Shown piece by piece: positions 1 to 64,000 of a stretch of DNA of 64,000 nt (positions within the stretch are counted from its first letter, which is position 1; the number at the start of each line of letters is the position of its first letter). The notes under the pieces were generated by a model that saw only the letters and a program-made list of their open reading frames with translations, was not told where the DNA came from and made no database searches. The stretch comes from a virus: positions 1 to 64,000 of IMG/VR virus record IMGVR_UViG_3300018465_000004; one strand, written 5' to 3'. The translations under genes and the position numbers were made by a program.

Positions 1-2
1 GC

Positions 3-113
3 CGCAGCGACATCGACGGACACACCCGCCTCGTCGACGAATACTGGCAACTGGATTGGCGTAAGCAGCACCGAATCACGTTCTGGCTGAATCGGGCCGG
101 GCTCAACCGGTAA
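3..113 (+). CDS. C-terminal end of an unknown protein (partial)
   Basis: The third frame is open from the window edge to the TAA at 111-113 and gives 36 residues rich in W, R, D and aromatic residues, ending in WLNRAGLNR. The other two forward frames stop earlier. The start lies outside the window. No family is recognised. It sits just upstream of a holin-like gene, and its last codons overlap a promoter-like element. Confidence 0.5.
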   Translation, partial: RSDIDGHTRLVDEYWQLDWRKQHRITFWLNRAGLNR

Positions 114-115
114 TA
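88..115 (+). promoter_or_regulatory. phage-type bipartite promoter (TGAATC-N14-CGGTAATA)
   Basis: TGAATC at 88-93 and CGGTAATA at 108-115 are separated by 14 bases. This is the same arrangement seen before many other genes in the window. It overlaps the end of the upstream gene and would serve the holin-like gene at 154. The promoter role is inferred from recurrence. Confidence 0.45.
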
Positions 116-153
116 GAGGACAAGACCGCGCTCAAAGCCCGGAGGAGTCCACG

Positions 154-528
154 GTGGAATTCATTCCCGCAGTCGCAATGCTCGCGCTCATTCTCAAGGT
201 GGTCGACTTCACGCGGTACGCCCGCAACGGAGACTCCAACGGTGTCATCACCCAGCTAGTAACCTGGGCGGCCGGAGTTCTCATCGTTATGCTCGCAGCC
301 AAGACCCAGTGGGCCGACGGAATCCAGATCGGCGACCGGCCGCTGTCGGTACTCGACATCTGGTCCCAGCTATTTGCGGGACTGTCCGTCGGATCCGGCG
401 CCTCAGTAGTCAAGGACACCCTCAAGAGCGTGGACAACACCAACTCCTCGGCAATCCCCACCCTGCTCCCGGTCGGACCGGGAAAGACCAGACGCAATCC
501 CGCCGGCAATCCCCGGGACACCGGGTGA
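154..528 (+). CDS. holin-like small membrane protein
   Basis: A protein of 124 residues with about three hydrophobic segments (roughly residues 2-16, 31-48 and 67-84), separated by short charged stretches, and a polar, proline-rich tail. The GTG start follows a GGAGGAG ribosome site. Size and topology fit small phage holins, which permeabilise the inner membrane so that endolysin reaches the wall. An endolysin-like gene exists far away at 50 kb. Holin is inferred from topology only; a non-lytic membrane protein is possible. The next gene overlaps its stop codon. Confidence 0.5.
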   Translation: MEFIPAVAMLALILKVVDFTRYARNGDSNGVITQLVTWAAGVLIVMLAAKTQWADGIQIGDRPLSVLDIWSQLFAGLSVGSGASVVKDTLKSVDNTNSSAIPTLLPVGPGKTRRNPAGNPRDTG

Positions 529-965
529 GCCCGATGGTCGCGATCGCGTCGCCGGACGAGCCGCGCCGCAATCCGCGGCGCAGCCGCCCGGTGGATGTCT
601 CCCACTTCGCGACGGACATCGACAACGCCCTGCGGGCCTTTACCGACGACGTCACCTACGCGGTGGCAATGGCCCGCTCCGCGGTCACCATCGTCCGCAA
701 GCGCGGCGTCTGGCAAGCCCGCCGGGACGCCCGCGCGGCCGAAAGCGCCGCCCACGCTGAGTGCCGCAACGCGAAGCCCTTCACCTGCCTGGCCCTCAGC
801 CCGTGCGGTACCGGGGACTGCAAGTACGCACAAGGCGAAATGACCCTGTTGGACATTCCCGACGCGGACGGACCCACCGCCCGACCCCAGGCCAGCCGCG
901 CTGGCCGGTACAGCATCGAGAGCGTAGTCGAGCCGTTGATCGCGCTCCGCGCCTCACGGCAGTAA
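525..965 (+). CDS. hypothetical protein, Ala/Arg-rich with Cys motif
   Basis: The GTG start overlaps the upstream TGA (GTGA), so translation is probably coupled to the holin-like gene. The 146-residue product has a basic, proline-rich N-terminus, a helical middle with many Ala and Arg residues (about 25-75), and a short segment with spaced cysteines (AECRNAKPFTC then CGTGDC) that might bind metal. No family is recognised. Codon use matches the neighbouring plus-strand genes. Confidence 0.6.
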   Translation: MSPMVAIASPDEPRRNPRRSRPVDVSHFATDIDNALRAFTDDVTYAVAMARSAVTIVRKRGVWQARRDARAAESAAHAECRNAKPFTCLALSPCGTGDCKYAQGEMTLLDIPDADGPTARPQASRAGRYSIESVVEPLIALRASRQ

Positions 966-1007
966 GAACACCCCCACCCGCCGGTAGTAGCAGACAGCGC
1001 TACTACC
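964..1007 (+). promoter_or_regulatory. promoter-like element with inverted repeat
   Basis: CGGTAGTA at 982-989 matches the recurring -10-like element, with a weak AAGAAC upstream at 964-969. The -10 is inside a perfect 9-base inverted repeat, GGTAGTAGC at 983-991 and GCTACTACC at 999-1007, with a 7-base spacer. It could be an operator or a hairpin at the start of the helicase mRNA. Confidence 0.4.
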
Positions 1008-1020
1008 GAGGGGACACCTG

Positions 1021-2676
1021 TTGCTGGTTGACGTCCGGCGCCTATCCCGCGAGACCCGGCTCGCCGCCGCGGACCGGATCCGGGTACTGACCGATTTCAC
1101 CCTGCCCCGGCTGGAATGGTTCAACTCCGACCCCTGCGGCCGGCACGCCAGCCTGGAGGAGGGCGTCAACCAAATCCCGCCGTGCCGGCACTGCGGCATC
1201 CGGTTCCGTAAGCACCAGCGGGTCGGCATCGCCTGGCTCTACATGCGCGGCAAGGGGCTGATCGCCGACCAGGTCGGCACCGGCAAGACCGCCCAGGCCG
1301 CCGGGTTGATCGCCGCCATGAAGCAGGTCGGAGAACTCGACGACGGGCGGGTCCTGGTCGTCTGCAAGACCGCCGCAGCCGGCCAGTGGGTACGTGAGAT
1401 GAAGCGGTTCCTGCCCAAGCTGCTGACCACCTGCGCCGTCGGTACCCGCCGGCAGCGCATCGAGAGGTACCTCGCCCACTGGGAAATCCTGGTCACCGGC
1501 CACCAGATGTTCCTCGCCGACGCCGACCTCATCGACAAGACCGGCGTGCGCACGATGGTCATCGACGACGTCGACGTCCTGCGCAACCCCGGCAACCGCA
1601 CCGCCTACCACCTCAAGCGGCTGGCCCGGGAATGCGAGCGGGTCGTGATCCTCACCGGGACGCCGTTGCAGAAGCGGCTCGTTGAGCTGCACTCCATCCT
1701 CGAACCCCTCGACGGCTGGCAGGTGTTCGGGTCGGCGACCCGGTTCAAGGCCGCCTACCTGCGTGAAGAACTGGTGCGCATCTACAGCCCGCAGGCCGGG
1801 CGGAAAGTCAACATCAAGCAGACCGTCGGCTACAAGAACCTCGACGACTTCAAAGTCAAGTTCGCCCCGTTCGTGATGCGCCGGACCCCTGCCGACATCG
1901 ACGACGTCGAGCTGCCGGTCATCAGCCCACACACCGTCTGGCTCGACCTGCACCGCGCCCAACGTGACCGCTACGACCAGCTCCGCAAAGGCGTCCTGAA
2001 GATACTTCGCGCCGAGGGTGCCCTGGTCAAGAAGGCCAAGGCGATGGCCCAGTTCACCTACGGCGCCCAGATCTGCGCCGGACTGTCCACCCTCGGTGAA
2101 CCGGACGGCCCCGGCTCCAGCGTCAAGCTCGACTGGATCGAACGGGCCATTGTGGACGGCGACCTCTCCGACGAGAAGGTCGTGGTCTTCTGCCGGTTCA
2201 CCGACACCGTCAGCGCGTTGATGGCGCGCCTGAACCGGGCCGGTGTCGGCCTCGGGGTTATCTGGGGGCGGGAGCGGAACAAGCAGATCCGCGACGGCGT
2301 CCAGGAACGCTTCTGGGACGACCCGGCGTGCCGGGTCCTCATCGGAACCGAGGCCATCGAACAGTCGCTGAACCTGCAAAACGCCAGACACCTGGTCAAC
2401 CTCGACCAGCTGATGAACCCCGCCCGCATGCAGCAGCTTGCCGGCCGGATCCGCCGTGACGGCTCGGCGTACCGCACGGTCTACGTCACCAACCTGCTGG
2501 TGCGCGGCACACAGGAGGACGGCTACCTCGACCTGCTCCAACGCGAGCAGGCCCTCGCCGACCACGTCTGGGAGGAGACCAACCAGCTCTTCGAGGCCCT
2601 CAGCCCGCTCGCCCTGCTCCAGCTCATCGGCCGAAGCGGAGGCCGCAACCCGACCGGATCGGATGTCAACGCATGA
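1021..2676 (+). CDS. SNF2/SWI2-type DEAD-like helicase
   Basis: A superfamily 2 ATPase of 551 residues. A CRHCG segment near residue 58 may be a small zinc site. Motif I is QVGTGKTAQ (about residues 83-91), motif II is VIDDVDVL (about 180-187), motif III is ILTGTPLQ, and the C-terminal RecA-like lobe ends in QQLAGRIRR (motif VI, about 471-479). The family remodels DNA-protein complexes or translocates on duplex DNA. In phages it usually sits with replication genes, as here. Motif II has DDVD instead of the usual DEAH/DEGH. The TTG start follows GAGGGGA. The next gene overlaps by 4 bases. Confidence 0.88.
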   Translation: MLVDVRRLSRETRLAAADRIRVLTDFTLPRLEWFNSDPCGRHASLEEGVNQIPPCRHCGIRFRKHQRVGIAWLYMRGKGLIADQVGTGKTAQAAGLIAAMKQVGELDDGRVLVVCKTAAAGQWVREMKRFLPKLLTTCAVGTRRQRIERYLAHWEILVTGHQMFLADADLIDKTGVRTMVIDDVDVLRNPGNRTAYHLKRLARECERVVILTGTPLQKRLVELHSILEPLDGWQVFGSATRFKAAYLREELVRIYSPQAGRKVNIKQTVGYKNLDDFKVKFAPFVMRRTPADIDDVELPVISPHTVWLDLHRAQRDRYDQLRKGVLKILRAEGALVKKAKAMAQFTYGAQICAGLSTLGEPDGPGSSVKLDWIERAIVDGDLSDEKVVVFCRFTDTVSALMARLNRAGVGLGVIWGRERNKQIRDGVQERFWDDPACRVLIGTEAIEQSLNLQNARHLVNLDQLMNPARMQQLAGRIRRDGSAYRTVYVTNLLVRGTQEDGYLDLLQREQALADHVWEETNQLFEALSPLALLQLIGRSGGRNPTGSDVNA

Positions 2677-2963
2677 ACCTGCTCGATGCCGCAACGTACC
2701 CCTGCCAGATCCACAAGCAGCACTACCCCGTGCCGCGGACCAGCGTGCGACACCACATCTGGCCGGTTGAGCACGGCGGCCCGGACACCGAGGACAACGT
2801 CGTCTACGTCTGCCCGACCTCCAAAGGCAACCTGGAACAGCTCCTCCAGGAATACCTGTGGTCCCAGGGCCAGGCCCCGCAGTTGTTCACCAGGCGCTAC
2901 AGCCAGAAGGAACGCGAGCTGGCCGAACTCGGGTGGGCGCGCATCAAGCGTCAGGCGATGTAA
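2673..2963 (+). CDS. HNH-endonuclease-like protein, degenerate
   Basis: 96 residues, coupled to the helicase by ATGA. The core reads CQIHKQH, then RHHIWPVEHGG, then NVVYVC, matching the HH, N and C positions of HNH nucleases. The terminal histidine of the usual CxxCH is replaced by PTSKG, so metal binding or cleavage may be altered. HNH proteins in phages act in packaging, homing or recombination. Catalytic activity is uncertain from the missing residue. Confidence 0.6.
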   Translation: MNLLDAATYPCQIHKQHYPVPRTSVRHHIWPVEHGGPDTEDNVVYVCPTSKGNLEQLLQEYLWSQGQAPQLFTRRYSQKERELAELGWARIKRQAM

Positions 2964-3650
2964 GTGGACACCGAGGCGCTCATCAACACCCACCTCGGCC
3001 TGGCCCACTCCCTGGCCCTCCAGGTCTGGCGCACCGCCCCGCACGCCCTGGACTTCGACGAGCTGCGCGCGATCGCCAACCTCGGCCTGGTCGCCGCCGC
3101 GGTGCGCTGGGAGCCCTACTGCATCGAGAATGACTTCAGCCCCGAGGCCCTGGAGTACTTCAAGCCGTTCGTGGTCCGCCGCGTCTACGGCGCCTTGATC
3201 GACGCCAGCCGCCAGGCGGACTGGGCCACCCGAAGCCTCCGTACCCGGGCCAAGGCACTCCAGGAAGCCGGCCAGGACAAGGGTTTGTCCCACGCCGAAC
3301 TGGCCGAGCGGACCGGGATGAGCATCAAGGAGGTCCGCGCCACCGTCCGGGACATGGCGCAGCGGCCCGTCTCCCTGGAAGGGGAGGAGATCGAGCCCAG
3401 CTCCCGGCAGAACGTCGAGTCCTCCGTCATCACCCAGACCGTGCTCAACAGCGTGGTCGTCGCCATCCGCGGCCTGCCCAGGGACCAGCAGGCCGTGGTC
3501 GCCCTGCACTACCACCGCGGCCTCCAGCTCCAGGAGGTCGCCAAGACCATGTCCATCACCGAATCCCGCGCCTCCCAGCTGCACGCCGAGGCCGTCCTGG
3601 TCATCCACCGGGCGATGGTCAGCGCCGCCGAAGACCACGACCAATGCTGA
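2964..3650 (+). CDS. RNA polymerase sigma factor, WhiG/FliA-like
   Basis: 228 residues, GTG start directly after the upstream stop. Region 2 (about residues 25-75) contains FDELRAIANLGLVAAAVRW. It is followed by FVVRRVYGALIDASR and DWATRSLRTRA, the pattern seen after region 2 in FliA/WhiG sigma factors (xxRxxGAMLDxxRxxDWxPRSxR). Region 3 has ELAERTGMSIKEV, and region 4 (about 160-222) has GLPRDQQAVVALHY and a helix-turn-helix. It probably redirects host RNA polymerase to phage promoters; the GGTAG/GATAG elements in this window resemble the FliA/WhiG -10. Subfamily is inferred from motif memory. Confidence 0.8.
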   Translation: MDTEALINTHLGLAHSLALQVWRTAPHALDFDELRAIANLGLVAAAVRWEPYCIENDFSPEALEYFKPFVVRRVYGALIDASRQADWATRSLRTRAKALQEAGQDKGLSHAELAERTGMSIKEVRATVRDMAQRPVSLEGEEIEPSSRQNVESSVITQTVLNSVVVAIRGLPRDQQAVVALHYHRGLQLQEVAKTMSITESRASQLHAEAVLVIHRAMVSAAEDHDQC

Positions 3651-4051
3651 CCCCGGCCGAGAAGCAGGCCGGACGGCTGTTCCGCGCCGCGGAGGAAGAA
3701 GTACTCACACGGTCCTTCCTGGAAGACCCGCCGACCTACACCGTGCTGCCGGTGTCCGGGCAGTACCGGCACGAGTGCCCCCGCCGGCAGGGCCGCTCCA
3801 CAGCGCTGAGCCTGCACGAGGTGTACGTCCGGTCCCCACAGACCGACATCGCTGAACCGGACGGAAAGACCACAGTTCCCGCCGGCCGGTTCGCGTTCAT
3901 CTTCCGTGAGGGCCGCTGCCGGTTCTGCGGCCAGATAGCCCGCAGCAACCGGGGCCGACTTGTTGACGCAAGTCAGCGTCATCCGTTGCTCGGCAGGGTA
4001 ATTGACCGGGCAGGCCCGATAGAACCAGATGGTTCTGCGCCCGGACCTTGA
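3644..4051 (+). CDS. hypothetical protein with CxxC
   Basis: The ATG lies inside the end of the sigma gene (ATGCTGA overlap). The 135-residue product has a helical start (LTPAEKQAGRLFRAAEEEVL), a central beta-rich part, a Cys at HECPRR and a late CRFCG, together a possible zinc site. The last 30 codons have less regular composition and contain a promoter-like CCCGATAGAAC at about 4017-4027. No family is recognised. Confidence 0.6.
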   Translation: MLTPAEKQAGRLFRAAEEEVLTRSFLEDPPTYTVLPVSGQYRHECPRRQGRSTALSLHEVYVRSPQTDIAEPDGKTTVPAGRFAFIFREGRCRFCGQIARSNRGRLVDASQRHPLLGRVIDRAGPIEPDGSAPGP

Positions 4052-4061
4052 GGAGAAGAAC

Positions 4062-4199
4062 ATGGCTGACAAGACCGACGCTGGGCACGAGTCGACGTGG
4101 GGCGCCAGCGAGGCCAAGAAGATCAAGTGGCAGGAAACCAAGGGCAAGGCCGTCCGCAAGGCGACCGAAAAGGCCAATGAGGAGCGCGACAATGCCTGA
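4062..4199 (+). CDS. small charged protein (45 aa)
   Basis: ATG after GAGGAGAAGAAC, a strong ribosome site. The product is 45 residues, almost all hydrophilic, with Lys/Glu-rich helical sequence (SEAKKIKWQETKGKAVRKA). The next gene starts inside its end (ATGCCTGA). No family is recognised; highly charged small phage proteins of this kind often bind nucleic acid or host proteins, which is only a guess here. Confidence 0.6.
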   Translation: MADKTDAGHESTWGASEAKKIKWQETKGKAVRKATEKANEERDNA

Positions 4200-4386
4200 C
4201 CGCAACCGGAACCCCGACGACGCCGCAGAGAACCGCAACCCCAACGAGGACCAGCACGACGCTGAAGGCGGCAGCCACGGCACTGAGCCGGGCACCGGTA
4301 ACGAGCCGGGTGGCGACACCTACGGCGGAGGCCCTGGCGACCCGGTCCCCGGCGGAATCAACCAGACCGGCTCCGCGGGTCGCTAG
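4192..4386 (+). CDS. small disordered Asn/Gly/Asp-rich protein
   Basis: 64 residues from the ATG overlapping the upstream gene by 8 bases. The sequence is dominated by N, P, D, E and G (RNPDDAAENRNPNEDQ, then Gly-rich), so it is probably intrinsically disordered. No hydrophobic core or motif is seen. The translational coupling supports that it is real. Confidence 0.5.
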   Translation: MPDRNRNPDDAAENRNPNEDQHDAEGGSHGTEPGTGNEPGGDTYGGGPGDPVPGGINQTGSAGR

Positions 4387-4392
4387 CCAAGC

Positions 4393-4419
4393 GGAAACCG
4401 TGACCCCGTCACGGTAGAA
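4393..4419 (+). promoter_or_regulatory. phage-type promoter (GGAAAC-N13-CGGTAGAA)
   Basis: GGAAAC at 4393-4398 and CGGTAGAA at 4412-4419 with a 13-base spacer make one of the best matches to the recurring bipartite element. It lies in the gap before the gene at 4455, whose GTG has its own ribosome site (CGGAG). Confidence 0.55.
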
Positions 4420-4454
4420 GCAGGCACCAGCCCCGTACGGAAAGGCCCGGAGCA

Positions 4455-4796
4455 GTGACCCAAATCCATCGCATCCCCGCTCCGAGCCTCCCCTCTGTAC
4501 CCCAGGTCAGGCAGAAGATGCCAGACCCGTTCCGCCGCCCCCGCATCGACCTCGACGGCGCCCGCCACGAGCGGCGGGAATGGCGTCACATCCTCGCCTC
4601 CGACATCCGCACCGGTGACATCGTCCCGGGCATCGGCCGGGTCCACACCGTCGACGAAGACCTCAGTGTGCTGTCCTCCCCGGACATCGCCACCACCAGC
4701 TGGACGATCGCCGTCACCGGCGGCGTCAACAACCGCCGCGTCTTCAACGGCCAAGAACTGGTGATGGTGTTCGCCGCCGTTGGGACCGAAAGGTGA
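4455..4796 (+). CDS. hypothetical protein, beta-rich
   Basis: 113 residues from GTG after GGAG. After a proline-rich N-terminus the sequence alternates like a small beta barrel (DIRTGDIVPGIGRVHTVDE, then WTIAVTGGVNNRRVFNGQEL). It is the first gene of a tight operon leading to the DnaB-like helicase. No family is recognised. Confidence 0.6.
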   Translation: MTQIHRIPAPSLPSVPQVRQKMPDPFRRPRIDLDGARHERREWRHILASDIRTGDIVPGIGRVHTVDEDLSVLSSPDIATTSWTIAVTGGVNNRRVFNGQELVMVFAAVGTER

Positions 4797-5059
4797 CCAG
4801 CCTGCTCCTCGCGCAGGGCGAGCACTACTACCTGTCCACTGCCTGCCTGCACGGCAAGCACGACTACTGCGTGGCCGCGATCGTCACCGACGAAAACTTC
4901 GTAGCCCTCAGCACGGAGGAGACAGTTAGTTTCGCGACCGTCGGTCGCCGCAAGAAGCCGTCCGAGTGCAAGTTCTGCGACGCGAAATGCATCTGCCCCT
5001 GCCACCGCCCCGCGGAGCGGCAGCCAGACATCACGTCCAGCTTGACCGACCTGACGTGA
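4793..5059 (+). CDS. small zinc-finger-like protein
   Basis: 88 residues, GTGA overlap with the previous gene. Cysteines and histidines are grouped: CLHGKHDYC near residue 18 and CKFCDAKCICPCH near residue 60. This pattern suits one or two bound zinc ions. It lies in the operon with the replicative helicase. Role unknown; nucleic-acid or protein binding is plausible. Confidence 0.6.
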   Translation: MTSLLLAQGEHYYLSTACLHGKHDYCVAAIVTDENFVALSTEETVSFATVGRRKKPSECKFCDAKCICPCHRPAERQPDITSSLTDLT

Positions 5060-5259
5060 GCGAAACCCGCTACGGGTTCACCTGGGGTCCGGCAACAGTC
5101 GAACGCGTCACGCGCATCGAACGGCCCAACGGCACCTACCGGATCCTGCGGGTCACCACCGGGTGCCCGTCGCAGGCTCTGGACATCTACATCTCCCCGA
5201 CCGGCCGGTCGGTCCGGGTGTTCCGCAGCGGCAGCGAACTCAAGACGGGGGACTGTTGA
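5056..5259 (+). CDS. hypothetical protein (67 aa)
   Basis: The GTG overlaps the upstream stop (GTGA). The product is short and beta-rich (RYGFTWGPATVERVTRIE, then TYRILRVTTGC and LDIYISPTGRSVRVF) and could form a single small barrel. It is followed by the helicase with a TTGA overlap, so all three genes are probably translated as a coupled set. Confidence 0.55.
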   Translation: MSETRYGFTWGPATVERVTRIERPNGTYRILRVTTGCPSQALDIYISPTGRSVRVFRSGSELKTGDC

Positions 5260-6698
5260 GCACATCCTTCGACCACGGGGAAACCCTGCTCGCCGCGATC
5301 ATCCCGGACCGACGCGACCTGCTCGACACCGCGCTGCGCCACCTCACCCAGGAACACTTCACCGACCCGGTCCAGCGCAACATGTTCCTGCTGCTGGACC
5401 GCTATGCCGAAGTCACCGGCGCCATCCTCACCCGCAGTGCGCTGCTCGACCTGCTGCGCACCAACCGCGCCGACGCCGGCAAGGTAGCCCAGTACCAGGA
5501 GATCTACGACCTGCTCGCCGGAAAGCCCGCCGACGAGGCCGACTTCCGGTGGAGTCTGACCCAGCTGCGGGAGCTGGCCGCCGAACGCGCGACCGGTGAG
5601 GCGCTGACCTACGGCATGCAGATCCTGACCCGCGGCGCCGACGGGGACAAAGGCGAGACACTGCGCGGGCACGTCGACGCGCGCACCCAGATCCTGCAAC
5701 GCTTCGCTGAGATCGACCGCAACCTGTCCATGCAGGAAGCCCCCGAAGGCGACATGCGCGAAGAAGGCGACGACATGCTCGCCGACTACGCCGCCCGCAA
5801 ATCCGCCCGCACCAACGGGCGGGGCACCGGAATCATGTTCGGCATCCCCAGCCTCGACGAGAAGATCAACGGCATCCTGCCCGGGGAACTCGGACTCGTC
5901 GCCGGCTACACCTCGGAGGGCAAGACCTCCGCCGTCGTCCAGCTCGCCTGGAACGCCTCGGTGAACCAGGGCCGCAACGTCGTGGTGCTCACCACCGAGA
6001 CCTTGCGACCCCAGGTACGGCGCCGACTCATCGCCCGCCACTCCTGCCTGGAGCACTTCGGCATCGACGGCGGTCTCAACTCACGGCTCATCCGCCAGGG
6101 CAACCTCGACGCCGAGCAGGAGCGCCAGCTCGCCGCGGTCGTCGCTGACTTCACCCGCAACCCCGGCTACGGACACTGCTACCTGGTCCAGGTCCCGCGG
6201 GCGGCGTCGATCGGCTACATCGAGTCCAAACTGGTGCGCATCCAGCGGATGTTCCACATCGACCTGGCCATCGTGGACTACCTGGCCCTGCTGCGCCCCG
6301 ACCGGCGCCGGGCCACCGACCGGGAAGAACTCGGCGGCAACCTCAAGGAAGCCAAGCAGCTCGCCACCACCTTCAACGATGGCGCCGGCATCCCATTGAT
6401 CTCCCCGTGGCAGGTCAACCGGTCCAACCGGGAGCTGGCCGAGAAGTGCGGCTACTACACGGCCCAGTCGTTGTCGGAGACCGCGGAGGCGTCCAACAGC
6501 CCGGACCTGATCGTCACCCTGCTCGCCCCGTTGGACAACGACAAGCGGATTTGCACCCTGAAGATGCAGGTGCTGAAGAACCGCGACGGCGAAAAGGTCA
6601 GCGGCCTGGAGGTCCAGGTCGACTACGCGACCAGCCGGTTTGCCCTGCCCGCCCAGCGCCGCGAGCTGTTCGGCGGAAACGACCTGCTCGGCCTGTAG
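5256..6698 (+). CDS. dnaB: replicative DNA helicase, DnaB-like
   Basis: 480 residues, taking the TTG in the TTGA overlap as start. The first 110 residues are helical like the DnaB N-terminal domain (ETLLAAIIPDRRDLLDTALR). The RecA-like C-terminal domain has Walker A GYTSEGKTS (about 216-224) after GIPSLDEKINGILPGELGLV, and Walker B LAIVDYLALL. DnaB forms a hexamer that unwinds DNA at the fork. The neighbouring zinc-finger primase-like gene, family A polymerase and clamp-loader-like genes in the window fit a self-coded replisome. The classical DnaB motif 4 region is divergent, so the phage form is diverged from host DnaB. Confidence 0.87.
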   Translation: MSTSFDHGETLLAAIIPDRRDLLDTALRHLTQEHFTDPVQRNMFLLLDRYAEVTGAILTRSALLDLLRTNRADAGKVAQYQEIYDLLAGKPADEADFRWSLTQLRELAAERATGEALTYGMQILTRGADGDKGETLRGHVDARTQILQRFAEIDRNLSMQEAPEGDMREEGDDMLADYAARKSARTNGRGTGIMFGIPSLDEKINGILPGELGLVAGYTSEGKTSAVVQLAWNASVNQGRNVVVLTTETLRPQVRRRLIARHSCLEHFGIDGGLNSRLIRQGNLDAEQERQLAAVVADFTRNPGYGHCYLVQVPRAASIGYIESKLVRIQRMFHIDLAIVDYLALLRPDRRRATDREELGGNLKEAKQLATTFNDGAGIPLISPWQVNRSNRELAEKCGYYTAQSLSETAEASNSPDLIVTLLAPLDNDKRICTLKMQVLKNRDGEKVSGLEVQVDYATSRFALPAQRRELFGGNDLLGL

Positions 6699-6708
6699 GG
6701 GCGAGCGC

Positions 6709-6736
6709 GGAATCCGAGCCGTCCTCACCGGTATGG
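6709..6736 (+). promoter_or_regulatory. phage-type promoter (GGAATC-N14-CGGTATGG)
   Basis: GGAATC at 6709-6714 and CGGTATGG at 6729-6736, 14 bases apart, precede the BldC-like gene. GGGAGGG at about 6735-6741 supplies its ribosome site. Confidence 0.4.
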
Positions 6737-6742
6737 GAGGGT

Positions 6743-6949
6743 ATGACGAAATTGAACCAGCCCGAGCGCCTGCTCACCCCGGCTGAGGTCGCCGCCCTGT
6801 TCCGGGTGGTCACCAAGACCGTGACCAGGTGGCAGACCTCCGGCAAGCTCACCGCGGTACGGACCCTGGGTGGGCACCGCCGCTACCGGGAATCGGAGGT
6901 GCGGGCGCTGCTGATGCACAACCCGCACATCGCCGACCCGCAGCAGTGA
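6743..6949 (+). CDS. bldC: BldC-like DNA-binding regulator
   Basis: 68 residues, the same length as Streptomyces BldC. The motif order is also the same: LLTPAEVAALFRVVTKTVTR (MerR-type helix-turn-helix), then a lysine-rich turn and TLGGHRRYRESEVRALL. BldC in Streptomyces binds direct repeats cooperatively and holds back the switch to sporulation. A phage copy could act on host developmental genes or on phage promoters, or serve as an excisionase-like factor, a related fold. The match to BldC is close by memory, not by search. The next gene overlaps its stop. Confidence 0.82.
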   Translation: MTKLNQPERLLTPAEVAALFRVVTKTVTRWQTSGKLTAVRTLGGHRRYRESEVRALLMHNPHIADPQQ

Positions 6950-7551
6950 ATCGTCGGGACCGGCGTGGGCCGCCCTCGCCGGTCACCGTCGCCAACGAGC
7001 AGGTTTCCATCCTGGCCGCCTGTCAGCTAATCGGGATGGACCTGCCCGACCACCTCGCCTACGGCCGCAACCCCAAGATCTACTGCCCGTTCGGCGAGCT
7101 GTACCACGTGGACTCCGGCGCTGAGGCCGCCATGCGGATCTACGTCGAAAGCAACCACCTGTGGTGCTTCGCCGGCTGCGGCTACTTCAGCCCGGTCAGC
7201 CTCGTCGCCCGCGCATTCGACCTGCCCCACCGGGTCGCCGCGGACGAGCTGCTGGAGCGCGCCGGCATCCGACCGCCGACCCCGGACGAGGTGTGGCGCT
7301 CCGCCGTCGGGCACCACGAGCCGCCCGACCGGGACCTGCTCGCCGAGGCGCTCAAGACCTTCTGCCGCCGGCAGGATCCCGGCTGGGACGACACCCAGTT
7401 CCACCCCGGGGTCGCCCCGGTGCTCAGCCGCTGTCTCGCCCTGCTCGACCACGTCGACTCCGACGAGGCCGCCGCACAATGGCTCTCCGGTTGCAAGGAG
7501 GCGATGTCCCGGACTCTGGCCGTCCGGAGGACTATGGACACGCCTAGCTAG
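6946..7551 (+). CDS. zinc-finger primase-like protein (CHC2-like)
   Basis: 201 residues, GTGA overlap with the BldC-like gene. Residues about 35-85 contain CPFGELYH, a spacer, then WCFAGCGYFSPVSLVARAF. This resembles the CHC2 zinc ribbon of DnaG primases (CPFH...FxCFGC). The second histidine is displaced and no TOPRIM domain follows, so it may be a stand-alone template-reading zinc domain acting with a separate catalytic subunit, or a DNA-binding protein derived from primase. Location next to the DnaB-like gene supports a replication role. Confidence 0.6.
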   Translation: MNRRDRRGPPSPVTVANEQVSILAACQLIGMDLPDHLAYGRNPKIYCPFGELYHVDSGAEAAMRIYVESNHLWCFAGCGYFSPVSLVARAFDLPHRVAADELLERAGIRPPTPDEVWRSAVGHHEPPDRDLLAEALKTFCRRQDPGWDDTQFHPGVAPVLSRCLALLDHVDSDEAAAQWLSGCKEAMSRTLAVRRTMDTPS

Positions 7552-7570
7552 GCGCTAGGGTTGTGCACAG
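7541..7570. promoter_or_regulatory. palindrome and composite regulatory site
   Basis: CGCCTAGCTAGGCG at 7541-7554 is a perfect 14-base palindrome. It overlaps GGCGCTAGG at 7551-7559, which is followed four bases later by TGCACAG (7564-7570). The same two blocks with the same gap occur inverted upstream of the tyrosine recombinase at 30457-30476. Likely an operator or a recombination-protein site; which protein binds is unknown. Confidence 0.5.
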
Positions 7571-7598
7571 TACCTCGCACCCTAAGGAGTCGTGACCT

Positions 7599-7877
7599 AT
7601 GGCCCGAGCGCCCGGAACGCTGCACAACACCTCGACCGCGGCAGGCATCAACGTCAGGCCGTTGGAGGACTGGCTCACCTTCGAGGAGGTCGCCCAGTTG
7701 TTCGGGATCACCCGTGGAGGCGTCGCCCATGCGGTCTGGCACTCGCAGGTCTTCGACTTCGATCGGGACGTCCGCGTGGTCTCCCGGATCTTCGTCGTGC
7801 GCAGGAGCGCCGTCATGCGGGAGAAGGCCCGTCGCGAGGCGGAGCGCGCGCAGACGGTCGCCGCGGAACGAGCCTAA
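7599..7877 (+). CDS. helix-turn-helix DNA-binding protein
   Basis: 92 residues from ATG after AAGGAG. Residues about 23-45 (EDWLTFEEVAQLFGITRGGV) form a helix-turn-helix of the MerR/excisionase type, followed by a beta wing (VRVVSRIFVVRRS) and a basic helical tail. The gene has its own upstream region with a palindrome. It may be a repressor or excision factor; a matching half-site lies before the tyrosine recombinase. Confidence 0.6.
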   Translation: MARAPGTLHNTSTAAGINVRPLEDWLTFEEVAQLFGITRGGVAHAVWHSQVFDFDRDVRVVSRIFVVRRSAVMREKARREAERAQTVAAERA

Positions 7878-7906
7878 AATCCCGCCAGAAAAGTTGGCCG
7901 CAGAGC

Positions 7907-7933
7907 GTAAAAGCCGCACGTGCCGCCGTAGAA
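7907..7933 (+). promoter_or_regulatory. possible phage-type promoter (GTAAAA-N13-CCGTAGAA)
   Basis: GTAAAA at 7907-7912 and CCGTAGAA at 7926-7933 with a 13-base spacer precede the strongly translated gene at 7975. The second block differs at one position from the common element. Confidence 0.35.
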
Positions 7934-7974
7934 GAGGGCGAGGTTGTTTTACGTCAAACAGGAGGTAACACACG

Positions 7975-8196
7975 GTGGCTAAGGTCAGGCTCGGCGACAC
8001 GGTTCGCTACACCGATGGTGCCGGTTTCGAGAAGGCGGCGCTCGTCGTCGGTACCCGGCGCTCGGTCCAGGACGGGACGGCGATCAAGCGTCCCGAGAAG
8101 GGCAGCGCGAACCTGCGGATCTACAGCCCGTCCGGGCAGGTCTACACGCGGGAGAACGTCCCCCAGGGCGACGGGCCGCGCACCTTCGCTCTCTGA
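7975..8196 (+). CDS. small beta-barrel-like protein
   Basis: 73 residues, GTG start with a near-perfect ribosome site (CAGGAGGTAAC). The sequence begins AKVRLGDTVRYTDGAGFEKA, like KOW/SH3-type small barrels, then alternates beta strands to the end. The isolated promoter, strong ribosome site and strong terminator just downstream suggest a highly expressed single gene. Function unknown. Confidence 0.65.
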   Translation: MAKVRLGDTVRYTDGAGFEKAALVVGTRRSVQDGTAIKRPEKGSANLRIYSPSGQVYTRENVPQGDGPRTFAL

Positions 8197-8240
8197 GCAG
8201 CACTATCCGAGTGTGCTGACGGACATACTCGGAACACAAC

Positions 8241-8272
8241 GGTGGCCCGGTACCGCACGGTACCGGGCCACC
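8241..8272 (+). terminator. strong hairpin terminator
   Basis: GGTGGCCCGGTACC (8241-8254) pairs perfectly over 14 bases with 8259-8272 around a four-base loop. No T-run follows, as is common in actinomycetes. A weaker inverted repeat (8207-8214 with 8225-8232) lies just before it. Confidence 0.65.
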
Positions 8273-8290
8273 GGTCTGAATGGGGGAGTC

Positions 8291-8686
8291 ATGGGACCGT
8301 GCACCGGCACCGGTACACAGACCGAGCTGGAATTCGTGCACGCGCTGCGCACCCGCGCCGCGGGTCGGTGCTGCGGGCCCGCCGTCATTCTGCCGCTGGT
8401 CGCCTACCGAATCGAGGTGCTGGAGTCCGCCTTCACGAGCCGGGCGCACGAGCTGCTCTGGGACGGGCTCGTTCCGGTCGAGGACGATGATCGGCTGCTC
8501 TTCCGGCTGTGCGCGGCGCACTGGATGGACCTGAGCTACCTGGTCGCCATGCGCGGTCGAGATCAACACCGAGGCGACTGGCTAGGCGAGTCTGTCACTT
8601 TGCTTAAGCAGATTTGCCAGGGCGCGGGATGGGATCTCAAGGAAGTGGGAAACATGATGCAGTGGCAGCGCGTGGCGTTGACCTGA
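8291..8686 (+). CDS. hypothetical protein, helical
   Basis: 131 residues from ATG after GGGGGAG. Largely helical with two Cys in RAAGRCCGPAV and a central part rich in L, E and H (VLESAFTSRAHELLWDG). The C-terminus is QICQGAGWDLKEVGNMMQWQ. No family is recognised. The start was chosen by ribosome-site spacing; longer upstream extension would run through the terminator. Confidence 0.55.
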   Translation: MGPCTGTGTQTELEFVHALRTRAAGRCCGPAVILPLVAYRIEVLESAFTSRAHELLWDGLVPVEDDDRLLFRLCAAHWMDLSYLVAMRGRDQHRGDWLGESVTLLKQICQGAGWDLKEVGNMMQWQRVALT

Positions 8687-8707
8687 ACGACGCGTTACCC
8701 CTATCCT
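8678..8707 (+). promoter_or_regulatory. host-type sigma-70 promoter
   Basis: TTGACC (8678-8683), 18 bases, TATCCT (8702-8707): a close match to the vegetative actinomycete consensus (TTGACN-N17/18-TANNNT). It lies in the end of the preceding gene and would serve the 8765 and Lsr2-like genes. It differs from the phage-type element, so these genes may be read by host polymerase, for example in the lysogen. Confidence 0.6.
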
Positions 8708-8764
8708 TCATACTCCAGCGCGATGTCCAAGATGACCATTGCGCACGGAAGTGGAGGATCAACG

Positions 8765-9118
8765 TTGGATGCTGGATTAGGACCGTCAATCGAACGGTTG
8801 ACGCCCGTCCAGCGAATCGATGATTCGGTATTCGCACATGCCGTCAGTCCACTGGCTGAGGGCGCCCTGCGTTTCCGCCCACCATTTGATCTCGCCAGCT
8901 CCGCAGCGCTCGGCCAGAACACGCTGACCGGCAGGTTGGCGTTGGCCAGCTTCGGACTCGCCCGCATGCAACGAGCCGGAACATACCGGCTCCGCCTTGA
9001 CGAGGTGCTCGGTCCGGAGCAGCGCGAAGTAGTCGACGTGGTCATGCCGAGTTCGGGTGCGCTCGTCGATCTCCTCCACGGCCTGCTGAATGAATGGTTC
9101 CCAGATGAGGAGGCGTGA
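8765..9118 (+). CDS. hypothetical protein upstream of Lsr2 homologue
   Basis: Start taken as TTG at 8765 because GTGGAGGA ends six bases upstream; an ATG at 8723 in the same frame lacks a site. 117 residues, with a mixed alpha/beta sequence ending VVMPSSGALVDLLHGLLNEW. Codon third positions are less GC-rich at the 5' end than in neighbouring genes, and a rare TTA leucine codon occurs near the start. No family is recognised. It probably forms an operon with the Lsr2 gene four bases away. Confidence 0.5.
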   Translation: MDAGLGPSIERLTPVQRIDDSVFAHAVSPLAEGALRFRPPFDLASSAALGQNTLTGRLALASFGLARMQRAGTYRLRLDEVLGPEQREVVDVVMPSSGALVDLLHGLLNEWFPDEEA

Positions 9119-9121
9119 GAG

Positions 9122-9514
9122 TTGTCGCGTAGAACTGTCATCATGCTTACCGACGACCTTGACGGCGGAGACGCTGATGAGACCGTGAGCTTCTCGATCG
9201 ACGGCATTTTCTACGAGATCGATCTGTCGGAGAAGAACGCCGGCAAGATGCGGGGAGCCCTGGAGAAGTACATGGGGGTCGCCCGGCGGATGCCCAAGAA
9301 CCACGTTCCCGGGCAGCGTCGGGGCGCGCCGCCCCGGATGCCGTACGTGCCGGCTCAGGCCGGTCCTGCACGGCCGGCTGTGACCGACAAGGAGCAGAAT
9401 CGCGCCATCCGCGAATGGGCAGCGGGCAAGGGTCTCGTCGTGTCCGACCGGGGCCGGATCAAGCAGGAGATCGTCGACCGGTACATGGCGGAGGCAGGCG
9501 TCAGGAGCAGTTGA
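9122..9514 (+). CDS. lsr2: Lsr2-like nucleoid-associated silencer
   Basis: 130 residues with the Lsr2 layout: an N-terminal dimerisation part (VIMLTDDLDGGDADETVSFS, then YEIDLSEKNAGKMR), a basic proline/arginine-rich linker, and a C-terminal DNA-binding domain (NRAIREWAAGKGLVVSDRGR). In the Lsr2 family the RGR-type hook enters the minor groove of AT-rich DNA; here it is DRGRIK. Host Lsr2 silences foreign AT-rich DNA. A phage copy could protect the lysogen, silence rivals or interfere with host Lsr2. TTG start; GGAGG lies upstream. Confidence 0.88.
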   Translation: MSRRTVIMLTDDLDGGDADETVSFSIDGIFYEIDLSEKNAGKMRGALEKYMGVARRMPKNHVPGQRRGAPPRMPYVPAQAGPARPAVTDKEQNRAIREWAAGKGLVVSDRGRIKQEIVDRYMAEAGVRSS

Positions 9515-9536
9515 ACCCCCGCCCGATTAGTTGGGC

Positions 9537-10145
9537 ATGACGTCATCGCGCAGCCGGGTCACCGCCGCCTCCGACGCCCCGGTCCAGGTCGAGGTGACCC
9601 GGATGCCGCCGATCGCCTTTCCGCGACCGCCGGCTGCGCTGCAATCCCGTGGCGGCCTGGAACAGGCTGTCACCGCCAGCGGGGGCCGGTGCGGCTACGC
9701 CGCCACCACCGCCGCGGTCACGCTGGTGATGGAGCGGGTCAAGCCGACCGCTCAGCTCGTCGCGGTCCTCGCCAACCCGGCCGGCTCCACAGTGGACGCC
9801 TTCCTGGACCGGGTCACCCTGTGCGCCACCGCCGCCGGGGAATGGGAGCGGGTGCACGGCGCCGAGATCGCCCTGACCGGCCCTGCCCGTCCGTCGGTCA
9901 ACCTCGGCGGCGCCGCCACCGTCTCGACTGTCGGGCTGTACATGCCCGACGTGGTGAGCGCGACCGGCGGTGTCGCGGCCAGCTCGCTGGCCTACCCCGC
10001 CGCGGACACCCGCACCGACTCGCTCAGCGGCCGGCTCGTGGTCCGGCCCGGCCAATGTTTGCTGTGGACCTTCCGCGCCGTGTTCGGCGCCAACGCCCGC
10101 GCGACCGTCGAGCTGGCCTGGTGGGAGCGCACCGCCGTCTCGTAG
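9537..10145 (+). CDS. hypothetical protein, beta-rich, virion-like
   Basis: 202 residues from ATG (a TTG six bases upstream is the alternative). The sequence is poor in charge and rich in A, G, T and V, with repeated strands (TTAAVTLVMERV, ATVSTVGLYMPDV) and ends LVVRPGQCLLWTFRAVFGAN and LAWWER. Such composition is typical of phage structural or appendage proteins, yet it lies among regulatory genes. No ribosome site is clear; CCGATTAG lies six bases before the ATG as in other leaderless-looking starts. Confidence 0.5.
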   Translation: MTSSRSRVTAASDAPVQVEVTRMPPIAFPRPPAALQSRGGLEQAVTASGGRCGYAATTAAVTLVMERVKPTAQLVAVLANPAGSTVDAFLDRVTLCATAAGEWERVHGAEIALTGPARPSVNLGGAATVSTVGLYMPDVVSATGGVAASSLAYPAADTRTDSLSGRLVVRPGQCLLWTFRAVFGANARATVELAWWERTAVS

Positions 10146-10148
10146 CGC

Positions 10149-10175
10149 GGAAAAGCCCAAGATCCCGCGGTAAGG
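10149..10175 (+). promoter_or_regulatory. phage-type promoter (GGAAAA-N13-CGGTAAGG)
   Basis: GGAAAA at 10149-10154 and CGGTAAGG at 10168-10175 with a 13-base spacer. The flanking GCGCGGAAAA block is also present at the promoter at 40871. The GTG start at 10182 lies six bases after the -10-like block, so the mRNA may be leaderless. Confidence 0.55.
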
Positions 10176-10181
10176 GGACAT

Positions 10182-11114
10182 GTGCGACTTTTCATTGCGG
10201 GGGACACCCACGGCAACAACTCGTTCTGGGACTGGTACCTGCTGCCCCGGGCCAAGCTGCACGCGGCCGACCGGATCGTCCAGTGCGGCGACTTCGGCTT
10301 CTGGGAGCACGCGCCCAGCGGGGTGGAGTACCTCGACCTGCTGGAGCAGTCCGCGGCCGAAGCGGACCTGACCATCTACGCCCTGCACGGCAACCACGAC
10401 AACTGGTCGCTGGTGATGCAGCGCTACGGCACCGACCGCGACGACGAAGGCTTCGTGCGGGTCCGGCCCCACATCCGCTACATCCCGCAGGGCCACGTCT
10501 GGACCTGGGAGGGCACCCGGATGCGGGCCTTCGGCGGCGCCTACTCCATCGACAAGCAGTGGCGGCTGGATCTGGAGGCAAAGCGCAACAGGCAGGCCCT
10601 GGCTGTAGAGGAACACCGCCGCAGCGCCGGTCGCAAGCCCAAGCCGGTCATCGACCACACCGGCACCGTCTGGTTCCCGGACGAGGAGATGACCGACGCC
10701 GAGTTCACCGAGCTGATGATCGCCGATTGCCAGGTGCTCGACGTCGTGTTCAGCCACGACCGGCCCCGCCGGGCGGGCTGCGGACTCGATCTGAAGAACG
10801 AGCCGCTGTGCCTCCCGAACCAGGACCGGCTCGACCTTGCCCTGGCCGCCCACCGTCCACAGTGGTGGTTCCATGGGCATCTGCACCACAGCTACAAGGA
10901 CCGCGTCGACGTCGGTGACACCGTCACCACCATCGTCGGGCTTGCCTGCGACGACAAGGCGGCCATGCGGTTCTGGCGGCCCTGGCACAGCTGGTGCGCC
11001 CTGGACATCGTCGAGGGAAGCCCACCGACCTATTACGCCTCACACGTCCTGGACGAGGCCGTGGCCACGAAGAAGGCGCGCGCCGCCGCCCACAGCACCG
11101 AAGGAGAGCACTGA
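10182..11114 (+). CDS. calcineurin-like metallophosphoesterase
   Basis: 310 residues. The family metal motifs appear in order: IAGDTHGN (residues 5-12), QCGDFGFW, HGNHDNW and a late FHGHLHHSY. Such enzymes hydrolyse phosphodiesters or phosphoproteins with two metal ions. In phages they may process nucleic-acid ends or protein phosphates. The next gene encodes a kinase/phosphatase-like HAD protein, so a role in nucleic-acid end repair is possible. The GTG start places the first strand correctly. Confidence 0.85.
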   Translation: MRLFIAGDTHGNNSFWDWYLLPRAKLHAADRIVQCGDFGFWEHAPSGVEYLDLLEQSAAEADLTIYALHGNHDNWSLVMQRYGTDRDDEGFVRVRPHIRYIPQGHVWTWEGTRMRAFGGAYSIDKQWRLDLEAKRNRQALAVEEHRRSAGRKPKPVIDHTGTVWFPDEEMTDAEFTELMIADCQVLDVVFSHDRPRRAGCGLDLKNEPLCLPNQDRLDLALAAHRPQWWFHGHLHHSYKDRVDVGDTVTTIVGLACDDKAAMRFWRPWHSWCALDIVEGSPPTYYASHVLDEAVATKKARAAAHSTEGEH

Positions 11115-11115
11115 C

Positions 11116-11586
11116 ATGGGGGACCGGCTCGGCCTGGTCGACATCGACGGGGTCCTGGCGAACACCGCCCACCGCGACCACTACGCCGTGCACCGCGACT
11201 GGGGGACCTACTTCTCTCTCGCCGGCCAGGACACCGTCTTCCGGCAGGGCATCGAGCTGGTGGAGAACCTGGAGATCGCCGGCTGGGACATCGCCTACCT
11301 CACCGGCCGGCGTGAGGACATGCGCGAGGTCACCCGCAAATGGCTGAAGAGGTTCGGGTTCCCGAAGTTTCCGCTCATCATGCGGATGATGGAGGACCGG
11401 ACCAAGCTGGCCCATCTCAAGGCCGGCGTCATCTCCGACGCCCTGCTGCTCTACCCCGACGGGGTGGCGCTGTGGGACGACGATCCCTGGGTGGTCGAGG
11501 AGGCCAACAAGGTGAAGACCGGAGCTGGTCGGCAGACGACGTGGTACGTCAAGCCGACCAGCATCGTCCGGCGTGGCCAGTCGTAG
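11116..11586 (+). CDS. HAD phosphatase, polynucleotide 3'-phosphatase-like
   Basis: 156 residues after GAAGGAG. The N-terminal motif LVDIDGVLANTAHR matches the HAD DxDG(T/V) nucleophile motif with the following HR seen in PNKP-type phosphatase domains. YLTGRREDMREVT supplies the second motif, KLAHL the lysine region and LWDDDPW the last acidic motif. The kinase domain of T4 Pnkp is absent. It likely removes 3' phosphates from nucleic acids or acts on nucleotides. It directly follows the metallophosphoesterase. Confidence 0.75.
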   Translation: MGDRLGLVDIDGVLANTAHRDHYAVHRDWGTYFSLAGQDTVFRQGIELVENLEIAGWDIAYLTGRREDMREVTRKWLKRFGFPKFPLIMRMMEDRTKLAHLKAGVISDALLLYPDGVALWDDDPWVVEEANKVKTGAGRQTTWYVKPTSIVRRGQS

Positions 11587-11591
11587 GCGTC

Positions 11592-11855
11592 CTAGTTCAC
11601 GTGGCCGCGCATGCCGATCTCCTGGCTGCTGACCCGCACCCGGGTCCGTCCATTGCGGGACACGTCCTCAGCTAGCGCGTGCAGCACCCGCGCGGTCTCC
11701 TGCGGCTCCATTGTGGAGACCAGCTCGAACAGGCCGCTGTCGTGGCCGATGACGACCAGCCGGGGATGCGAGTTGGCCAGACCGACGACCAGCCGCATCA
11801 TCTCGCAGGTGTCGGTGTGGTCAACGCGTTCAGCGTGGTGATGTGGATCATTCAC
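11592..11855 (-). CDS. hypothetical protein (87 aa)
   Basis: The minus strand reads a balanced protein (MMRLVVGLANSHPRLVVIG, then a helical part and a basic tail), convergent with the upstream gene. GGAAGGA lies about 14 bases before the ATG, rather far, so a shorter start at an internal Met is possible. No family is recognised. Confidence 0.5.
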   Translation of the reverse strand: MNDPHHHAERVDHTDTCEMMRLVVGLANSHPRLVVIGHDSGLFELVSTMEPQETARVLHALAEDVSRNGRTRVRVSSQEIGMRGHVN

Positions 11856-12054
11856 GGGGAGGGCGTCCTTCCGTTCGAAGGTGGATGGGCAGCGTAACGA
11901 ACAACTCGACGCAACGTAACGGCCTTCATCGATTCATTCACTCGTGCAGGTGACTCACGGCCCCTGGGCACACGTCGGCCCGATCTCCGGAAACCGCCAC
12001 GCCCTATTCACCCGAACGGTACGCTTCATGACGTAACGTGACGAGGGGGACGCA
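11856..12054. promoter_or_regulatory. divergent intergenic region with ACGTAACG repeats
   Basis: No gene is seen. CGTAACG occurs at 11893-11899, ACGTAACG at 11914-11921 and again at about 12031-12038. TACGCT at 12020-12025 could be a -10 for the gene at 12055. Repeated short blocks between divergent genes suggest regulator binding. Confidence 0.35.
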
Positions 12055-12240
12055 GTGAGCAAGCGGCGGAGACGGTACGAGATCGCCAGGGGTCAGCGCA
12101 GAGCTGAGCCCGTGGCGACCCGCGATCCGTGCAACTGTGATGAGTACTGCTCACGATGCGATCACCGCTGCCTCGGCGGGCACGCGAACTACCCAGGCTT
12201 CCACATGTGCGCGGAAGGGCATCAGTGGGGAATCCGTTAA
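12055..12240 (+). CDS. small zinc-knuckle protein
   Basis: 61 residues, GTG after GAGGGGGAC. A very basic N-terminus (SKRRRRYEIARGQRR) is followed by a dense Cys/His module: CNCDEYCSRCDHRC, then HMCAEGHQWG. A minus-strand gene ending at 27399 carries a related module (CSECTGAC...HMCANLHQWG), so they are probably paralogues. Zinc binding is inferred from spacing. A terminator follows. Confidence 0.65.
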   Translation: MSKRRRRYEIARGQRRAEPVATRDPCNCDEYCSRCDHRCLGGHANYPGFHMCAEGHQWGIR

Positions 12241-12265
12241 ATTCGCCATGCTCTATTTGTGACTA

Positions 12266-12290
12266 ACCCGCCCACAAATTGTGGGCGGGT
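12266..12290 (+). terminator. hairpin terminator
   Basis: ACCCGCCCACAA (12266-12277) and its exact complement 12279-12290 flank a single base, forming a 25-base hyphenated palindrome right after the zinc-knuckle gene. Confidence 0.6.
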
Positions 12291-12389
12291 GCGCTCCAAT
12301 TCTTGAGGATCGGTGAAAGCGAAGTCCACGTTCAGTGGACGGGCTCCAAGCGGCTCCTCTAGGATTCGAAAACACCGGGGGTTCAGCAC

Positions 12390-12674
12390 ATGGCTACCGG
12401 GCGGTGTGCAGGATGTGGACATACGGCCTCATCCCGACAAGTAAAAATGCACGTACTTGACTGTCCCGAGTACCTGGCACTGTTCATGCGTGAACCAGAG
12501 AAATGCCTGCACCCGGAAGCCGAGTACCTCAGATACAAGTGGACCGAAGACTCGCCTGAAGCACGGGCGGAACGGCGCGACGAACGGCTTCAACTCCGCT
12601 TCGCAGAACTGGACCGACAACAGTCCATCGATGCGATCCGCTGGTTGCCCGAGCCGGACATACTCGCCGACTGA
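12390..12674 (+). CDS. small zinc-finger protein with helical tail
   Basis: 94 residues. The N-terminal CAGCGHTASSRQVKMHVLDC gives a C2HC finger, the rest is helical and strongly charged (SPEARAERRDERLQLRFAEL). Start ATG at 12390 is weakly preceded by GGGGG. A DNA- or RNA-contacting accessory factor is possible; no named family is recognised. Confidence 0.6.
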   Translation: MATGRCAGCGHTASSRQVKMHVLDCPEYLALFMREPEKCLHPEAEYLRYKWTEDSPEARAERRDERLQLRFAELDRQQSIDAIRWLPEPDILAD

Positions 12675-12693
12675 GCACAGCAACGGGGGCGTG

Positions 12694-13041
12694 ATGACTG
12701 ACCAGAAGCTGGGCGAAGACGTCGCCCAGCGCGGTCCCGACCGCAGCAAGCAGGGGGAACGGCTCCGCGCGACGCTGCTGGCCAGGCTCGATCAGGAGTA
12801 CCAGGGCCGCACCTTCGACGTCGTCCGCGAAGTCCACCTGCCGCGTGGTCAGGTCTACGTCACCAAGTTCGGCAGCCAGGGCCGCCACGGCTGGGTCATC
12901 CGCGACCGGGAGAGCGGTGAAGAGCAGGTTGTCGGCTGGGTCCTGCTCAAACGCATCCACGACATGTACCTCGGCCTCACCCTGCCCTCGCGTCGCCGGC
13001 ACATTCTGAACCGCGAACCGCGGGCTACAGATTCGGATTAG
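12694..13041 (+). CDS. hypothetical protein, alpha/beta
   Basis: 115 residues from ATG (a GTG three bases upstream is the alternative) after CGGGGGC. A helical N-terminus is followed by a clear strand-turn-strand run (TFDVVREVHLPRGQVYVTKF, then GWVIRDRESGEEQVVGWVLL). No family is recognised. Downstream lies a gap with a promoter-like element before the second sigma-like gene. Confidence 0.55.
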   Translation: MTDQKLGEDVAQRGPDRSKQGERLRATLLARLDQEYQGRTFDVVREVHLPRGQVYVTKFGSQGRHGWVIRDRESGEEQVVGWVLLKRIHDMYLGLTLPSRRRHILNREPRATDSD

Positions 13042-13120
13042 CCACTGAGCCAGGGCTGGGCCGGGTAGTCAATCGGGACGGTCGGTCCAGTCCTCCGAAT
13101 CGAATCCCAAACTCAAAAAC

Positions 13121-13147
13121 TGAACACTACGTTCCTGACCAATAGGG
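13121..13147 (+). promoter_or_regulatory. possible phage-type promoter (TGAACA-N13-CAATAGGG)
   Basis: TGAACA at 13121-13126 and CAATAGGG at 13140-13147 with 13 bases between. The ATG at 13151 follows closely with no ribosome site, as at other leaderless-looking starts. The -10-like block is less conserved. Confidence 0.35.
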
Positions 13148-13150
13148 GCA

Positions 13151-13852
13151 ATGGTGGAGATCGCCAAAGGCGGCGTGGACTACGTTTCCGCGCCGGCGGA
13201 TTACGCTGCCTTTTTTCGGCAGTACCGCTCATATGTCATCACGCTCGTCAAGAAAGTCGGAATTGATCCGCAGCACGCGGAGGACGTCGCCAGCGAGATC
13301 ATGCTCCGGTTCATGGAACGCGACTTCCTGAAGGAGTTCGACCCGACCCTGACCTTCGTCTACCAAGGCGAGATCCGTCCGGCCCGGTTCAAGAGCTTCC
13401 TCTCCCGGTTCGTGCTCATCTACGCCCGTGGGCACCGGGACAAGCAGCTACGGCAGATGACCCGCGAGCTGCTGCTCGTCGACAGCCCGCAGATCGAGGA
13501 CGGCACCTCCTGGATGGACGGCTACCAGACCGTGCCCGGCGCTGACGAGGACGTCCTGGGCCGCCTGGCCGAGGGCGAGCGGATCGCCGAGGTCCGCGCC
13601 TACCTGTCGACCATTCCGAAGCGGAGCCGGTTCGACACCTGCGACCTGATCAAGCTCTTCGAGCAGGTGCTGATCCAGCTCCGGGAGAAGGGCTACGAGA
13701 AGCCGAACGTGTCGGAGTTGCAGCGGCACTTCGCCATCTCCTCTACCGCGGCCCACTCGTGGCTGTGGTGGCTGCGCAGCAACATCGCCACCGCACTCGG
13801 TCGTCCACTACCCGCCAAGCGGGTCCGCGCCACCACGAGGACTGCGTCATGA
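13151..13852 (+). CDS. sigma-70/ECF-like RNA polymerase sigma factor
   Basis: 233 residues. Residues about 18-60 resemble sigma region 2 (FFRQYRSYVITLVKK, then HAEDVASEIMLRFMERDFL). After an insertion, FLSRFVLIYARGHRDKQLRQ continues it. The C-terminal part (SELQRHFAISSTAAHSWLWW) has a helix-turn-helix fit for region 4. The protein is diverged and longer than typical ECF factors. It is the second sigma-like protein in the window. It overlaps the next gene by ATGA, so it is translated with a LAGLIDADG-like and a clamp-loader-like protein. Confidence 0.6.
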   Translation: MVEIAKGGVDYVSAPADYAAFFRQYRSYVITLVKKVGIDPQHAEDVASEIMLRFMERDFLKEFDPTLTFVYQGEIRPARFKSFLSRFVLIYARGHRDKQLRQMTRELLLVDSPQIEDGTSWMDGYQTVPGADEDVLGRLAEGERIAEVRAYLSTIPKRSRFDTCDLIKLFEQVLIQLREKGYEKPNVSELQRHFAISSTAAHSWLWWLRSNIATALGRPLPAKRVRATTRTAS

Positions 13853-14385
13853 CCGCCGCCGTACTGGAACGGGTCGAGGCACCGGCTGAGCCGGTCAAGG
13901 CCGGCATCTCCATCCCGAAGCTCGCCTGGATGGCGGGGGTGATCGACATGAAAGGCCGCACCCGGCGGGTCATCCACATCAGCCGGCGCAACCCGCTCTA
14001 CATCCTCCAGGTCGAGACCTCCAACCTGGTCGTCGCCCGTCAGCTCTGCAAGCTCACCGGGACCCGGGTCGAGTACAGCGAGGCGAAGATCCTGGAGGTG
14101 CGGTCCCGGCGCGGGTGCGCGGAGCACTGCCCGGAACCGCACCAGCACGTGACCCCGGTGCTGCCCAAGGTCGGCCGCTGGCACATCTCCGGAGCCGGGG
14201 CGGCCATCGTTCTGCACAACCTGATGCCCTACTTCGGCGGCGAGACCGGGAACCTGAAGCAGTTCTGCGTTGACGTCTTCGACAACCTCCCGCTGGGCGG
14301 GCGCGGCCGGCACGCCGTCGACCAGAGCATCAAGCGGCTGTCCGGGCTCGGCTGGGACGTCTCGCCGCTGGTGAAGCAGGCGTGA
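13849..14385 (+). CDS. LAGLIDADG-like protein
   Basis: 178 residues in an ATGA overlap. IPKLAWMAGVIDMKGRT resembles the LAGLIDADG helix and following acidic motif (WLAGLIDGEG) but has VIDMKG at the catalytic end. Downstream parts also fit the fold: LQVETSNLVVARQLCKLTG and a conserved-looking HISGAGAAIVLHNLMPYF. Homing endonucleases of this family cut DNA. The altered acidic position suggests a DNA-binding role or a domesticated homing enzyme. It lies tightly between a sigma-like and a clamp-loader-like gene. Confidence 0.55.
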   Translation: MTAAVLERVEAPAEPVKAGISIPKLAWMAGVIDMKGRTRRVIHISRRNPLYILQVETSNLVVARQLCKLTGTRVEYSEAKILEVRSRRGCAEHCPEPHQHVTPVLPKVGRWHISGAGAAIVLHNLMPYFGGETGNLKQFCVDVFDNLPLGGRGRHAVDQSIKRLSGLGWDVSPLVKQA

Positions 14386-15191
14386 TCCCGATCGGGCACG
14401 CCACTGTCCGCCAGCAGCTGGAGCGCGAGCTGCCCCCGGTTGCCCTGCTGCGCGGGCCCCGCAGCGTCGGCAAGTGGACCCTGGCGATGCACCTGGTGGA
14501 ACACCACCGCATCGCCAGGGTCGACCGGTTCCTCCACGATGGACCGCTCGGCGTGCTGACCGTGCGGGCGATCATCGACTTCGTCGGCATCGCCCCGTTC
14601 GGCAAGCGGAAGATCAGCGTGCTCACCCTCGACGGTGCCAGCGAGCCGGCGTTCAACGCGCTGCTCAAGGTGCTGGAGGAGCCGCCGGTCACGGCACGAT
14701 TCGTGCTCACCGCCGCCGGCCCGTTGCCGGCCACCGTGCTCAGCCGCGCCCAGATCTACCAGCTCGGTCTGCTCGCCGACGCCGAGCTGCGGCAGATCCT
14801 CATCGCGCAGGGCGTCCCCGCCGGGACCGCCGTGCGGGCCGGCGCCCTCGGTCGGGGTCAGGTCGACGTCGCGCTGTACGCCGCCCGCGGGCAAACCGAC
14901 CGGTACCGCACCACCGTGCTCACCCTGCTACGCGCCCTGGCTACCCACGATCACGAGCTGTTCGACCGGGTCTTCACCAGCGACTGGGAGGAACCCTGCC
15001 GGGAACTGCTCTGGCGGTGGGTGACCGAAGCCGTCTCCGGCCAGTGGAGCCTGTTCGGCCCGGCTGACGGCTGCGGTCTGCACACCCGGCGCGAACAGCT
15101 GCACCAGATGGTGTACCGGCTCAGCGCGTTGCCCGCCGCACATACCCGATTAGGAGTTCGTGTCGCGCTCGAACCGTTTCTCGCGACCTAG
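14382..15191 (+). CDS. holB: DNA polymerase III delta-prime-like clamp-loader ATPase
   Basis: 269 residues, GTGA overlap. Walker A is LLRGPRSVGKWTLA (about residues 25-38). The typical clamp-loader segment ISVLTLDGASEPAFNALLK, LEEPP and FVLTAAGPLPATVLSRAQ follows. The SRC-type sensor is SRAQ here. The subunit normally helps open the sliding clamp. A delta-like gene lies at 16963. No sliding clamp gene is seen, so it may load the host clamp. The C-terminus (about 190-269) fits the helical collar domain. Confidence 0.75.
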   Translation: MIPIGHATVRQQLERELPPVALLRGPRSVGKWTLAMHLVEHHRIARVDRFLHDGPLGVLTVRAIIDFVGIAPFGKRKISVLTLDGASEPAFNALLKVLEEPPVTARFVLTAAGPLPATVLSRAQIYQLGLLADAELRQILIAQGVPAGTAVRAGALGRGQVDVALYAARGQTDRYRTTVLTLLRALATHDHELFDRVFTSDWEEPCRELLWRWVTEAVSGQWSLFGPADGCGLHTRREQLHQMVYRLSALPAAHTRLGVRVALEPFLAT

Positions 15192-15265
15192 ACGTCCAGC
15201 CGCTGTGGCCGCACCGTGCTCGCTCTGGAACCCGCCATCGGCAGCTACCCATGAACGGAGACCCC

Positions 15266-15487
15266 ATGACCGCAACCGCCAAACGCGTGCGCGCAACCTA
15301 CCCCTGGCAGCGGTGGACCAACGGAGATGGCTGGGTCGCCTTTCCCAACCGGGACTACTTCATCTCCCTGGACGGGTTCCGCAACACGCTCTACAGCTAC
15401 GCCAGGGCGCACGGGTTGAAGGTCTACACCACCCCGGCAATCAACGGCGGCATCTACTTCCGGTTCTGGACGGACCCCGATGTCTGA
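15266..15487 (+). CDS. hypothetical protein (73 aa)
   Basis: The ATG at 15266 has ACGGAGA upstream; an ATG at 15251 in frame does not. The protein is aromatic-rich (YPWQRWTNGDGWVAFPNRDY) and ends with GGIYFRFWTDPDV. It lies at the start of a run of very small genes between the two clamp-loader-like genes. No family is recognised. Confidence 0.5.
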   Translation: MTATAKRVRATYPWQRWTNGDGWVAFPNRDYFISLDGFRNTLYSYARAHGLKVYTTPAINGGIYFRFWTDPDV

Positions 15488-15641
15488 CCACGAGCCGGTA
15501 ATCCTGCTCTGCCCCTGCTGCGCCAGCACCCTGGACGCCGACGCCGGACCCGACGAGCAGATTTTCGAATGCATCTCCTGCGGACAGAACTGGTCGATGG
15601 TCGTCAGCGCCGACCGGCAGACCCAACACTCCTTGACCTGA
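15480..15641 (+). CDS. small zinc-ribbon protein
   Basis: 53 residues; the ATG overlaps the upstream stop by 8 bases. Two CxxC pairs (LLCPCCAST and CISCGQNW), 25 residues apart, form a classic zinc ribbon. Function unknown; many similar small ribbons occur in this window. Confidence 0.6.
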   Translation: MSDHEPVILLCPCCASTLDADAGPDEQIFECISCGQNWSMVVSADRQTQHSLT

Positions 15642-15653
15642 GAGGACTTTACG

Positions 15654-16121
15654 GTGGCAGAAGAAGTAGCAGAAATCCACGTCGAGCTGGACGCGGACAC
15701 CTACGGCGCGACCCAATGTGGCAGCCCCGGCGAGACCGTCCCGATCGCGGAGGCGGACAAGGCGAACTGCCTGGTGTGCCTGGAGTTCCTCAAGCTCACC
15801 GACACCAACGTCGCCGACGCCCGCCGCAAGCTCGAACAGGAGCTGGCGAAAGTCCGCAAGTCCAACGCGGCCAAGTACCAGGCGCTGACCGCTCAGGACG
15901 CTGTCCCCTCGCCGGTACGGGTGATGGTCGAACGGCTCGAAACCCTGCTGGAGATGCTCCTCGACGCCGATTCGAAGCTCGCCTTCAACCTGAGGTTCGA
16001 GCAGCGGATGACCGACGTCCTCAACGAATGCCTGGCTGCGATCCGCCAGCAGCGGCTCACCCAGGCCGCAGCTGAACGGGTGGGCAAAGTCAGCAAGTCG
16101 GGGCTGATCGTTCCGGGCTAG
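15654..16121 (+). CDS. hypothetical protein, zinc motif plus helical region
   Basis: 155 residues, GTG after GAGAGGAC. The N-terminal third has QCGSPGETVP and NCLVCLEFL, spaced like a zinc-binding treble clef. The rest is a long amphipathic helix region (ARRKLEQELAKVRKSNAAKY, then a second helix) that may form a coiled coil. No named family is recognised. Confidence 0.6.
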   Translation: MAEEVAEIHVELDADTYGATQCGSPGETVPIAEADKANCLVCLEFLKLTDTNVADARRKLEQELAKVRKSNAAKYQALTAQDAVPSPVRVMVERLETLLEMLLDADSKLAFNLRFEQRMTDVLNECLAAIRQQRLTQAAAERVGKVSKSGLIVPG

Positions 16122-16309
16122 TGAACGACGTATTTCTCGTCGCACTGATGGCGGCGGCCTTCGTGACCGCCGCCATCCTGCTCGTTCTGGCATTCAGCCA
16201 ACCCCCGCCCCGCCGGGCGCCGCCCACGCGGCCCAACCCGGAATGGCGTAGCTGGGCCGTGGACACCGTCGAATGGAGCCTCGATGAAGAGGGCGACCAA
16301 GGGCCTTGA
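16121..16309 (+). CDS. small single-pass membrane protein
   Basis: 62 residues; GTG shares its first base with the upstream TAG. Residues about 4-24 (FLVALMAAAFVTAAILLVLA) form one transmembrane helix, followed by a proline-rich linker and an acidic tail. Function unknown. Confidence 0.55.
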   Translation: MNDVFLVALMAAAFVTAAILLVLAFSQPPPRRAPPTRPNPEWRSWAVDTVEWSLDEEGDQGP

Positions 16310-16445
16310 AGAGCGGGACGTCGCGACCAAGCACCACCGCCGCCTGCAATGGCGGCCCGGCGAGGTCGCTGCGATCAAACGCCGCATGCGCCGACGTGAA
16401 CGAAAGCAAGCCCGCACCGAGATCCGCCGAGAGGCCAGCACGTGA
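16284..16445 (+). CDS. small highly basic protein (53 aa)
   Basis: The ATG lies inside the end of the membrane-protein gene and the stop overlaps the next GTG. The product has over a third Arg and Lys (KRRMRRRERKQARTEIRREA) in a helical arrangement, which suggests nucleic-acid binding. No family is recognised. The tight overlaps support reality. Confidence 0.5.
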   Translation: MKRATKGLEERDVATKHHRRLQWRPGEVAAIKRRMRRRERKQARTEIRREAST

Positions 16446-16753
16446 ACAACTTCACCACCACCGAGACCGATCCGACCCCGTGCCCCAGCTGCGAGCGGCC
16501 CAACGAACTGCACACCGGCGAGGCGGGCCATGAACCAAAGCACGGCGACGTGTCGATCTGCTGGGGCTGCCAGCAGTTCGCCATCTTCGTCATCACCGAC
16601 GACAGCCTGACCCTGCGCCTGCCCACCGCCGAGGAACTCGACACCCTGAACAGCGACCCGAACGCGGTAGCCGCCCAGTCGGCGGTGGCCAACGCCGCCT
16701 TCGTGTCCACCGCCATGCGGATGTGGAACCCCGGGCACTTCTTCGGTGGCTGA
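16442..16753 (+). CDS. zinc-ribbon protein (103 aa)
   Basis: GTGA overlap. CPSCERPNELHTG and, 27 residues on, CWGCQQFAIF form a zinc ribbon in the first half. The C-terminal half is helical and Ala-rich. Possibly a nucleic-acid-contacting accessory protein; no family is recognised. Confidence 0.6.
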   Translation: MNNFTTTETDPTPCPSCERPNELHTGEAGHEPKHGDVSICWGCQQFAIFVITDDSLTLRLPTAEELDTLNSDPNAVAAQSAVANAAFVSTAMRMWNPGHFFGG

Positions 16754-16976
16754 CATCGTCGAGGTCTTCCAGATACCCACCGGGCGGTGGAGCTGGGAGC
16801 GGATCAGCGGCAACTTTCAACGCCTGTCCTTCGGCACCATGACGTACGGCCGGCGCGAGGTCGCGGTACACGCTGCGATCCGGGTCAACGCACACCCGTT
16901 CGTGCTGGAGGTTGCCGCACCCGGCCCCCGCCCCACCCGACGACACCGGGAGGTGAAACCACGTGGGGACCTATAG
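16746..16976 (+). CDS. hypothetical protein (76 aa)
   Basis: GTG overlapping the upstream gene by 8 bases. The sequence RWSWERISGNFQRLSFGTMT then REVAVHAAIRVN looks like a compact alpha/beta unit of the type often found in actinophage operons. It ends in a basic tail overlapping the delta-like gene start. Confidence 0.55.
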   Translation: MADIVEVFQIPTGRWSWERISGNFQRLSFGTMTYGRREVAVHAAIRVNAHPFVLEVAAPGPRPTRRHREVKPRGDL

Positions 16977-17901
16977 CCAGTGGCGCACCGCCGTCGACAA
17001 GGGCGACCTGCGCAGGGTGGTCTGGATCTGCGGCGACCAGCACGTTCTCGTCGAGGAGGTGATCGACACCATCCGCGAGCACGTCAACGCAGGCGAGCTG
17101 GACTACACCAGCCTGTCCTGCGTGGACACAGCGGACCGGGACATCTGGGCTGCCGCCATGCAGTACCCGCTAACCCCCGGCGCCAGCCGGCTCCTGCTCG
17201 TCCGCGACGCCGAGAAGCTCGGCAACTGGGAACCGCTGACTGAGTGGATGGACCACTCCCGGCAGCTGCCCGGCAGCCATCTCGTGTTCGTCAGCAACGA
17301 AACCAACGTGCCGGACAAGCCGTACATCGAGGCCCTCCAGAGCCGGCGCCGGATCGGGCAGGTGGTCCGCTGCTCGCAACCCAGCCCGGAGGACGCCATC
17401 GCCTGGGTGCGTCGCCGGTCCCGGCTTGACCAGGAGATGGCCTTCCACCTGCTGCGCCGGGTCGGCGGCAACATCGCAGTGGCAGCCAGCGTCTGCACCA
17501 AGCTCACCGCCTTCGACGGCACCGCCGGGCCCGCCACCATCGACGCCCTCTGCGATCAGGAGCCCGGCCAGTCCTTCGTGGACGCCCTGATTGCCGGCGA
17601 CAAGCCGGAGGCCCTGCTCGCCGTGCCGCGGATGACCGACCGCGAGCAGGGTGCGGCCATCACCCTGCTCTCCGCCCGCCTGGACATCCTCGGCGCGCTG
17701 TGGCGCTCCTCCCGGCACGCCCAGAGCGTCCGGGACCTGCGCGGGGTGCCGGTGTTCCTGGCCAAGAAGTACCGGCACCTGGCTCGCGATTACGACCCGA
17801 ACCGCTGTGTGTATGCGCGACGTGTCGTAGCGGTAGTAGATGAGGCGTACCGAAGTGGCGCGCGAGTCGGTGTCCTGGAGGCATTGGTGGCGCTGTGGTG
17901 A
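16963..17901 (+). CDS. holA: DNA polymerase III delta-like clamp-loader subunit
   Basis: 312 residues. The N-terminal domain runs VVWICGDQHVLVEEVIDTIR, then PGASRLLLVRDAEKL and SHLVFVSNETNVPDK, the order of strands seen in delta subunits. The C-terminal domain is helical (ITLLSARLDILGALWRSS, then LAKKYRHLARDY). Delta opens the sliding clamp and has no Walker motif, as here. With the delta-prime-like gene at 14382 it suggests a partial phage clamp loader working with host clamp and tau/gamma. Family call is by pattern. Confidence 0.72.
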   Translation: MGTYSQWRTAVDKGDLRRVVWICGDQHVLVEEVIDTIREHVNAGELDYTSLSCVDTADRDIWAAAMQYPLTPGASRLLLVRDAEKLGNWEPLTEWMDHSRQLPGSHLVFVSNETNVPDKPYIEALQSRRRIGQVVRCSQPSPEDAIAWVRRRSRLDQEMAFHLLRRVGGNIAVAASVCTKLTAFDGTAGPATIDALCDQEPGQSFVDALIAGDKPEALLAVPRMTDREQGAAITLLSARLDILGALWRSSRHAQSVRDLRGVPVFLAKKYRHLARDYDPNRCVYARRVVAVVDEAYRSGARVGVLEALVALW

Positions 17902-18140
17902 GCCAAGGCGGTGACTGGTCCTGTGTGTTCGGGTGCCGGTTCACCGGTGACCCCATCGAGCACCACCGGGAGGTCCACGGAATCGGCTCTGACCTCGACG
18001 ACGAGACCTGCGACTGTGTGTGCCGGTGTGACCGGTTCAACACCTACCAGATGCTCGGCATGTTGGTGCTGTGCATCGCATCGCTGGTGTTCGCCTCGTT
18101 CGTCATGACCGATGGATGGGGTCTTATCAATGACTGTTGA
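17898..18140 (+). CDS. zinc-finger membrane protein (80 aa)
   Basis: The GTGA overlap sets the start (another GTG lies three bases upstream). The first half has CVFGCRFTGDPIEHH and CDCVCRCDRF, a Cys/His-rich module. Residues about 50-70 (YQMLGMLVLCIASLVFASFV) form a transmembrane helix. Possibly a membrane-bound zinc protein; function unknown. Confidence 0.55.
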   Translation: MSQGGDWSCVFGCRFTGDPIEHHREVHGIGSDLDDETCDCVCRCDRFNTYQMLGMLVLCIASLVFASFVMTDGWGLINDC

Positions 18141-18597
18141 ACAGCCCGACCCGTGCCGCGCCGTCGTCGACCGCCGCGAGCAGCTGGCCGCCGAACCCCG
18201 ACCGCGGCCGGTGATGGTGACCACGACGGACACCGTCGAGATGGACATGTTCCGGCTCTACCGTCGCGAGTGGACCATCATGTACACCGCGGCCGTCAAC
18301 GACAACGGTTACCAGGACGCCGATCTGCTCCCGGCCTGCCGGACCCACTTCGAGACCACGTTCGCCGGCCGGGTACGGGATGAGGACGTCCGCTACGAGC
18401 TGGTCGACGAGGGCACTGCGGGCGTCCGCGGACGGCTGCTGCTGCGCCTGCCAGTCCTCAAAGGCGAGTTCAAGCACGCCACCGCCGCGTTCGACTGGGC
18501 CGTCGAGCAGGGCTGGGACGACGTGATGATCGTTCCCCGCAACTCGGCGATCGATCACAACCTGCGCAGCTACAGCATCAAGAAACTTCCGGCGTGA
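18130..18597 (+). CDS. hypothetical protein (155 aa)
   Basis: The ATG lies in the end of the preceding gene. After a basic N-terminal segment comes an alpha/beta sequence (EMDMFRLYRREWTIMYTAAV, then RGRLLLRLPVLKGEFKHATA) ending in WDDVMIVPRNSAIDHNLRSY. No family is recognised. Gene spacing places it in the same transcript as the clamp-loader-like genes. Confidence 0.55.
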   Translation: MTVEQPDPCRAVVDRREQLAAEPRPRPVMVTTTDTVEMDMFRLYRREWTIMYTAAVNDNGYQDADLLPACRTHFETTFAGRVRDEDVRYELVDEGTAGVRGRLLLRLPVLKGEFKHATAAFDWAVEQGWDDVMIVPRNSAIDHNLRSYSIKKLPA

Positions 18598-18606
18598 GTC
18601 TCTCCG

Positions 18607-18876
18607 ATGAGTGAGTACCCGTCCGTGCAGGACATCATCGACGACATGGTCGGCCTCCAGGAGGTCGCCCAGGAGCTGGGCGTCGGGATGTACCGGCTCA
18701 AGCGCTGGATCGACCGGCGGGAGAGCACCAACTGCCCGAGGCCGGTCAAGAAGCTCGGCCAGGGCAACCTCTACTCCTTGGCCGACTGGAAAGGCTGGTT
18801 CGCATGGTGGCGAGTGACCCGGGGCAGCGAGACCTGGAACCGTGGCAAGGAAAAGAAGTCCAGCGACAGTGGATGA
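18607..18876 (+). CDS. helix-turn-helix protein, excisionase/MerR-like
   Basis: 89 residues. LQEVAQELGVGMYRLKRWID (about residues 17-36) is a helix-turn-helix, followed by PRPVKKLGQGNLYSLADWKG, the wing pattern of excisionase-type winged helices, and a basic tail. It may regulate transcription or direct recombinase function. It overlaps the next gene by ATGA. Confidence 0.6.
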   Translation: MSEYPSVQDIIDDMVGLQEVAQELGVGMYRLKRWIDRRESTNCPRPVKKLGQGNLYSLADWKGWFAWWRVTRGSETWNRGKEKKSSDSG

Positions 18877-19046
18877 GGACGCTCACCATCTGGATCGACC
18901 GGTACAAGGATGCACTCGCCCTGGTGCGCCGGCAGGAGGCACAGATCGACGTCCTGAAGATGGTCTTCGACGAAGTCATGGACCTGCTGTCGCCCGAACA
19001 GCTGAACCAGGTCGAAGCGATCCTGCGGCGCCAGCCCGATCCGTAA
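18873..19046 (+). CDS. small coiled-coil protein
   Basis: 57 residues taking the ATG in the ATGA overlap. Nearly all helical (WIDRYKDALALVRRQEAQID, then SPEQLNQVEAILRRQ), with heptad-like spacing. Last gene of the long plus-strand operon before a terminator. Function unknown. Confidence 0.5.
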   Translation: MRTLTIWIDRYKDALALVRRQEAQIDVLKMVFDEVMDLLSPEQLNQVEAILRRQPDP

Positions 19047-19132
19047 TGTCGGGAACAGAAGCGGGACCCCCGAGAAGAAGGGCCATGCCGATGACCTAGC
19101 ACAACGATCGCCTCCAAACGGCTGCATTGGCA

Positions 19133-19173
19133 GAGCCCCGCGCGAATCGACCCCCCGTCAGCGCGCGGGGCTC
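19133..19173. terminator. hairpin terminator between convergent genes
   Basis: GAGCCCCGCGCG (19133-19144) pairs with 19162-19173 over 12 bases. It separates the end of the plus-strand operon from the minus-strand gene at 19182, so it may work in both directions. Confidence 0.65.
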
Positions 19174-19181
19174 GTCCATGT

Positions 19182-19484
19182 TCAGCGCCGCGTCGGTACC
19201 CCGGCAGGCGCCTGCGGAGCGGGGTCGTCCCGCGAGGACACTCCCAGGTAGAGCGCCACCGAGACGCCCATGACCACCACCGCCACCTTGAACGCCCGCC
19301 TGGTCCGCTGCCATGCCGTCCGGCGCATCCCCGGCAGCAGCTTCCTCGCACCGAAGTAGCTCTTCCAGGCCCCGTACGCCCAGGTCAGAACAACTCCCAG
19401 CAACAGGAACAGCACAGCGGTGAGTACATGCGACGACGTGAGCAGCGGATCCACTCCACCCACAGTAGTCAGATGATCACTCAA
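19182..19484 (-). CDS. small membrane protein, two helices
   Basis: About 100 residues from TTG (a GTG seven codons later is possible). Two transmembrane segments are clear: VLTAVLFLLLGVVLTWAYGA and VAVVVMGVSVALYLGVS, with a basic loop between (MRRTAWQRTRR) and a proline-rich tail. Function unknown. First minus-strand gene of the accessory region. Confidence 0.5.
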   Translation of the reverse strand: MSDHLTTVGGVDPLLTSSHVLTAVLFLLLGVVLTWAYGAWKSYFGARKLLPGMRRTAWQRTRRAFKVAVVVMGVSVALYLGVSSRDDPAPQAPAGVPTRR

Positions 19485-19598
19485 TGGAAGTGACCTTCAC
19501 CCATTCGGGGGATCGGACAAAGTTCACCGGCGGACAACAGACCGATCTCAGTAACGTCGCAGACGCCTCGGAAGTACACACGGTTCCAACCCACAGGC

Positions 19599-19630
19599 GA
19601 GCGGCCCATCCCGATCGGGATGGGCCGCTC
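19599..19630. terminator. perfect 32-base palindrome, bidirectional terminator
   Basis: 16 bases at 19599-19614 (GAGCGGCCCATCCCGA) are the exact inverse complement of 19615-19630. GTTTGTT follows. It ends the minus-strand gene at 19654 on one side, about 115 bases from the promoter region of the small membrane gene on the other. Confidence 0.65.
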
Positions 19631-19653
19631 GTTTGTTCCCGCAGAGATCAGGT

Positions 19654-20415
19654 CTAAAGGAAGGCCGGTAGTTCCTCGTCATCGGCAATCGGAACCGCAG
19701 GCTCGCCGGTGGGGTGGCAGTTCAGCATCGGGGCCCTCGCCCACGCACGCATCAGCCAATGGCGGTTGACGCGCTTCTTGCCCGAGTCCCACCACGAAGT
19801 GCTGTCCAGGTCGGTACTCCAGCCCAGCAGCCAGGTCTCCAGGTCACCATTCACCAGCAGGTCACCGATGACGTTGCACTGCTCACAGCAGATCGGGCAG
19901 CAGCCCGCCAACCGCAAGTCGTTGGGATTGGAGTCGGGACTGTCGAACCACAGGTGATCCAGCGCGGCGTGCACAAGCTGCCCGATCCGACGCCGCTGGA
20001 GATCGGTCATCCTGGTGATGTCGCCCGGCCGGCGGTAGCCGTACATGGCGAACGGCGCGGCGGGAAAGTCGATGGTGCGCGGCAGCCGCTCCCACCAGTC
20101 GTACGGGTGGTCCCGGTAGAACTGGTACAGCCAGCCGAGGAACGGCTCGAAGAGCGGGCAGACCCAGATCTGCTTCTTGTTGAGGTCGGCCCTGGCGAAC
20201 CCGCCGAGGACGAACTTCGCCCCTTCGCCGGTCTGGAGGTCAAACAACCAGACATGCTCGGCAGTCCACCCAAGGCTGCGGAGGAGCTGGCTGCTCTCGT
20301 TGCCCGGGTACAGGCCCGGCTCCGTCCACTCGGCGTCGGTGTACAGGCCGACGCCGAACTTGCCGTAGTTCCCCCTTCCGGGGCCGTGGCCAGCCTCGAT
20401 GATCTTCAGTTCCAC
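19654..20415 (-). CDS. hypothetical protein (253 aa)
   Basis: GTG start after GAAAGG. The protein starts MELKIIEAGHGPGRGNYGKF and continues with many Trp and Tyr residues (FLGWLYQFYRDHPYDWWERL). A late CCPICCEQC group is likely metal-binding. No family is recognised. Codon use is typical for the host group. It sits in a minus-strand set with two membrane proteins, read toward the palindromic terminator. Confidence 0.6.
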   Translation of the reverse strand: MELKIIEAGHGPGRGNYGKFGVGLYTDAEWTEPGLYPGNESSQLLRSLGWTAEHVWLFDLQTGEGAKFVLGGFARADLNKKQIWVCPLFEPFLGWLYQFYRDHPYDWWERLPRTIDFPAAPFAMYGYRRPGDITRMTDLQRRRIGQLVHAALDHLWFDSPDSNPNDLRLAGCCPICCEQCNVIGDLLVNGDLETWLLGWSTDLDSTSWWDSGKKRVNRHWLMRAWARAPMLNCHPTGEPAVPIADDEELPAFL

Positions 20416-20440
20416 AGTGGACCTTTCTAGCCGCGGGCAG

Positions 20441-20674
20441 TCATGACTGGTCAGACTGACGGGCTGCTGTGCGTTCCTTGTTCCAGTCTCGGGCGACGGG
20501 CTGGATGACCTTGATGAACAACAGGGTGAGCAGCGCTCCGACCACCAGACCGGTATTGAACTCGCCCAGGCGGTGGCGAAGCGTCAGGAGCACAGCGAGC
20601 AGGACGAGGTAGATCAGCAGCACCGCGGCCGTAGGCCGCAGCCAGAACGTGATCTTGTTCAGAAGCCTAATCAC
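20441..20674 (-). CDS. small membrane protein (77 aa)
   Basis: Start taken as GTG at 20674 because GTGATTAG overlaps the stop of the upstream gene. Two helices: TFWLRPTAAVLLIYLVLLAV and TGLVVGALLTLLFIKVIQ, with charged ends. Function unknown; co-transcribed with the preceding membrane-anchored protein. Confidence 0.5.
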   Translation of the reverse strand: MIRLLNKITFWLRPTAAVLLIYLVLLAVLLTLRHRLGEFNTGLVVGALLTLLFIKVIQPVARDWNKERTAARQSDQS

Positions 20675-21302
20675 GGAGCGCTGCCACCTTCTCAACGGGC
20701 CAGCCGATGTACCCGGCCACCTCTTCAGTCGGGACGCCTGGTGTGCTCACCCACTCCTGCACCGCGATGGCAAGGCCGGGCGGGAGCCCGTCGGGTATCT
20801 CCACCTCGACCTCCTCGGGCTCGACTCCGTCGATGTGGAGCCAGAGCCCATCCGGGTCAAGCTGCTGAACGATGGCGTCGTACTCGTCATTCGTGCCGCC
20901 GCCTTCGGCGATGAGCGCCCCCGTGCGCCAGTCGGTGATCTTCCATTGCTCGTCCGGGTCCTCGGTGACGTCGATGAGCCGACGACCCGCGGCCTCCAGC
21001 TCGGCCACCTTCGCGGCGTGCGCATCGTGGTAGACGCCGTTGGCCTCCAGCAGCCTGATGACGTACTCGTGGATCGGGTCTTCTGTTGAGCCGGTCGTGA
21101 TGAGCGTCGGCTCTCCAGCCGGCCGCTTGGCTGTCCTTCGGCTGAGGTCGCTCAGTACGGCGGCCACGAACAGGACCATGGCGATCCCCACGGTCACCCC
21201 GTGGTTGAAGTGGTCGTATACCAGTCCGCCCACGACGATGGCACTCGTCAGTCCGAGGAAGCTCAGCACAATGGTGAGCAGCCACCGGTCCCGGTGTGAC
21301 AT
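20667..21302 (-). CDS. membrane-anchored protein with acidic soluble domain
   Basis: Start taken as ATG at 21302 after CTGGAGA; upstream in-frame Met codons lack a site. 211 residues. Two N-terminal helices (LLTIVLSFLGLTSAIVVGGL and VTVGIAMVLFVAAVLS) are followed by a soluble, acidic alpha/beta domain. Function unknown. Its promoter lies in the divergent region with the GntR-type gene, so the regulator may control it. Confidence 0.55.
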   Translation of the reverse strand: MSHRDRWLLTIVLSFLGLTSAIVVGGLVYDHFNHGVTVGIAMVLFVAAVLSDLSRRTAKRPAGEPTLITTGSTEDPIHEYVIRLLEANGVYHDAHAAKVAELEAAGRRLIDVTEDPDEQWKITDWRTGALIAEGGGTNDEYDAIVQQLDPDGLWLHIDGVEPEEVEVEIPDGLPPGLAIAVQEWVSTPGVPTEEVAGYIGWPVEKVAALRD

Positions 21303-21324
21303 TGCATCTCCAGCCGCTATGAGG

Positions 21325-21372
21325 GGTAGCGGCACTGCGTCCATCCCATGAACGTATCGCAGTGCCGCTACC
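21325..21372. repeat. perfect 15-base inverted repeat in divergent promoter region
   Basis: GGTAGCGGCACTGCG (21325-21339) and its exact complement (21358-21372) are separated by 18 bases. The spacer holds ACGTAT (21352-21357), a half-site of the palindrome at 21407. It lies between divergent genes, so it is an operator or an RNA hairpin in the minus-strand leader. Confidence 0.65.
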
Positions 21373-21406
21373 ACTGTCAGTGATTCCACTAACGAGTGTC
21401 GCTTGC

Positions 21407-21427
21407 ATACGTTCGTAGACGTATACT
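21407..21427 (+). promoter_or_regulatory. operator overlapping -10 of GntR-type gene
   Basis: ATACGT-TCGTAG-ACGTAT (21407-21424) is an inverted repeat with six-base arms. It overlaps the -10 TATACT (21422-21427). The GTG at 21435 follows by seven bases, so the transcript is probably leaderless and self-repressed. Confidence 0.6.
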
Positions 21428-21434
21428 TGGCGAC

Positions 21435-21662
21435 GTGATCGATCGCGACAGCCCAATGACCTTCGTCGAGCAGATCGCGCGGGAACTAGCGCGACGGATC
21501 GACGAAGGTATCTACACAGGCAGGCTGCCGACCGAACCCGAGCTGATGTTCGAGAGCGGGTGCGCCAGGTCGACCGTCGGAAAAGCCGTGGGACGGCTTG
21601 TCGCCGCCGGCATCGTCGTAAGGTCCAAGCGGGGGACCTTCGTCAAGAAGCAGGAACCGTAG
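21435..21662 (+). CDS. GntR-type winged-helix repressor, DNA-binding domain only
   Basis: 75 residues from GTG just after the -10. FVEQIARELARRIDEGIYTG, LPTEPELMFE, ARSTVGKAVGRLVAAGIV and KRGTFV are the helices and wing of GntR regulators. The C-terminal effector domain of full-length GntR proteins (usually 230+ residues) is absent, as in some mobile-element repressors (KorSA/TraR-like). It probably binds the palindrome over its own promoter. Confidence 0.78.
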   Translation: MIDRDSPMTFVEQIARELARRIDEGIYTGRLPTEPELMFESGCARSTVGKAVGRLVAAGIVVRSKRGTFVKKQEP

Positions 21663-21667
21663 CCGGC

Positions 21668-22090
21668 CTAGGCTGGCGAGGTTGCCAGTTCGGGGTCCAC
21701 CTCTTCGAAATCAGGGTCCACCTCTTCGAACTCCAGGGCTAGCATGCCCGCATCGCGGTCGCTCCGGTCGGGGTCCGCGATCCCGGTGAGGAGGTACTCC
21801 TTGTCGGCCCGGAAGATGAAGTGCCCGCCGCAGGCCGGATCCAGGTCATTGGCCGGAGAGATGCTGATCCGCCAGCCGCCGTACCCGAGCCTGCGGGCCT
21901 GCCCGGCGACGAGCCACAAGTCGTCCCAGTTGGTGACAGGCATCGGCGTCCAGCCCTCAAGTCCTTCCGCTTCTGCCTTCTCCGTCCACTCCAGCTCGGT
22001 GTACAAGATCTTCAGGCGCTGCTCGTCGCGTTCCCCATCCGGCTTCGCCTCCTCCGCCTTGATCTCTTCGCGGATTGAATCCGATGTCAC
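21668..22090 (-). CDS. hypothetical acidic protein with C-terminal repeat
   Basis: Start is GTG at 22090 because GGGGAGGAAC precedes it. 140 residues: a charged helical N-terminus, a central alpha/beta part (NWDDLWLVAGQARRLGYGGW) and an acidic tail with the repeat FEEVDPD-FEEVDPE, from an 18-base tandem repeat in the DNA near 21700. No family is recognised. Confidence 0.5.
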   Translation of the reverse strand: MTSDSIREEIKAEEAKPDGERDEQRLKILYTELEWTEKAEAEGLEGWTPMPVTNWDDLWLVAGQARRLGYGGWRISISPANDLDPACGGHFIFRADKEYLLTGIADPDRSDRDAGMLALEFEEVDPDFEEVDPELATSPA

Positions 22091-22128
22091 GTGTTCCTCC
22101 CCATCGATGTGTCTACTGTGGAGCAGGC

Positions 22129-22380
22129 TCAGTTCAAGCCTGCCGAAGATTCGGTTAGCCAGCGCAGCCACCCCAGGAACCGGTAGTACATGTCCCCGCA
22201 GGGCTCGGCCGGCAGGTCTTGCACGGCTTCGATGAACAGCGAGCCCATCATGAGGAACAAAGTGATCCGGGCCGAGCCTGGGAACTCCGCCAAGAGTTGC
22301 GCCCGCCGGGTGTCACATGGCCATGGATGCCCGCAGTCCATACACGTCCAGTTCGGCCGTTCGTAACGGTGTGCGCTCAT
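22129..22380 (-). CDS. conserved actinomycete-type small protein (WTCxxCGxPWPC)
   Basis: 83 residues from ATG in an ATGA overlap. RPNWTCMDCGHPWPCDTRR is a zinc-knuckle start often seen in small proteins beside XRE-type regulators in actinomycetes. It is followed by LLAEFPGSARITLFLMMGSL and a helical end. The function of the group is not known to me. It lies upstream of nothing else and is the last gene of a three-gene minus operon. Confidence 0.6.
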   Translation of the reverse strand: MSAHRYERPNWTCMDCGHPWPCDTRRAQLLAEFPGSARITLFLMMGSLFIEAVQDLPAEPCGDMYYRFLGWLRWLTESSAGLN

Positions 22381-22490
22381 GACGACATCCACTCGCCCAC
22401 AACCAGGCCCACGGCGAGGGCCAGGAGATGCAGAACCAGCAGCACGGTGCGGAACAGGTCCCGTGCAGAGTCGTTCGGGATGACGGCCAT
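22377..22490 (-). CDS. single-pass membrane peptide (37 aa)
   Basis: A small open frame between two minus-strand genes, linked by a one-base overlap upstream and ATGA downstream. LFRTVLLVLHLLALAVGLVV forms one transmembrane helix. Short length limits confidence, but both overlaps and hydrophobicity support it. Confidence 0.5.
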   Translation of the reverse strand: MAVIPNDSARDLFRTVLLVLHLLALAVGLVVGEWMSS

Positions 22491-22792
22491 CAACTGTTCC
22501 GAACCAGCTTCAGGCCGGGCTCCGCCGTGATCCTCCTGGCGTGAAGGGGCGTCAGGTGGCGTGCGGCCCGGGTCTGGTCAAGCGGTACACGCATCACCAG
22601 GAACGGCGGCTGCTGCACCGGGATCCCGGTGAAGGGGTCGAGGACGACACCCCGGATATGGACCGCTGTACGGGCCTCGTCGGCGAACCCGAGCAGGTCG
22701 ACCACCCGCAGCGGGAAGCCGGCGGCCTGATGGGCGAGCCGCCATTGCTCGGGCCAGATCCACAACTCTGTCCCCGTGGCGATCTCATCCAT
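22490..22792 (-). CDS. hypothetical protein (100 aa)
   Basis: ATG at 22792 after AGGAGTCACGG. Begins MDEIATGTELWIWPEQWRLA and continues with an alpha/beta pattern (GVVLDPFTGIPVQQPPFLVM). First gene of a three-gene minus operon divergent from the XRE-type regulator at 23059. No family is recognised. Confidence 0.5.
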   Translation of the reverse strand: MDEIATGTELWIWPEQWRLAHQAAGFPLRVVDLLGFADEARTAVHIRGVVLDPFTGIPVQQPPFLVMRVPLDQTRAARHLTPLHARRITAEPGLKLVRNS

Positions 22793-22996
22793 GACCGTGA
22801 CTCCTGAAGCTGGGTGTGGGGGGCGCACCGGCCGCTTCGAGGGGGCGGAGTCGGCCGCCGTCTAGGACGGGGAGCTTCGTCCCAGAAACGACCGGTGCGC
22901 GTCCATTTGCCGTCAGCCACAGCTCGGATCTTGTCACTACCCGTGGCCGGTGTCCGGCATGCAGTGAGGCTCCCACACCAAATCTGCATTCGCAAG

Positions 22997-23016
22997 TATC
23001 CTCATCGAATCGATGA
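22997..23016 (+). promoter_or_regulatory. -10 with overlapping palindromic operator
   Basis: TATCCT (22997-23002) is followed directly by TCATCGA-A-TCGATGA (23002-23016), an inverted repeat with seven-base arms. It is placed to control the XRE-type gene at 23059, possibly by its own product. Confidence 0.45.
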
Positions 23017-23058
23017 AGCAGTTTGCCGAGCGCAACTCAAACGGGGGACACTGCCGGC

Positions 23059-23916
23059 ATGGCGACCAAGGCGAGCCCGACCCTGCGCAGACGACAGCTC
23101 GGCCGCGAACTCAAGGCTGCGCGCGAAACTTCCAGCCTGACGCCGCAGGACGCGGCCGACGTCCTCAGCGCGAGCGTGTCCACTGTGTACCGGATCGAGT
23201 CCGGCGGAGTCGGCCTCAAGGCGATCGAGCTGACCGCGCTGCTCGACCGGTACGGCATCACCGACCAGGAGGTGCGGACGCGCCTCGAACGCCTCCGTGC
23301 CGAGGGCCGGCAGCGCGGCTGGTGGTCCGGCTACCGCTCCGCCCTCAAGCCGAGCTACCAGACCTACATCGGCCTGGAGGACAGCGCCGTCGCGATCCGC
23401 AGCTTCGCCGGCATCGTCATCCCCGGCCCGTTGCAGACCGCCGCGTACGCCCGTGCCGTCATGATGACGGCGCAGCCTCCGCTCACGGACCCGGTGATCA
23501 GTCAGCGCGTCGAGGTTCGGATGCAGCGGCAGGGGCTCATCACCCGAGCTGAGGAACCGCTGCGCTTCCACGTCGTGCTCGATGAGGCCGCCGTACAGCG
23601 CCGGGTCGGCGGCGACGCCGTCTGGCAGGCCCAGCTTGAACATCTCGTCGAGCTGGCCAAGCTGCGGCACATCACCGTCCAGGTGCTGCCGTTCGACGTC
23701 GGCACCTTCGCCGAGTCAGCCGGCGAGTTCAGCATCCTGGACTTCGACGAAGGAGGTCCAGTTGCGTACGTAGAGTCACTCTCGGGTGATCTGTACGCTG
23801 AAGGCGATGGCGTCGAACGCTTCCTCCTTCACTTCGACGCGCTGCGCACGGCGGCCTTACCACCGACCAGGTCCGTTGGCATGATCGAGGGGCTGTTGCA
23901 CAGCGAGGAACCCTAG
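23059..23916 (+). CDS. XRE regulator with DUF5753 effector domain
   Basis: 285 residues. N-terminal XRE helix-turn-helix (LGRELKAARETSSLTPQDAA, then STVYRIESGGVGLKA) and a C-terminal domain beginning YQTYIGLEDSAVAIRSFAG and IPGPLQTAAYARAV, the DUF5753 signature. This pair with a downstream DUF397 gene is widespread in Streptomyces and relatives, where some members act as developmental or stress regulators and may form antitoxin-toxin-like pairs. It is chromosomal in style and unusual inside a phage. A GGGGGAC site precedes the ATG. Confidence 0.85.
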   Translation: MATKASPTLRRRQLGRELKAARETSSLTPQDAADVLSASVSTVYRIESGGVGLKAIELTALLDRYGITDQEVRTRLERLRAEGRQRGWWSGYRSALKPSYQTYIGLEDSAVAIRSFAGIVIPGPLQTAAYARAVMMTAQPPLTDPVISQRVEVRMQRQGLITRAEEPLRFHVVLDEAAVQRRVGGDAVWQAQLEHLVELAKLRHITVQVLPFDVGTFAESAGEFSILDFDEGGPVAYVESLSGDLYAEGDGVERFLLHFDALRTAALPPTRSVGMIEGLLHSEEP

Positions 23917-23926
23917 GGAGCACACG

Positions 23927-24121
23927 GTGGCACTGAACAGAATGATGAAGAAGAGCACGCGCAGTAACACCGATGGCGCGTGCGTCCGGGCCGGCTATGC
24001 CGATCCGGACTGCCGGACCGTCGCGATCGACGACTCCAAGAACCCAGGACCCCAACTGGTCGTCTCCGTTGCCGCGTTCGGCGACCTTCTCGACCGGATC
24101 AAGGAGGGCGAGCTGAGCTAG
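23927..24121 (+). CDS. DUF397 protein
   Basis: 64 residues, GTG after AGGGAGC. STRSNTDGACVRAGYADP, VAIDDSKNPGPQLVVS and FGDLLDRIKEGEL match the DUF397 pattern (KSSxSxxxxxCVEVA, VRDSKxPxGPxL, FxxFLxxxKxGxF). Usually paired with XRE-DUF5753 regulators, as here. The pair may be partners; biochemical role is not settled. A strong terminator follows. Confidence 0.85.
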   Translation: MALNRMMKKSTRSNTDGACVRAGYADPDCRTVAIDDSKNPGPQLVVSVAAFGDLLDRIKEGELS

Positions 24122-24135
24122 ACCGCCCAGCCCGA

Positions 24136-24179
24136 CACAGCCCCCGCCGCGGAAGTCGGTCCGCACGGCGGGGGCTGTG
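24136..24179 (+). terminator. hairpin terminator
   Basis: CACAGCCCCCGCCG (24136-24149) pairs with 24166-24179 over 14 bases. It closes the XRE/DUF397 operon. Confidence 0.65.
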
Positions 24180-24216
24180 CCGTTACCAGGGTCGGAGCGC
24201 CTCGTTAGGCACCCCG

Positions 24217-24588
24217 ATGACTATCAAGCCTCTATCCCGACGCGCACTGGCCCGAGCCGTGGGCTACATGCTGGTCTACGGCGGCATCATCGGCGGCATC
24301 CCCGCCGACCTTCAGCGCTACATCGACCCGGAGAAGTTCAAGACGGCCGAGGGCTTGGCGCTTCCAATGCCCAGCATCGAGCACACGCTGACCAAATGTC
24401 ATGCCTGCCGGGAGGACACCTGGGTCGGCCCTGGACAGCTCAAGACGTCCACCGAAAGCGATATACCGATCGTCTGCTACTTCTGCATGAGCGCCGGGCT
24501 GGTGATCATCGGCAGCGAGGAGCAGCCCGTCCACGTCCAGCCGGTCCCGGTACGACCTGAAACTGACGAGGTCCCGCGCCGCACATGA
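24217..24588 (+). CDS. zinc-binding membrane-proximal protein (123 aa)
   Basis: ATG at 24217 with a weak site. A hydrophobic N-terminal segment (ALARAVGYMLVYGGIIGGIP) may be a signal anchor. Two pairs, KCHACRED and CYFCMSAG, could bind zinc. Ends with a proline-rich tail. First gene of a six-gene operon that includes a methyltransferase-like enzyme. No family is recognised. Confidence 0.55.
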   Translation: MTIKPLSRRALARAVGYMLVYGGIIGGIPADLQRYIDPEKFKTAEGLALPMPSIEHTLTKCHACREDTWVGPGQLKTSTESDIPIVCYFCMSAGLVIIGSEEQPVHVQPVPVRPETDEVPRRT

Positions 24589-25043
24589 CCGATCAGCACG
24601 TCACCCTGTTCTTCGGCAAGAAGTGGGACGCACCGAGGCTCGACGACACGGAGGACCGCCGCGTCGTCCAGAAAGCCGTTCCGGTCGGGGAGCAATGCCT
24701 GTACTGCGAGGAGCTGATCCTCCATGGCGACCGCGGGCTGTTCCATCCTTCTGTCACGGCGACCTACCGGGGATTGATCGGCTTCCTCCTCGACTGGGCC
24801 GGCTGGACCACGCTGCTCAAGCGCCGACAGCGAATCTGGACCGCCCGGCTCCGACCCATTCACGCCGAGTGCGACATGCGAATGGTCCTCGGCAGCATCA
24901 ACCACCTCAACGGCAACTGCATCTGCTGCAAAGGGTCGGGCTTCCAGGAGACCGAGTGGGCCGGCACGAGGCGGCAGGAGGCCCTCGCTGTGTGGGCACT
25001 GATGAACGAACGCCGGCAACACCAGGGCCTCGGCCCGCTTTAG
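24585..25043 (+). CDS. zinc-binding protein, possibly nuclease-like
   Basis: 152 residues in ATGA overlap. EQCLYCEELILHGDRGLFH and RPIHAECDMRMVLGSINHLN, then GNCICCKGSGF, give two Cys/His clusters in an order reminiscent of treble-clef folds. HNH-type catalysis is not evident. The next gene is separated by a 97-base gap that is nearly filled by a tRNA-like sequence. Confidence 0.5.
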   Translation: MTDQHVTLFFGKKWDAPRLDDTEDRRVVQKAVPVGEQCLYCEELILHGDRGLFHPSVTATYRGLIGFLLDWAGWTTLLKRRQRIWTARLRPIHAECDMRMVLGSINHLNGNCICCKGSGFQETEWAGTRRQEALAVWALMNERRQHQGLGPL

Positions 25044-25048
25044 CCTGC

Positions 25049-25139
25049 GGCCCGCGTCTCGGCGACAGTTTGCGCACGCTGTGGTCCTGTGTAGGTGGCC
25101 ATCAGCCGCAGGCCCCTGGTTCGATTCCAGGGCGGGCCC
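25049..25139 (+). ncRNA. tRNA-like structure, class II length, degenerate
   Basis: GGCCCGC (25049-25055) pairs perfectly with GCGGGCC (25132-25138). A perfect T-arm, CCTGG-TTCGATT-CCAGG (25115-25131), lies beside it. GTGGC-CATCA-GCCGC (about 25095-25109) fits a long variable arm. D and anticodon arms do not fold canonically, and no anticodon can be assigned. It fills the gap between two genes. Could be a decayed tRNA, an attachment-site relic or a tRNA mimic. Confidence 0.4.
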
Positions 25140-25140
25140 C

Positions 25141-26052
25141 GTGAACGTGATCAACCCCTACTGGGACGCCGTCAAGGGATGCATCACCCAGCATGAGATC
25201 GGCGGCTACGCCGTCGTGCGCGACAGCTGCCATGTCGACATGCGCCAGTTCGGAGACTGGCGCGCGCCCAAGGGCATGCGCTCCGGTGTCGCGAAGCTGT
25301 TCAAGCAGGCAATGGATATGCAGCAGCGGGTTGAGCTGGTCATGAGCTACGCGCTTACCATCCCCGACCCGAAAAGCATGGACGTGATCAGCCGGTACGT
25401 CGGCCCAGCCGCTATTGACCCCATGGCCGGCACCGGGTACCTCTCCTATCTCCTCGCGCAGCTCGGCGTCGACGTGCTCAGCTACGACCTCTATCCGCGC
25501 GATATCCAGCACGTCCCGATCCGGCGCGGGCACGCGCCTTATACGGTGCGCCGGCACGGCCGGAACCGGACCCTTATCATCGCCTGGCCCGAGCAGTACA
25601 ACTCAGTCGGCGCTGACACCTTGGCCGCCTATGACGGTGACACTGTCATATACCTCGGGGAATGGGGAGCCAGCTGTGGGACGCAGGCCCTCTATACCGC
25701 GCTGGACCGGGACTGGACGTGCATCGCCAGGATCCTTCCGGTGCGCTGGCCGATCGTCCGAGATGTGGTCCGTGTCTTCAAACGAAGACGCTGGACTCGC
25801 GGGCTCTACCTATCGCCTGGTGGGGTCATCAGCACCAACCCACGCTGGCTGCCAGACGAATTCTCCGCCTTGCTCCGACGGCACAACCTCGGCTGCATCT
25901 TCCGGGCAGCCGACGTCTTACAGCCGACCGGATCTGTCGAGCTGTCAGGCGAGATGCAATGCGTGGGAATGATCGCCCGCATGGACGATCCGGCCAGCTG
26001 CACCTGCGACTCGCCCGTGCTTACCGGGGTGGACGAGCTGGCCGAACCATGA
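25141..26052 (+). CDS. SAM-dependent methyltransferase-like protein
   Basis: 303 residues from GTG right after the tRNA-like element. AAIDPMAGTGYLSYLLAQLG followed by VDVLSYDLYP fits motif I and the acidic end of strand 2 in class I methyltransferases. TVIYLGEWGASCGTQ could be motif IV, but no DPPY or PC motif is seen, so DNA specificity cannot be claimed. The C-terminus has CTCDS. Substrate unknown: RNA, DNA, protein or small molecule. Sits in an operon of small unknown proteins. Confidence 0.6.
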   Translation: MNVINPYWDAVKGCITQHEIGGYAVVRDSCHVDMRQFGDWRAPKGMRSGVAKLFKQAMDMQQRVELVMSYALTIPDPKSMDVISRYVGPAAIDPMAGTGYLSYLLAQLGVDVLSYDLYPRDIQHVPIRRGHAPYTVRRHGRNRTLIIAWPEQYNSVGADTLAAYDGDTVIYLGEWGASCGTQALYTALDRDWTCIARILPVRWPIVRDVVRVFKRRRWTRGLYLSPGGVISTNPRWLPDEFSALLRRHNLGCIFRAADVLQPTGSVELSGEMQCVGMIARMDDPASCTCDSPVLTGVDELAEP

Positions 26053-26312
26053 TCTACCGGTGCCGCCACTGTCGTCAGCATGTCGAGTGGATGTCGACCA
26101 AGCTCGGCCGGCTGCTGTTCAACCACATGCCAGTCCCGGTCTCTGAGCTTGGCGAGCGCGAGGGTTGGATTCCCGGAACCTGGACCGACAAACGCGGCAA
26201 GCCCGTTACGATGCTCGCCCCGTTGAGCCATTACCAGCCGGCGACGCAGAACAAAGCAAGATTCGCAGTCGTGCCCCACCGCTGCCCGAACAAGGAGACG
26301 GCCGATGGCTAG
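26049..26312 (+). CDS. small zinc-finger protein (87 aa)
   Basis: ATGA overlap with the methyltransferase-like gene. MIYRCRHCRQHVEWM opens with CxxC, and PHRCPNKET near the end adds a Cys. The middle is beta-rich. Function unknown; part of the same coupled operon. Confidence 0.55.
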   Translation: MIYRCRHCRQHVEWMSTKLGRLLFNHMPVPVSELGEREGWIPGTWTDKRGKPVTMLAPLSHYQPATQNKARFAVVPHRCPNKETADG

Positions 26313-26733
26313 GTTCGTCCTGGGGGAGGCGTTCTTTGACAAGGATGGCAACCCCATCAGCATCGACGAGTACGGCCGGCTGTTCGAGGACATGGAGTAC
26401 CGGGTGATCGTCGAGACTTCCCTCTGCCCTGGCCACCTGGTGCGGACGTGCTGGCTCGGCTTCCGCGTTCCCGACATCTTCTCCGACACCAACCTGATGA
26501 CGCCAGTCCTGCGGGCGATGGTGGGCGAGCGGGATCCGAGGCTAGTCCGCTACGATCCGGACCTGTTCGGCACCGGCGAGATCTTCAAGCAAGGCGAGCC
26601 AACGCAGACGATCCAGGAAGTTCAGCAGTACTCCACCCAGGACGAGGCAAGAGCCGGACACGAGCACTTCGTCGCCTGGCGCCGCGCCAACCTGGAAGCT
26701 CCGCTAGAGGAATACCTGGAGGTCGACGGATGA
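26305..26733 (+). CDS. hypothetical protein (142 aa)
   Basis: ATG overlapping the upstream gene by 8 bases after GGAGACGG. Starts MARFVLGEAFFDKDGNPISI, then a mixed sequence (YRVIVETSLCPGHLVRTCWL) and a helical C-terminus. No motif is recognised. Coupled to both neighbours. Confidence 0.55.
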   Translation: MARFVLGEAFFDKDGNPISIDEYGRLFEDMEYRVIVETSLCPGHLVRTCWLGFRVPDIFSDTNLMTPVLRAMVGERDPRLVRYDPDLFGTGEIFKQGEPTQTIQEVQQYSTQDEARAGHEHFVAWRRANLEAPLEEYLEVDG

Positions 26734-27077
26734 CCAAGCGCGGTTACCTCTACGACCCCAAGGCGGTCGGACCGTTCGGCCTTCCCGCCAGAGTTGTCAC
26801 GGAGGACGAGTTCGCCAAGGAACTCGCGAACTACCCGGGTGGCAGCATCCATTACGTGATGCGGGTTGCCGACACTGGAGATCACCCATGGTTTCCGCCT
26901 GACGTTGTTGAACGCCGCAGGATGGTCACCTGCGAGGAGTGCCGCGAGGTCTGTTGGATTGATGACCAGTCGCGAATCGACCCCAAAGCCAGGGTCATGT
27001 GCAGCCATTGTTGCCCGGTGAAGGTGGACGTGCTGTTCAAGAGGAGCCCCAACTACCGGCCCGGGATGCACAACTGA
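26730..27077 (+). CDS. zinc-binding protein (115 aa)
   Basis: ATGA overlap. The first part is MTKRGYLYDPKAVGPFGLPA; the second contains TCEECREVCWIDDQ and MCSHCCPVKVD, a zinc ribbon. Last gene of the six-gene operon. No family is recognised. Confidence 0.55.
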   Translation: MTKRGYLYDPKAVGPFGLPARVVTEDEFAKELANYPGGSIHYVMRVADTGDHPWFPPDVVERRRMVTCEECREVCWIDDQSRIDPKARVMCSHCCPVKVDVLFKRSPNYRPGMHN

Positions 27078-27162
27078 GAGTGGATCACTCGACCACGTTG
27101 CGCTACTTCGATGATCTTGCTAGCGTGATTCTCCCCAGCCTGGAAGCAGGGAGACCGCAGCG

Positions 27163-27336
27163 ATGGCGATAGATCATATTTGGCGAGGAAAGGGAGTCAA
27201 GGTTCGCCGCGACCTCGGCGGCAATAGGGAAGTCCGGATCACCGATGGCGAACGCGTGATATCCGTTGAGTGCCCCGTCTGGGTGACTTTCCTCGACGAT
27301 CTTCGCGCGGGGAGATTCACTCAACCTGCGCAGTGA
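27163..27336 (+). CDS. small DUF397-like protein (57 aa)
   Basis: ATG after GCAGGGAGA. The end, VISVECPVWVTFLDDLRAGRF, resembles the C-terminal part of DUF397 proteins (wxxFLxxLRxGxF), but the KSSxS start is missing. Composition and start site support a real gene; the family is tentative. Confidence 0.5.
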   Translation: MAIDHIWRGKGVKVRRDLGGNREVRITDGERVISVECPVWVTFLDDLRAGRFTQPAQ

Positions 27337-27398
27337 TGAACCAAGCCGGCGGTCTGTTGGTAAGCGGCGGGGTCTGGGCCGCGTCCCACTTCGGGCAT

Positions 27399-27782
27399 CT
27401 ACGGCGCGATGCCGGCTGGTTGCCGGCTGCCCCACTGGTGAAGGTTCGCGCACATGTGCGCATTCTTGTAGCGAACCGGCCCGCCCAGGCAGGCTCCGGT
27501 GCACTCAGAACAGCGAACGGGGCAGTCAACCGCCGGCACAAACCGAGGGTCGCTACTCAGGACTTCTGGCAATGGTTCTTGGTCGGCGTGAGCATCCTCG
27601 ATGATGGTCACGTTTGGACATTCGGGTCTGGGACGATCATGATCTTGCTCGTTCCTGTTGCCCATCCAGGCTGGGCAAGCTTCCCACTTAGCCCAACGCT
27701 TAACCACGATCAAGGGATGTTCACCCGATCGAGTGATCCGTGACCACTGCCATCCCCCGGGCATGTACGGCATGAAAGGCAC
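27399..27782 (-). CDS. zinc-knuckle protein, paralogue of 12055 gene
   Basis: 127 residues from a GTG with no clear ribosome site; a shorter start is possible. A hydrophilic N-terminal half is followed by CPVRCSECTGACLGG and HMCANLHQWG, closely matching the Cys/His module of the gene at 12055. The extra N-terminal half has CPAWMGNRN. Function unknown. A terminator hairpin sits directly upstream of the start. Confidence 0.55.
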   Translation of the reverse strand: MPFMPYMPGGWQWSRITRSGEHPLIVVKRWAKWEACPAWMGNRNEQDHDRPRPECPNVTIIEDAHADQEPLPEVLSSDPRFVPAVDCPVRCSECTGACLGGPVRYKNAHMCANLHQWGSRQPAGIAP

Positions 27783-27810
27783 GAGAGCCCGTCATCCGTG
27801 ACGGGCTCTC
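27783..27810. terminator. hairpin terminator
   Basis: GAGAGCCCGTCA (27783-27794), TCCG loop, exact complement 27799-27810. It lies between the minus-strand zinc-knuckle gene and the 3' end of the serine recombinase, so it most likely stops recombinase transcription. Confidence 0.65.
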
Positions 27811-27952
27811 GGCAGGGCAGCAAGGGCGACAGCGGTGCACCCCATCCCTCGCCGCAGAGTGGATACTAGCCGGCCTTCGCGGTAGTCACTGGTGTGACGG
27901 GCATGACGAAGCAGGAGTGTTGCGACCGGTTCTGGACCGCAATGGCACACGT

Positions 27953-29650
27953 TCACGCTGCGAACTTGCGGCGGCGCGCTTCCAGCCAGTCCCGTTTCGA
28001 CGACTCTTCCCAGCTCCCCACCACTTCTACCCGCCAGGACGAATCAGCCCAACGCCCACGTCCGGCCGCCGGAGAAACGACCACGAAGGAAATCACTTCC
28101 CGCAGCGGTGCGTTGAGCAGGCCAGGTTCACCGCTCAGCGCCTCGTCCCATGTCTCATCGAGCGAGCGGAAAGCCTCATAACCTGGCCTGCCTTCGGCGC
28201 CCAAGGCTGTCATTGCGAGCGCCCCAAGCTCGGCGCGCAACCGGTCGAGGTTCTCCTCGAACGCTGCTTTCGTGTTGTCGAGTTGGTCCTCGCTCATCTT
28301 TCCTCGGGCAAACAAGCCGTAGAGGCGCGTGATTGCGGTCTGCTCCGCATCAATTTCTGCCTCAACCTGAGCCGTCGTCCGCACCGACATGTTGGCGGTG
28401 TTGTGCAACCGGCTCGCAATTTCGTCAATCGACTCCCCAGTCTTCGGGTCGGCGTTCTTCGCCAGCCACTCCCGCACAATTTGAAGTGCAGCGGCGTTGC
28501 TTATCGACACGTGCGTATCTGGGTGGAAGCTGGCCCGGTACCAACAAACCCACGAGTGTTCCCGTTTGCGCCCAGAGTATTTCGTCGTCAGCCGGCGAGA
28601 GCACAGCTCGCAGTAGAGCAACGCGCCGAGTGCGTGCACCGCATTCCGTGCCCGCGGCGGCAGATTTCCCTGGTCCTCGCGACGACGGCGGTACCGCTCC
28701 CAGGTGTTCGCCTCGATAACGGTCGGCTGTACCCCGTTTCGCCAGATGTCGTAGCTGGCCAGGTTATTTCGCACCGACTTCCCACTGGCCTTGCGCTGCG
28801 CCAACAATTCCGCGCTGCGTTCTCGAATCAGGCCCGCACCAAACCCGGTGTCGAGCATCTGACCGAGGGATTGCGGAGTCCACAACCCAGCCAAAGATGT
28901 GCGGAATCCTGTCTCGTTCAGGATCTTGACCAGTTGGCGCAGCGATTCGCCTGCTACATATTGATCGTAAAGCCGTCTCAGCTCTGGCGCTTCCACTGGG
29001 TTGAGAACATAATGCGGCTTGCGTTCGCGGCACTCTGCACATTCCTCGGATTCAGGGTGAGGCGAACCTGCCTTCATTGCCCGCTGGTCAATGTAGTCGT
29101 ACCCGAAACGCTTCCGGCCACTGTGCGGGAGTCCGGCGTCCCTGCGCTTTTTGTGAGCTGCTTGCCAGCCCTCGCCGATCATGTCGCTCTGGAACTCGTC
29201 GAACTGCATAACCATGCCCTGACTGAACCGGCCTATTGCAGTCGACTGGTCGAAGTCCTCCGTCGCCGAATCAACCCTACCGCCGGCTTGTTTGACCTTT
29301 CCAAGGTACACGCGCGAGAACTCGACATTGCGACCCCACCGGCTCCACTTCCACAGTGTCACGCTCTTGGCGAGCCCGCTCCTGATGTCGTCGATGACGC
29401 CATCGACACTTCGCTTGCGGAAGGTACGGCCGGTGCGGTTGATGTCAGGGACCACCTTGACGATCCGCTTGTTCTTCCGGACCGCGTCCGCAATACAAGA
29501 TTCGAGCTGGATATCTGGTGACTTCAAGGACTCTGGGTCGCGTTCCCCGACCATGGACACCCGAATGTAGGCGATCGTTGGTTCGCACTCACAGGGTCCT
29601 GGATGGTGGTGCTCGACGGCCGGCGGGGTCCAGATCTCGGGTTGCGGCAT
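27953..29650 (-). CDS. int: large serine recombinase (integrase)
   Basis: 565 residues. The resolvase-type catalytic domain has YIRVSMVGERD with Y28, R30 and catalytic S32, then IDDIRSGLAKSVTLWKWSRW and a conserved arginine region. The recombinase domain follows (GYDYID, HYVLNPVEAPELRRLYDQYV), with a zinc-ribbon part (LLYCELCSRR, SWVCWYR) and a coiled-coil segment. This is the layout of phiC31-type integrases that join attP and attB. TAAAGT lies seven bases before the ATG on the minus strand, suggesting a leaderless mRNA. The gene is isolated and opposite to the phage operons. Confidence 0.93.
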   Translation of the reverse strand: MPQPEIWTPPAVEHHHPGPCECEPTIAYIRVSMVGERDPESLKSPDIQLESCIADAVRKNKRIVKVVPDINRTGRTFRKRSVDGVIDDIRSGLAKSVTLWKWSRWGRNVEFSRVYLGKVKQAGGRVDSATEDFDQSTAIGRFSQGMVMQFDEFQSDMIGEGWQAAHKKRRDAGLPHSGRKRFGYDYIDQRAMKAGSPHPESEECAECRERKPHYVLNPVEAPELRRLYDQYVAGESLRQLVKILNETGFRTSLAGLWTPQSLGQMLDTGFGAGLIRERSAELLAQRKASGKSVRNNLASYDIWRNGVQPTVIEANTWERYRRRREDQGNLPPRARNAVHALGALLYCELCSRRLTTKYSGRKREHSWVCWYRASFHPDTHVSISNAAALQIVREWLAKNADPKTGESIDEIASRLHNTANMSVRTTAQVEAEIDAEQTAITRLYGLFARGKMSEDQLDNTKAAFEENLDRLRAELGALAMTALGAEGRPGYEAFRSLDETWDEALSGEPGLLNAPLREVISFVVVSPAAGRGRWADSSWRVEVVGSWEESSKRDWLEARRRKFAA

Positions 29651-29999
29651 GGGCGTACTTTAGCGTAGTTCATGTTCGTTAACCACCCCGAACTGCCCCC
29701 TCGGCAGTGATCTATGAGTGGCGCCTCTGAGCAGGCTGTATTCGCGTGGATCGCTAGTTGCGGCGCTCGATCGCTACAGGTTGTGACGCCTGTGAGGGCA
29801 AATCTAGCGACCCCGGGCTCCCACAGGCCGATCCGGACAGCCCGGGGTCAGGCCGGCGGGCGCGGGTGTACAGGACGCACCCGCCGGACAAGAAGGCCAA
29901 CGGGAACTCGCACCATCCGGTTACGTCCGTCGTTGTGATTACCTCGCGTGGGTGACGCTCGTTATGCTGTCCGTCACCGTCGAGCCGGAGGAAACTGAC
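29651..29999. other. intergenic region upstream of integrase, possible attP
   Basis: No convincing gene is seen in 349 bases. The minus-strand integrase promoter lies at the left end, and TATGCT near 29972 may be the -10 for the gene at 30000. Serine integrases usually have attP next to the gene, so attP may be here or in 27811-27952; it cannot be recognised by eye. Confidence 0.35.
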
Positions 30000-30431
30000 A
30001 TGGGCGCGCGGAGTTCTGTTCAAGCTCTGAAGAGATTCCTCGGGCGGCAGGCGGCCTGGGTGGTCATGCTGATCCTGCGCCGCCCAGTACCTACGATCTT
30101 CTCCGTCATGGTCGTTTTCTCGACCGTCCAGGTCTTCATAGGCCCGTTCGCGGTGCCTCTTGCACTGGTAGTGGGTATCGGCCTCGGCACGCTGGTGATC
30201 ACCGCGAGGTTCGCCCGGCCCAAGATGATCCGGGTCGAGAGAAGCGATGGCGATCCTCTCGTCCTGCCATCCGTCTTCCGAATCGAGATCCACTCGGACG
30301 GCGACACCCACGCCTTGATTGCCTGGCGCGCCAAGGTAGGGCTCCCGACGCACACGTTGACGACCATGGTCCGCGACTACATCACCGACGTCGAAGATCA
30401 GCACCGGGCGGACGTCACAGCCTCCAACTAG
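30000..30431 (+). CDS. membrane protein (143 aa)
   Basis: ATG after CGGAGGAAAC. Two hydrophobic segments (AAWVVMLILRRPVPTIFSVM region and VPLALVVGIGLGTLVITARF), then a soluble acidic part ending TMVRDYITDVEDQHRADVTA. Function unknown. It lies between the two recombinase genes. Confidence 0.55.
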   Translation: MGARSSVQALKRFLGRQAAWVVMLILRRPVPTIFSVMVVFSTVQVFIGPFAVPLALVVGIGLGTLVITARFARPKMIRVERSDGDPLVLPSVFRIEIHSDGDTHALIAWRAKVGLPTHTLTTMVRDYITDVEDQHRADVTASN

Positions 30432-30445
30432 CAACTGTTCTGCAC

Positions 30446-30492
30446 CCGACCAACCACTGTGCAAGCGCCTAGCGCCCCGTACCCTTGGTCGG
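30446..30492 (+). promoter_or_regulatory. tyrosine recombinase promoter with operator-like blocks
   Basis: TGTGCA, 16 bases, TACCCT (30480-30485) and GTG seven bases later suggest a leaderless host-type promoter. CTGTGCA-N4-CCTAGCGCC (30457-30476) inverts the site at 7551-7570. CCGACCAA (30446-30453) and TTGGTCGG (30485-30492) form an inverted repeat around the promoter. Confidence 0.5.
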
Positions 30493-31494
30493 GTGATCGA
30501 GAGCCAGCAGATAGAGATCGCCGACGCGGTGGGCGCCTTACCCGTGCTCCCCGTAGATAACGCGCACGACCGGTACGGAGCCCGCGGTCTGACCGCGGCC
30601 TGGATCGCCCAGCTCACCTCGCGGCACACCCGCAAGGCGTACTTCACCGACCTCGCCCGGTATCTCGCCTGGTGCCAACTGGACGGCCTTGATCCGCTCC
30701 TGGCTCGGCCGGTTGATGTCGACCGGTACAAGGCGACCCTGACCGGCGCAGCCTCCTCGGTTAACCGCCGACTCTCCTCGCTGTCAAGCTGGTACCGGTA
30801 CCTGCACACCAACGGAGCGGTCGATTCCAATCCGCTTGCGGCGGTCCGCCGACCGAATGTCGACCGGGACGCCTCGACAACGCTGGGCATGACCGTCTCG
30901 GAGGTCAAGCAGCTCCTGGTGGTCGCAGATCAGATCGCCGTGGCGGCGGCTGAATGGTCATCGTGGCGACGGCTGACTGCCCACCGGGATCGCGCTGTGG
31001 TCCGCTGCCTGGCGGACATGGGAATGCGGGTTGACGAGGTCGTCCAGCTCGACCGTGAGCACATGACCCACAACCGTGGTTACCGGACCCTGCGCTACAC
31101 CGGAAAGGGCGCCAAGCTCCGCGAGAGGGCGATGCCGGCGCACCTGCTGGAAGCTCTCGACGAGTACCTCGAACTGCGCCCGGATATCCCCGGCGCGTTG
31201 TTCGTGACCCGCAGCCGTGGCGATGCGTACGGCCGGATCGACGCCGCTTGCGTTTTCCGCCTGGTACGCCGGCTCGCGGCGATCGGACAGATGCCGGCCG
31301 CTGACCGGTATTCCCCTCACGTCCTGCGGCACGCCTTCGCGACCAACGCACGGGACGCAGGCATTGCCCTGGAAGACGTCCAGGACGCGATGGGCCACGC
31401 CGATCCCCGGACCACCCGCCGCTATGACCGGGCGCGTAATGCGCTGCACCGGGAGCCGGGGCTGCGACTCGGCGAGCTGTACGCCGACGAATGA
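30493..31494 (+). CDS. tyrosine recombinase (XerC/phage integrase type)
   Basis: 333 residues. A SAM-like N-terminal domain (SRHTRKAYFTDLARYLAW, then VNRRLSSLSSWYRYL) precedes the catalytic domain. The catalytic set is visible: R179 (MGMRVDEV), K in TGKGAKLRE, H276-xx-R279 (HVLRHAFATN), H302 (MGHADPRTT) and Y311 (RRYDRA). It cuts and rejoins DNA by a 3'-phosphotyrosine link. It may integrate the element, resolve multimers or excise a cassette. It is a second recombinase, unrelated to the serine integrase 1 kb away. Confidence 0.92.
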   Translation: MIESQQIEIADAVGALPVLPVDNAHDRYGARGLTAAWIAQLTSRHTRKAYFTDLARYLAWCQLDGLDPLLARPVDVDRYKATLTGAASSVNRRLSSLSSWYRYLHTNGAVDSNPLAAVRRPNVDRDASTTLGMTVSEVKQLLVVADQIAVAAAEWSSWRRLTAHRDRAVVRCLADMGMRVDEVVQLDREHMTHNRGYRTLRYTGKGAKLRERAMPAHLLEALDEYLELRPDIPGALFVTRSRGDAYGRIDAACVFRLVRRLAAIGQMPAADRYSPHVLRHAFATNARDAGIALEDVQDAMGHADPRTTRRYDRARNALHREPGLRLGELYADE

Positions 31495-31575
31495 GTTTCA
31501 ACGACCAGCGGACTATGGTCATACGGGTCATCGTGGCCATACTGATCTTCATAGAAGAGGAGGGCCAGGCGCGAG

Positions 31576-31932
31576 ATGTTCTCCACCGGATGGCATGCGA
31601 CCGCCTTCAGCTTCCACCCGGCGGAGGAGCCCCCGCACGTCTTCGGCAAAACTCAGCGCCGCAGACGCAAGCCGGTCGACAAGCGGCCGACGTTCCAGTT
31701 GACCGTTCACCGGGATTCCGACGGGCACGAGTTCTTCGGCGATGCCGTCCGGGCTACCAATGCGGCCGAGGTACCGGAAGCCGCCAGGATCCGGCTGGAG
31801 GCCGCCGGCTGGCTCGTCCAGGGTGAGTGGTGGGAGTTCCCCGGCCTGTACGGCACGGTGTGGCTGGTGCCGGTTATCACGGCCCCACGAAAGCCGTCGC
31901 CGCCCGACGCGTTGAAAGGCTGGACCTATTGA
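31576..31932 (+). CDS. hypothetical protein (118 aa)
   Basis: ATG with AGGAGGG upstream. A basic N-terminal third (FGKTQRRRRKPVDKRP), then beta-rich sequence (FQLTVHRDSDGHEFFGDAVR) and W-rich end (LVQGEWWEFPGLYGTVWLVP). Coupled to the next gene by TTGA. No family is recognised. Confidence 0.55.
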   Translation: MFSTGWHATAFSFHPAEEPPHVFGKTQRRRRKPVDKRPTFQLTVHRDSDGHEFFGDAVRATNAAEVPEAARIRLEAAGWLVQGEWWEFPGLYGTVWLVPVITAPRKPSPPDALKGWTY

Positions 31933-32123
31933 GTACGCCACGGCGAGAGCTGGTGCTTCGGCTGACCGCCAAGGAGGCCGAGGCGCTGTTCGGAGCTGCA
32001 CTTGCCGGCGAGTACGAGTTCCGGGACACGGTCGGGCGCGACCCGGATGCTAGCGCGCAGGCTAAGACGGCCACCCTGGCGGCCCTGGACCGGGCGCTAG
32101 ACAAGCTCCGGGCGCCGGAGTGA
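31929..32123 (+). CDS. small helical protein (64 aa)
   Basis: TTG in TTGA overlap. RRELVLRLTAKEAEALFGAA and a charged helix end (TLAALDRALDKLRAPE). No motif is recognised. It sits in a four-gene overlapping operon. Confidence 0.5.
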   Translation: MSTPRRELVLRLTAKEAEALFGAALAGEYEFRDTVGRDPDASAQAKTATLAALDRALDKLRAPE

Positions 32124-32359
32124 AGGCGTTCGTCGACAGCTGCCCCGTCTGCCGCGCCCCCGGCCCTCACTCGATCGTGGCAACTTCTGCCCCGAAAGGT
32201 AGATGGGGCGAGTTCTACGGCTGCCACGATCCGCAATGTGGCGACTCGACGTGGGACCATGATTGTCCAACTCCGCAGCATGTGACCATCTTTTGCGTTC
32301 CGAGCTGTGGACGAGTCATGGTTCGACAAGTAGGAGTTAACGATGCAGATCAGCCGTGA
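32120..32359 (+). CDS. zinc-binding protein (79 aa)
   Basis: GTGA overlap. DSCPVCRAPGPH, GCHDPQCGD, HDCPTPQH and FCVPSCG give four Cys groups in 79 residues, likely two zinc sites. Function unknown. Confidence 0.55.
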   Translation: MKAFVDSCPVCRAPGPHSIVATSAPKGRWGEFYGCHDPQCGDSTWDHDCPTPQHVTIFCVPSCGRVMVRQVGVNDADQP

Positions 32360-32651
32360 TGGAGACTTCGTGGTCATCCGGCTCCGTGGCAAGGGCCTGG
32401 ACGCCGCCTCGATTGTTGCCGGGTTGGACTCTGACCGGAACGACGCGGTGCGCAAGGAGCTATACGACACGCTGCGGCACGTTCAGCACGGCAGGATGGC
32501 CTGCTGCCCAAACTGCGGACACTGCGAGATCTGTGGGCTCTACGACCCGGACAGTCGGCACCGCGGACTCGGTTGCCCGTCCGGGCACGAGCCGTACGCG
32601 ATGGTCCTCGCCGGCTACCCGGCTCCGCCGGATCCTGCCGCCTCCGATTGA
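32343..32651 (+). CDS. zinc-binding protein (102 aa)
   Basis: ATG after GTAGGAG, overlapping the upstream gene by 17 bases. The N-terminal half is beta-rich (DGDFVVIRLRGKGLDAASIV). The second half has MACCPNCGHCEICGLYD and GLGCPSGHEPY, a dense Cys/His group. No family is recognised. Last gene before a gap with a promoter-like element. Confidence 0.55.
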   Translation: MQISRDGDFVVIRLRGKGLDAASIVAGLDSDRNDAVRKELYDTLRHVQHGRMACCPNCGHCEICGLYDPDSRHRGLGCPSGHEPYAMVLAGYPAPPDPAASD

Positions 32652-32701
32652 CCGCTACCCAGTGTGGCAGGACATCCAGATATACAGATTCTTAAAACAG
32701 G

Positions 32702-32729
32702 TGAATAACTGCAAGATCAACCGGTTATA
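32702..32729 (+). promoter_or_regulatory. phage-type promoter (TGAATA-N14-CGGTTATA)
   Basis: TGAATA (32702-32707), 14 bases, CGGTTATA (32722-32729), within an AT-rich patch (about 32670-32760) in an otherwise GC-rich window. Same spacing as the element at 88-115. It drives a stretch with no clear gene. Confidence 0.45.
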
Positions 32730-33056
32730 AACAACTGTTTGTGTGAGCGGGGAATCTAAGGGCAACCTGTACATTCGCAAAAAGAAGATCCACTTCCCCT
32801 CCCTGGCCCCCTTGACGCCGGATCACTGGCCCACCGGCAGGAAAATTTCTCCTTCGCGGCGGACCCCGGTCAGGGGATTGCGATCACGCAGAGCAGCCGG
32901 AAGCATGGTTGATGTGCCGCCCTTCGCCCCGCACCTATGGGGGGCCTTCCCCGCCGTGGCGGGGCTCCATTGAAGGAGAGTTCGAATCTGGATCGATCTC
33001 GCGGTGCAGGGCCTGATCGAGGCCAGCCGGAGGGTCGGGAGTCCCGACCCTCCGGC
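32730..33056 (+). ncRNA. candidate non-coding RNA
   Basis: About 330 bases between a promoter-like element and a strong terminator hold no convincing gene; a 76-residue GTG frame from 32743 has poor composition. CCCCGCC-GT-GGCGGGG (32949-32964) and the terminal palindrome (33026-33056) would form strong hairpins. Non-coding RNA is inference. Confidence 0.35.
33026..33056. terminator. 31-base near-perfect palindrome terminator
   Basis: GCCGGAGGGTCGGGA (33026-33040) and its exact complement (33042-33056) flank one base. GTTGT follows. It separates the candidate RNA from the next gene. Confidence 0.65.
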
Positions 33057-33122
33057 GTTGTCTGGAGAAACCTCAAGGTTCGGTATTGGGTCTACGGAGA
33101 TCCCCCATACGGGGGTAGTCCG

Positions 33123-33425
33123 GTGTGTGACCCTCAGGACATGAGCAACCTGATCTGCAAGGACCACCGGCTCCCGGACTGCAACACCTGCAAGGCGCGG
33201 TCCCGGGCGGCGCACGGCTCGCCGTATAACTTGAACTTCTGGGACCCGGCTTCGACGGTTACCACTTTCACCGCGCCGGCCCTCAGCGACAGCTCGCCGG
33301 CCGGGGGTGGATGTGACAGCCCGGCTCCGAGTGCGCCAAGCCATGACACCGGCTCGTCGAACTCCAGCTATTCGAGCCACGACTCCGGCGGCTCGTCGGG
33401 CGGCAGCTTCGACAGCGGCTGCTGA
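33123..33425 (+). CDS. Cys-start, Ser/Gly-tailed protein (100 aa)
   Basis: GTG at 33123 follows GGTAGTCCG, the same TAG-to-start spacing as the leaderless-looking phage genes; an ATG at 33141 is the alternative. LICKDHRLPDCNTCKARS near residue 10 could bind zinc. The C-terminal half is Ser/Gly/Asp-rich (SSNSSYSSHDSGGSSGG) and probably disordered. No family is recognised. Confidence 0.5.
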   Translation: MCDPQDMSNLICKDHRLPDCNTCKARSRAAHGSPYNLNFWDPASTVTTFTAPALSDSSPAGGGCDSPAPSAPSHDTGSSNSSYSSHDSGGSSGGSFDSGC

Positions 33426-33438
33426 TCCAGCCGTAGAA

Positions 33439-33468
33439 GAAGGGCCTGACCATCCGGTCAGGCCCTTC
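33439..33468. terminator. hairpin terminator between convergent genes
   Basis: GAAGGGCCTGACC (33439-33451), ATCC loop, exact complement (33456-33468), then TT. Serves the plus gene ending at 33425 and, in the other direction, the minus gene ending at 33474. Confidence 0.7.
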
Positions 33469-33473
33469 TTCGA

Positions 33474-34037
33474 TCACACCTTGGTACAGAACCCGCTGAG
33501 GCACTCGGTACATGCCGGCACGAGCGCGACCTGCCCGGCTGTCTCCAGCCTCGCGAGGGAATGCTTCACGATCAGGTGGGTGCAGACGTCGCAGGTGTTG
33601 CCGCCCTCGACCTCGGCAAGCGCCAGCTCCGGGAAGGCGCCGACCAATGCAAACACGAGGTCGGGACGGCTTATCTGGGTCTCGTCGCGGACGATCGAGA
33701 CCCAGAATCCCCGGTCGGCGGGGTCGGTCCTCGTCAGGAAGATCTGGCAGGCCGGGATCTGGCGGGCGATGACGTACGCCTTCATCAAGGAGATCATGGC
33801 GGCGATCGTTACTGCGCCGCCGATCGCGACCAGCCAGGTCCAGCCGCCGCGGAGCTGCCCGGCAATGTAGCCGGATACGAGCAGCATCCAGCCGCCACCC
33901 CAGGTGGCGAAAAGCAGCAGCGTCCGCCGCGAATCTTCCCAGCGGAGCATCCGCCAGATCGTGCGGGCTATCCAGAGCGCGATTCGGACGAGCGGCTGGC
34001 GCCTGAACCAGCTCATGAGACGGCTTGAGTTGAGCAC
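33474..34037 (-). CDS. membrane protein with zinc-binding C-terminus
   Basis: 187 residues from GTG (a Met eight codons in is possible). Basic N-terminus, two transmembrane helices (LLLFATWGGGWMLLVSGYIA and WLVAIGGAVTIAAMISLM), then a soluble domain with NTCDVCTHLIVKHSLA and VPACTECLSGFC, a zinc ribbon. Function unknown. Confidence 0.55.
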   Translation of the reverse strand: MLNSSRLMSWFRRQPLVRIALWIARTIWRMLRWEDSRRTLLLFATWGGGWMLLVSGYIAGQLRGGWTWLVAIGGAVTIAAMISLMKAYVIARQIPACQIFLTRTDPADRGFWVSIVRDETQISRPDLVFALVGAFPELALAEVEGGNTCDVCTHLIVKHSLARLETAGQVALVPACTECLSGFCTKV

Positions 34038-34100
34038 GTCGGCAACCTAGCGCAGTCCCGATCCCGCGCCCCGTGACCACGATGTCCTCACCCGTCCGGG

Positions 34101-34128
34101 TGAAAGGAGCCGGCCCGGATCTGTAGGT
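34101..34128 (+). promoter_or_regulatory. phage-type promoter (TGAAAG-N14-CTGTAGGT)
   Basis: TGAAAG (34101-34106), 14 bases, CTGTAGGT (34121-34128), extended as GGATCTGTAGGTA. The same extended block precedes the genes at 48325 and 56274. It would drive the ParB-like gene. Confidence 0.5.
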
Positions 34129-34160
34129 ACAAGCATGACGTCAACCCCCGGCGGGCCGTA

Positions 34161-35036
34161 GTGCCCGCGCTCAAGTTCCACGAGATCGCCGAGGTGTTCC
34201 CGCTCTTCCCTGAAGACCGGCTGCGATCGCTCGCCGACTCGATCGCTGTGAACGGTCTTCGGCATCCGATCGTGCTCTTTGAGGGCGCCATCCTCGACGG
34301 CCGGAACCGGTACCGGGCGGCCAAGGTCGCCGGCTACGAGACCCAGCCGAGAGACTTTGTCGACTTCGCCGGTACCTGGGATGACGCGCTCCAGTTCGTT
34401 GCCGACGAGAACCTGGAACGGCGGGACCTCAACCCAGATCAGCGCGCCTTGGCTGCTGCCCGCCTGGCGCAGCTGGGGCGCGGTCGGCCGTCCTCGGAAA
34501 ATGCCGCCACTGGCGGTATTTCTCTCGCTGATGCTGCGGAGAAGGTAGGAGTCAGCCGCAGTCGGGCGGAGCGAGCGCGTTCGGTACTCAACCGTGGCGC
34601 GTCAGAGCTGGCAGATTCGGTCGCGCGAGGAGAGGTAACCGTTCGAGCGGCTGCCGATATCGCGAAGTTGCCGGCTGACGAACAGAAAAAGACCCTTGCC
34701 GGGGGACCGGAGGCCGTCAAGGACGCCGTTGCTGGGGTGCGCGCCCGCGCCCGGCCGCTCGTGCGGCCCGAGCCGACGGAGAGCGAGATCGCTGCCCGTC
34801 GGGGTCAGGTCGCGAACGACCTGGTTGACCGGCTCATAGCTGCCGTCAAGATCGTGGAGCAGGCTGCCAGCAAACTCGCCGCCGGTGAGACGTCGCTGAG
34901 CCAGGGCAGCCAAGAGATCGTGTTGATGGCCGCTGGCCGGCTGAGGTCTGGAGCGGATTGGGTCGCAGCGTTGATCAAGGGCGACGGGTTCTCGGATGAG
35001 GCGTTGGCCGCATGGCTGAGAGGGGAGTCGCAGTGA
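34161..35036 (+). CDS. parB: ParB-like protein
   Basis: 291 residues from GTG. The N-terminal domain (about 1-90) reads FPEDRLRSLADSIAVNGLRH, PIVLFEGAILDGRNRYRAAK and FVADENLERRDL, the ParB/Srx nucleotide-binding fold. ISLADAAEKVGVSRSRAERA gives the helix-turn-helix. ParB proteins bind CTP and centromere sites in plasmid partition, or act as regulators in phages. No ParA is seen in the window. A long helical C-terminus may dimerise. The next gene overlaps by GTGA. Confidence 0.8.
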   Translation: MPALKFHEIAEVFPLFPEDRLRSLADSIAVNGLRHPIVLFEGAILDGRNRYRAAKVAGYETQPRDFVDFAGTWDDALQFVADENLERRDLNPDQRALAAARLAQLGRGRPSSENAATGGISLADAAEKVGVSRSRAERARSVLNRGASELADSVARGEVTVRAAADIAKLPADEQKKTLAGGPEAVKDAVAGVRARARPLVRPEPTESEIAARRGQVANDLVDRLIAAVKIVEQAASKLAAGETSLSQGSQEIVLMAAGRLRSGADWVAALIKGDGFSDEALAAWLRGESQ

Positions 35037-35530
35037 GCGCGCCGATTGAGACGCCTAGGGACCCGGCGGCTGAGCCCTCCGCGACGCACCGTCGGGCGTC
35101 GATGATTCTGAATTGGTTGAGGGACCCCAGTCGAACCGGGCAAGACTTCAGGCTCTGGGAGATTGCTGCCGCACTCGGTATGGACAGCGGTGCGAGTACC
35201 GCGGCGACGTTGGCGCGCGACCTGGCGATGGAGCATCGCGAGGTCATCACCTATGCACACCGTGCGGACGGTGAATGGTGGGTGAGCCATCACTACCCCG
35301 ACGGATTTGATGGTCGAGTCACCGAGGGGCTCCTGATCCAGGACAAGGATTTGGTCTCCCGGACGCGACGGCAGGCGCGGATGCAGACGCTCAACGCGGA
35401 GCATGCGCCTGACCCTCTGGACCGAGCGTGGTCCCGAATGAAGGCCGAGGTGCTGAATGCCAACCTCGTTGTCTACTCCTCGATGGATGCCTTGCGAGCT
35501 GAGCTAGAAAAGATCCGGCGGGGGCAATGA
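35033..35530 (+). CDS. winged-helix-like protein (165 aa)
   Basis: GTGA overlap with the ParB-like gene. RASMILNWLRDPSRTGQDFR, LWEIAAALGMDSGASTAATL and the following strand pair fit a winged helix. The C-terminal part is helical. Probably a partner or regulator in the same operon; no named family. Confidence 0.5.
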   Translation: MSAPIETPRDPAAEPSATHRRASMILNWLRDPSRTGQDFRLWEIAAALGMDSGASTAATLARDLAMEHREVITYAHRADGEWWVSHHYPDGFDGRVTEGLLIQDKDLVSRTRRQARMQTLNAEHAPDPLDRAWSRMKAEVLNANLVVYSSMDALRAELEKIRRGQ

Positions 35531-35721
35531 AAGCGTCGCCGCCGAGTGCTGAGTATCCCTATGAGGATGTCCGTGAATTTGTCATGCGCCGGTCGTTCCT
35601 GCGTGGTTGGCGCGTGACCGAGTTGGAGTACGACGGGCTCAAGGCTCGGACAGCCGACCTGCCCGAGGAGCGGGCTGCATACCTGCGGGCGTTCATCGAT
35701 GGCTGGCTCGCGGCTCGTTGA
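35527..35721 (+). CDS. small protein (64 aa)
   Basis: ATG in ATGA overlap. YPYEDVREFVMRRSFLRGWR and a helical end (ERAAYLRAFIDGWLAAR). Typical small phage protein; no family is recognised. It ends the ParB operon. Confidence 0.5.
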   Translation: MKASPPSAEYPYEDVREFVMRRSFLRGWRVTELEYDGLKARTADLPEERAAYLRAFIDGWLAAR

Positions 35722-36009
35722 TGCGCAGCGTCAGTATCACCCGGCCGGGTTGGCGCGTCCGCGCTGGCCCGGTCCGGTGTGCTGCTGGAATAGCAAGAGC
35801 CCGCGGCAAGACTCACCCGTTCGTGGGATCTGACACGCATTGTGCGGATTTGATTGCGTAGCGTGATTTGCCCTGGTTACGCTCTTGCCGTGAGAGGGGC
35901 GCCGAGGCGCTCCGCCTGGACCAGCGGATTCCCAGCGCTCTAGGGCTGCCGGCCCAATACCGGCGCCTGGTCCGGTGCCCCTCTCTCCACAGTGGAGGAA
36001 GGCACGGGG
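35722..36009 (+). other. intergenic region before a small-gene operon
   Basis: No convincing gene in 288 bases. GCCGG-CCCAAT-ACCGGC (about 35950-35965) is an inverted repeat. A strong ribosome site (GTGGAGGAAGG) lies at the right end. Nothing else stands out. Confidence 0.35.
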
Positions 36010-36423
36010 ATGAAATTCACCGAGTACATCATCGGCGTTCTCGCCAGCAGTGCTCAGGCTGGCGTGCAGGACTGGGTCACGTGGACGGCGAACACCGAGG
36101 AGGACAAGCCGCCGATCGAGTTCTTCGTCGAGACCGGCAGCATGTTCAGCCCGGACGCGGAGCCGCTGACGCCGAAGAACCTGCCGGCCTACCAGGACGC
36201 CCTCCAGGTGGTCGGCAACGTCACCGGCGGGGACTACACCTACGGCCCGGCGCTGTTCGTGGCCCGGCAGCGCGGCGTCCGGCCGGACAACCACCAGTAC
36301 CCGTCCGATGTCCGGCTGCATCCGCTCTTCGACGACGCCGGTCCGCCGCCGGAAGCTGCACCTGACCCGCCTTCGCACCAGGAGCCGCTGCCCGAGCCCG
36401 AGCCGGTGGGGGTCCAGCCGTGA
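36010..36423 (+). CDS. hypothetical protein with Pro/Glu-rich tail
   Basis: 137 residues, ATG after GTGGAGGAAGGCACGGGG. MKFTEYIIGVLASSAQAGVQ then an alpha/beta middle and a disordered tail (PPPEAAPDPPSHQEPLPEPE). First gene of an overlapping operon running to 38943. No family is recognised. Confidence 0.55.
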   Translation: MKFTEYIIGVLASSAQAGVQDWVTWTANTEEDKPPIEFFVETGSMFSPDAEPLTPKNLPAYQDALQVVGNVTGGDYTYGPALFVARQRGVRPDNHQYPSDVRLHPLFDDAGPPPEAAPDPPSHQEPLPEPEPVGVQP

Positions 36424-36626
36424 GCGTCGCACCGCCCGACTTCGACATCGTCGGCCGCGCCCTGCGTCACCGACGCCGCCTCGTCGTTGTTGCCAATAGG
36501 GAGCCTGCGCTCGGCGCTGGCTTCATCTGCCGGGTCAACCCGCTCGGCTGCCCCGGCCACCGTTCCCGTTCGATGTCCTGCCCAGACGCGGACATCCGCC
36601 CCCAACCCAAGGAGATCGCCGCATGA
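36420..36626 (+). CDS. small Cys-containing protein (68 aa)
   Basis: GTGA overlap. FICRVNPLGCPGHRSRSMSC holds three Cys and a His and could be a zinc knuckle. Short; function unknown. Confidence 0.5.
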   Translation: MSVAPPDFDIVGRALRHRRRLVVVANREPALGAGFICRVNPLGCPGHRSRSMSCPDADIRPQPKEIAA

Positions 36627-37237
36627 TCGTCGTCGTCACCAGGCCGCCCGTCCAGACCGCCCGCGGCCCGGTGCCCTACCCCGAAGCCGTGGTCGCGTCG
36701 CAGGTCCACGCGGCCATACACCTGGAGGCTCTGTTGAAGTACGACCCCGCGCCGGCTACCAACGCACCGCTGGTCCGCGCGACCCTGGCTCATATCGAGG
36801 CCGACCCTGACGGGTGGAGCCAGCTCGGCTGGAACCGCCGGACCGATTGCGGCACCACGGCCTGCTTCGCCGGCACGGCGCACCTCCTGGCGACCGGACG
36901 CCCGATGGTCGACGCCGACGACAACGCCATGCAGATCGTCGAGGTCGTCCGCCACCTCGGCTTCACCGCCGACCAGGCCGCCCGGATCTTCTACTTCATG
37001 TCCGTCATCGACGCGGAGACCGAGCAGCCACGCGAGCCAAACTTCGCCGAGCTGTGCGCCCAGGTCGCCGCGGTGACCGGCATCGTCTACACCCCCGGCG
37101 GCCAGCTCGCCCTCACCGCGGCCCCCGTGCTGCCGCCACAACAGGGCCTCGTCGAGGCAGCCATCACCCGCCATTACCAGGAGATGGTGTCCCAGGTGGA
37201 ACTCGGGGAGCGTCGGGAGCTTGTCGGTGCCAGCTAG
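36623..37237 (+). CDS. hypothetical protein, paralogue of 37664 gene
   Basis: 204 residues in ATGA overlap. The core DCGTTACFAGTAHLLATG, then a helical part and FAELCAQVAAVTGIVYTP, shares its order with the gene at 37664 (ECGSTYCLAGWVCHLAG ... ITQVTGVTFDV). This is a small-protein family repeated in the operon. Role unknown; the two Cys may bind metal or form a disulfide. Confidence 0.6.
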   Translation: MIVVVTRPPVQTARGPVPYPEAVVASQVHAAIHLEALLKYDPAPATNAPLVRATLAHIEADPDGWSQLGWNRRTDCGTTACFAGTAHLLATGRPMVDADDNAMQIVEVVRHLGFTADQAARIFYFMSVIDAETEQPREPNFAELCAQVAAVTGIVYTPGGQLALTAAPVLPPQQGLVEAAITRHYQEMVSQVELGERRELVGAS

Positions 37238-37667
37238 CGCGCTGGACAGCCCGCTCGACGCCAGGCTGGCCGAAGTCCGCGATCGGTTGACACGTGCGCC
37301 CGACTACGACGCGGCGTTCGTGGCGTTGTCTCGCGCCGATACAGAAACACTGCGGGCGCTTGAGGAAGAGCTTGCGTTCCTGCCGGGGCCGGCGGCCACG
37401 TTGCGCGAGCGGCTGGCCGCCGCCCACGTCGCGCGGGTGCGGGGGAAGGTGGCCATGACGACCCGGCGGGTGACGCCCAAGGCGGTCGCTCGCTGGGCCG
37501 TGGATGCCGTCTGGTTCGGCCTGAACGGCAGCACCGACCTGGAAGACATCGGTCAGTACCGTATCTCCCCGGACCCGGTGATGCCGCAGCTGTTCGAGGT
37601 GACCACCCTGGCCGGGACCCATCCGCGCCGGTTCCTGGTCACCGTCGGCGTCCAGGAGCTGGTGTGA
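37227..37667 (+). CDS. hypothetical protein (146 aa)
   Basis: GTG at 37227 chosen for spacing to GGGAG; TTG six bases upstream is possible. A helical N-terminal half (LRALEEELAFLPGPAATLRE) and beta-rich end (QLFEVTTLAGTHPRRFLVTV). No family is recognised. Confidence 0.5.
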   Translation: MPASALDSPLDARLAEVRDRLTRAPDYDAAFVALSRADTETLRALEEELAFLPGPAATLRERLAAAHVARVRGKVAMTTRRVTPKAVARWAVDAVWFGLNGSTDLEDIGQYRISPDPVMPQLFEVTTLAGTHPRRFLVTVGVQELV

Positions 37668-38011
37668 GCACCGCCGTCATGCACAAGGTGGACGCCCTGC
37701 GGCTGCGGGCGGCAGTCGAGGCTATCGAGTTTGATCCGAGACGCTGGGATCAGAACAGCTACCTGGGCGAATGCGGATCGACGTACTGCCTGGCCGGGTG
37801 GGTCTGCCACCTGGCCGGGCTGGACGTTCGCCGGCTGCTCCGTGAGGGTTTCCACGACGTCTTCCAGCGCGCCATGGCGCTGCTCGACCTGGACCCTGGC
37901 CAGGCTGACGACCTGTTCATGTACATGGAGAACGACCGCGGCGAGCACCCGACGGTCGAGGAGTTCAAGGCTCGCATCACGCAGGTGACGGGGGTGACAT
38001 TCGATGTATGA
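37664..38011 (+). CDS. hypothetical protein, paralogue of 36623 gene
   Basis: 115 residues, GTGA overlap. FDPRRWDQNSYLGECGSTYC, LAGWVCHLAGL and a late FKARITQVTGVTFDV match the gene at 36623 in order and spacing. The duplicated family suggests local gene duplication. Function unknown. Confidence 0.6.
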   Translation: MSTAVMHKVDALRLRAAVEAIEFDPRRWDQNSYLGECGSTYCLAGWVCHLAGLDVRRLLREGFHDVFQRAMALLDLDPGQADDLFMYMENDRGEHPTVEEFKARITQVTGVTFDV

Positions 38012-38534
38012 CAACTGCGCTCCGTCTTCGCGGCGCGCCACTGCGGACCAGATCAAGGACTGGATAGCCACCCAGAGACCGCTTGTTGAAGTCGTCGACG
38101 CCATCATCCCGGCGCTCGGGCTCGGCGAGCCGAGGATTGTGGTCGGACCCAAGTTCTATCCCCGCGAGTCCGGCCTGTTGCCGGCGCACCTGCGCCGGGG
38201 CGCGGTGTGGTTCGTCGGTCGCCCGGTCACCAACACCGGCTTCCGGGTCGAGTTCTACGGTCCGCGGCTGCGGATCTCGGCGTGGGGTCAGAACCGGACC
38301 TGCACCATCGACTCCACCGATGTCGAACCGGGGTCCTTCGCGAAAGACCTGTGGGTTGCGCTCCAGGTTGCGCGGCTGGCCCCGACATCGGCGCCGCTCC
38401 CCATGCCCCCTGTCGTCGACGACGGGCATGGCAACGTCTGGTTTCCATGCCGGCCAGGGTGCGACCTCCAGGTCGTGCGGCCCGGCAAGGCCCAATGCTC
38501 CTGCCCGGACAACATGGTCTCGGCAGACAGGTAA
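38004..38534 (+). CDS. hypothetical protein (176 aa)
   Basis: ATG overlapping by 8 bases. Alpha/beta sequence (QIKDWIATQRPLVEVVDAII, then GFRVEFYGPRLRISAWG). The end has PCRPGCDLQVV and CSCPDN, a Cys cluster. No family is recognised. Confidence 0.55.
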   Translation: MYDNCAPSSRRATADQIKDWIATQRPLVEVVDAIIPALGLGEPRIVVGPKFYPRESGLLPAHLRRGAVWFVGRPVTNTGFRVEFYGPRLRISAWGQNRTCTIDSTDVEPGSFAKDLWVALQVARLAPTSAPLPMPPVVDDGHGNVWFPCRPGCDLQVVRPGKAQCSCPDNMVSADR

Positions 38535-38554
38535 CAGGAACTGGATCATCCGCG

Positions 38555-38746
38555 ATGGACGACATGAAGGACTGGCTCGTGCACGCCACCCGGGCGAACT
38601 ACTACCACTGCCAGCGCTGCAAGCGCCCGGTGGATGCCTCCGACGGCAGGAACAGGAGCGAGGTGCTCGCGATCCTCATTGCGCATCGCACCTTCAATTG
38701 CACCGCGGATCCGTTCGCCGGGATCACCCAGCTGGTGATGGCATGA
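38555..38746 (+). CDS. small zinc-finger protein (63 aa)
   Basis: ATG at 38555. YYHCQRCKRPVDAS and a later HRTFNCTADP give CxxC plus H and C, a short zinc finger. Coupled downstream by ATGA. Confidence 0.5.
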   Translation: MDDMKDWLVHATRANYYHCQRCKRPVDASDGRNRSEVLAILIAHRTFNCTADPFAGITQLVMA

Positions 38747-38943
38747 CGTCCGACCTGCTGGATCTGCGCTGGTATGCGCACGAGAACGACCTGATCGGCA
38801 GCTGGTGCGTCACCGCGCAGGACGCACCGCCGGCTCGTACCGACCAGGTCATCGCCGACTTCATCGACGAGCGGACCGCCCGGTACATCGCCGAGCTACA
38901 CAACTGGGTTCGCTTCGGTGACCCGCAGCCGGTACCTGCGTGA
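38743..38943 (+). CDS. small protein (66 aa)
   Basis: ATGA overlap. Acidic and aromatic (LLDLRWYAHENDLIGSWCVT, then QVIADFIDERTARYIAELHN). No motif is recognised. Its 3' end overlaps a small membrane frame. Confidence 0.5.
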   Translation: MTSDLLDLRWYAHENDLIGSWCVTAQDAPPARTDQVIADFIDERTARYIAELHNWVRFGDPQPVPA

Positions 38944-39052
38944 GACGGTCGGCTGGCTGATCTTCCTAGCCGGCCTTCCGGTCTGCTCCCGGTACTCCTT
39001 CTGGGGCGGGCTAGCGCTCATTCTGGTCGGGCTGGTCATGGCGCAGTTCTGA
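38918..39052 (+). CDS. small membrane protein (44 aa)
   Basis: GTG inside the end of the preceding gene. Two hydrophobic stretches (TVGWLIFLAGLPVC and FWGGLALILVGLVMAQF) separated by SRYS. It ends just before the promoter-like element at 39064. Real status is uncertain because of size and 26-base overlap. Confidence 0.4.
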   Translation: MTRSRYLRETVGWLIFLAGLPVCSRYSFWGGLALILVGLVMAQF

Positions 39053-39071
39053 CGTTGCCGAGCCGGTAGAA
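39045..39071 (+). promoter_or_regulatory. phage-type -10 element (CGGTAGAA)
   Basis: GAGCCGGTAGAAG around 39062-39072 is identical to the block at 43216-43226 upstream of the DNA polymerase. The -35-like part (AGTTCT, 39045-39050) is weak. GTG at 39078 lies six bases after the block: a leaderless layout. Confidence 0.45.
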
Positions 39072-39077
39072 GCAGGT

Positions 39078-39308
39078 GTGACCCTGCACTACGCCGGCTG
39101 CCCACTGTGGAGTGACGACTGGGGCCGGTGCTCATGTCCCCGACCGTGGCGCATTGTCCGCGACCGCATTGCCCCGGGCAGGCAACCATGGCTGGTCCTG
39201 CACTGGGAGGCAGACGGCAAGTATCACCTGCTGGTGCGTACCCTCACCTGGGCCCGTGCCATGCGCCTGGTCGACCAGCTCATCGTCTTCGACAGGACGT
39301 TCACGTGA
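39078..39308 (+). CDS. hypothetical protein (76 aa)
   Basis: GTG near the -10-like block. YAGCPLWSDDWGRCSCPRPW then WLVLHWEADGKYHLLVRTLT: a Cys-containing start and beta-rich end. No family is recognised. The next gene overlaps by GTGA. Confidence 0.55.
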   Translation: MTLHYAGCPLWSDDWGRCSCPRPWRIVRDRIAPGRQPWLVLHWEADGKYHLLVRTLTWARAMRLVDQLIVFDRTFT

Positions 39309-39460
39309 CCGACCCGGACGAGCGTCTCCCGCCCCCGGCCGATGATGTGCTGGTGCGCCCGTTCACCTGCGGCGGATTCGACTGCCCCTGCGAGGACGGG
39401 CGAACATGCCCGGACCCCCGGTGTCAGTGCGCCCGCGAGCCCGCAGGGGGTGGCGCTTAA
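39305..39460 (+). CDS. Cys-rich small protein (51 aa)
   Basis: GTGA overlap. FTCGGFDCPCEDGRTCPDPR and CQCAREP contain six Cys in 25 residues, probably a zinc-binding or disulfide-rich module. Function unknown. Confidence 0.5.
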   Translation: MTDPDERLPPPADDVLVRPFTCGGFDCPCEDGRTCPDPRCQCAREPAGGGA

Positions 39461-39554
39461 CGCGCCGGCTGGCCCAATTCACCACCGCGTTGTTGCAGCA
39501 AGAAGAGTCCAGCCGCGCTTGGAGTCGTACTTCAGCGTTGAAAGGAAGCCTTGC

Positions 39555-39998
39555 GTGTTGACCACCGCTGTAAAGACCCGCCGCCGGATCACTGTCACGG
39601 CGGTTCGCGAAGTCCTGGAGGAGATCGCCCGGGACTACCCGTGGCGCCAGGACCGCCGCGTGACCGACGAGCGTCCGGTTCGCTATGTCGACTTCGGACA
39701 GCCGTCCTGCCTGGTCGCCCACGTCCTGATCCGGCTCGGCTACTCGGTGGGCGTGCTTCGCGCCCTGGATGCCGAACATCGCACCGGCGAGCTGTTCCGG
39801 GCGGGCGGGGTCAAGGTCGCCGAGTCTCGACATCCGGCCCTGCGCCGGATCGATCCGACGGCGCGCCGGCTCCTGCAATACGTTCAAGATCAACAAGACC
39901 GTGGAGAGGCGTGGGGTCGCATCGTCGCCGCCGCCTTCCGCCCGTCCAGGTTCTTCCCCCGCCTCGACAGGGAGCGCAGACCGTGGTTGTGCGCCTAG
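39555..39998 (+). CDS. hypothetical protein (147 aa)
   Basis: GTG after AAAGGAAG. Mainly helical with basic ends; the middle has VRYVDFGQPSCLVAHVLIRL and GYSVGVLRALDAE. This arrangement recurs in small proteins of actinophages, but no function is known to me. Confidence 0.55.
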   Translation: MLTTAVKTRRRITVTAVREVLEEIARDYPWRQDRRVTDERPVRYVDFGQPSCLVAHVLIRLGYSVGVLRALDAEHRTGELFRAGGVKVAESRHPALRRIDPTARRLLQYVQDQQDRGEAWGRIVAAAFRPSRFFPRLDRERRPWLCA

Positions 39999-40243
39999 AC
40001 CGCCAGACCGGCACGTGCGCCCATTGTGGACGCCGGGACGTGGGCACCCCTGACGCTGGCTACAGCGGGATCAACGGCGAGCGGCTGTGTCACCCGAACG
40101 TCAACGGCAGACCCGACTGCTATCGGCTGGTGACCGTCTACAACCACCCGCTGGACTGCCGGTGCGAGGACCGGGTCCCGATCGCCGGTAGTCGTGATGC
40201 AGCGATCTGGGCCGGTCCCCGCCAGGTGGTCGTCAGGGTCTGA
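39983..40243 (+). CDS. small zinc-binding protein (86 aa)
   Basis: GTG in the end of the preceding gene. GTCAHCGRRDVG, LCHPNVNG, DCYRL and DCRCED form a Cys/His series. Convergent overlap of 11 bases with the minus-strand gene at its end. Function unknown. Confidence 0.5.
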   Translation: MVVRLDRQTGTCAHCGRRDVGTPDAGYSGINGERLCHPNVNGRPDCYRLVTVYNHPLDCRCEDRVPIAGSRDAAIWAGPRQVVVRV

Positions 40244-40643
40244 GCCGGGAGACGTCGTAGCGGCCGTCCCAGGTCCGCAACCACCCCTCCGGTTCGCCTC
40301 GCGGGTTGCCACGCCAGACAGCGATGGCGGAGGTGATCCGGATGAAGCCGGTCGTCGAGACAGCTCTATACACCCAGAACCGGGGCGGATCGTTGAAGCC
40401 TTCCACCTCGCCCACGGTCCAGGTGGGGGAGTTGCGGGTCAGGGTGATCGGCGGCCAGTCCTCATCGGGCGGTGTGTAGTGCAGCACCAGAACGCGGGGA
40501 TTCTCCGGCTCCTCGTCCCGGGTCAGCGCGACCCCGTGGGACATGGCTACCCGGATCAGGTGCGCGGCCTGTTGCTGGACGAGGGCGATGGCCCTGCGGT
40601 CGTCCTCGTCCTCGGTCGTGAGGCATGAATGAAAAAGGTCCAC
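40233..40643 (-). CDS. hypothetical protein (136 aa)
   Basis: Start assigned at a GTG at 40643; no clear ribosome site. RRAIALVQQQAAHLIRVAMS, then VLVLHYTPPDEDWPPITLTR and WLRTWDGRYDVSRLRP. It is the only minus-strand gene in this operon region, divergent from the gene at 40676. No family is recognised. Confidence 0.5.
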   Translation of the reverse strand: MDLFHSCLTTEDEDDRRAIALVQQQAAHLIRVAMSHGVALTRDEEPENPRVLVLHYTPPDEDWPPITLTRNSPTWTVGEVEGFNDPPRFWVYRAVSTTGFIRITSAIAVWRGNPRGEPEGWLRTWDGRYDVSRLRP

Positions 40644-40675
40644 AGGGGACCAACGATGATCCACGGAGGCGAGAT

Positions 40676-40867
40676 GTGGGACGGGTAACCGACCCAGCGG
40701 AGCAGGTCGTTCGAGCCCGTAGATGCCGCGGGTGTGGTGCTGGCCCGCAGATGCCGTGCACCAACAAGCCCTCCGGCCGGCGGATGCACATCTCGCACAA
40801 GGCCCGTTGGGACGACGCCCGACCCGAGCTGGCGGTGCCGACCGCACCAGCCGGCTTCATCCTCTAG
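40676..40867 (+). CDS. small zinc-finger protein (63 aa)
   Basis: GTG at 40676 six bases after GGAGGCGA; an ATG further upstream lacks a site. CRGCGAGPQMPC then MHISHKARW is a compact C2/C-H finger of the CxxCGAxxxxPC type known in small actinophage proteins. Function unknown. Confidence 0.6.
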   Translation: MGRVTDPAEQVVRARRCRGCGAGPQMPCTNKPSGRRMHISHKARWDDARPELAVPTAPAGFIL

Positions 40868-40870
40868 CGC

Positions 40871-40897
40871 GGAAAACCCCCGTCCTCGTCGGTAGAA
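40871..40897 (+). promoter_or_regulatory. phage-type promoter (GGAAAA-N13-CGGTAGAA)
   Basis: GGAAAA (40871-40876), 13 bases, CGGT AGAA (40890-40897), with the flank GCGC shared with the promoter at 10149. It drives a 360-base stretch with strong RNA structure rather than an immediate gene. Confidence 0.55.
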
Positions 40898-40903
40898 CAG
40901 GGT

Positions 40904-41201
40904 GGGTGCCAGTACCTCCTGCGGCTGGCACCCTCCACAAACTGGGCCGGGTCGTGGTAGCCGCAAGCGTCTTCCCTGGATGTGCGGCGCGCTCCCCCCC
41001 AGGGGCGCCACGCCCCGGCCCCCTGGCTCCGCCACCGAGCCGCGGAGTTGGGGGTGTAGGGCGGGATCGGTAGTCCCGGGTTGGTCGACCATCAACTCGG
41101 GACGGGGGAAGACCAGTCCCGCCCTGCACTCTCGATGAGTTGTCGAGCCGATGAAACAGGAGCCCCCGTGCGGCAGCCGCCACCGTCTGACCGGCGGGGG
41201 C
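40904..41201 (+). ncRNA. structured leader or non-coding RNA
   Basis: No convincing gene lies between the promoter-like element and 41257. GGGTGCCAG (40904-40912) and CTGGCACCC (40925-40933) form a hairpin at the likely 5' end with CCTCCT in the loop. GGGCGGGA/TCCCGCCC (41059-41066, 41117-41124) encloses a hairpin at 41074-41102. GCCCCCG/CGGGGGC (41162-41168, 41195-41201) follows. Could be a regulatory RNA or a leader for the HNH gene. Confidence 0.45.
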
Positions 41202-41256
41202 CCCAGGCTCAACCGAAGTGTCAGCGCGCTGTGAATGCAAACCCGAAGGGATCCAC

Positions 41257-41319
41257 ATGTACGGGCTTCTGAACGTTCTGGTCAATGTCTTCAGCGTCAA
41301 CTTCTACGGCTGCTGCTGA
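41257..41319 (+). CDS. possible 20-residue leader peptide
   Basis: ATG after GAAGGGATC. Twenty residues ending VFSVNFYGCC, with the stop past the ATG of the HNH gene at 41285. It may couple translation of that gene after the structured RNA. Very short; speculative. Confidence 0.3.
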   Translation: MYGLLNVLVNVFSVNFYGCC

Positions 41320-41749
41320 CCCGAGTCCCGACCCGGACTCAGACACGGGGCTGGCACTGATTCCCTCGGAGGGTGGGGGAGAGGTGCCAGCCCCGTCCCG
41401 TCGCATCAGGATCCGCCGCCCCCGCCGGCTGGCCGTCGTCACGGGTGAACCGAAGCCCCGCGCCCACGGCGCCCAGAGCCCACGCAAGTGGTTCCCCGGC
41501 ATGACCTGCGCCATCTGCGGCGAGGCCGTTCGAGCTTGGCAGCCGTTCAACTTCGACCACCAGGTTCCGATGTCCAAGGGCGGCCGGCGCGGCAAGGCCA
41601 ACAAGACCTTCACCCACACGTTGTGCAACAGCGTCAAAGGTGACCGCTACCCGTTCAACCTGCGCACCCCGGCGGAACGCGAAGCCGTCCGCGCCGTCGT
41701 CTCCGAGCGCACCTATGCCCGGCTGGAGCGGACCTGGCGCGGCGCCTGA
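41285..41749 (+). CDS. HNH endonuclease-like protein
   Basis: 154 residues. A Pro/Ser-rich N-terminus, then a zinc/HNH core: MTCAICGEAV, FNFDHQVPMSKGGRRG, THTLCNSVKG. Two CxxC-type pairs bind structural zinc; D-H begins the catalytic part; the last His of the motif is replaced by N in LCNSVK. HNH enzymes nick or cut DNA in packaging, defence or homing. No ribosome site precedes the ATG; translation may depend on the upstream peptide. Confidence 0.7.
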   Translation: MSSASTSTAAADPSPDPDSDTGLALIPSEGGGEVPAPSRRIRIRRPRRLAVVTGEPKPRAHGAQSPRKWFPGMTCAICGEAVRAWQPFNFDHQVPMSKGGRRGKANKTFTHTLCNSVKGDRYPFNLRTPAEREAVRAVVSERTYARLERTWRGA

Positions 41750-41770
41750 GGTCCAGCCGATAGAGACTGC

Positions 41771-42049
41771 ATGTCGTTCGAGAGCGAGTACCCGAACCTT
41801 GCCTACCTCCTCGACGAGGTCTTCGAGTCCGTCGGCAGCATCAAGCTCGCGCTCAAGGACGGCGACCTCGACCCGGAGGAGATCGTCGCCGCGATCCCGG
41901 ACCCGGACGTGCGGGAGTACGTACTCAAGCTGCTGACCGCGCTCAAGGAGCTACCGGCCGAGGTCAAGGCCGTCGCCGAGGGCGGACCGTGGAAGATGAT
42001 CGGCGTCTTCCAGTCGGTCGCGTCGAAGGTCATGGCGATCTTCAAGTAG
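41771..42049 (+). CDS. small helical acidic protein (92 aa)
   Basis: ATG preceded by GCCGATAGAGACTGC, a -10-like block at 41757-41764 without a ribosome site. Long helices: YLLDEVFESVGSIKLALKDG and VREYVLKLLTALKELPAEVK. No motif is recognised. May be a host-interacting small protein. Confidence 0.5.
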   Translation: MSFESEYPNLAYLLDEVFESVGSIKLALKDGDLDPEEIVAAIPDPDVREYVLKLLTALKELPAEVKAVAEGGPWKMIGVFQSVASKVMAIFK

Positions 42050-42086
42050 CCATTGCCGGGCAAGCCCCGCCCGGTATGATGGCGGT

Positions 42087-42350
42087 ATGACCAAGAAGAT
42101 CGCCATCAGTCTCCCTGACGATGTGGCTGACCATCTCGCAGGACAGCCCAACGTGTCTGCGTACGTCGCTGCTGCGGTCCGCGCCCGGATGAACCCCAGC
42201 CGCCTCGAAGAGATGCTTCGCGCGGTCGGGTATGAGATCACTGAAGCGGGCAAGTCGGCCTGGCGTGACCGGCTCGCTCAGCCGCTCGGCCGCGCAGCGC
42301 TGGAACGCAGCCGGATGTTCCGGGAGAAGTACGGAATTCCCCAAGGGTGA
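42087..42350 (+). CDS. ribbon-helix-helix antitoxin-like protein
   Basis: 87 residues. MTKKIAISLPDDVADHLAGQ and SAYVAAAVRARM fit a ribbon-helix-helix DNA-binding half. The C-terminus VGYEITEAGKSAWRDRLAQP is similar to that of the gene at 42792. It is coupled by GTGA to a PIN-like gene, the arrangement of VapBC-type modules. Confidence 0.6.
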   Translation: MTKKIAISLPDDVADHLAGQPNVSAYVAAAVRARMNPSRLEEMLRAVGYEITEAGKSAWRDRLAQPLGRAALERSRMFREKYGIPQG

Positions 42351-42778
42351 ACCAGGTCGCTGTCGTCCTGGCGGCCTCTGCGCTCAGGCAATACGCCCGT
42401 GGTCCGGTTGAGGGCTTGGCTGTCGCCGAGCTGATCAGTGAGGTTCGAGACGAAGGTCGGCAGGTCGCCATCTCTGCGGTCTCGCTGGCGCAGGCGATTG
42501 CCGTCCAAGGTCCAGACCGCGGCTCCTTCGGGCTCGCGCTGCTGGAGTGGTTCACTTCCGACGGATCCGACTTTCTCGTCGTCGAGATGGCGCTCGAACA
42601 GGTGCTGCCGGTCGGCAACATCGCCCGCGATTTCGGCATCGAAGTCGCCCTCGCACACGAGGTGCTGCTCGCCACCCGGTTCAATGCTCAGTTCGCGACC
42701 ACTGAGCCCGACGTCGCCCGGCGGGTGCTCGGGGATGACTGGCCCATCCTGGACGTGACCCAGGGACCCTTTAGCTAA
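42347..42778 (+). CDS. PIN-domain-like protein
   Basis: 143 residues, GTGA overlap with the RHH gene. VAVVLAASALRQYARGP resembles the PIN start (VLDASALLAYL) but the catalytic Asp is replaced. VSLAQAIAVQG and FATTEPDVARRVLGDDWPIL keep the fold order. Active nuclease is doubtful; possibly an inactive PIN domain or a different toxin type. Confidence 0.5.
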   Translation: MNQVAVVLAASALRQYARGPVEGLAVAELISEVRDEGRQVAISAVSLAQAIAVQGPDRGSFGLALLEWFTSDGSDFLVVEMALEQVLPVGNIARDFGIEVALAHEVLLATRFNAQFATTEPDVARRVLGDDWPILDVTQGPFS

Positions 42779-42791
42779 TAGGAGGTGCCGC

Positions 42792-42974
42792 TTGCAGACT
42801 GAGGACGATCGCCCCGCTACCGACTTTGACGCTGAGACCTACCGGATTACCGGCCGACGTCAGCTCGAAGAAGCGGGTTTCGCGATCACTGACGAGGGCA
42901 TTCAGCGGTGGCGTGCAAGGTTCCAGGCCGCTCGCGACCGGATCCAGGCCCGCCGCGATGAGCGGACCTCATGA
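42792..42974 (+). CDS. antitoxin-like small protein (60 aa)
   Basis: TTG with a strong AGGAGGTG site. AGFAITDEGIQRWRARFQAA repeats the C-terminal motif of the 42087 gene, so the two share an ancestor or partner surface. Next gene overlaps by ATGA. Confidence 0.5.
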   Translation: MQTEDDRPATDFDAETYRITGRRQLEEAGFAITDEGIQRWRARFQAARDRIQARRDERTS

Positions 42975-43189
42975 GGAACTACTCCGTCGAAGAGTTCGAA
43001 CGTCGCTTCGACGAGCTGCTGGGCCTTGTCGTGACCGGTGAGGCCATCGGCATCTCCGTCCGCGGCAAGCCTGCCGCTGTTGTCGTGCCGCGGGCCTACT
43101 ACGACCTGCTGACAGCCAAGGCCGACGCCAACGACAGGTCCGTGCGGGCCGTCGAGGAACACCTGGCCGACCCGGGACTGCACAGCTAG
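42971..43189 (+). CDS. Phd/YefM-type antitoxin
   Basis: 72 residues. MRNYSVEEFERRFDELLGLV and SVRGKPAAVVVPRAYYDLL match the Phd/YefM N-terminal fold (V...F...L..V..GE...I...GKPVAVLVP..Y). Antitoxins of this type repress their operon and block a toxin. The toxin partner is not obvious here. Confidence 0.65.
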   Translation: MRNYSVEEFERRFDELLGLVVTGEAIGISVRGKPAAVVVPRAYYDLLTAKADANDRSVRAVEEHLADPGLHS

Positions 43190-43198
43190 CCACAGCCT

Positions 43199-43225
43199 TC
43201 AATCGGCTGCGTCGAGCCGGTAGAA
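43199..43225 (+). promoter_or_regulatory. phage-type promoter (TCAATC-N13-CGGTAGAA)
   Basis: GAGCCGGTAGAAG around 43216-43226 repeats the block at 39062. A weak TCAATC lies 13 bases upstream (43199-43204). GTG of the DNA polymerase is six bases after the block. Confidence 0.5.
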
Positions 43226-43231
43226 GCCTGT

Positions 43232-45772
43232 GTGACGCGCAACTACGGGCTGATCAACTCGATCGACGAGCTGGCCCGGTTCTGCGACCGCCTGTCCCAG
43301 GGCGACGACGCGATCGCCTTCGACATCGAGACCGGCTACCTCGGGGTGGAGCGGGAGAAGTTTTCGCTGCACCCCGAGACCGCTCTCGTCGCCGGGATCA
43401 GCTTCACCGTCTCAGCCGACTGGGCGCGCTACGCCCCACTCGGCCACGATGATTACCCCAACCTGGACAACCTCGACGCCTCCCGGCTGCTCTGGCCCCT
43501 GCTCAACACCGGACGCGGCGTCGCACACAATGCCCCGTTCGAGCTAAGGCATCTTGCCAGGTGGTTCCGGGATCTCCTTAGCGATGACCCGGACTTCGGC
43601 GAGCAGGTGCGCGCCAGTGATGGCTACTTCCCGGTCCGAAGCGACACCCAGGTTGAGTCCTACCTTGCCGCGGAGCACCCGCAGTTCGGTCTGAAGTACC
43701 TGGCCTGGGAGATCTTCGGCATCAAGATGACCGAGCTGCACGAGCTGTTTCCCGGGCTGGCCAAGAACAAGCGGAAGTACCTGCGGTTCAACACCCTCGA
43801 CCCCCGTGAGCCCCGAGTTTTCAACTACGCCTGCGAGGACAGCGTCGGTTCGCTGCTGCTGCACCAGCGCTACCACGAATACGTGCGGGAGAAGCCGCTC
43901 TACCCGGTAGAGATGGGCATCGTCGAGGAGTGCATCCCTCCGATGGAGGACTTCGGCGTCCGCTACGACTGGCTCCTCATGCGACGCACTGCCGAAGCCC
44001 TGCGGTCCTTCCGGGACCGGTACAACGCCGAGATCATGCGCGAGCTGTCCGACATGGTCGGACAGCCTGTCGCCATAAACATCGCCTCCCCGCCGCAGCT
44101 GTCCAAGCTGTTGTTCGAGCAGCTCGGCTTCCGCACCACCGTCTACACCGCCAAGACCCGGGACCTGCCTCCCGAGGAACGCAAGATGTCCACCGGCAAG
44201 ATCGCCCTCGCCGGCCTCGCGAAGAAGCACCCGGTCGTGCAGAAGATCCGCGACTGGAAGGAGATGACCCGGCTCCTCGGCACCTACCTGGAGAAGTACG
44301 AGGGTCTCTACGCCTACGCCGCGGACGGCCGGACCCACCCCAACCACATGTCCGCGGTCGTCGTCACCGGCCGCTTCGCAGTCGGGGATCCGCCGTACCA
44401 GCAGTCGCCGAAGGTGTACCACTACGACCTGGAGCCGGCCCGCGAGGCACACGCCCAGCATGCGCAGGCCCACGGTCCAAAGTGCACCTGCGACGAGTTC
44501 CCGCCGCCGCCGGACACCTGCTTCAAGTTCAACTTCCGCGACGTCATCGTCGCCCCGCCCGACCACTACATCCTCGGCTTCGACCTGAGCCAGGCCGAGC
44601 TTCGCGCCATTGCCGGTGAAGCCCAGGAGCCGGCGCTGCTCAAGGCGTTCGCGGATGGAACCGATGTCCACACCCTGACCGCGGCCCTGATGCTCAAGGT
44701 CTCCGTCGAGGACGTCACCAAAGACCAGCGTGACATCGGCAAGACGATGAACTTCGCACTGCTCTACGGCATGCGCGAGAAGAGTCTCGCCGACCGGCTC
44801 GGCATCCCGATCGAGGAAGCCAAGGAGCTGTACGAGAAGTACTTCTCGGTCTACTCCCGCATCGCCGCGTGGGCCGCCAAGCAGGTCGAGCTGGGCCGCA
44901 CCTACGGCTACGTCACCTCGCGGTTCGGCCGCAAGCTTCCCATCTGGGAGTACCGCTCGGAGAAGCGCTGGATCCGGCAGAAGGGTGACCGGGCCTGCGT
45001 CAACTACCCGATCCAGGGCTCCGCCACCGGAGACTTCGTCAAGATCGCCATGGTCCGGGCCCAACGCGCCCTGCGCGCGGCCGGCATCGCCGACCGGGTC
45101 CACCTGGTCATGAACGTCCACGATGCGCTGGAGTTCTATGTCCACCGCACCTTGCTGCCGCAGGACGTCATCCGCATCCTCCAGCCGGCGGTCATCTTTC
45201 CTGTCGACGGATGGCCCGCCATGAAGGCCGACTGGCACTTCGGCCGCAAGTGGGGCAGCCCCTACGAGATCGAGGTCACCGAGGACAACCGATTCATCGT
45301 CAAGGGTGAGGTCGAGTACGAACTCAAGCCGTCCATTGAGGAGGACGAGGACACCGGGGAAGAGGTCGAGGTCTTCCCTGAGATCGACTACGACGTCCTG
45401 CGCCAGGCCCTCGGCCGCGACCCGGAGCCGGCGCCGCCGCCTGTCGTGCCGCAACAACGCACTTCCGAGGCCGAGCCGCACGCGCCGGCGCAACCCTCCA
45501 CAGAGGAGGGCCGTCAGCTCATCCTCGAACTCCTCGACATGCCCACCGCAGCCGGCTACGAGAGGTTCCTCGAACTCCTCGACAGCCTCCCCGGCCCGCA
45601 CCAGCTCACCCTGCGCACCCCGGACGGAGAGCTGCCCCTGTCGCTAGGGGTCGGTACCAGTCTCGGTACCAAGGACTTGGCGCAGGTATACCTGCTGCTC
45701 GGTGAGGCGAAGCTCTACTTCGACGCCGCCGACGTCGACTCAAGCACGTTGCTCGACGGGATCACCCTGTAA
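43232..45772 (+). CDS. polA: DNA polymerase I, family A, with 3'-5' exonuclease
   Basis: 846 residues. Exonuclease motifs: AFDIETGYLGVE (D31, E33), VAHNAPFELRHL (N100, E104, where D is usual), and YACEDSVGSLLL. Polymerase motif A is FDLSQAELRAIAGE (D451), motif B RDIGKTMNFALLYGM, motif C MNVHDALEF (about residue 630). No 5' nuclease domain. The last 140 residues are an extra acidic/proline linker and a small domain (LTLRTPDGELPLSLGVG) not found in short family A enzymes. It is the replicative polymerase of the element. The leaderless-looking start follows the phage promoter. Confidence 0.93.
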   Translation: MTRNYGLINSIDELARFCDRLSQGDDAIAFDIETGYLGVEREKFSLHPETALVAGISFTVSADWARYAPLGHDDYPNLDNLDASRLLWPLLNTGRGVAHNAPFELRHLARWFRDLLSDDPDFGEQVRASDGYFPVRSDTQVESYLAAEHPQFGLKYLAWEIFGIKMTELHELFPGLAKNKRKYLRFNTLDPREPRVFNYACEDSVGSLLLHQRYHEYVREKPLYPVEMGIVEECIPPMEDFGVRYDWLLMRRTAEALRSFRDRYNAEIMRELSDMVGQPVAINIASPPQLSKLLFEQLGFRTTVYTAKTRDLPPEERKMSTGKIALAGLAKKHPVVQKIRDWKEMTRLLGTYLEKYEGLYAYAADGRTHPNHMSAVVVTGRFAVGDPPYQQSPKVYHYDLEPAREAHAQHAQAHGPKCTCDEFPPPPDTCFKFNFRDVIVAPPDHYILGFDLSQAELRAIAGEAQEPALLKAFADGTDVHTLTAALMLKVSVEDVTKDQRDIGKTMNFALLYGMREKSLADRLGIPIEEAKELYEKYFSVYSRIAAWAAKQVELGRTYGYVTSRFGRKLPIWEYRSEKRWIRQKGDRACVNYPIQGSATGDFVKIAMVRAQRALRAAGIADRVHLVMNVHDALEFYVHRTLLPQDVIRILQPAVIFPVDGWPAMKADWHFGRKWGSPYEIEVTEDNRFIVKGEVEYELKPSIEEDEDTGEEVEVFPEIDYDVLRQALGRDPEPAPPPVVPQQRTSEAEPHAPAQPSTEEGRQLILELLDMPTAAGYERFLELLDSLPGPHQLTLRTPDGELPLSLGVGTSLGTKDLAQVYLLLGEAKLYFDAADVDSSTLLDGITL

Positions 45773-45801
45773 TAGAGCCAGTTCCGCAGGTAGATGTACA
45801 T

Positions 45802-46095
45802 GTGCTGGTACGTCATGGCTGGTCCGGCGAAGTGCAACCCAACGTGTGGGCCAAGATCGACATCACGTTGGAGGAGGAAGACCTCCGCCGCATCCTCGGC
45901 CCCGGCTACCGGGACCTGCCCGGCCTGACCACCGCCGTCGCCTACCAGCTCCTCGAACTGGAATGCGAACGGCTCGTCATGGCCAAGCTCGTGACCCGCC
46001 ACGGCTACAACCCGGTCGAGGGCGCAGCCAAGATCGGTGAGCTTGACCAGCAGAAGAACGCCATCCGCGACCGCCTACTCCGGGCCAGCCAGTGA
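45802..46095 (+). CDS. hypothetical protein (97 aa)
   Basis: GTG six bases after CAGGTAGATG, a leaderless layout. IDITLEEEDLRRILGPGYRD and a helical end ending KNAIRDRLLRASQ. No family is recognised. Coupled to the next gene by GTGA. Confidence 0.5.
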   Translation: MLVRHGWSGEVQPNVWAKIDITLEEEDLRRILGPGYRDLPGLTTAVAYQLLELECERLVMAKLVTRHGYNPVEGAAKIGELDQQKNAIRDRLLRASQ

Positions 46096-46583
46096 GCGAC
46101 CTCGCGGACCGGCTCAACACCCACCTCACCGAGGCGATCCTGCTGCGCGGCGAGCTGCCGCCGATGCCCGGCACACAGGCCGCCCCACACGAGGTACATG
46201 AGCACCTGCTCGACGTCCGCCGCCGGCTCGACCGCGTCGAACACCTGCTCGCCCTGGGCCTTCGCGTGCGCGCCATGGCCCACCGCGGCGTAGCCCGCAG
46301 CACCGCCGACGCAGAAGAGGCGTGGGATGACGCCATCCTGCGGGTCCGCTCCGCCCCGGTCCGTCGCGGAGATGAGTACTCCTCTGCCCGCGAACGTGCC
46401 GCCGAGGCCAACCTCGCCACCATCGAAGCCCGCAGGGCCGTCCGCGCAGCCCAGGACGCAGCGTCGCACTGCGACGAGGCGGTCGACGTCCTGCGCACCC
46501 TGCACCGCGGCCTGGACAGCGTCCGCCAGGACACCCTCGCAGTGCTCCGCCTCATGCAGTTCGAGTCCCACCTGGAGAGGTAG
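46092..46583 (+). CDS. coiled-coil protein (163 aa)
   Basis: GTGA overlap. Almost wholly helical: EVHEHLLDVRRRLDRVEHLL, then SSARERAAEANLATIEARRA. Heptad-like leucines suggest a coiled coil. Function unknown. Confidence 0.55.
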   Translation: MSDLADRLNTHLTEAILLRGELPPMPGTQAAPHEVHEHLLDVRRRLDRVEHLLALGLRVRAMAHRGVARSTADAEEAWDDAILRVRSAPVRRGDEYSSARERAAEANLATIEARRAVRAAQDAASHCDEAVDVLRTLHRGLDSVRQDTLAVLRLMQFESHLER

Positions 46584-46592
46584 AAGCCGTTG

Positions 46593-47120
46593 ATGCCCGA
46601 CACGGCACGCCGTCGTCGACTGTTCATCCGTGCTGAAGATCTGCGCCGGGCGCTGCGGGTGCCGGAGCACCTCAATGTCACCTCGATGGTGTCCTCGTGG
46701 GACCCACCCGGGCTCAACGTCTACGTCACCAGCGATGCCTACTCGCCCGTCCCGCCGGGAGCGGTCGCCCCCGAGCTGGTCTTCGTCCCCCGCCCGTCCC
46801 AGCTGGACCCGGACTCCGCCGGATCCGACCCCGGCTGGGGCACCAACGACATCCTGCGCGCCGGCCGCGAGATCTGGGGCTCGGACCCCATGAGCCTGAC
46901 CCACGTCGCCGCGTGCGCAGCTGTCGTAGCGGGCGACATCGCCCGCATCGCCCGCGACGCGATCGAAGGCGCCGGCTCAGATGAAGGCGTCGCCCGGGAA
47001 CTGGGCAACCTCATCGTCTCCGCGGTCCGGTGGGCTGACGACCTCGGCTTCGACCCGGCGCAGTGTGTCCAGGAAGCACTCAGCGCCCAGCAGCGATACG
47101 TCTACCGCCGGGGGCGGTGA
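46593..47120 (+). CDS. two-part protein with MazG-like C-terminus
   Basis: ATG at 46593 (TTG three bases earlier is possible); GGTAGAAG lies just upstream. The N-terminal half is beta-rich (LNVTSMVSSWDPPGLNVYVT). The C-terminal half, DEGVARELGNLIVSAVRWAD, then LGFDPAQCVQEALSAQQRY, follows the E-x-x-E ... D pattern of phosphohydrolase-like MazG folds only loosely. Nucleotide-pool function is a guess. Confidence 0.45.
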   Translation: MPDTARRRRLFIRAEDLRRALRVPEHLNVTSMVSSWDPPGLNVYVTSDAYSPVPPGAVAPELVFVPRPSQLDPDSAGSDPGWGTNDILRAGREIWGSDPMSLTHVAACAAVVAGDIARIARDAIEGAGSDEGVARELGNLIVSAVRWADDLGFDPAQCVQEALSAQQRYVYRRGR

Positions 47121-47815
47121 ACGGGATCCGTTGCTATGTCTGCAAAAACAACATCGCGGCCGGAGCCGCCGCCACCAAGATGATTGTCGAGTACGCCCAG
47201 CCGGACTCCACGGTCAAGATCTTCGGTTACATGATGCCCGACGGCCCGCTGTCCAAGGCCACCGGTCGCATGGTCCGCGGCTACCACCACAAATGCTTCT
47301 GGGTGATCCGCAAACGCGAAGCCCGCGGCGACGCCGTCACCGGCCGGGTCCTCTACGGCGTCCCCACCGCCTACGAGATCGGCGCCCTGGTGCTGTCCCG
47401 AGAGGAGTTCGAGGCGCTGGGCCTCACCGCCGATCAGGCCCGCCAACAGGGCACCGCCTACCTCACCGAACGGCTCGACAAGCTGCGCACCATCGCCCGG
47501 CGCATCGGCAAAGGCGTCGGTGACGCCACCGTCCTGGAGGCGTACTGGGCCGACACCCACGCCGGCCCCTACCCACACAAGCACCACCTCCCGCTGGAGA
47601 TCTACCAGCTCCGAGCGCACCTGACCTACGCCCACGGCCTGGACGCTGCCGCCGTCCACAACCGCGACGGAATCCGGGGCGTCCACGACGCGCTACACAC
47701 AGCCGCCGTAATGGCCGAAATAGAAATGGCGCGCGAAACAGACCCCGGCTACCAAGCGCCGGGCGAATCGGACTGGCGTGAGCAGGTAGTAGAGGACGTA
47801 GAAAACCTCAGGTGA
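47117..47815 (+). CDS. zinc-finger-containing protein (232 aa)
   Basis: GTGA overlap. RCYVCKNNIAAGA and YHHKCFWVIRKRE give a zinc finger in the first 80 residues. The rest is helical (ALGLTADQARQQGTAYLTER, then RTIARRIGKGVGDATVLEAY). No family is recognised. Its 3' end holds a promoter-like element for the next gene. Confidence 0.55.
   Translation: MNGIRCYVCKNNIAAGAAATKMIVEYAQPDSTVKIFGYMMPDGPLSKATGRMVRGYHHKCFWVIRKREARGDAVTGRVLYGVPTAYEIGALVLSREEFEALGLTADQARQQGTAYLTERLDKLRTIARRIGKGVGDATVLEAYWADTHAGPYPHKHHLPLEIYQLRAHLTYAHGLDAAAVHNRDGIRGVHDALHTAAVMAEIEMARETDPGYQAPGESDWREQVVEDVENLR
47764..47791 (+). promoter_or_regulatory. phage-type promoter (CGAATC-N14-AGGTAGTA)
   Basis: CGAATC (47764-47769), 14 bases, AGGTAGTA (47784-47791), inside the end of the preceding gene and just before the XRE gene at 47812. 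Confidence 0.4.
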
Positions 47816-48198
47816 GGAGCGTCGTGCTCAGCGAAACCGAAGTCCGAAATGAAGAGGCCGAAATGGCTGAATCGACCGGATACCGTTCAGGAAAGCCACA
47901 TCCGTTGTGCCTGCTCATTCGCGAACTGCGAAACGCAGCCGGCTGGAGCCTGTCGCAGTTCCAGGCGCGATCCGGGATCCCGGCAGTCGTCGTCGGCGCG
48001 TACGAGCGCGGCGACCGGATCCCTCCCTTGTCCAAGCTGGAGGCCATCTTCGCCGCCTTCGGATACAAGCTCGCCGCCGCACCGGTGGGCTGCGACTCGG
48101 TGCGCGTAATCACCGACATGGTCGGCGACCTGCGTGCCATCGCCAACCAGCTCGAAGACAGCAAGACCCTGTTTGCCGACTCATCCGCCGAGGAATGA
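47812..48198 (+). CDS. XRE helix-turn-helix regulator
   Basis: 128 residues from GTG in GTGA overlap (a later GTG or ATG is possible). HPLCLLIRELRNAAGWSLSQ, SGIPAVVVGAYERGDRIPPL and KLEAIFAAFGYKLAAAP are the XRE helices. Regulators of this kind are common in actinophages and often lie near the DNA polymerase. The C-terminus is helical and acidic. Confidence 0.75.
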   Translation: MRSVVLSETEVRNEEAEMAESTGYRSGKPHPLCLLIRELRNAAGWSLSQFQARSGIPAVVVGAYERGDRIPPLSKLEAIFAAFGYKLAAAPVGCDSVRVITDMVGDLRAIANQLEDSKTLFADSSAEE

Positions 48199-48234
48199 GT
48201 GTCCCCATTGTCGACCATGGACAGATCGTCTTTG

Positions 48235-48262
48235 TGAATTGGTCGAAGTCGAATCTGTAGGT
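48235..48262 (+). promoter_or_regulatory. phage-type promoter (TGAATT-N14-CTGTAGGT)
   Basis: TGAATT (48235-48240), 14 bases, CTGTAGGT (48255-48262), extended as GAATCTGTAGGTA. Same extended block as at 34121 and 56260. Precedes the ssDNA-binding-like gene, which has its own ribosome site. Confidence 0.5.
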
Positions 48263-48324
48263 AAAGCCGTCAGAACCTTTTGCGCGGTCGCGTCCCGCCC
48301 GCCCCTTGAAATCAGGAGACGGCC

Positions 48325-49398
48325 ATGCCCGAGATCGATTTCGACCCAGTTCACAAGCGAGTCTCCACCGGCGCCCTCGAATTCGACCGACTGAAGTTGA
48401 AGAAGGACGAGAAGGCCCGCATCGTACTGCTTGAAAAGCCCACCTTCGCCTTCGTCCACACCCTGCGCGCACCCAAGATTGTCAACGGCGTCGCGGTCAA
48501 GGTCGAGAAGGAGAGCCGCAAGGGCGGCACCTACGTCGACTACGACATGGACTTCGTCGGCCGCCCCCACTGTCTCGGCGACTACGGCATCCTGACCGAC
48601 AAGGGTGTTGACCCCGCCAACTGCCCAGCCTGCAAGCGGTCCACCCAGACCGACGAGGTCTTCGCCCCCGACCGGCGCTTCGCCATGAACGTCGTCAAGT
48701 ACGGCATGACCCGTGACGGCAAGCTGGTCCAGCCCTTCACCTGCGCCAACGTGGTCTGGGACTTCACCGAGGGCGTCTACAACCGCCTCATCGACATCGC
48801 CGAGGAGCACGGCGCCCTGGTCGGCCGGGACCTCCTGCTCGGCCCATGCACCAACGAGGGCTTCCAGAAGTTCGAGATCCAGGCCGGCGCACAGAGTCTC
48901 TGGCAGGCCAACGACGCCATCAAGACAACGGTTGTCGCCACCTACCAGCAGAACCGCATCCCCGAGCTGGAACGGGCCTGCGGCCGGAAGGTCCAGACCG
49001 CCTGGCTGCTCAAGGATCTGGACTCCATCGCCGAACGGTGGCGCATCGCCCGCGGAGAGACCGACGGCACCGAGATGGCCGGCGCCGCCGCCCTCACCGA
49101 GGGCCTGGCCGACCTGCTCGGCAGCAGCGGGACCACCACCCTGACCGCGCAACCGGCCGTCGACATGAACGTCCTGCTCGGGACCAGCCCCAGCCCAGAC
49201 GTTGTGCCCACCGCAGAGCAGGCACCGGCAACCGCCGGCCCGGCACAGCCCGCGTCACCGGCCGGCCCGCCGGACTTCGGCGACCTGCTGGGCACCGGCA
49301 CGCCGCCGCCCGCGGAGCAGACCCAGCCCGCGCCTGCTGCCGCAAAGTCCGACGCTCAGACCTACGACTTCGGCTTGATCCTCGACGGGATTAGCTAA
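48325..49398 (+). CDS. candidate single-stranded DNA-binding protein
   Basis: 357 residues, ATG after AGGAGACGG. A basic, beta-rich core (DRLKLKKDEKARIVLLEKPT) with ANCPACKRSTQT as zinc site and RFAMNVVKYGMTRDGKLVQP, then a proline/alanine-rich linker and a short C-terminal tail (AQTYDFGLILDGIS) that could bind replication partners as SSB tails do. Size, zinc site and tail recall gp32-like proteins annotated in actinophages. Family call is by pattern only. Its own promoter and a terminator enclose it. Confidence 0.55.
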   Translation: MPEIDFDPVHKRVSTGALEFDRLKLKKDEKARIVLLEKPTFAFVHTLRAPKIVNGVAVKVEKESRKGGTYVDYDMDFVGRPHCLGDYGILTDKGVDPANCPACKRSTQTDEVFAPDRRFAMNVVKYGMTRDGKLVQPFTCANVVWDFTEGVYNRLIDIAEEHGALVGRDLLLGPCTNEGFQKFEIQAGAQSLWQANDAIKTTVVATYQQNRIPELERACGRKVQTAWLLKDLDSIAERWRIARGETDGTEMAGAAALTEGLADLLGSSGTTTLTAQPAVDMNVLLGTSPSPDVVPTAEQAPATAGPAQPASPAGPPDFGDLLGTGTPPPAEQTQPAPAAAKSDAQTYDFGLILDGIS

Positions 49399-49456
49399 CC
49401 TGGTAACTGGTCGATCCTGGTGTGCCCCCGTGCATCAGGATCGACCTCCAACGACT

Positions 49457-49491
49457 GAGGGCCGTCCGCCTGTGGGGTGCGGACGGCCCTC
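49457..49491. terminator. hairpin terminator between convergent genes
   Basis: GAGGGCCGTCCGC (49457-49469) pairs with 49479-49491 over 13 bases, with a nine-base loop. It separates the plus-strand ssDNA-binding-like gene and the minus-strand gene at 49497. Confidence 0.7.
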
Positions 49492-49496
49492 GTTGA

Positions 49497-49961
49497 TTAC
49501 CCGGCGATTTTCCCGTTCGCGATCAGCCAATCACGCACCTCGGGCCGCCGATACAGCTTGGCCGAGGAGTCCACGCCCGGATCCGGGTTCGGGAAGTCGG
49601 CGTACCGGTTCTTCCAGTTGGCCACTGACGCTCGGCTCACCCCCGCCATCCGCGCGATCTCAGACGACGTCACGAGTTGGGTGTCGCTCGGGTCCGCCTT
49701 CCTAGCCGGACGGCGACGTGCCCCGCCCCGCTTCGCCGGCTGCTTCCTCGCGCTTGCCCGCCGGACCAGCTCCGCGCGGTATCGAGCAGAGGTCGTCCCG
49801 CCAGGCTCCTCGCAGTACAAGGAGATGCCCACCATGTTGGTCCGGTTGGTCGCAAGCGCCTCGTCGACTAGCTCGGCGTACTGCGAGTAGAGCCGCAACA
49901 GTGCCGACTCTCCTTCGGTGATCCGCCCGGCCAATTCTTTGATGGCGTCAAGGATCGCCAC
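49497..49961 (-). CDS. MerR-type DNA-binding protein with helical N-terminus
   Basis: 154 residues; GTG at 49961 has GGAAGAG upstream. A coiled-coil-like N-terminal half (ILDAIKELAGRITEGESALL, then YSQYAELVDEALATN), a basic linker (RKQPAKRGGARRRPARK), and a C-terminal helix-turn-helix (SSEIARMAGVSRASVANWKN, then KLYRRPEVRDWLI). Likely a regulator read against the late genes, perhaps a repressor. Confidence 0.6.
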   Translation of the reverse strand: MAILDAIKELAGRITEGESALLRLYSQYAELVDEALATNRTNMVGISLYCEEPGGTTSARYRAELVRRASARKQPAKRGGARRRPARKADPSDTQLVTSSEIARMAGVSRASVANWKNRYADFPNPDPGVDSSAKLYRRPEVRDWLIANGKIAG

Positions 49962-50021
49962 GACATCTCTTCCCAAAGTTCACACCGCCGTATCGCCTAG
50001 TCCTGGTAGCAGACAGTACCG

Positions 50022-50816
50022 TTGACAGCGCTCACATCACCATCCCTGCCGGGGAGCGGACCGGGTGCAGCAGCTGATCTTGCCGCTTATGTAGGTATGG
50101 CGTGCGAATGCGGTGCCGCGGTTACCGCGGAGATGGTCGACTGGGTCGCGATCGGCGGCGCCAACTCAGGCTGCTGCGGCAACGCCGCGCACACCTACGG
50201 CTTCCACGTCCCGGCTTACAAGCTGTCCATATCGGACTACTCGCGCCGGCACGAACCGGGCAAGCCGTTCAACATGAACTGGGCGTGCGCAGGCGACTTC
50301 TCGCACCGCAACAACCCCGCCCTGCGCGCCAAGCACGCCCAGCTGCTCGCCCGGCTCATGCGCGGCGAACTCTCACAGCTCTGCGAATTCATCGGAAAGC
50401 CCTGGGCGGACAAACCCGTCTACTACTGGGCGCGGTGGAACGGCATCTCCAACCTGAAGGTCTACACCGGCTCCGGCCACGACCATTGGAGCCACATCTC
50501 TTGGTGGCGCTCCCGGGCCAACGAGCGCACCTACATGTGGCGCGACGCCGGCTCGGTACCTACTCCGGCCCCGCCGAAGGGCTTCCCCGCCTACCCCGGC
50601 TACGTCATCAAGTACAACCCCGACAAGTACGACGCCAACCTCAAGGTCTGGCAGAGCCAGATGAGCCGCCGCGGATGGCGGATCACCGTCGATGGCGTGT
50701 ACGGGCCGGACACCAAGCGGGTCGTCCTCGCCTTCCAGACCGAGAAGCGCCTCGGCGCCGACGGTGAGATCGGCCCGATCACCTGGAACGCCGCCTGGGC
50801 CATCCCGGTCACCTGA
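50022..50816 (+). CDS. endolysin-like protein with peptidoglycan-binding domain
   Basis: 264 residues, TTG start; GGTAGCAGAC precedes by about 15 bases. Cys/His-rich centre: NSGCCGNAAHTYGFHVPAY, ACAGDFSH and GSGHDHWSHISWWRSRANER, with several His residues that could hold a catalytic zinc. The end (about 200-258: WQSQMSRRGWRITVDGVYGP, TKRVVLAFQTEKRLGADGEI) is a PG_binding_1 fold. It probably cuts cell-wall peptidoglycan for lysis. The catalytic class is not certain. Its holin candidate is 50 kb away at 154. Confidence 0.7.
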   Translation: MTALTSPSLPGSGPGAAADLAAYVGMACECGAAVTAEMVDWVAIGGANSGCCGNAAHTYGFHVPAYKLSISDYSRRHEPGKPFNMNWACAGDFSHRNNPALRAKHAQLLARLMRGELSQLCEFIGKPWADKPVYYWARWNGISNLKVYTGSGHDHWSHISWWRSRANERTYMWRDAGSVPTPAPPKGFPAYPGYVIKYNPDKYDANLKVWQSQMSRRGWRITVDGVYGPDTKRVVLAFQTEKRLGADGEIGPITWNAAWAIPVT

Positions 50817-50851
50817 CCGCACAACCGAACCTCGTGCGAGTAGAAGCAACT

Positions 50852-51094
50852 GTGACCGCGAACTTCGAAGCCGTCCTGGACGAGCTGGGGCGCACGGCCT
50901 TCGAGGCGTACGCCCACAACACCGAGTGGCGCAGCGTCCACGGCGAACCTCTTCCCAACTGGGACGACGTCCCCGACCGGGTTCAGACCGCCTGGCGTGC
51001 CGCCGCCCGCGGCATCCTGCGCGACCTCGCCCGCTGGGAACGCGGTCAGGAGTTCGACGAGATCCTCGACGAGGCGGACAGCGATGCTGGTTGA
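50852..51094 (+). CDS. small helical protein (80 aa)
   Basis: GTG at 50852 placed after GCGAGTAGAAGCAACT, a leaderless-type layout; an upstream GTG lies inside the promoter-like block. FEAVLDELGRTAFEAYAHNT, then a helical and acidic end. No family is recognised. Overlaps the next gene by 11 bases. Confidence 0.5.
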   Translation: MTANFEAVLDELGRTAFEAYAHNTEWRSVHGEPLPNWDDVPDRVQTAWRAAARGILRDLARWERGQEFDEILDEADSDAG

Positions 51095-51278
51095 TCCGGA
51101 CTGCGCGTACGTCCCCGGAAGCTACCGGCGGCACACCGACGCCTGCGACCCGATCACCCACATCAGACTCGCCTTCGCCGTCATCGACGCGATCGACCCG
51201 CCGATCTTCCGGTCCGTCAAAGGCGACCACGAGGTCTGCGCCGCCTACCCCTGCACCACGTGCCAGGCGCGCGTGTGA
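51084..51278 (+). CDS. small Cys-containing protein (64 aa)
   Basis: ATG overlapping by 11 bases. DPDCAYVPGSYRRHTDACDP and YPCTTCQARV give Cys and His groups, a possible zinc site. Its stop overlaps the resolvase start by GTGTGA. Confidence 0.5.
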   Translation: MLVDPDCAYVPGSYRRHTDACDPITHIRLAFAVIDAIDPPIFRSVKGDHEVCAAYPCTTCQARV

Positions 51279-51865
51279 AGATCCTCGCTGTCGACCTGGC
51301 GGCCAAATACTCCGCATCCTGCGTCATGGACGACGCCGGGCGTGTTTACGAGCAGAACGACTCCTGGGGCCGCACCGAGAAGCAGTTCCTCGACCTCATC
51401 ACCAGTCCGTGGATGCAGACCAACCCTCCCGACTTGATGGTCGTTGAAGACCTCCCGCACGGCGTGTCGTACATGACGACCACCAAGGCCGTCTGCCGGC
51501 TCCAGGGCCGCATCGTCGAGCGGATGGACTACCTCGGATCACTCAGCTCGGTGCTATTCGCCGCCCCCATCGAATGGCGCCGTGTGTACACCGGACTGGA
51601 GCGCGGCACCGGAGCCGCTGCGGTGGTCCCGGTCGCGGAGGCCCTCGGCTACACCGCACCGGACCTGTCCCACCGGATCCTCCGCGCTGGAGACAAGGCA
51701 ATCGCCCGCAAGGTCGCATCCGACTATTGCGCCGCCTATCTCATCGCCAAGTGGATGATCGACCGCTTCAACGAACTCGGAACATTCGACGTCACCGGCA
51801 CCGCAAGGTATGGAGCAACCCGGTCGAGAAAGAAGCAGCCGGTTGAAAAGAGAACACCCGGCTGA
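51275..51865 (+). CDS. RuvC-like Holliday junction resolvase
   Basis: 196 residues. KILAVDLAAKYSASCVMD is the first acidic strand of RuvC-type nucleases, VVEDLPHG the second acidic motif, and ARKVASDYCAAYLIAKWM the last (D/xxDA type). The family resolves recombination junctions in replication or packaging. It lies just before RecA. The C-terminus is basic. A terminator follows. Confidence 0.7.
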   Translation: MKILAVDLAAKYSASCVMDDAGRVYEQNDSWGRTEKQFLDLITSPWMQTNPPDLMVVEDLPHGVSYMTTTKAVCRLQGRIVERMDYLGSLSSVLFAAPIEWRRVYTGLERGTGAAAVVPVAEALGYTAPDLSHRILRAGDKAIARKVASDYCAAYLIAKWMIDRFNELGTFDVTGTARYGATRSRKKQPVEKRTPG

Positions 51866-51903
51866 ATACAATTCCGACCGGGGGTTTCGCAAGAAACACA
51901 GGT

Positions 51904-51947
51904 ACGCCCACTCACCCTGGTTTGGCGATCTCGGGATGAGTGGGCGT
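51904..51947 (+). terminator. hairpin terminator before recA
   Basis: ACGCCCACTCA (51904-51914) pairs with TGAGTGGGCGT (51937-51947); TCCTGTTT follows. It separates the resolvase operon from the recA gene, whose own promoter is not obvious here. Confidence 0.6.
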
Positions 51948-51969
51948 TCCTGTTTGAGGAGCCAGCCCC

Positions 51970-53154
51970 GTGCCGAAAGACCCCAACCCCTCGATGGACG
52001 ATCTCCTCCGCGAGATCAGCAAGAAGTACGACGTGTCGGTCGGCCCGATGTCGGCAGTGGTCCCACCCACCGAGGCACTGACCACCGGCAACCTGGCCAT
52101 CGACTACAACACCGGCATCGGCGGGTTGCCCATCGGTCGGATCACCGAGCTGTACGGCCAGCCAAGCTCCGGCAAGACCACCACCGCACTCCAGACCGCG
52201 GTCGAGCTACAGCGGCGCATCATCGCCGAGGGCCGTGACGAGCACATCCTCTACCTCGACTTCGAGCACGCCCTCGACGAGGACTACGCCATGAGCCTCG
52301 GCCTGGACGTGGAGCACCCCACCTTCCTTCTCGCCCAGCCCTACTGGCTGGAGCAGGGCGCCGAAGCATCCCGCAAGATCATCGAATCCGGCAAGGTCCG
52401 ACTGTCCATCTGGGACAGCGTCGCCGAGATGACCCCGAAGTCCATCCTCGAAGCCGACTTCGACCGGCGCACCGGAGCGATGGAGCGCGCCCGCCAGATC
52501 AAGGAGCTGCTCATCCGGATGACGCCGCTCATCCACCAGCACCGTTGCGCCGCGGTCTTCCTCAACCACCTCATGGAAGCCGTCGACATGGGCGGCGGTC
52601 GCCCCGGCATGCCGCCTGCCGAGACCACCCCCGGCGGCAAGGCGCTGAAGTACTTCGCCTCGCTCCGGATGAGCTACAAGCAGATCAAGCCGATCAAGGC
52701 CCGCGCCATCGACGCCCTCACCGGCGAGACAGTGGACCAGGTCGTCGCGGTCGACACCAAGATCAAAGTCACCAAGAACAAGCTCGGCAGCCCGTTCCGC
52801 GAAGCCGTCGTGCGCGTCCGCTTCGGCACCGGCTTCGACAACCTGTGGAGCGCTCTGCGCGTCCTCACCGCGTACCGGAAGATCGTCGTCGGAGCTGGTG
52901 GGTATCACTACTTCGACGAGAAGAGGGTCCCCGCACTCGTCCACGCCAAGATGGCCCGCTCCAGCACCGGCCGCCCCAACATCCAAGGCGAGGCCGCCGT
53001 CCTGCGCTTCGGCGATGAGCATCCCGAGTGGCGCGACGCCGTCATCAAGCACGCCATCGAGGTCGTCGAGGCCAGCGGCGACACCCAGCTGCCCGAGGGC
53101 GAGCCGGTCGACGCCTTCGGCGAGAACACCGAACTGATGGGGGAGAAGGAGTGA
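51970..53154 (+). CDS. recA: RecA-like recombinase
   Basis: 394 residues from GTG after AGGAG. Walker A GQPSSGKTTTAL (about 63-74), ILYLDFEHALDEDYAMSLGL (Walker-B-like with catalytic E region), CAAVFLNHL and the GGKALKYFASLRM motif of RecA loop 2 region. A C-terminal acidic tail ends the protein. RecA catalyses strand exchange. Phage copies often help replication or circularisation. It starts a coupled operon with a zinc protein and MazG-like gene. Confidence 0.88.
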   Translation: MPKDPNPSMDDLLREISKKYDVSVGPMSAVVPPTEALTTGNLAIDYNTGIGGLPIGRITELYGQPSSGKTTTALQTAVELQRRIIAEGRDEHILYLDFEHALDEDYAMSLGLDVEHPTFLLAQPYWLEQGAEASRKIIESGKVRLSIWDSVAEMTPKSILEADFDRRTGAMERARQIKELLIRMTPLIHQHRCAAVFLNHLMEAVDMGGGRPGMPPAETTPGGKALKYFASLRMSYKQIKPIKARAIDALTGETVDQVVAVDTKIKVTKNKLGSPFREAVVRVRFGTGFDNLWSALRVLTAYRKIVVGAGGYHYFDEKRVPALVHAKMARSSTGRPNIQGEAAVLRFGDEHPEWRDAVIKHAIEVVEASGDTQLPEGEPVDAFGENTELMGEKE

Positions 53155-53327
53155 GCGCGCCCTGCCGCAAGTGGTCCGGGCCGATCTGGAAAACCGGCGG
53201 CGAGACCTGCGTCTGCAAGCTGCGAGCCGACCACGCCGACGGCCGATTCGGCGCAGACCACGAGTGCGACTGCGGAGCCTGGTTCGTCGACTCGGTCGCC
53301 CGTGACTGGGCGGAGCGGGCAGCATGA
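53151..53327 (+). CDS. small zinc-finger protein (58 aa)
   Basis: GTGA overlap with recA. CRKWSGPIWKTGGETCVCKL and HECDCGAWF give a Cys/His series, likely one zinc. Coupled to the MazG-like gene by ATGA. Function unknown. Confidence 0.55.
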   Translation: MSAPCRKWSGPIWKTGGETCVCKLRADHADGRFGADHECDCGAWFVDSVARDWAERAA

Positions 53328-53647
53328 GCCTCAACGACTACTCCGACCGGGTTGCGGTCTGGCTCGCGCGGAACTTCCCCGGTGACAACCTGCTCTGGCG
53401 GGGCCTCGTGCTCGCCGAGGAGGTTGGCGAGGTGTGCAGGTGCATCGTCAAGGCCGACTCAGGCCAGCGCGGCACCAGGGACGAATGGATGCGCGAGCTG
53501 TACATCGAGGTCGGCGACGTCTTCCTCAGCCTCCAGGCCACCTGCAACCTCGCTGGCATCGACCTGGAAAAGGCCGTCCACGACAGGTTCACCGCGGTCG
53601 AGCACATGGATCTGTTCGCGCGCCGGCTCCCCTCGGAGAAGCCGTGA
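53324..53647 (+). CDS. mazG: MazG-like nucleotide pyrophosphohydrolase
   Basis: 107 residues. WRGLVLAEEVGEVCRCIVKA then ELYIEVGDVFLSLQATCNLA is the EExxE...ExxD motif of MazG/all-alpha NTP pyrophosphatases. The family breaks NTPs to NMP and pyrophosphate and can lower alarmones or clean the dNTP pool. In phages it may counter host stress. Coupled in the recA operon. Confidence 0.82.
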   Translation: MSLNDYSDRVAVWLARNFPGDNLLWRGLVLAEEVGEVCRCIVKADSGQRGTRDEWMRELYIEVGDVFLSLQATCNLAGIDLEKAVHDRFTAVEHMDLFARRLPSEKP

Positions 53648-53826
53648 CCCGCTCCACGAGCGCGTCGGCGGACCTGATGTCCCCAGGGAGGACCAACGGG
53701 GCGCCCATTTTGGGGGCGCGCGGAAGGTGCCTAAGCCCGGCAGATCCGCCGACGCCAGGTGACCGTAGCAGCGCTACCCGGCGCGACTACAAGGTCAACG
53801 TGAATGACACCCGGCCGGATGAATGA
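53644..53826 (+). CDS. small protein of doubtful status (60 aa)
   Basis: GTGA overlap suggests translation, but composition is poor in hydrophobic residues (SASADLMSPGRTNGAPILGA) and the frame covers an inverted repeat at about 53707-53726 (GCGCCC...GGGCGC). Possibly non-coding. Confidence 0.35.
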   Translation: MTRSTSASADLMSPGRTNGAPILGARGRCLSPADPPTPGDRSSATRRDYKVNVNDTRPDE

Positions 53827-54105
53827 ACCTGGCGATTCGCGGCGCTCACCCGCATCCTGTGGAGTAAGCGGGGCGGCATCGCCAACCCCCCTGGCAAACC
53901 ACTACCGCGGTGGGCTGCTCCGCTGGTTCACCCGCTCCGAATGGTGCTCGGAGCGGGTGAGCTTCCTCCAATGGCAGGGTCACCCATGGCCGTGGGTGAC
54001 CCTGCGTGGCGCGGATCAGTCAGTGAACCCGCGGTTTCGAACCGTTGACCAGCCTACGACCGAACCTCTGATCAGTTCACTCGGCCGAAAGGTTGATAGG
54101 TGTCG
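53827..54105 (+). other. untranslated region with two long hairpins
   Basis: No gene seen. CACCCGCTCCGA (53929-53940) pairs perfectly with 53948-53959, and CAGGGTCACCC (53975-53985) with 53994-54004. Two strong hairpins in tandem may be a double terminator or an RNA element. CGAAAG and TGATAG at 54086-54098 look like a promoter for the next gene. Confidence 0.5.
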
Positions 54106-54396
54106 TTGGATCACTCCCGTAACCCGAGCTGTCCGCGGCTCGTTTCACGCGCTATGCGATGGACTCTGATTCGGACGGCATTGGTGGCGGCACTGCCGTT
54201 GATGGCAGGCCGGCTGATCTACCTGGCAGCCGACAACTTCACCCGGCTGCACATGGGTGTGGGCATGACCCAGATCGTCTTCGGCATGCTCGCGTTGTCC
54301 GTCGCGGTAGCGATTCTCGCCTACCAGGCTGGCGTCAACGACGGGATGGGCAGGCTCGTCAGCTGGCTACGCGGTCAGGCTCCAGCTTCCGACTAG
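54106..54396 (+). CDS. membrane protein, two helices (96 aa)
   Basis: TTG at 54106 lies six bases after TGATAG, the leaderless layout of other genes; GTG at 54100 and ATG at 54154 are alternatives. Two helices: LIRTALVAALPLMAGRLIYL and MTQIVFGMLALSVAVAILAY. Function unknown; a second holin candidate close to the late genes. Confidence 0.5.
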   Translation: MDHSRNPSCPRLVSRAMRWTLIRTALVAALPLMAGRLIYLAADNFTRLHMGVGMTQIVFGMLALSVAVAILAYQAGVNDGMGRLVSWLRGQAPASD

Positions 54397-54415
54397 ACCG
54401 CCCGACTTCTACCGG

Positions 54416-54442
54416 GGAACCTTGCATGTTCCACCGGTAGAA
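54416..54442 (+). promoter_or_regulatory. phage-type promoter (GGAACC-N13-CGGTAGAA)
   Basis: GGAACC (54416-54421), 13 bases, CGGTAGAA (54435-54442); ATG at 54449 follows by six bases. It is the clearest match and gives the strongest case for leaderless transcription. Confidence 0.6.
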
Positions 54443-54448
54443 GTCGGC

Positions 54449-55579
54449 ATGACCCGACAGTCCATCACCGTCGAGGCGATGAAGCCGAAGCTTCTCAGCC
54501 TCGACGCTGTTCGTGAAGTCCTCGCCTCCACCGAACCTCTGTCCACCCACGAGTTCAGCGTCGGCGACGACGTCCGCTTCTCCGTCGACCCCGGTTGGGA
54601 ACACGGACTGGACGCCAAGGCCGGCACCGAACCGATCGACGCCGCCATCCACATCGGCACCGGCGCGGCGGCCACCGAGTACCGGCTCACCAAGGACGCC
54701 CTCCTCGAAGCCACCTCAGCCTGCGGCCTGACCAAGACCTACACCGCCAAGGCCCCCGCCCAGCTCGTCGAGCCAGCCCTGAACTACTGGTTCCGCGGCG
54801 GCATCGCCGAACGCCGGTCGGGCACCAAGGACTTCCAGCTCCTCGTCGCGGCCGGCACCGGCGCCGCCATCACCCGCGCCTCCATCCAGCCCTTCTCCAA
54901 CCTGCGCCTCCTGGAGCAGGCACTCAACGGCATCGAAGCCCGCTACGGCGCTGGCGAGATCCTCGCCGACTACAAGTTCGTCCACACCCTGCGCCGCACC
55001 CACCTGCGGCTGATCGTGCCCGAGTACATGCGCACCATCGCCGGCTCCGGAACCGACGACGACACCTGGTCGGTCGGACTCCAGGTCAAGAACAGCCTCA
55101 CCGGCACCGAGAAGACCACCATCGACGGATACCTGTTCCGGTGGTGGTGCACCAACGGCGCCACCGACACCCGCTCGGCCACCGGCGCCTGGACCCGCCG
55201 CGGAGCCGGCCGCGAAGAGGACGTCTACGAGTGGGCCCGCGCCACCGTCGACGAGGTTCTCGGCGGCCTGGAGCCCGCCCTCGACGCCGTCCAGGGCCTC
55301 GTCGACATCCCCATCGAAGGTGAAGCCAACGACGTCCTCCGCGACGTCTTCACCCACTACCGGGTCCCGCTCCCGGAGCGGAGCCGGATCATCAGCAACA
55401 TGGTCGAGGCCGGCGGGCAGCTCACCATGTACAGCGTCGTCGCCGCGATCACCGAGGTCGCCAACGACGGCGAGCTGGACCCGGCACACGTCGACAACCT
55501 GCTCCAGATGGGCGGCGACCTGTCCCACGCCGCAGCGAGCCGGTGCGAAGCCTGCCGCCGGCTCATGCCACACGACTGA
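54449..55579 (+). CDS. DUF932-like phage/plasmid protein
   Basis: 376 residues from ATG six bases after the -10-like block. An N-terminal part with repeated TxTxTA strands and a later region VGLQVKNSLTG, TIDGYLFRWWCTNGATDTR, which fits the DUF932 family found in phages and plasmids; function is not established. Long C-terminal helical part ends ASRCEACRRLMPHD. It lies alone after a strong promoter, so is probably abundant. Confidence 0.65.
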   Translation: MTRQSITVEAMKPKLLSLDAVREVLASTEPLSTHEFSVGDDVRFSVDPGWEHGLDAKAGTEPIDAAIHIGTGAAATEYRLTKDALLEATSACGLTKTYTAKAPAQLVEPALNYWFRGGIAERRSGTKDFQLLVAAGTGAAITRASIQPFSNLRLLEQALNGIEARYGAGEILADYKFVHTLRRTHLRLIVPEYMRTIAGSGTDDDTWSVGLQVKNSLTGTEKTTIDGYLFRWWCTNGATDTRSATGAWTRRGAGREEDVYEWARATVDEVLGGLEPALDAVQGLVDIPIEGEANDVLRDVFTHYRVPLPERSRIISNMVEAGGQLTMYSVVAAITEVANDGELDPAHVDNLLQMGGDLSHAAASRCEACRRLMPHD

Positions 55580-55923
55580 GTGAAACAACGGCTGTCGCCT
55601 GTCCACAACGTCCAGGTTCAGTCATGATGGATTGACCGGTCACCTGCCAAGGCGCACCTCCCCAGAAGAAGGCGCGTGGCCTCCCCACAGATCGCGGGCA
55701 CAGACCGCTATCTCGCAGGGTCCATACCTGTGCGGATTGCAGCGGCCAACCCGCGGACCTGTCGGCGGGTGAAGGCTGGGCCGTCGGTCCAGCCGCAGTG
55801 GGCGGAGGTCGAGGGAAGGGGCCTCGACCTCCGTCGCGGCGTTCTGGGTGCAGGTCAGTTGCAGGCGCTTGGCATACGCCTAGTGGCAGGTACCCTTGGG
55901 CTCCCCACACCCGAGGAGACCTC
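55580..55923 (+). promoter_or_regulatory. intergenic region with a host-type promoter
   Basis: No gene in 344 bases. TTGGCA (55869-55874), 16 bases, TACCCT (55891-55896) is a sigma-70-type promoter for the gene at 55924. The block GCCTAG...GTACCCTTGG is shared with the tyrosine recombinase promoter. GTCCAGGTTCA near 55610 recurs near 56760. Confidence 0.45.
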
Positions 55924-56265
55924 ATGCCCGACGACGTTGACTACGCCCGCATCCTCTTCGGCCGGTACGCAGTCCACGTGCCGGCCTGGCTCTACGTCCA
56001 GCATCAGGGCGACGGGACCGTGCTGTTCGTCGGCGCGAGCAAGGTGCCCGACCTCGCACACCCGCTGCGCTACGGCAGTGACCGGACCCACCAGTTCATC
56101 GTTGGTGAGGTGATCGTCCGACCCCACCGGGTCGTCGCCACCGACGCTCTGCGCGGGTCCGGTGTCAGCTTCCTGGCCGGCGGATCCCACGACCTCGGTG
56201 TGATGCTCGGCGATGGCGAGGTGATCCTCGACAACTCGGCGAACGGAGCTTTGCCGAATCTGTAG
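55924..56265 (+). CDS. hypothetical beta-rich protein (113 aa)
   Basis: ATG after GAGGAGACC. ARILFGRYAVHVPAWLYVQH then many beta strands and HDLGVMLGDGEVILDNSANG. No family is recognised. Its end contains a phage-type promoter for the next gene. Confidence 0.55.
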   Translation: MPDDVDYARILFGRYAVHVPAWLYVQHQGDGTVLFVGASKVPDLAHPLRYGSDRTHQFIVGEVIVRPHRVVATDALRGSGVSFLAGGSHDLGVMLGDGEVILDNSANGALPNL

Positions 56266-56267
56266 AT
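56240..56267 (+). promoter_or_regulatory. phage-type promoter (CGAACG-N14-CTGTAGAT)
   Basis: CGAACG (56240-56245), 14 bases, CTGTAGAT (56260-56267), extended as GAATCTGTAGATA. GTG at 56274 lies six bases later. Confidence 0.5.
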
Positions 56268-56273
56268 ACAGCG

Positions 56274-56510
56274 GTGCGCTCATCCACCGTCTGGTTCGAC
56301 GACCTCGGCGACCTCATCAGCATCGACCTCGATCTCACCCGCTATCCCTACCGACTCGTCGAGCGCTACGGCTCTCGGGTCGTCGTCGTGACCCGGTTCT
56401 GGCGAGAGAGGTCCGCCACCACTGCCTTTCAGGCCGCGATGCTCAACGCGGAGGCACTCGTCGATGCCCTCAGCCACCAACCGCAGACCGTGATCCGACC
56501 GTTGTTGTAA
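56274..56510 (+). CDS. hypothetical protein (78 aa)
   Basis: GTG just after the promoter-like element, no ribosome site. Beta-rich N-terminus (VWFDDLGDLISIDLDLTRYP), helical end (AAMLNAEALVDALSHQPQ). No family is recognised. The tRNA gene follows. Confidence 0.5.
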   Translation: MRSSTVWFDDLGDLISIDLDLTRYPYRLVERYGSRVVVVTRFWRERSATTAFQAAMLNAEALVDALSHQPQTVIRPLL

Positions 56511-56542
56511 CCCGTAGCGGGCTAGCTCGTTGATCTGAGTGA

Positions 56543-56616
56543 GCCTCGGGTAGCTCAACCGGAAGAGCGGCCACCTTAAAATTGGCGCGTTGTGGGTTCG
56601 ACTCCCACCCGGGGCA
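56543..56616 (+). tRNA. tRNA-like gene, anticodon UAA
   Basis: GCCTCGG pairs with CCGGGGC (7 bp, one G-U). D-stem GCTC/GAGC with AACCGGAA loop. Anticodon arm GCCAC-CTTAAAA-TTGGC has a C-T mismatch at the closing pair; T33 then TAA. Five-base variable loop; T-arm GTGGG-TTCGACT-CCCAC. A discriminator, no encoded CCA. One extra base between acceptor and D-stem. UAA would read UUA (Leu), but bacterial tRNA-Leu has a long variable arm, so charging is unclear. Confidence 0.65.
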
Positions 56617-56625
56617 CGTGGGCCA

Positions 56626-56660
56626 GCGCCGTCCCCTCGCCATGCACAAAAGGACGGCGC
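56626..56660 (+). terminator. hairpin after tRNA gene
   Basis: GCGCCGTCC (56626-56634) pairs with GGACGGCGC (56652-56660) across a 17-base loop, ten bases after the tRNA 3' end. Confidence 0.5.
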
Positions 56661-56793
56661 CTTCCCGTCCGTGCTTGCCCACGGGACGGGCCTTACCCCA
56701 ACGCACCGGTGACGCGAGGCACCAGAGGTTCACTCAGGGTAGACCTGACGACTACAACTGTCCAGGTTCATTCACGCAGCCGATGTAACTGGC

Positions 56794-57612
56794 ATGAAGG
56801 TCGGGATCAACGCCTCACCTGCCGAGCTGGCCATCGCACTCCAGACGTACCCGCAGGTCGGCACCAGCCGAGTCTTCGGTGCGCCCGGCAAGGGTATCCC
56901 CGGTTGGACCTCCACTGCGGTCAACCTGCTCCGCAAGGCCGGTGTGATCCCGTGGCTGTCGTTCAAGGACTGGGCCAACGACACCACCGCCACCGCAGCC
57001 ATCAACATCTGGCTCGACACCATGCCGACAGACGTCCCGCAAGCCTGGCTCACCTACCACCACGAGCCCGAAGGCGATCTGCTCAGCCGGGAATACCGCC
57101 GCCGCTGGACGCTACTGGCCAAGACCGTCCGGTACCACGACAACGCCGAGCGGGTGAAGCTCGTCCCTATCCACACCCTCTACCCGTCCCGGCACAAGGC
57201 CAGCGACCGTTACAGCACCGACTGGACGGACTGGATCGGCGTATGGCAGCAATGGGCACCCCAGGACGCCGCCGGACGCTACATCGGCGACTACATCGGC
57301 TGGGACTGCTACCTGGAGACCACCGCAGCTCAGTACGAGCCGCCCGAGCAGTTCTTCGCCATCCCCATCGGCGCCGCCCACCAGCTCGGCGCCACGCTCG
57401 TCGTTCCTGAGCTGGGATCCCTGCGCATCGGCAGCGACACCACCGGGGCCGGCCGCGCCGCCTGGATCACCGGTTGCGTCGACTACCTGGCCAGCCGCAA
57501 CGTCGCAGCCGTCAACTGGTGGCACAGTACCGGCTCGGCCGGACAGGACTACCGACTCATCGACACCGCCTCCGCCGACGCATGGAAGGCGGCACTCGAC
57601 CGCTTCCGCTGA
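56794..57612 (+). CDS. glycoside-hydrolase-like protein (GH26-like pattern)
   Basis: 272 residues. A TIM-barrel-like sequence starting MKVGINASPAELAIALQTYP. WLTYHHEPEGD places a Glu near residue 91 after strand 4, and LVVPELGSLRIG another near 206 after strand 7, the acid/base and nucleophile arrangement of GH-A clan enzymes such as GH26. No signal peptide. In phages such proteins may be tail enzymes that cut surface polysaccharide. CCGATGTAACTGGC before the ATG resembles other -10-like starts. Confidence 0.6.
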   Translation: MKVGINASPAELAIALQTYPQVGTSRVFGAPGKGIPGWTSTAVNLLRKAGVIPWLSFKDWANDTTATAAINIWLDTMPTDVPQAWLTYHHEPEGDLLSREYRRRWTLLAKTVRYHDNAERVKLVPIHTLYPSRHKASDRYSTDWTDWIGVWQQWAPQDAAGRYIGDYIGWDCYLETTAAQYEPPEQFFAIPIGAAHQLGATLVVPELGSLRIGSDTTGAGRAAWITGCVDYLASRNVAAVNWWHSTGSAGQDYRLIDTASADAWKAALDRFR

Positions 57613-57669
57613 CCACCCTGGCGGCATGCCCTCCAACCGATAGATCAGGTCGGAGGGAGGCGGCACACG

Positions 57670-57960
57670 ATGGTGGCCAAGCGCATCTTCAACGGCACGC
57701 TCACGCCCGACACGGTCGAGGTTGTTGAGCCTGACGCCTCTTACCGTCAAGCCCGGGTCCTCAATGTGGACGGGGCCGCGGAGATCTACGTCCGCGGCGA
57801 CGGCGTCGATCCCGAACCGCCCTGGGACGACTGTGAACTGATCCCCGCAGTCATTGGTTTCATTGTCATCCGTCTGCCACGCGACCGTACCGACGGCATC
57901 GCCGAGGTCCGCATGCGCTCGCCCGGCGCCCCGGTCTACAACGTCAAGTTCTGGTCGTAA
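57670..57960 (+). CDS. small virion-associated protein (96 aa)
   Basis: ATG with GGAGGGAGG upstream. Beta-rich: RIFNGTLTPDTVEVVEPDAS, then IGFIVIRLPRDRTDGIAEVR. Directly before the long fibre gene, so it is probably a tail or head appendage or fibre assembly factor. Confidence 0.5.
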   Translation: MVAKRIFNGTLTPDTVEVVEPDASYRQARVLNVDGAAEIYVRGDGVDPEPPWDDCELIPAVIGFIVIRLPRDRTDGIAEVRMRSPGAPVYNVKFWS

Positions 57961-57970
57961 GGGGCTTCCC

Positions 57971-60046
57971 GTGGCCGAACCCGAGGAGATGCTCGGCTTC
58001 TACGCCTCCGCTGGCGGGGGAGGCGGAGCCGTCGACAGCGTTGCCGGCCGGACCGGAGACGTGGTCCTGACCAAGTCCGACGTCGGCCTGTCCAACGTGG
58101 ACAACACCACCGACGCCGGCAAGCCGGTCTCCACCGCCCAGGCCACCGCCGACAACCTGCGGGTCCTCAAGGCCGGCGACACCATGTCCGGCGACCTCAG
58201 CATGGGGTCAGCCGTCAAGATCGTTTGGGCAAGCGACACCAACCTCTACCGGTCCGCGGCAGACACCCTTACGACCGACGACAGACTTTCCGTCCTGCGA
58301 ACCGCCTCCGGCGCTAGCCTGTACATCGACAACCGCGATGCAAACGGCAGCATTCTCTCCACCGCCACAGCGGTCGGATCCTCCGGCTACCTGCTGGGTT
58401 CCGCGGTTGTTGGAGATACCACCAGTCGGTTCGTGGTTCGGCCTAGCGGCCAGCTGGAATGGGGCACTGGCCTCGCGGCCTGCGACACCATCCTTTACCG
58501 CAGTGCCGCCGACACTCTGAAGACCGACGACTCATTCCACCTCGGAGGGGTCGGAGCCGCCCTCAAATTCACCAGCACGAACCCCGGTGGCATCATCGCC
58601 GAGGATCTCGACGTGTCCTCCAGTGGCAACGTATTGCTGTACACCAAGGTCACCGGGGAGGCCAACCGCCGCTTCCAGCTCCGCAACAGCGGGCGAATGG
58701 ACTGGGGTGCCGGCGGAGCCACCGCCATGGACACCAACCTCTACCGTTCGGCAGCCGATCTGCTGCGCACCGACGACGCGTTTATCGTCTCGACCAGCCA
58801 AGCCAACGTATGGGCGCACACCGTCACCAACACCAGCGCCACTGGACATGGCGTCGCGGTATCGGTCGGAGCCGCCGCCGGGAATTGTTTCGGAGCCACG
58901 GTATCCGGCGACGCGTTTTACCGGTACTTCATCGACGGTTCCGGCAAGGTCACCTGGGGATCCGGCGCTGTCGCCGGAGACACAAACCTCTATCGCGGTG
59001 GCGTAGATCTGCTGAAAACCGATGACAGTTTGGAGGTCGGTCCGGCTGCCAGCTACTTGAAACTCAACAACAACGGGACCGACCCGCAGATCGCCGCTGA
59101 GGGCTCGTCGGCCAACCACCACCTGGTCCTCACACCGAAGGGGGTCGGTTCGGTCAAGGTCGCCAACTCCGGCATCCTGTTCGGTGCAGACACTAACCTC
59201 TACCGCAGCGCAGCGGACACGCTTAAGACGGACGACGCCTTCTCGGCTGCTGCCGCCATCACCGCGTTCGACGGCGGCACCAAGGCAACCCAGATCACAA
59301 ACGCCGGGATCAAACTGGTCGGCTCGGACACCGACCAGACCATGTCCCTGCAAGCCAAGGGCATCGGAACTGTCCGGATCAACAATGCAGTCGGAGACGG
59401 CACTGGCGGACTCCTGGTCTATTCCGGCGGAGCCTCCCCGGCTCTGCGAGCCCAGGTTGGTCCCTCCATCGCCGCAGATCTCCGCCCAGCAGCTGGCAGC
59501 GACGGGGTCAGGATCCTCAAGGAAGGCGAAGCCTTCCACCGGATCCGGCTGACCGACAGCGGACAGATCCTGCTCAGCGACGGCGCCAACGCCGCCGACA
59601 CCAACCTATACCGGTCCGCAGCCGACAACCTCAAGACCGACGACATGCTCTGGGTCGCACCTAGCCAGGCCGCCCTGTTTGCGCTGACAGCAACCAACGC
59701 AAACGCAACAGGCAACGGGCTAATTGCCCGTGGCGGCGGTACCGGCACCACGGCAGGCAGTTTCGGTGTGGTTGGCGACGCCAACGCCCGCTTCGCGGTT
59801 CTCGGCTCCGGCCGGCTTGAGTTCGGCGACGGCACCGCGGCAGCAGACACCAACCTCTACCGCAGCGCCGCGAACGTTCTCAAGACCGATGACGCGCTGT
59901 CCATCGCCGGCAACGTCGGCTTCTACGGCACGACGCCCGCCGCCAAGCCGACCGTCACCGGCTCACGCACGGATGGAACTGCGCTCACCTCGCTGCTTAC
60001 TGCCCTGGCCACGCTCGGCCTGATCACCGACTCGACCACCGCATGA
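57971..60046 (+). CDS. tail fibre-like protein with seven repeats
   Basis: 691 residues from GTG. The N-terminal region has VVLTKSDVGLSNVDNTTDAG and KPVSTAQATADNL, the phage tail-fibre collar repeat. Seven copies of a unit centred on DTNLYRSAADTLKTDD follow, spaced about 75-90 residues. The protein is low in charge and rich in G, S, T and A. It probably forms a trimeric fibre for host recognition. Repeats differ slightly in sequence, so they were not copied recently by simple slippage. Confidence 0.8.
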   Translation: MAEPEEMLGFYASAGGGGGAVDSVAGRTGDVVLTKSDVGLSNVDNTTDAGKPVSTAQATADNLRVLKAGDTMSGDLSMGSAVKIVWASDTNLYRSAADTLTTDDRLSVLRTASGASLYIDNRDANGSILSTATAVGSSGYLLGSAVVGDTTSRFVVRPSGQLEWGTGLAACDTILYRSAADTLKTDDSFHLGGVGAALKFTSTNPGGIIAEDLDVSSSGNVLLYTKVTGEANRRFQLRNSGRMDWGAGGATAMDTNLYRSAADLLRTDDAFIVSTSQANVWAHTVTNTSATGHGVAVSVGAAAGNCFGATVSGDAFYRYFIDGSGKVTWGSGAVAGDTNLYRGGVDLLKTDDSLEVGPAASYLKLNNNGTDPQIAAEGSSANHHLVLTPKGVGSVKVANSGILFGADTNLYRSAADTLKTDDAFSAAAAITAFDGGTKATQITNAGIKLVGSDTDQTMSLQAKGIGTVRINNAVGDGTGGLLVYSGGASPALRAQVGPSIAADLRPAAGSDGVRILKEGEAFHRIRLTDSGQILLSDGANAADTNLYRSAADNLKTDDMLWVAPSQAALFALTATNANATGNGLIARGGGTGTTAGSFGVVGDANARFAVLGSGRLEFGDGTAAADTNLYRSAANVLKTDDALSIAGNVGFYGTTPAAKPTVTGSRTDGTALTSLLTALATLGLITDSTTA

Positions 60047-60071
60047 TCCGTAAGGGTGGGGGATAGCCACA

Positions 60072-63000
60072 GTGTCCGAGATGGCAATCTACGGCGGCGG
60101 CGGACCGCGGGGTGTCGCCGACGAGGTCGACGGCGTCCGTCACACGCTCACCAAGATCGAATTCGGTGCACCCGGCGAGGCGTACCACGTCTCGGCCGAC
60201 GACCCGCTCCCCGTCGCCATCGCCGGTGGCGCCACCATCGAGCTGCCCGAGGGCGCCTCGATCACGATTGACGGGTCGACCGTCTCCCTCGAAGCCGGGA
60301 CCACGGTCGAGCTGGCCGCCGGCACTGTGGTGGGGCTGGACTCGGCCACGTTGACGGCTCTCGGCTCGTCCTCCGAGGTCTCCCTGGCGGACGGCGCAAC
60401 GGTTTCGATCAGCGGGACAGTCCCGGTCAGCGTCGCGGCCCCTCTCACCCTCGCTGAGGGCACCACAGTGGAGCTGGCCGAGGGCACCGAGGTCGCCCTG
60501 GCAGACGGCACCGTCGTGACCGTTGCCAACGCCTCCCTGCCCGTCACCATCGCCGCCCCGATCACCGTCACCTGGTCCGGCAACCCCACCGTCACCCTCG
60601 CCTCCGGCGCCTCCGTCTCGGTCAGCAACACCGTCGCCGTCAGCGGCACCGTCGCGCTCAACTCGGCCACCATTACCGCGCTCACCCCGCCCACCGAGGT
60701 CGCCCTCGACTCGGCCACCATCACCGCCCTCGCGGCACCTGCCGAGGTCTCGCTGGCGGACGGCACCACCGTCGCGGTCACCGCCACCTACCCGCTACCG
60801 GTCGTCCTGTCCGAGGGCACTGTGATCGAGCTGGCCGAGGGCGCCACCATCACCCTTGACGGCTCCACCGTAGGACTCGAAGAGGGCACCACGGTTGCTC
60901 TGGCGTCCGGCACCGAGGTCGACCTCGCTGCCGGTGCCACTGTGGACCTCGCCGCGGGCGCTACCGTCGCGATCGACCCGGCCACGCTGCCGCTGCCCGT
61001 CACGGTGGACGACAGCACCCCGGTCGACGTCAACATCGGCGCCGGCCCACATGCGGTCACGGTGTCCGGCACCGTCGCACTGGCCGCGGGCACCATCACC
61101 GCGCTCACCCCGCCTGCCGAGATCGCCCTCGAAGAGGGCACCACGGTCGCCCTGGAGGCCGGAACGACGGTCGCCCTCGCCCCGGGTACCAGCGTCGCCG
61201 TCACCGCCGCTACACCGCTGTCTGTCCAGATCGGCAACGGCGAGGACCCGCTCCCGGTCACCTTCTCCGAAGGTGTCTCGATCGCCGGGCCACTGGAGCT
61301 GGAGCACGACGGCGACCCGGTCTCGGAGGCCAACCCCTTCCCGGTCACCGTCATCTCCGGCGGCGGAGGTGTGGCCAGCGAGGTTGCGCTCTCGGCGAAC
61401 GGTGACACTGTCGATGACGCCCACCCGCTGCCAGTCGCGGTCATCTCCGGCGGCGGAGGTGTCGCCTCCGAAGTCGCGCTATCCGCAAACGGGGACACGG
61501 TCGACGACACCAACCCGCTCCCGGTTGCGCTCGCGGCGGGGGCCGAAGTCGACCTTGCCTCCGGTGCCACCGTTGCCGTCACCACAGCCTCCGCACTGCC
61601 CGTGTCCATCACCGCTGACGGATCCACGGTCAGCACCGCCGACCCTCTGCCGGTAGCGATCGTCTCCGGCGGAGGAGGAGGCGGCGAGGTCACCATCTCG
61701 TCCAACGGCGACACGGTGGACACCGCCAACCCGCTCCCGGTTGCCGTGGTCTCCGGCGGGGGATCAGGGTCCTCGGGAAGCATCATCACCGGGGACACCG
61801 GCCAGTCCGCGCAACTGGTTGCCAGTTCCCGGCTGGAAGTGGCGTTCTCGACCACCACGGTCCAAGCCGTGGCCGCCACTGATGTGTCCAACTACCGCTG
61901 GGTCAGCGTCCAGATCACCGGGCAGGGCGGCAGCTCCACCGTCAACTTCCAGGGCAGCAACGACGGCTCCACCTGGGTCAGCGTCCCGGTCATGGCCACT
62001 ACATCGACCGGCACCATCGTCTTCTCGACCGGCTCCGCTGGCATCTTCACCGGCCCCATCACGTACCGGCACTTCCGCCTCAACGTCACCGGCATCGCCA
62101 GCGGTACCACCGCCGGAGTCATCGAGTTCCTGTCGATGCCGGCCGGGCAGACTATCACCTCGGTCTCCGCCGACACCGAGATGGCCAGCGCCGCAGCCCT
62201 GGCGGATTCCACCGCCAACCCGACCACGTCGATCGTGGCTGCGGCCAACGAGGTCTTCAACGGCTCCACCTGGGACCGGGTCCGGACCGCCAACACCGCC
62301 GACAACACCTCAGGTACCGGCGTCCCCGCCTCCGGCCTTATGGGATGGGACGGCACCTCCGCCTACCGGCGCATCAAGACCGACGGCACCGGCGCACTCG
62401 TGCCCCACGCCGCCCTCAACAACTCCGGCTCCGCGGGCGCGAACAACACCGACGTCATCGCCAGCACGGACGTCGCCGCCTACAGCATGATCAGCTTCCG
62501 GCTGTCGGGCACCTTCTCCGCCACCGTGTCGCTGCAAGGGTCGAACGACAACACCAACTGGCTGCTCCTGCCCGTCATCCTCCAGCAGCCCGCGGACAAC
62601 TTCCCTCGCCCGGTGGGATACGCCGGCCCACCGCCAACAGCACCAGCAACACCTACTACGCCCCGGTCACCACCCGCTACATCCGGCTGCGGATCACCGC
62701 GTACACATCCGGGACCGTCACCGCCAACATCACCGCGCACCCCAACGCCATCGCCCCATACCTGGTTGTCGACGCCGGGATGCCGACCGCCGCTGCGCTG
62801 TCGGACGCGATCAACAACCCCACCGCTCCGACTCTGGGTGCGGCCAACCTAATCTGGGACAGCTCGGGCGCCACCTGGGTCCGCCAGCGGGCCGCGAACG
62901 GCGTCACCGACTCCCAGTCCGGTGTGCTGCTCACCCCGATGGCGCCGTGGATGTACAACGGCTCGAACTTCGAGCGGCAGCGTTCAGCGACCGGGGCGAC

Positions 63001-63379
63001 CGGCACCACCGGTACCGGCGTCCTGGCGTCCGGCATCATGGGATGGGACGGCACCAACTACCGCCGGCTGCTGTCCAGCACCGCCGGAGTCCTCTCCGTC
63101 GCTCCCGCCGGCTTCGGCACCGTCAACACCAACAAGGCGACCGTCACCACCGCGGGCACCCGCGTGCAGCTGGGCGCCAATGCCGCGTCGGTTGTCATCG
63201 TGCGCGCCAAGCCGGGCAACACCGGCCTGATCTACGTCGGCGGCAGCGGCGTGACCGCCGCCAACGGATACGACCTCAGCCCAGGCGGAGAGGTCACACT
63301 CAACGTCAGCAACACCAACCTGATATACGTCGACGCCGCCACCAACGGCGACGGCGTCTCGTACATCTGGACCACCTAA
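60072..63379 (+). CDS. very long fibre protein with a one-base frameshift
   Basis: GTG at 60072. The first frame runs 926 residues to 62852, but protein-like sequence shifts near 62620-62630 into the frame that ends at 63379: GYAG (first frame) continues as PTANSTSNTYYAP (second). The shift fits loss of one C in the GGCCCA run. Intact length would be about 1100 residues. The first 500 residues are repeats of short beta strands (EGTTVALEAGTTVALAPGT). This is either a disrupted gene, a sequencing error or a recoding site; no classical slippery heptamer is seen. Confidence 0.65.
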
Positions 63380-63403
63380 GCGGTCAGGCGTCGATCGGGG
63401 CGC

Positions 63404-63733
63404 TTACCTGGCGACTAGGATGCCCAGCTCAACCAGGCGCGACACCAGTGGCTGGGCTGCTTCGACGGCGGCTGCGGCCCGAGCCTCGAAGTCGGCAGCA
63501 AGTCCAAGGTGGACACTGGCCCACCGTTCGGCCGCTGGGTCGCCAGCTGCGTCCATCGCTTCGCCCAGGGCGGAATCCTCGTTCGTCACCGTCGACCGCG
63601 CGTAGGCCATGTTCGCCGCGCAAGTCACGAACGCGGCGACGGCAGGTTCCGAGATTCCCGCCTTGCTCAACGCCGCGAAGTCCACCTCGTAGCCGAGCTG
63701 GGCGGCCAGCTCGCGCTCCGGGTCCGGGTTCAT
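63404..63733 (-). CDS. hypothetical helical protein (109 aa)
   Basis: ATG at 63733 overlaps the next minus gene by 4 bases. Ala-rich and helical (AFVTCAANMAYARSTVTNED). No family is recognised. It is convergent with the fibre gene. Confidence 0.55.
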   Translation of the reverse strand: MNPDPERELAAQLGYEVDFAALSKAGISEPAVAAFVTCAANMAYARSTVTNEDSALGEAMDAAGDPAAERWASVHLGLAADFEARAAAAVEAAQPLVSRLVELGILVAR

Positions 63734-64000
63734 ACGCTCTCCTGCGCCTTAACGGCCGCAACCGCCTCGCGGTACCCCCGGATGTCGCGCAGCGCGGTCG
63801 CCACGTGCTCCGAGTCCGAATGCCTGTCAAGCTCGGCCTCTAACAGGTCGAGCTGGGCCGGCGTCAGGCTCATCTTGATGGTGGCCTCGGACACCCCGAG
63901 GTACAGCTCCAGCCCCGACGCTTCGCGCAGATCAGGCTGGTCGACCAACGCGTCCCAGACCGCCTGGATGACCGGCTCTGGCCAGTCGACTTTCAGTGAC
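63730..64000 (-). CDS. hypothetical protein, runs off the right edge (partial)
   Basis: The minus-strand frame is open to the window end and its start is not seen. The visible part reads VIQAVWDALVDQPDLREASG, then TIKMSLTPAQLDLLEAELDR, and ends AAVKAQESV. No family is recognised. Stop overlaps the following gene. Confidence 0.5.
   Translation of the reverse strand, partial: SLKVDWPEPVIQAVWDALVDQPDLREASGLELYLGVSEATIKMSLTPAQLDLLEAELDRHSDSEHVATALRDIRGYREAVAAVKAQESV

Follow-up and report, generated by a model that had tools for sequence, protein, structure and literature searches.

RNA structure sequesters the ribosome-binding sites of several phage homing endonuclease genes, namely those for I-TevI, I-TevII, I-TevIII, segB, and Aeh1 mobE (PMC2988022, PMC3014915). 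In cases of the I-TevI/mobE type, a late promoter also yields transcripts that are free of the hairpin (PMC2988022, PMC3014915). Stable hairpins have other uses: in Streptomyces, terminators are long, stable, and poor in U (PMC12207403).

The locus that we describe here, from a large phage with a GC-rich genome that is known from environmental sequence, can be compared with both. A small HNH gene follows a structured leader, and its probable start codon lies inside a predicted hairpin. Our tentative view, to which we give a probability of about 0.42, is that the HNH gene encodes an accessory, free-standing nuclease, that a hairpin holds back its translation by sequestering the start codon, and that the arrangement works like I-TevI or Aeh1 mobE.

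A variable stretch upstream of the DNA polymerase

The window that we analysed covers the first 64 kb of a 137.6-kb virus record from IMG/VR, and its GC content is 66%. The closest matches of its DNA polymerase I are two uncultured phage records, L048 and L049 (62-63% identity), and the nearest named phage by this protein is Microbacterium phage Magritte (37%). The record's first ten bases (GCCGCAGCGA, positions 1-10) are found again at its end (137591-137600), which is possibly a short assembly overlap from a circular or permuted genome. A gene that matches an integrase family (phrog_1, 4e-37; 30493-31494) and a ParB-like gene (34161-35036), in a phage of this size, suggest a temperate or plasmid-like life style.

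The leader and the HNH gene lie in a variable stretch that runs from a conserved gene of 218 aa (39342-39998, also present in L049) to the polymerase gene at 43232. Just upstream of the leader is a small zinc-finger-like gene (40625-40867, PF24623). A gene-like frame lies on the opposite strand (40233-40643, minus strand, 39 bits) among plus-strand genes. Beyond the HNH gene, there are two small overlapping genes at 42087-42778 (87 and 143 aa) that look like a CopG/PIN-type pair, with no family model to back this, and a gene for a Phd-type antitoxin (42971-43189, TIGR01552, 36.1 bits, which is over the cut-off). Together these may form a toxin-antitoxin island that adjoins the HNH locus.

The two polymerase relatives have other genes upstream of the polymerase, with no clean empty site that could be aligned, and their whole records contain no HNH match at E <= 0.01. 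Judging from this gene content, the HNH cassette appears to be accessory. More broadly, searches of phages, IMG/VR, and GTDB genomes with DNA or peptide patterns found no homologues of the leader, the peptide, or the HNH gene, save for generic HNH-domain matches. Short DNA matches in related records are chance-level fragments, and the phage's own genome has no second copy of the leader.

A structured leader without a recognizable promoter

Between the zinc-finger-like gene and a short peptide frame, there are about 390 nt of GC-rich DNA (40868-41256, plus strand) in which none of the frames tested looks coding. The minimum free energy of this leader is lower than that of dinucleotide-shuffled sequences, more so on the plus strand (z = -4.15) than on the minus strand (z = -2.23; 100 shuffles), and its predicted fold is a chain of closely packed helices. 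The first-pass annotation had described a stretch that resembles a regulatory leader, driven by a strong phage-type promoter. A structured non-coding stretch 5' of the HNH gene, folding better as RNA of the plus strand, is supported, but the promoter is not. A scan with the sigma-70 consensus found none at 40871-40904: the best site has 7 of 12 matches, a score that is common in this genome (about 0.4 sites expected per 50 nt, or about 1 per 130 nt by chance). The hexamer TANNNT is absent from 40868-40960, and the 31-nt segment in question has no second copy in the window, with up to three mismatches allowed. We reject this promoter. Part of the region (40889-40907) is partly repeated within helix B, which is described below. 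As a separate observation, CTAGCGCTA has three plus-strand copies in L029 (record positions 65897, 69704, and 73822), each about 65-115 nt 5' of a called gene, and may be a promoter or operator motif of the phage.

The individual helices differ in how far they exceed chance, as judged from 400 dinucleotide shuffles for each of hairpins A, B, C, and D. The strongest is hairpin B (41054-41128, plus strand), a two-level helix with 13 outer and 13 inner base pairs around a 1x8 asymmetric internal loop. None of the 400 shuffles was as stable (z = -5.8), and it ranks 14th of about 2,130 windows in a fold scan of the whole window; the two-level helix that had been noticed at 41059-41124 is borne out, with slightly wider limits. 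A stem had also been proposed at 41162-41201, and we do find one (D, 41160-41203, plus strand), although it exceeds chance only modestly (z = -2.5; 3 of 400 shuffles). Hairpin C is unremarkable (z = +0.6). A branched helix is predicted at 40944-41021 on the plus strand, with 14-nt arms that are 93% complementary and two inner hairpins (z = -2.25 on the plus strand and +0.08 on the minus strand).

The 5' hairpin (A, 40904-40933, plus strand) has 10 base pairs and the loop ACCTCCTGCG. The CCTCCT in this loop had been singled out, and the sequence is present, but the fold is not clearly better than chance (z = -1.6): 26 of 400 shuffles fold equally well, which is ordinary for such a GC content. 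In an RNA loop, CCTCCT has the same sense as the 3' end of 16S rRNA and could therefore base-pair with a ribosome-binding site. Near hairpin A, GGAGGG at 41368-41373 is the only strong site of this kind; it lies at a distance of 450 nt, within the loop of another hairpin (E, below). These two hairpins also contain an exact 10-nt complement, GGCTGGCACC (40923-40932, in A) and GGTGCCAGCC (41383-41392, in E), 450 nt apart. We spotted this pairing post hoc, and 31 of 5,000 shuffles reach it. For this reason, and because the two cross-pairings would make a pseudoknot and not a simple switch, we do not build on it.

By Rfam match, the leader is not a cis-regulatory leader or riboswitch of a known class: no family reaches its gathering threshold, and the matches at E <= 10 are at chance level. 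Its probable role is that of a 5' region that insulates or is prone to termination.

The leader is followed by a 20-codon frame (41257-41319, plus strand), as the first-pass annotation had it, with AAGG 7 nt 5' of its ATG. The candidate peptide, MYGLLNVLVNVFSVNFYGCC, is hydrophobic with spaced Asn residues. The frame's codon score is gene-like (+0.45 bits/codon), which puts it in the top 5 of 380 short ATG frames outside genes and in the top 3 of the 84 that are intergenic. On this basis the peptide may be real.

A hairpin over the probable start of the HNH gene

An HNH gene had been noted downstream of the leader, and an HNH frame is there: it matches Pfam PF01844 at 21.4 bits, which is exactly at the cut-off, and PHROG_338 at 6e-9. 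Its listed start, however, seems to be misplaced. The listed open reading frame begins at ATG 41285, within the peptide frame, and its first codons score -1.26 bits/codon, which is lower than at the start of any of the 91 well-supported genes (the lowest is -0.73). We therefore disfavour ATG 41285. The best-scoring start is GTG 41384, which would give a protein of 121 aa (41384-41749, plus strand), and GGAGGG (41368-41373, plus strand), 10 nt 5' of this GTG, is a putative Shine-Dalgarno sequence. From these signals, GTG 41384 is the probable start.

This start coincides with the most informative element of the locus, a hairpin that lies just beyond the interval considered in the first pass (40871-41319) and was missed there. 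Hairpin E (41342-41402, plus strand) has a 14-bp stem (41345-41358 with 41383-41396), an inner helix of 8 bp, and the apical loop GAGGG, and the GTG is in its 3' arm. None of 400 shuffles was as stable, its 120-nt window has a z of -6.3, and it ranks 5th of the roughly 2,130 windows scanned. In the predicted fold, GTG 41384 is fully paired. Opening the start region would cost 29.7 kcal/mol, the highest value for any of the 195 called genes (median 11.1), although we noticed this rank after the fact and it partly reflects uncertain start calls. Sequestration of the start by hairpin E depends on GTG 41384 being the start; if ATG 41285 were the true start, then the hairpin would fall within the coding region. 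Of the possible regulatory features, this one at the probable HNH start is the best supported, and it lies outside the interval first described.

How would this work? Transcripts that read through from upstream would run through hairpin E into the HNH gene. On such RNA, the GTG would be paired within the 14-bp stem, and just five bases of the ribosome site would be exposed in the loop. With the start locked in the hairpin, little nuclease would be made. The nuclease could be made if a transcript began within or past the 5' arm, or if the hairpin were opened. We saw no internal promoter from which transcription could skip the hairpin: 41130-41390 contains neither a sigma-70-like site nor a TANNNT hexamer, and other promoter types are possible. 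The leader and the 20-residue frame share the variable stretch with the HNH gene.

Start occlusion is not a family rule, because the HNH genes of more distant related phages do not consistently have a hairpin over their starts: opening energies at their plausible starts are mostly at background.

Other explanations

The main rival to start-codon sequestration is that hairpin E is an intrinsic terminator, without a U-tract, of the peptide's transcript; the HNH gene would then be expressed weakly or from a promoter of its own. This is possible but, we think, unlikely. The hairpin begins 23 nt past the peptide's stop codon, which fits a terminator, and the genome is rich in strong hairpins that are centred 10-50 nt past stop codons and mostly lack U-tracts; the U-poor terminators of Streptomyces also support it. 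But where those other hairpins occur, the next start codon mostly follows after about 50-250 nt, while hairpin E spans both the ribosome site and the start of the gene that follows. Also, the helix of hairpin E is interrupted by an internal loop and includes several G-U pairs, in contrast to the near-perfect palindromes elsewhere in the genome. Finally, the peptide is itself only a candidate.

Could the leader, the hairpins, and the HNH frame instead be ordinary by-products of a genome with 66% GC, a set of intergenic palindromes and terminators that do nothing together? Hairpin A and stem C differ little, if at all, from chance, many intergenic hairpins are equally strong, and we found neither a promoter nor conservation. 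Against this, no shuffle matches hairpin B or E, the plus strand of the leader folds better than its minus strand, and hairpin E sits exactly over the favoured start. We find this explanation doubtful, and somewhat harder to accept than a terminator.

It seems improbable that the leader works together with the 20-residue peptide as a unit of the attenuation or type I toxin kind, with a structured mRNA, a small hydrophobic peptide, and an island that contains a Phd-type antitoxin gene (the one at 42971-43189). The gene-like codons of the peptide, and its hydrophobic sequence with spaced Asn, would suit such a unit. But opening its ribosome site would cost about as much as at other starts (9.1 kcal/mol versus the median of 11.1), no antisense promoter was found on the minus strand, and the peptide has no relative in phages, IMG/VR, or GTDB genomes. 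We are even more skeptical that the compact leader, at about 300 nt, represents a new class of structured phage RNA whose partners are the short hydrophobic peptide and the HNH protein, and which might, for instance, sense translation of the peptide to gate the nuclease.

Least likely of all, and barely plausible, is that the HNH protein derives from an RNA-guided nuclease and uses the leader as a guide-type RNA (an omega-RNA or HEARO-like RNA): a structured RNA does lie directly 5' of the HNH gene, and the HNH domain is weakly similar to models of Cas9d (6.5e-5) and IscB (0.0086), but these scores are far under the cut-offs (21.7 of 375 and 15.2 of 175, respectively), the 121-aa protein has no RuvC domain and no RRXRR or PLMP match in Pfam, and Rfam gives no HEARO match.

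Comparison with known systems

The locus resembles HEARO RNAs, or omega-RNAs with IscB-type nucleases, in that a structured RNA adjoins an HNH gene, and differs from them in having no Rfam covariance match and in a protein without RuvC or PLMP domains. It also resembles the U-poor intrinsic terminators found in Streptomyces and in other bacteria of high GC: a long GC-rich hairpin soon after a stop codon, with no U-tract. Hairpin E and its position past the stop both fit, and it would be such a terminator if an RNA 3' end lay just downstream. Unlike those terminators, it is imperfect, with an internal loop, and it overlaps the start of the next gene.

Should start-codon sequestration be wrong, then what we describe is just a usual kind of terminator next to a small HNH gene. 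If it is right, then start-codon sequestration of selfish nuclease genes, which is known from T4-type phages, would have arisen among large high-GC phages of an unrelated lineage. That would suggest a general need to keep selfish nuclease genes quiet.

Compared with the I-TevI/mobE type, we found no late promoter inside hairpin E, and no promoter in 41130-41390 that would give a transcript without the 5' arm. Because no promoter that bypasses the hairpin was seen, we say that the locus works like this type rather than that it is a member. The hairpin also buries the start codon instead of the Shine-Dalgarno core, there is no sequence relation, and the phage belongs to a different group. On the other hand, the gene encodes an HNH endonuclease-like protein, where members of the type have HNH or GIY-YIG, and its start codon, given a start at GTG 41384, is in a stable predicted hairpin. 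As with I-TevI, I-TevII, I-TevIII, and segB of T4 and mobE of Aeh1, a phage endonuclease gene would have its start held in a stable hairpin on read-through transcripts, and Aeh1 mobE is likewise an HNH endonuclease and free-standing.
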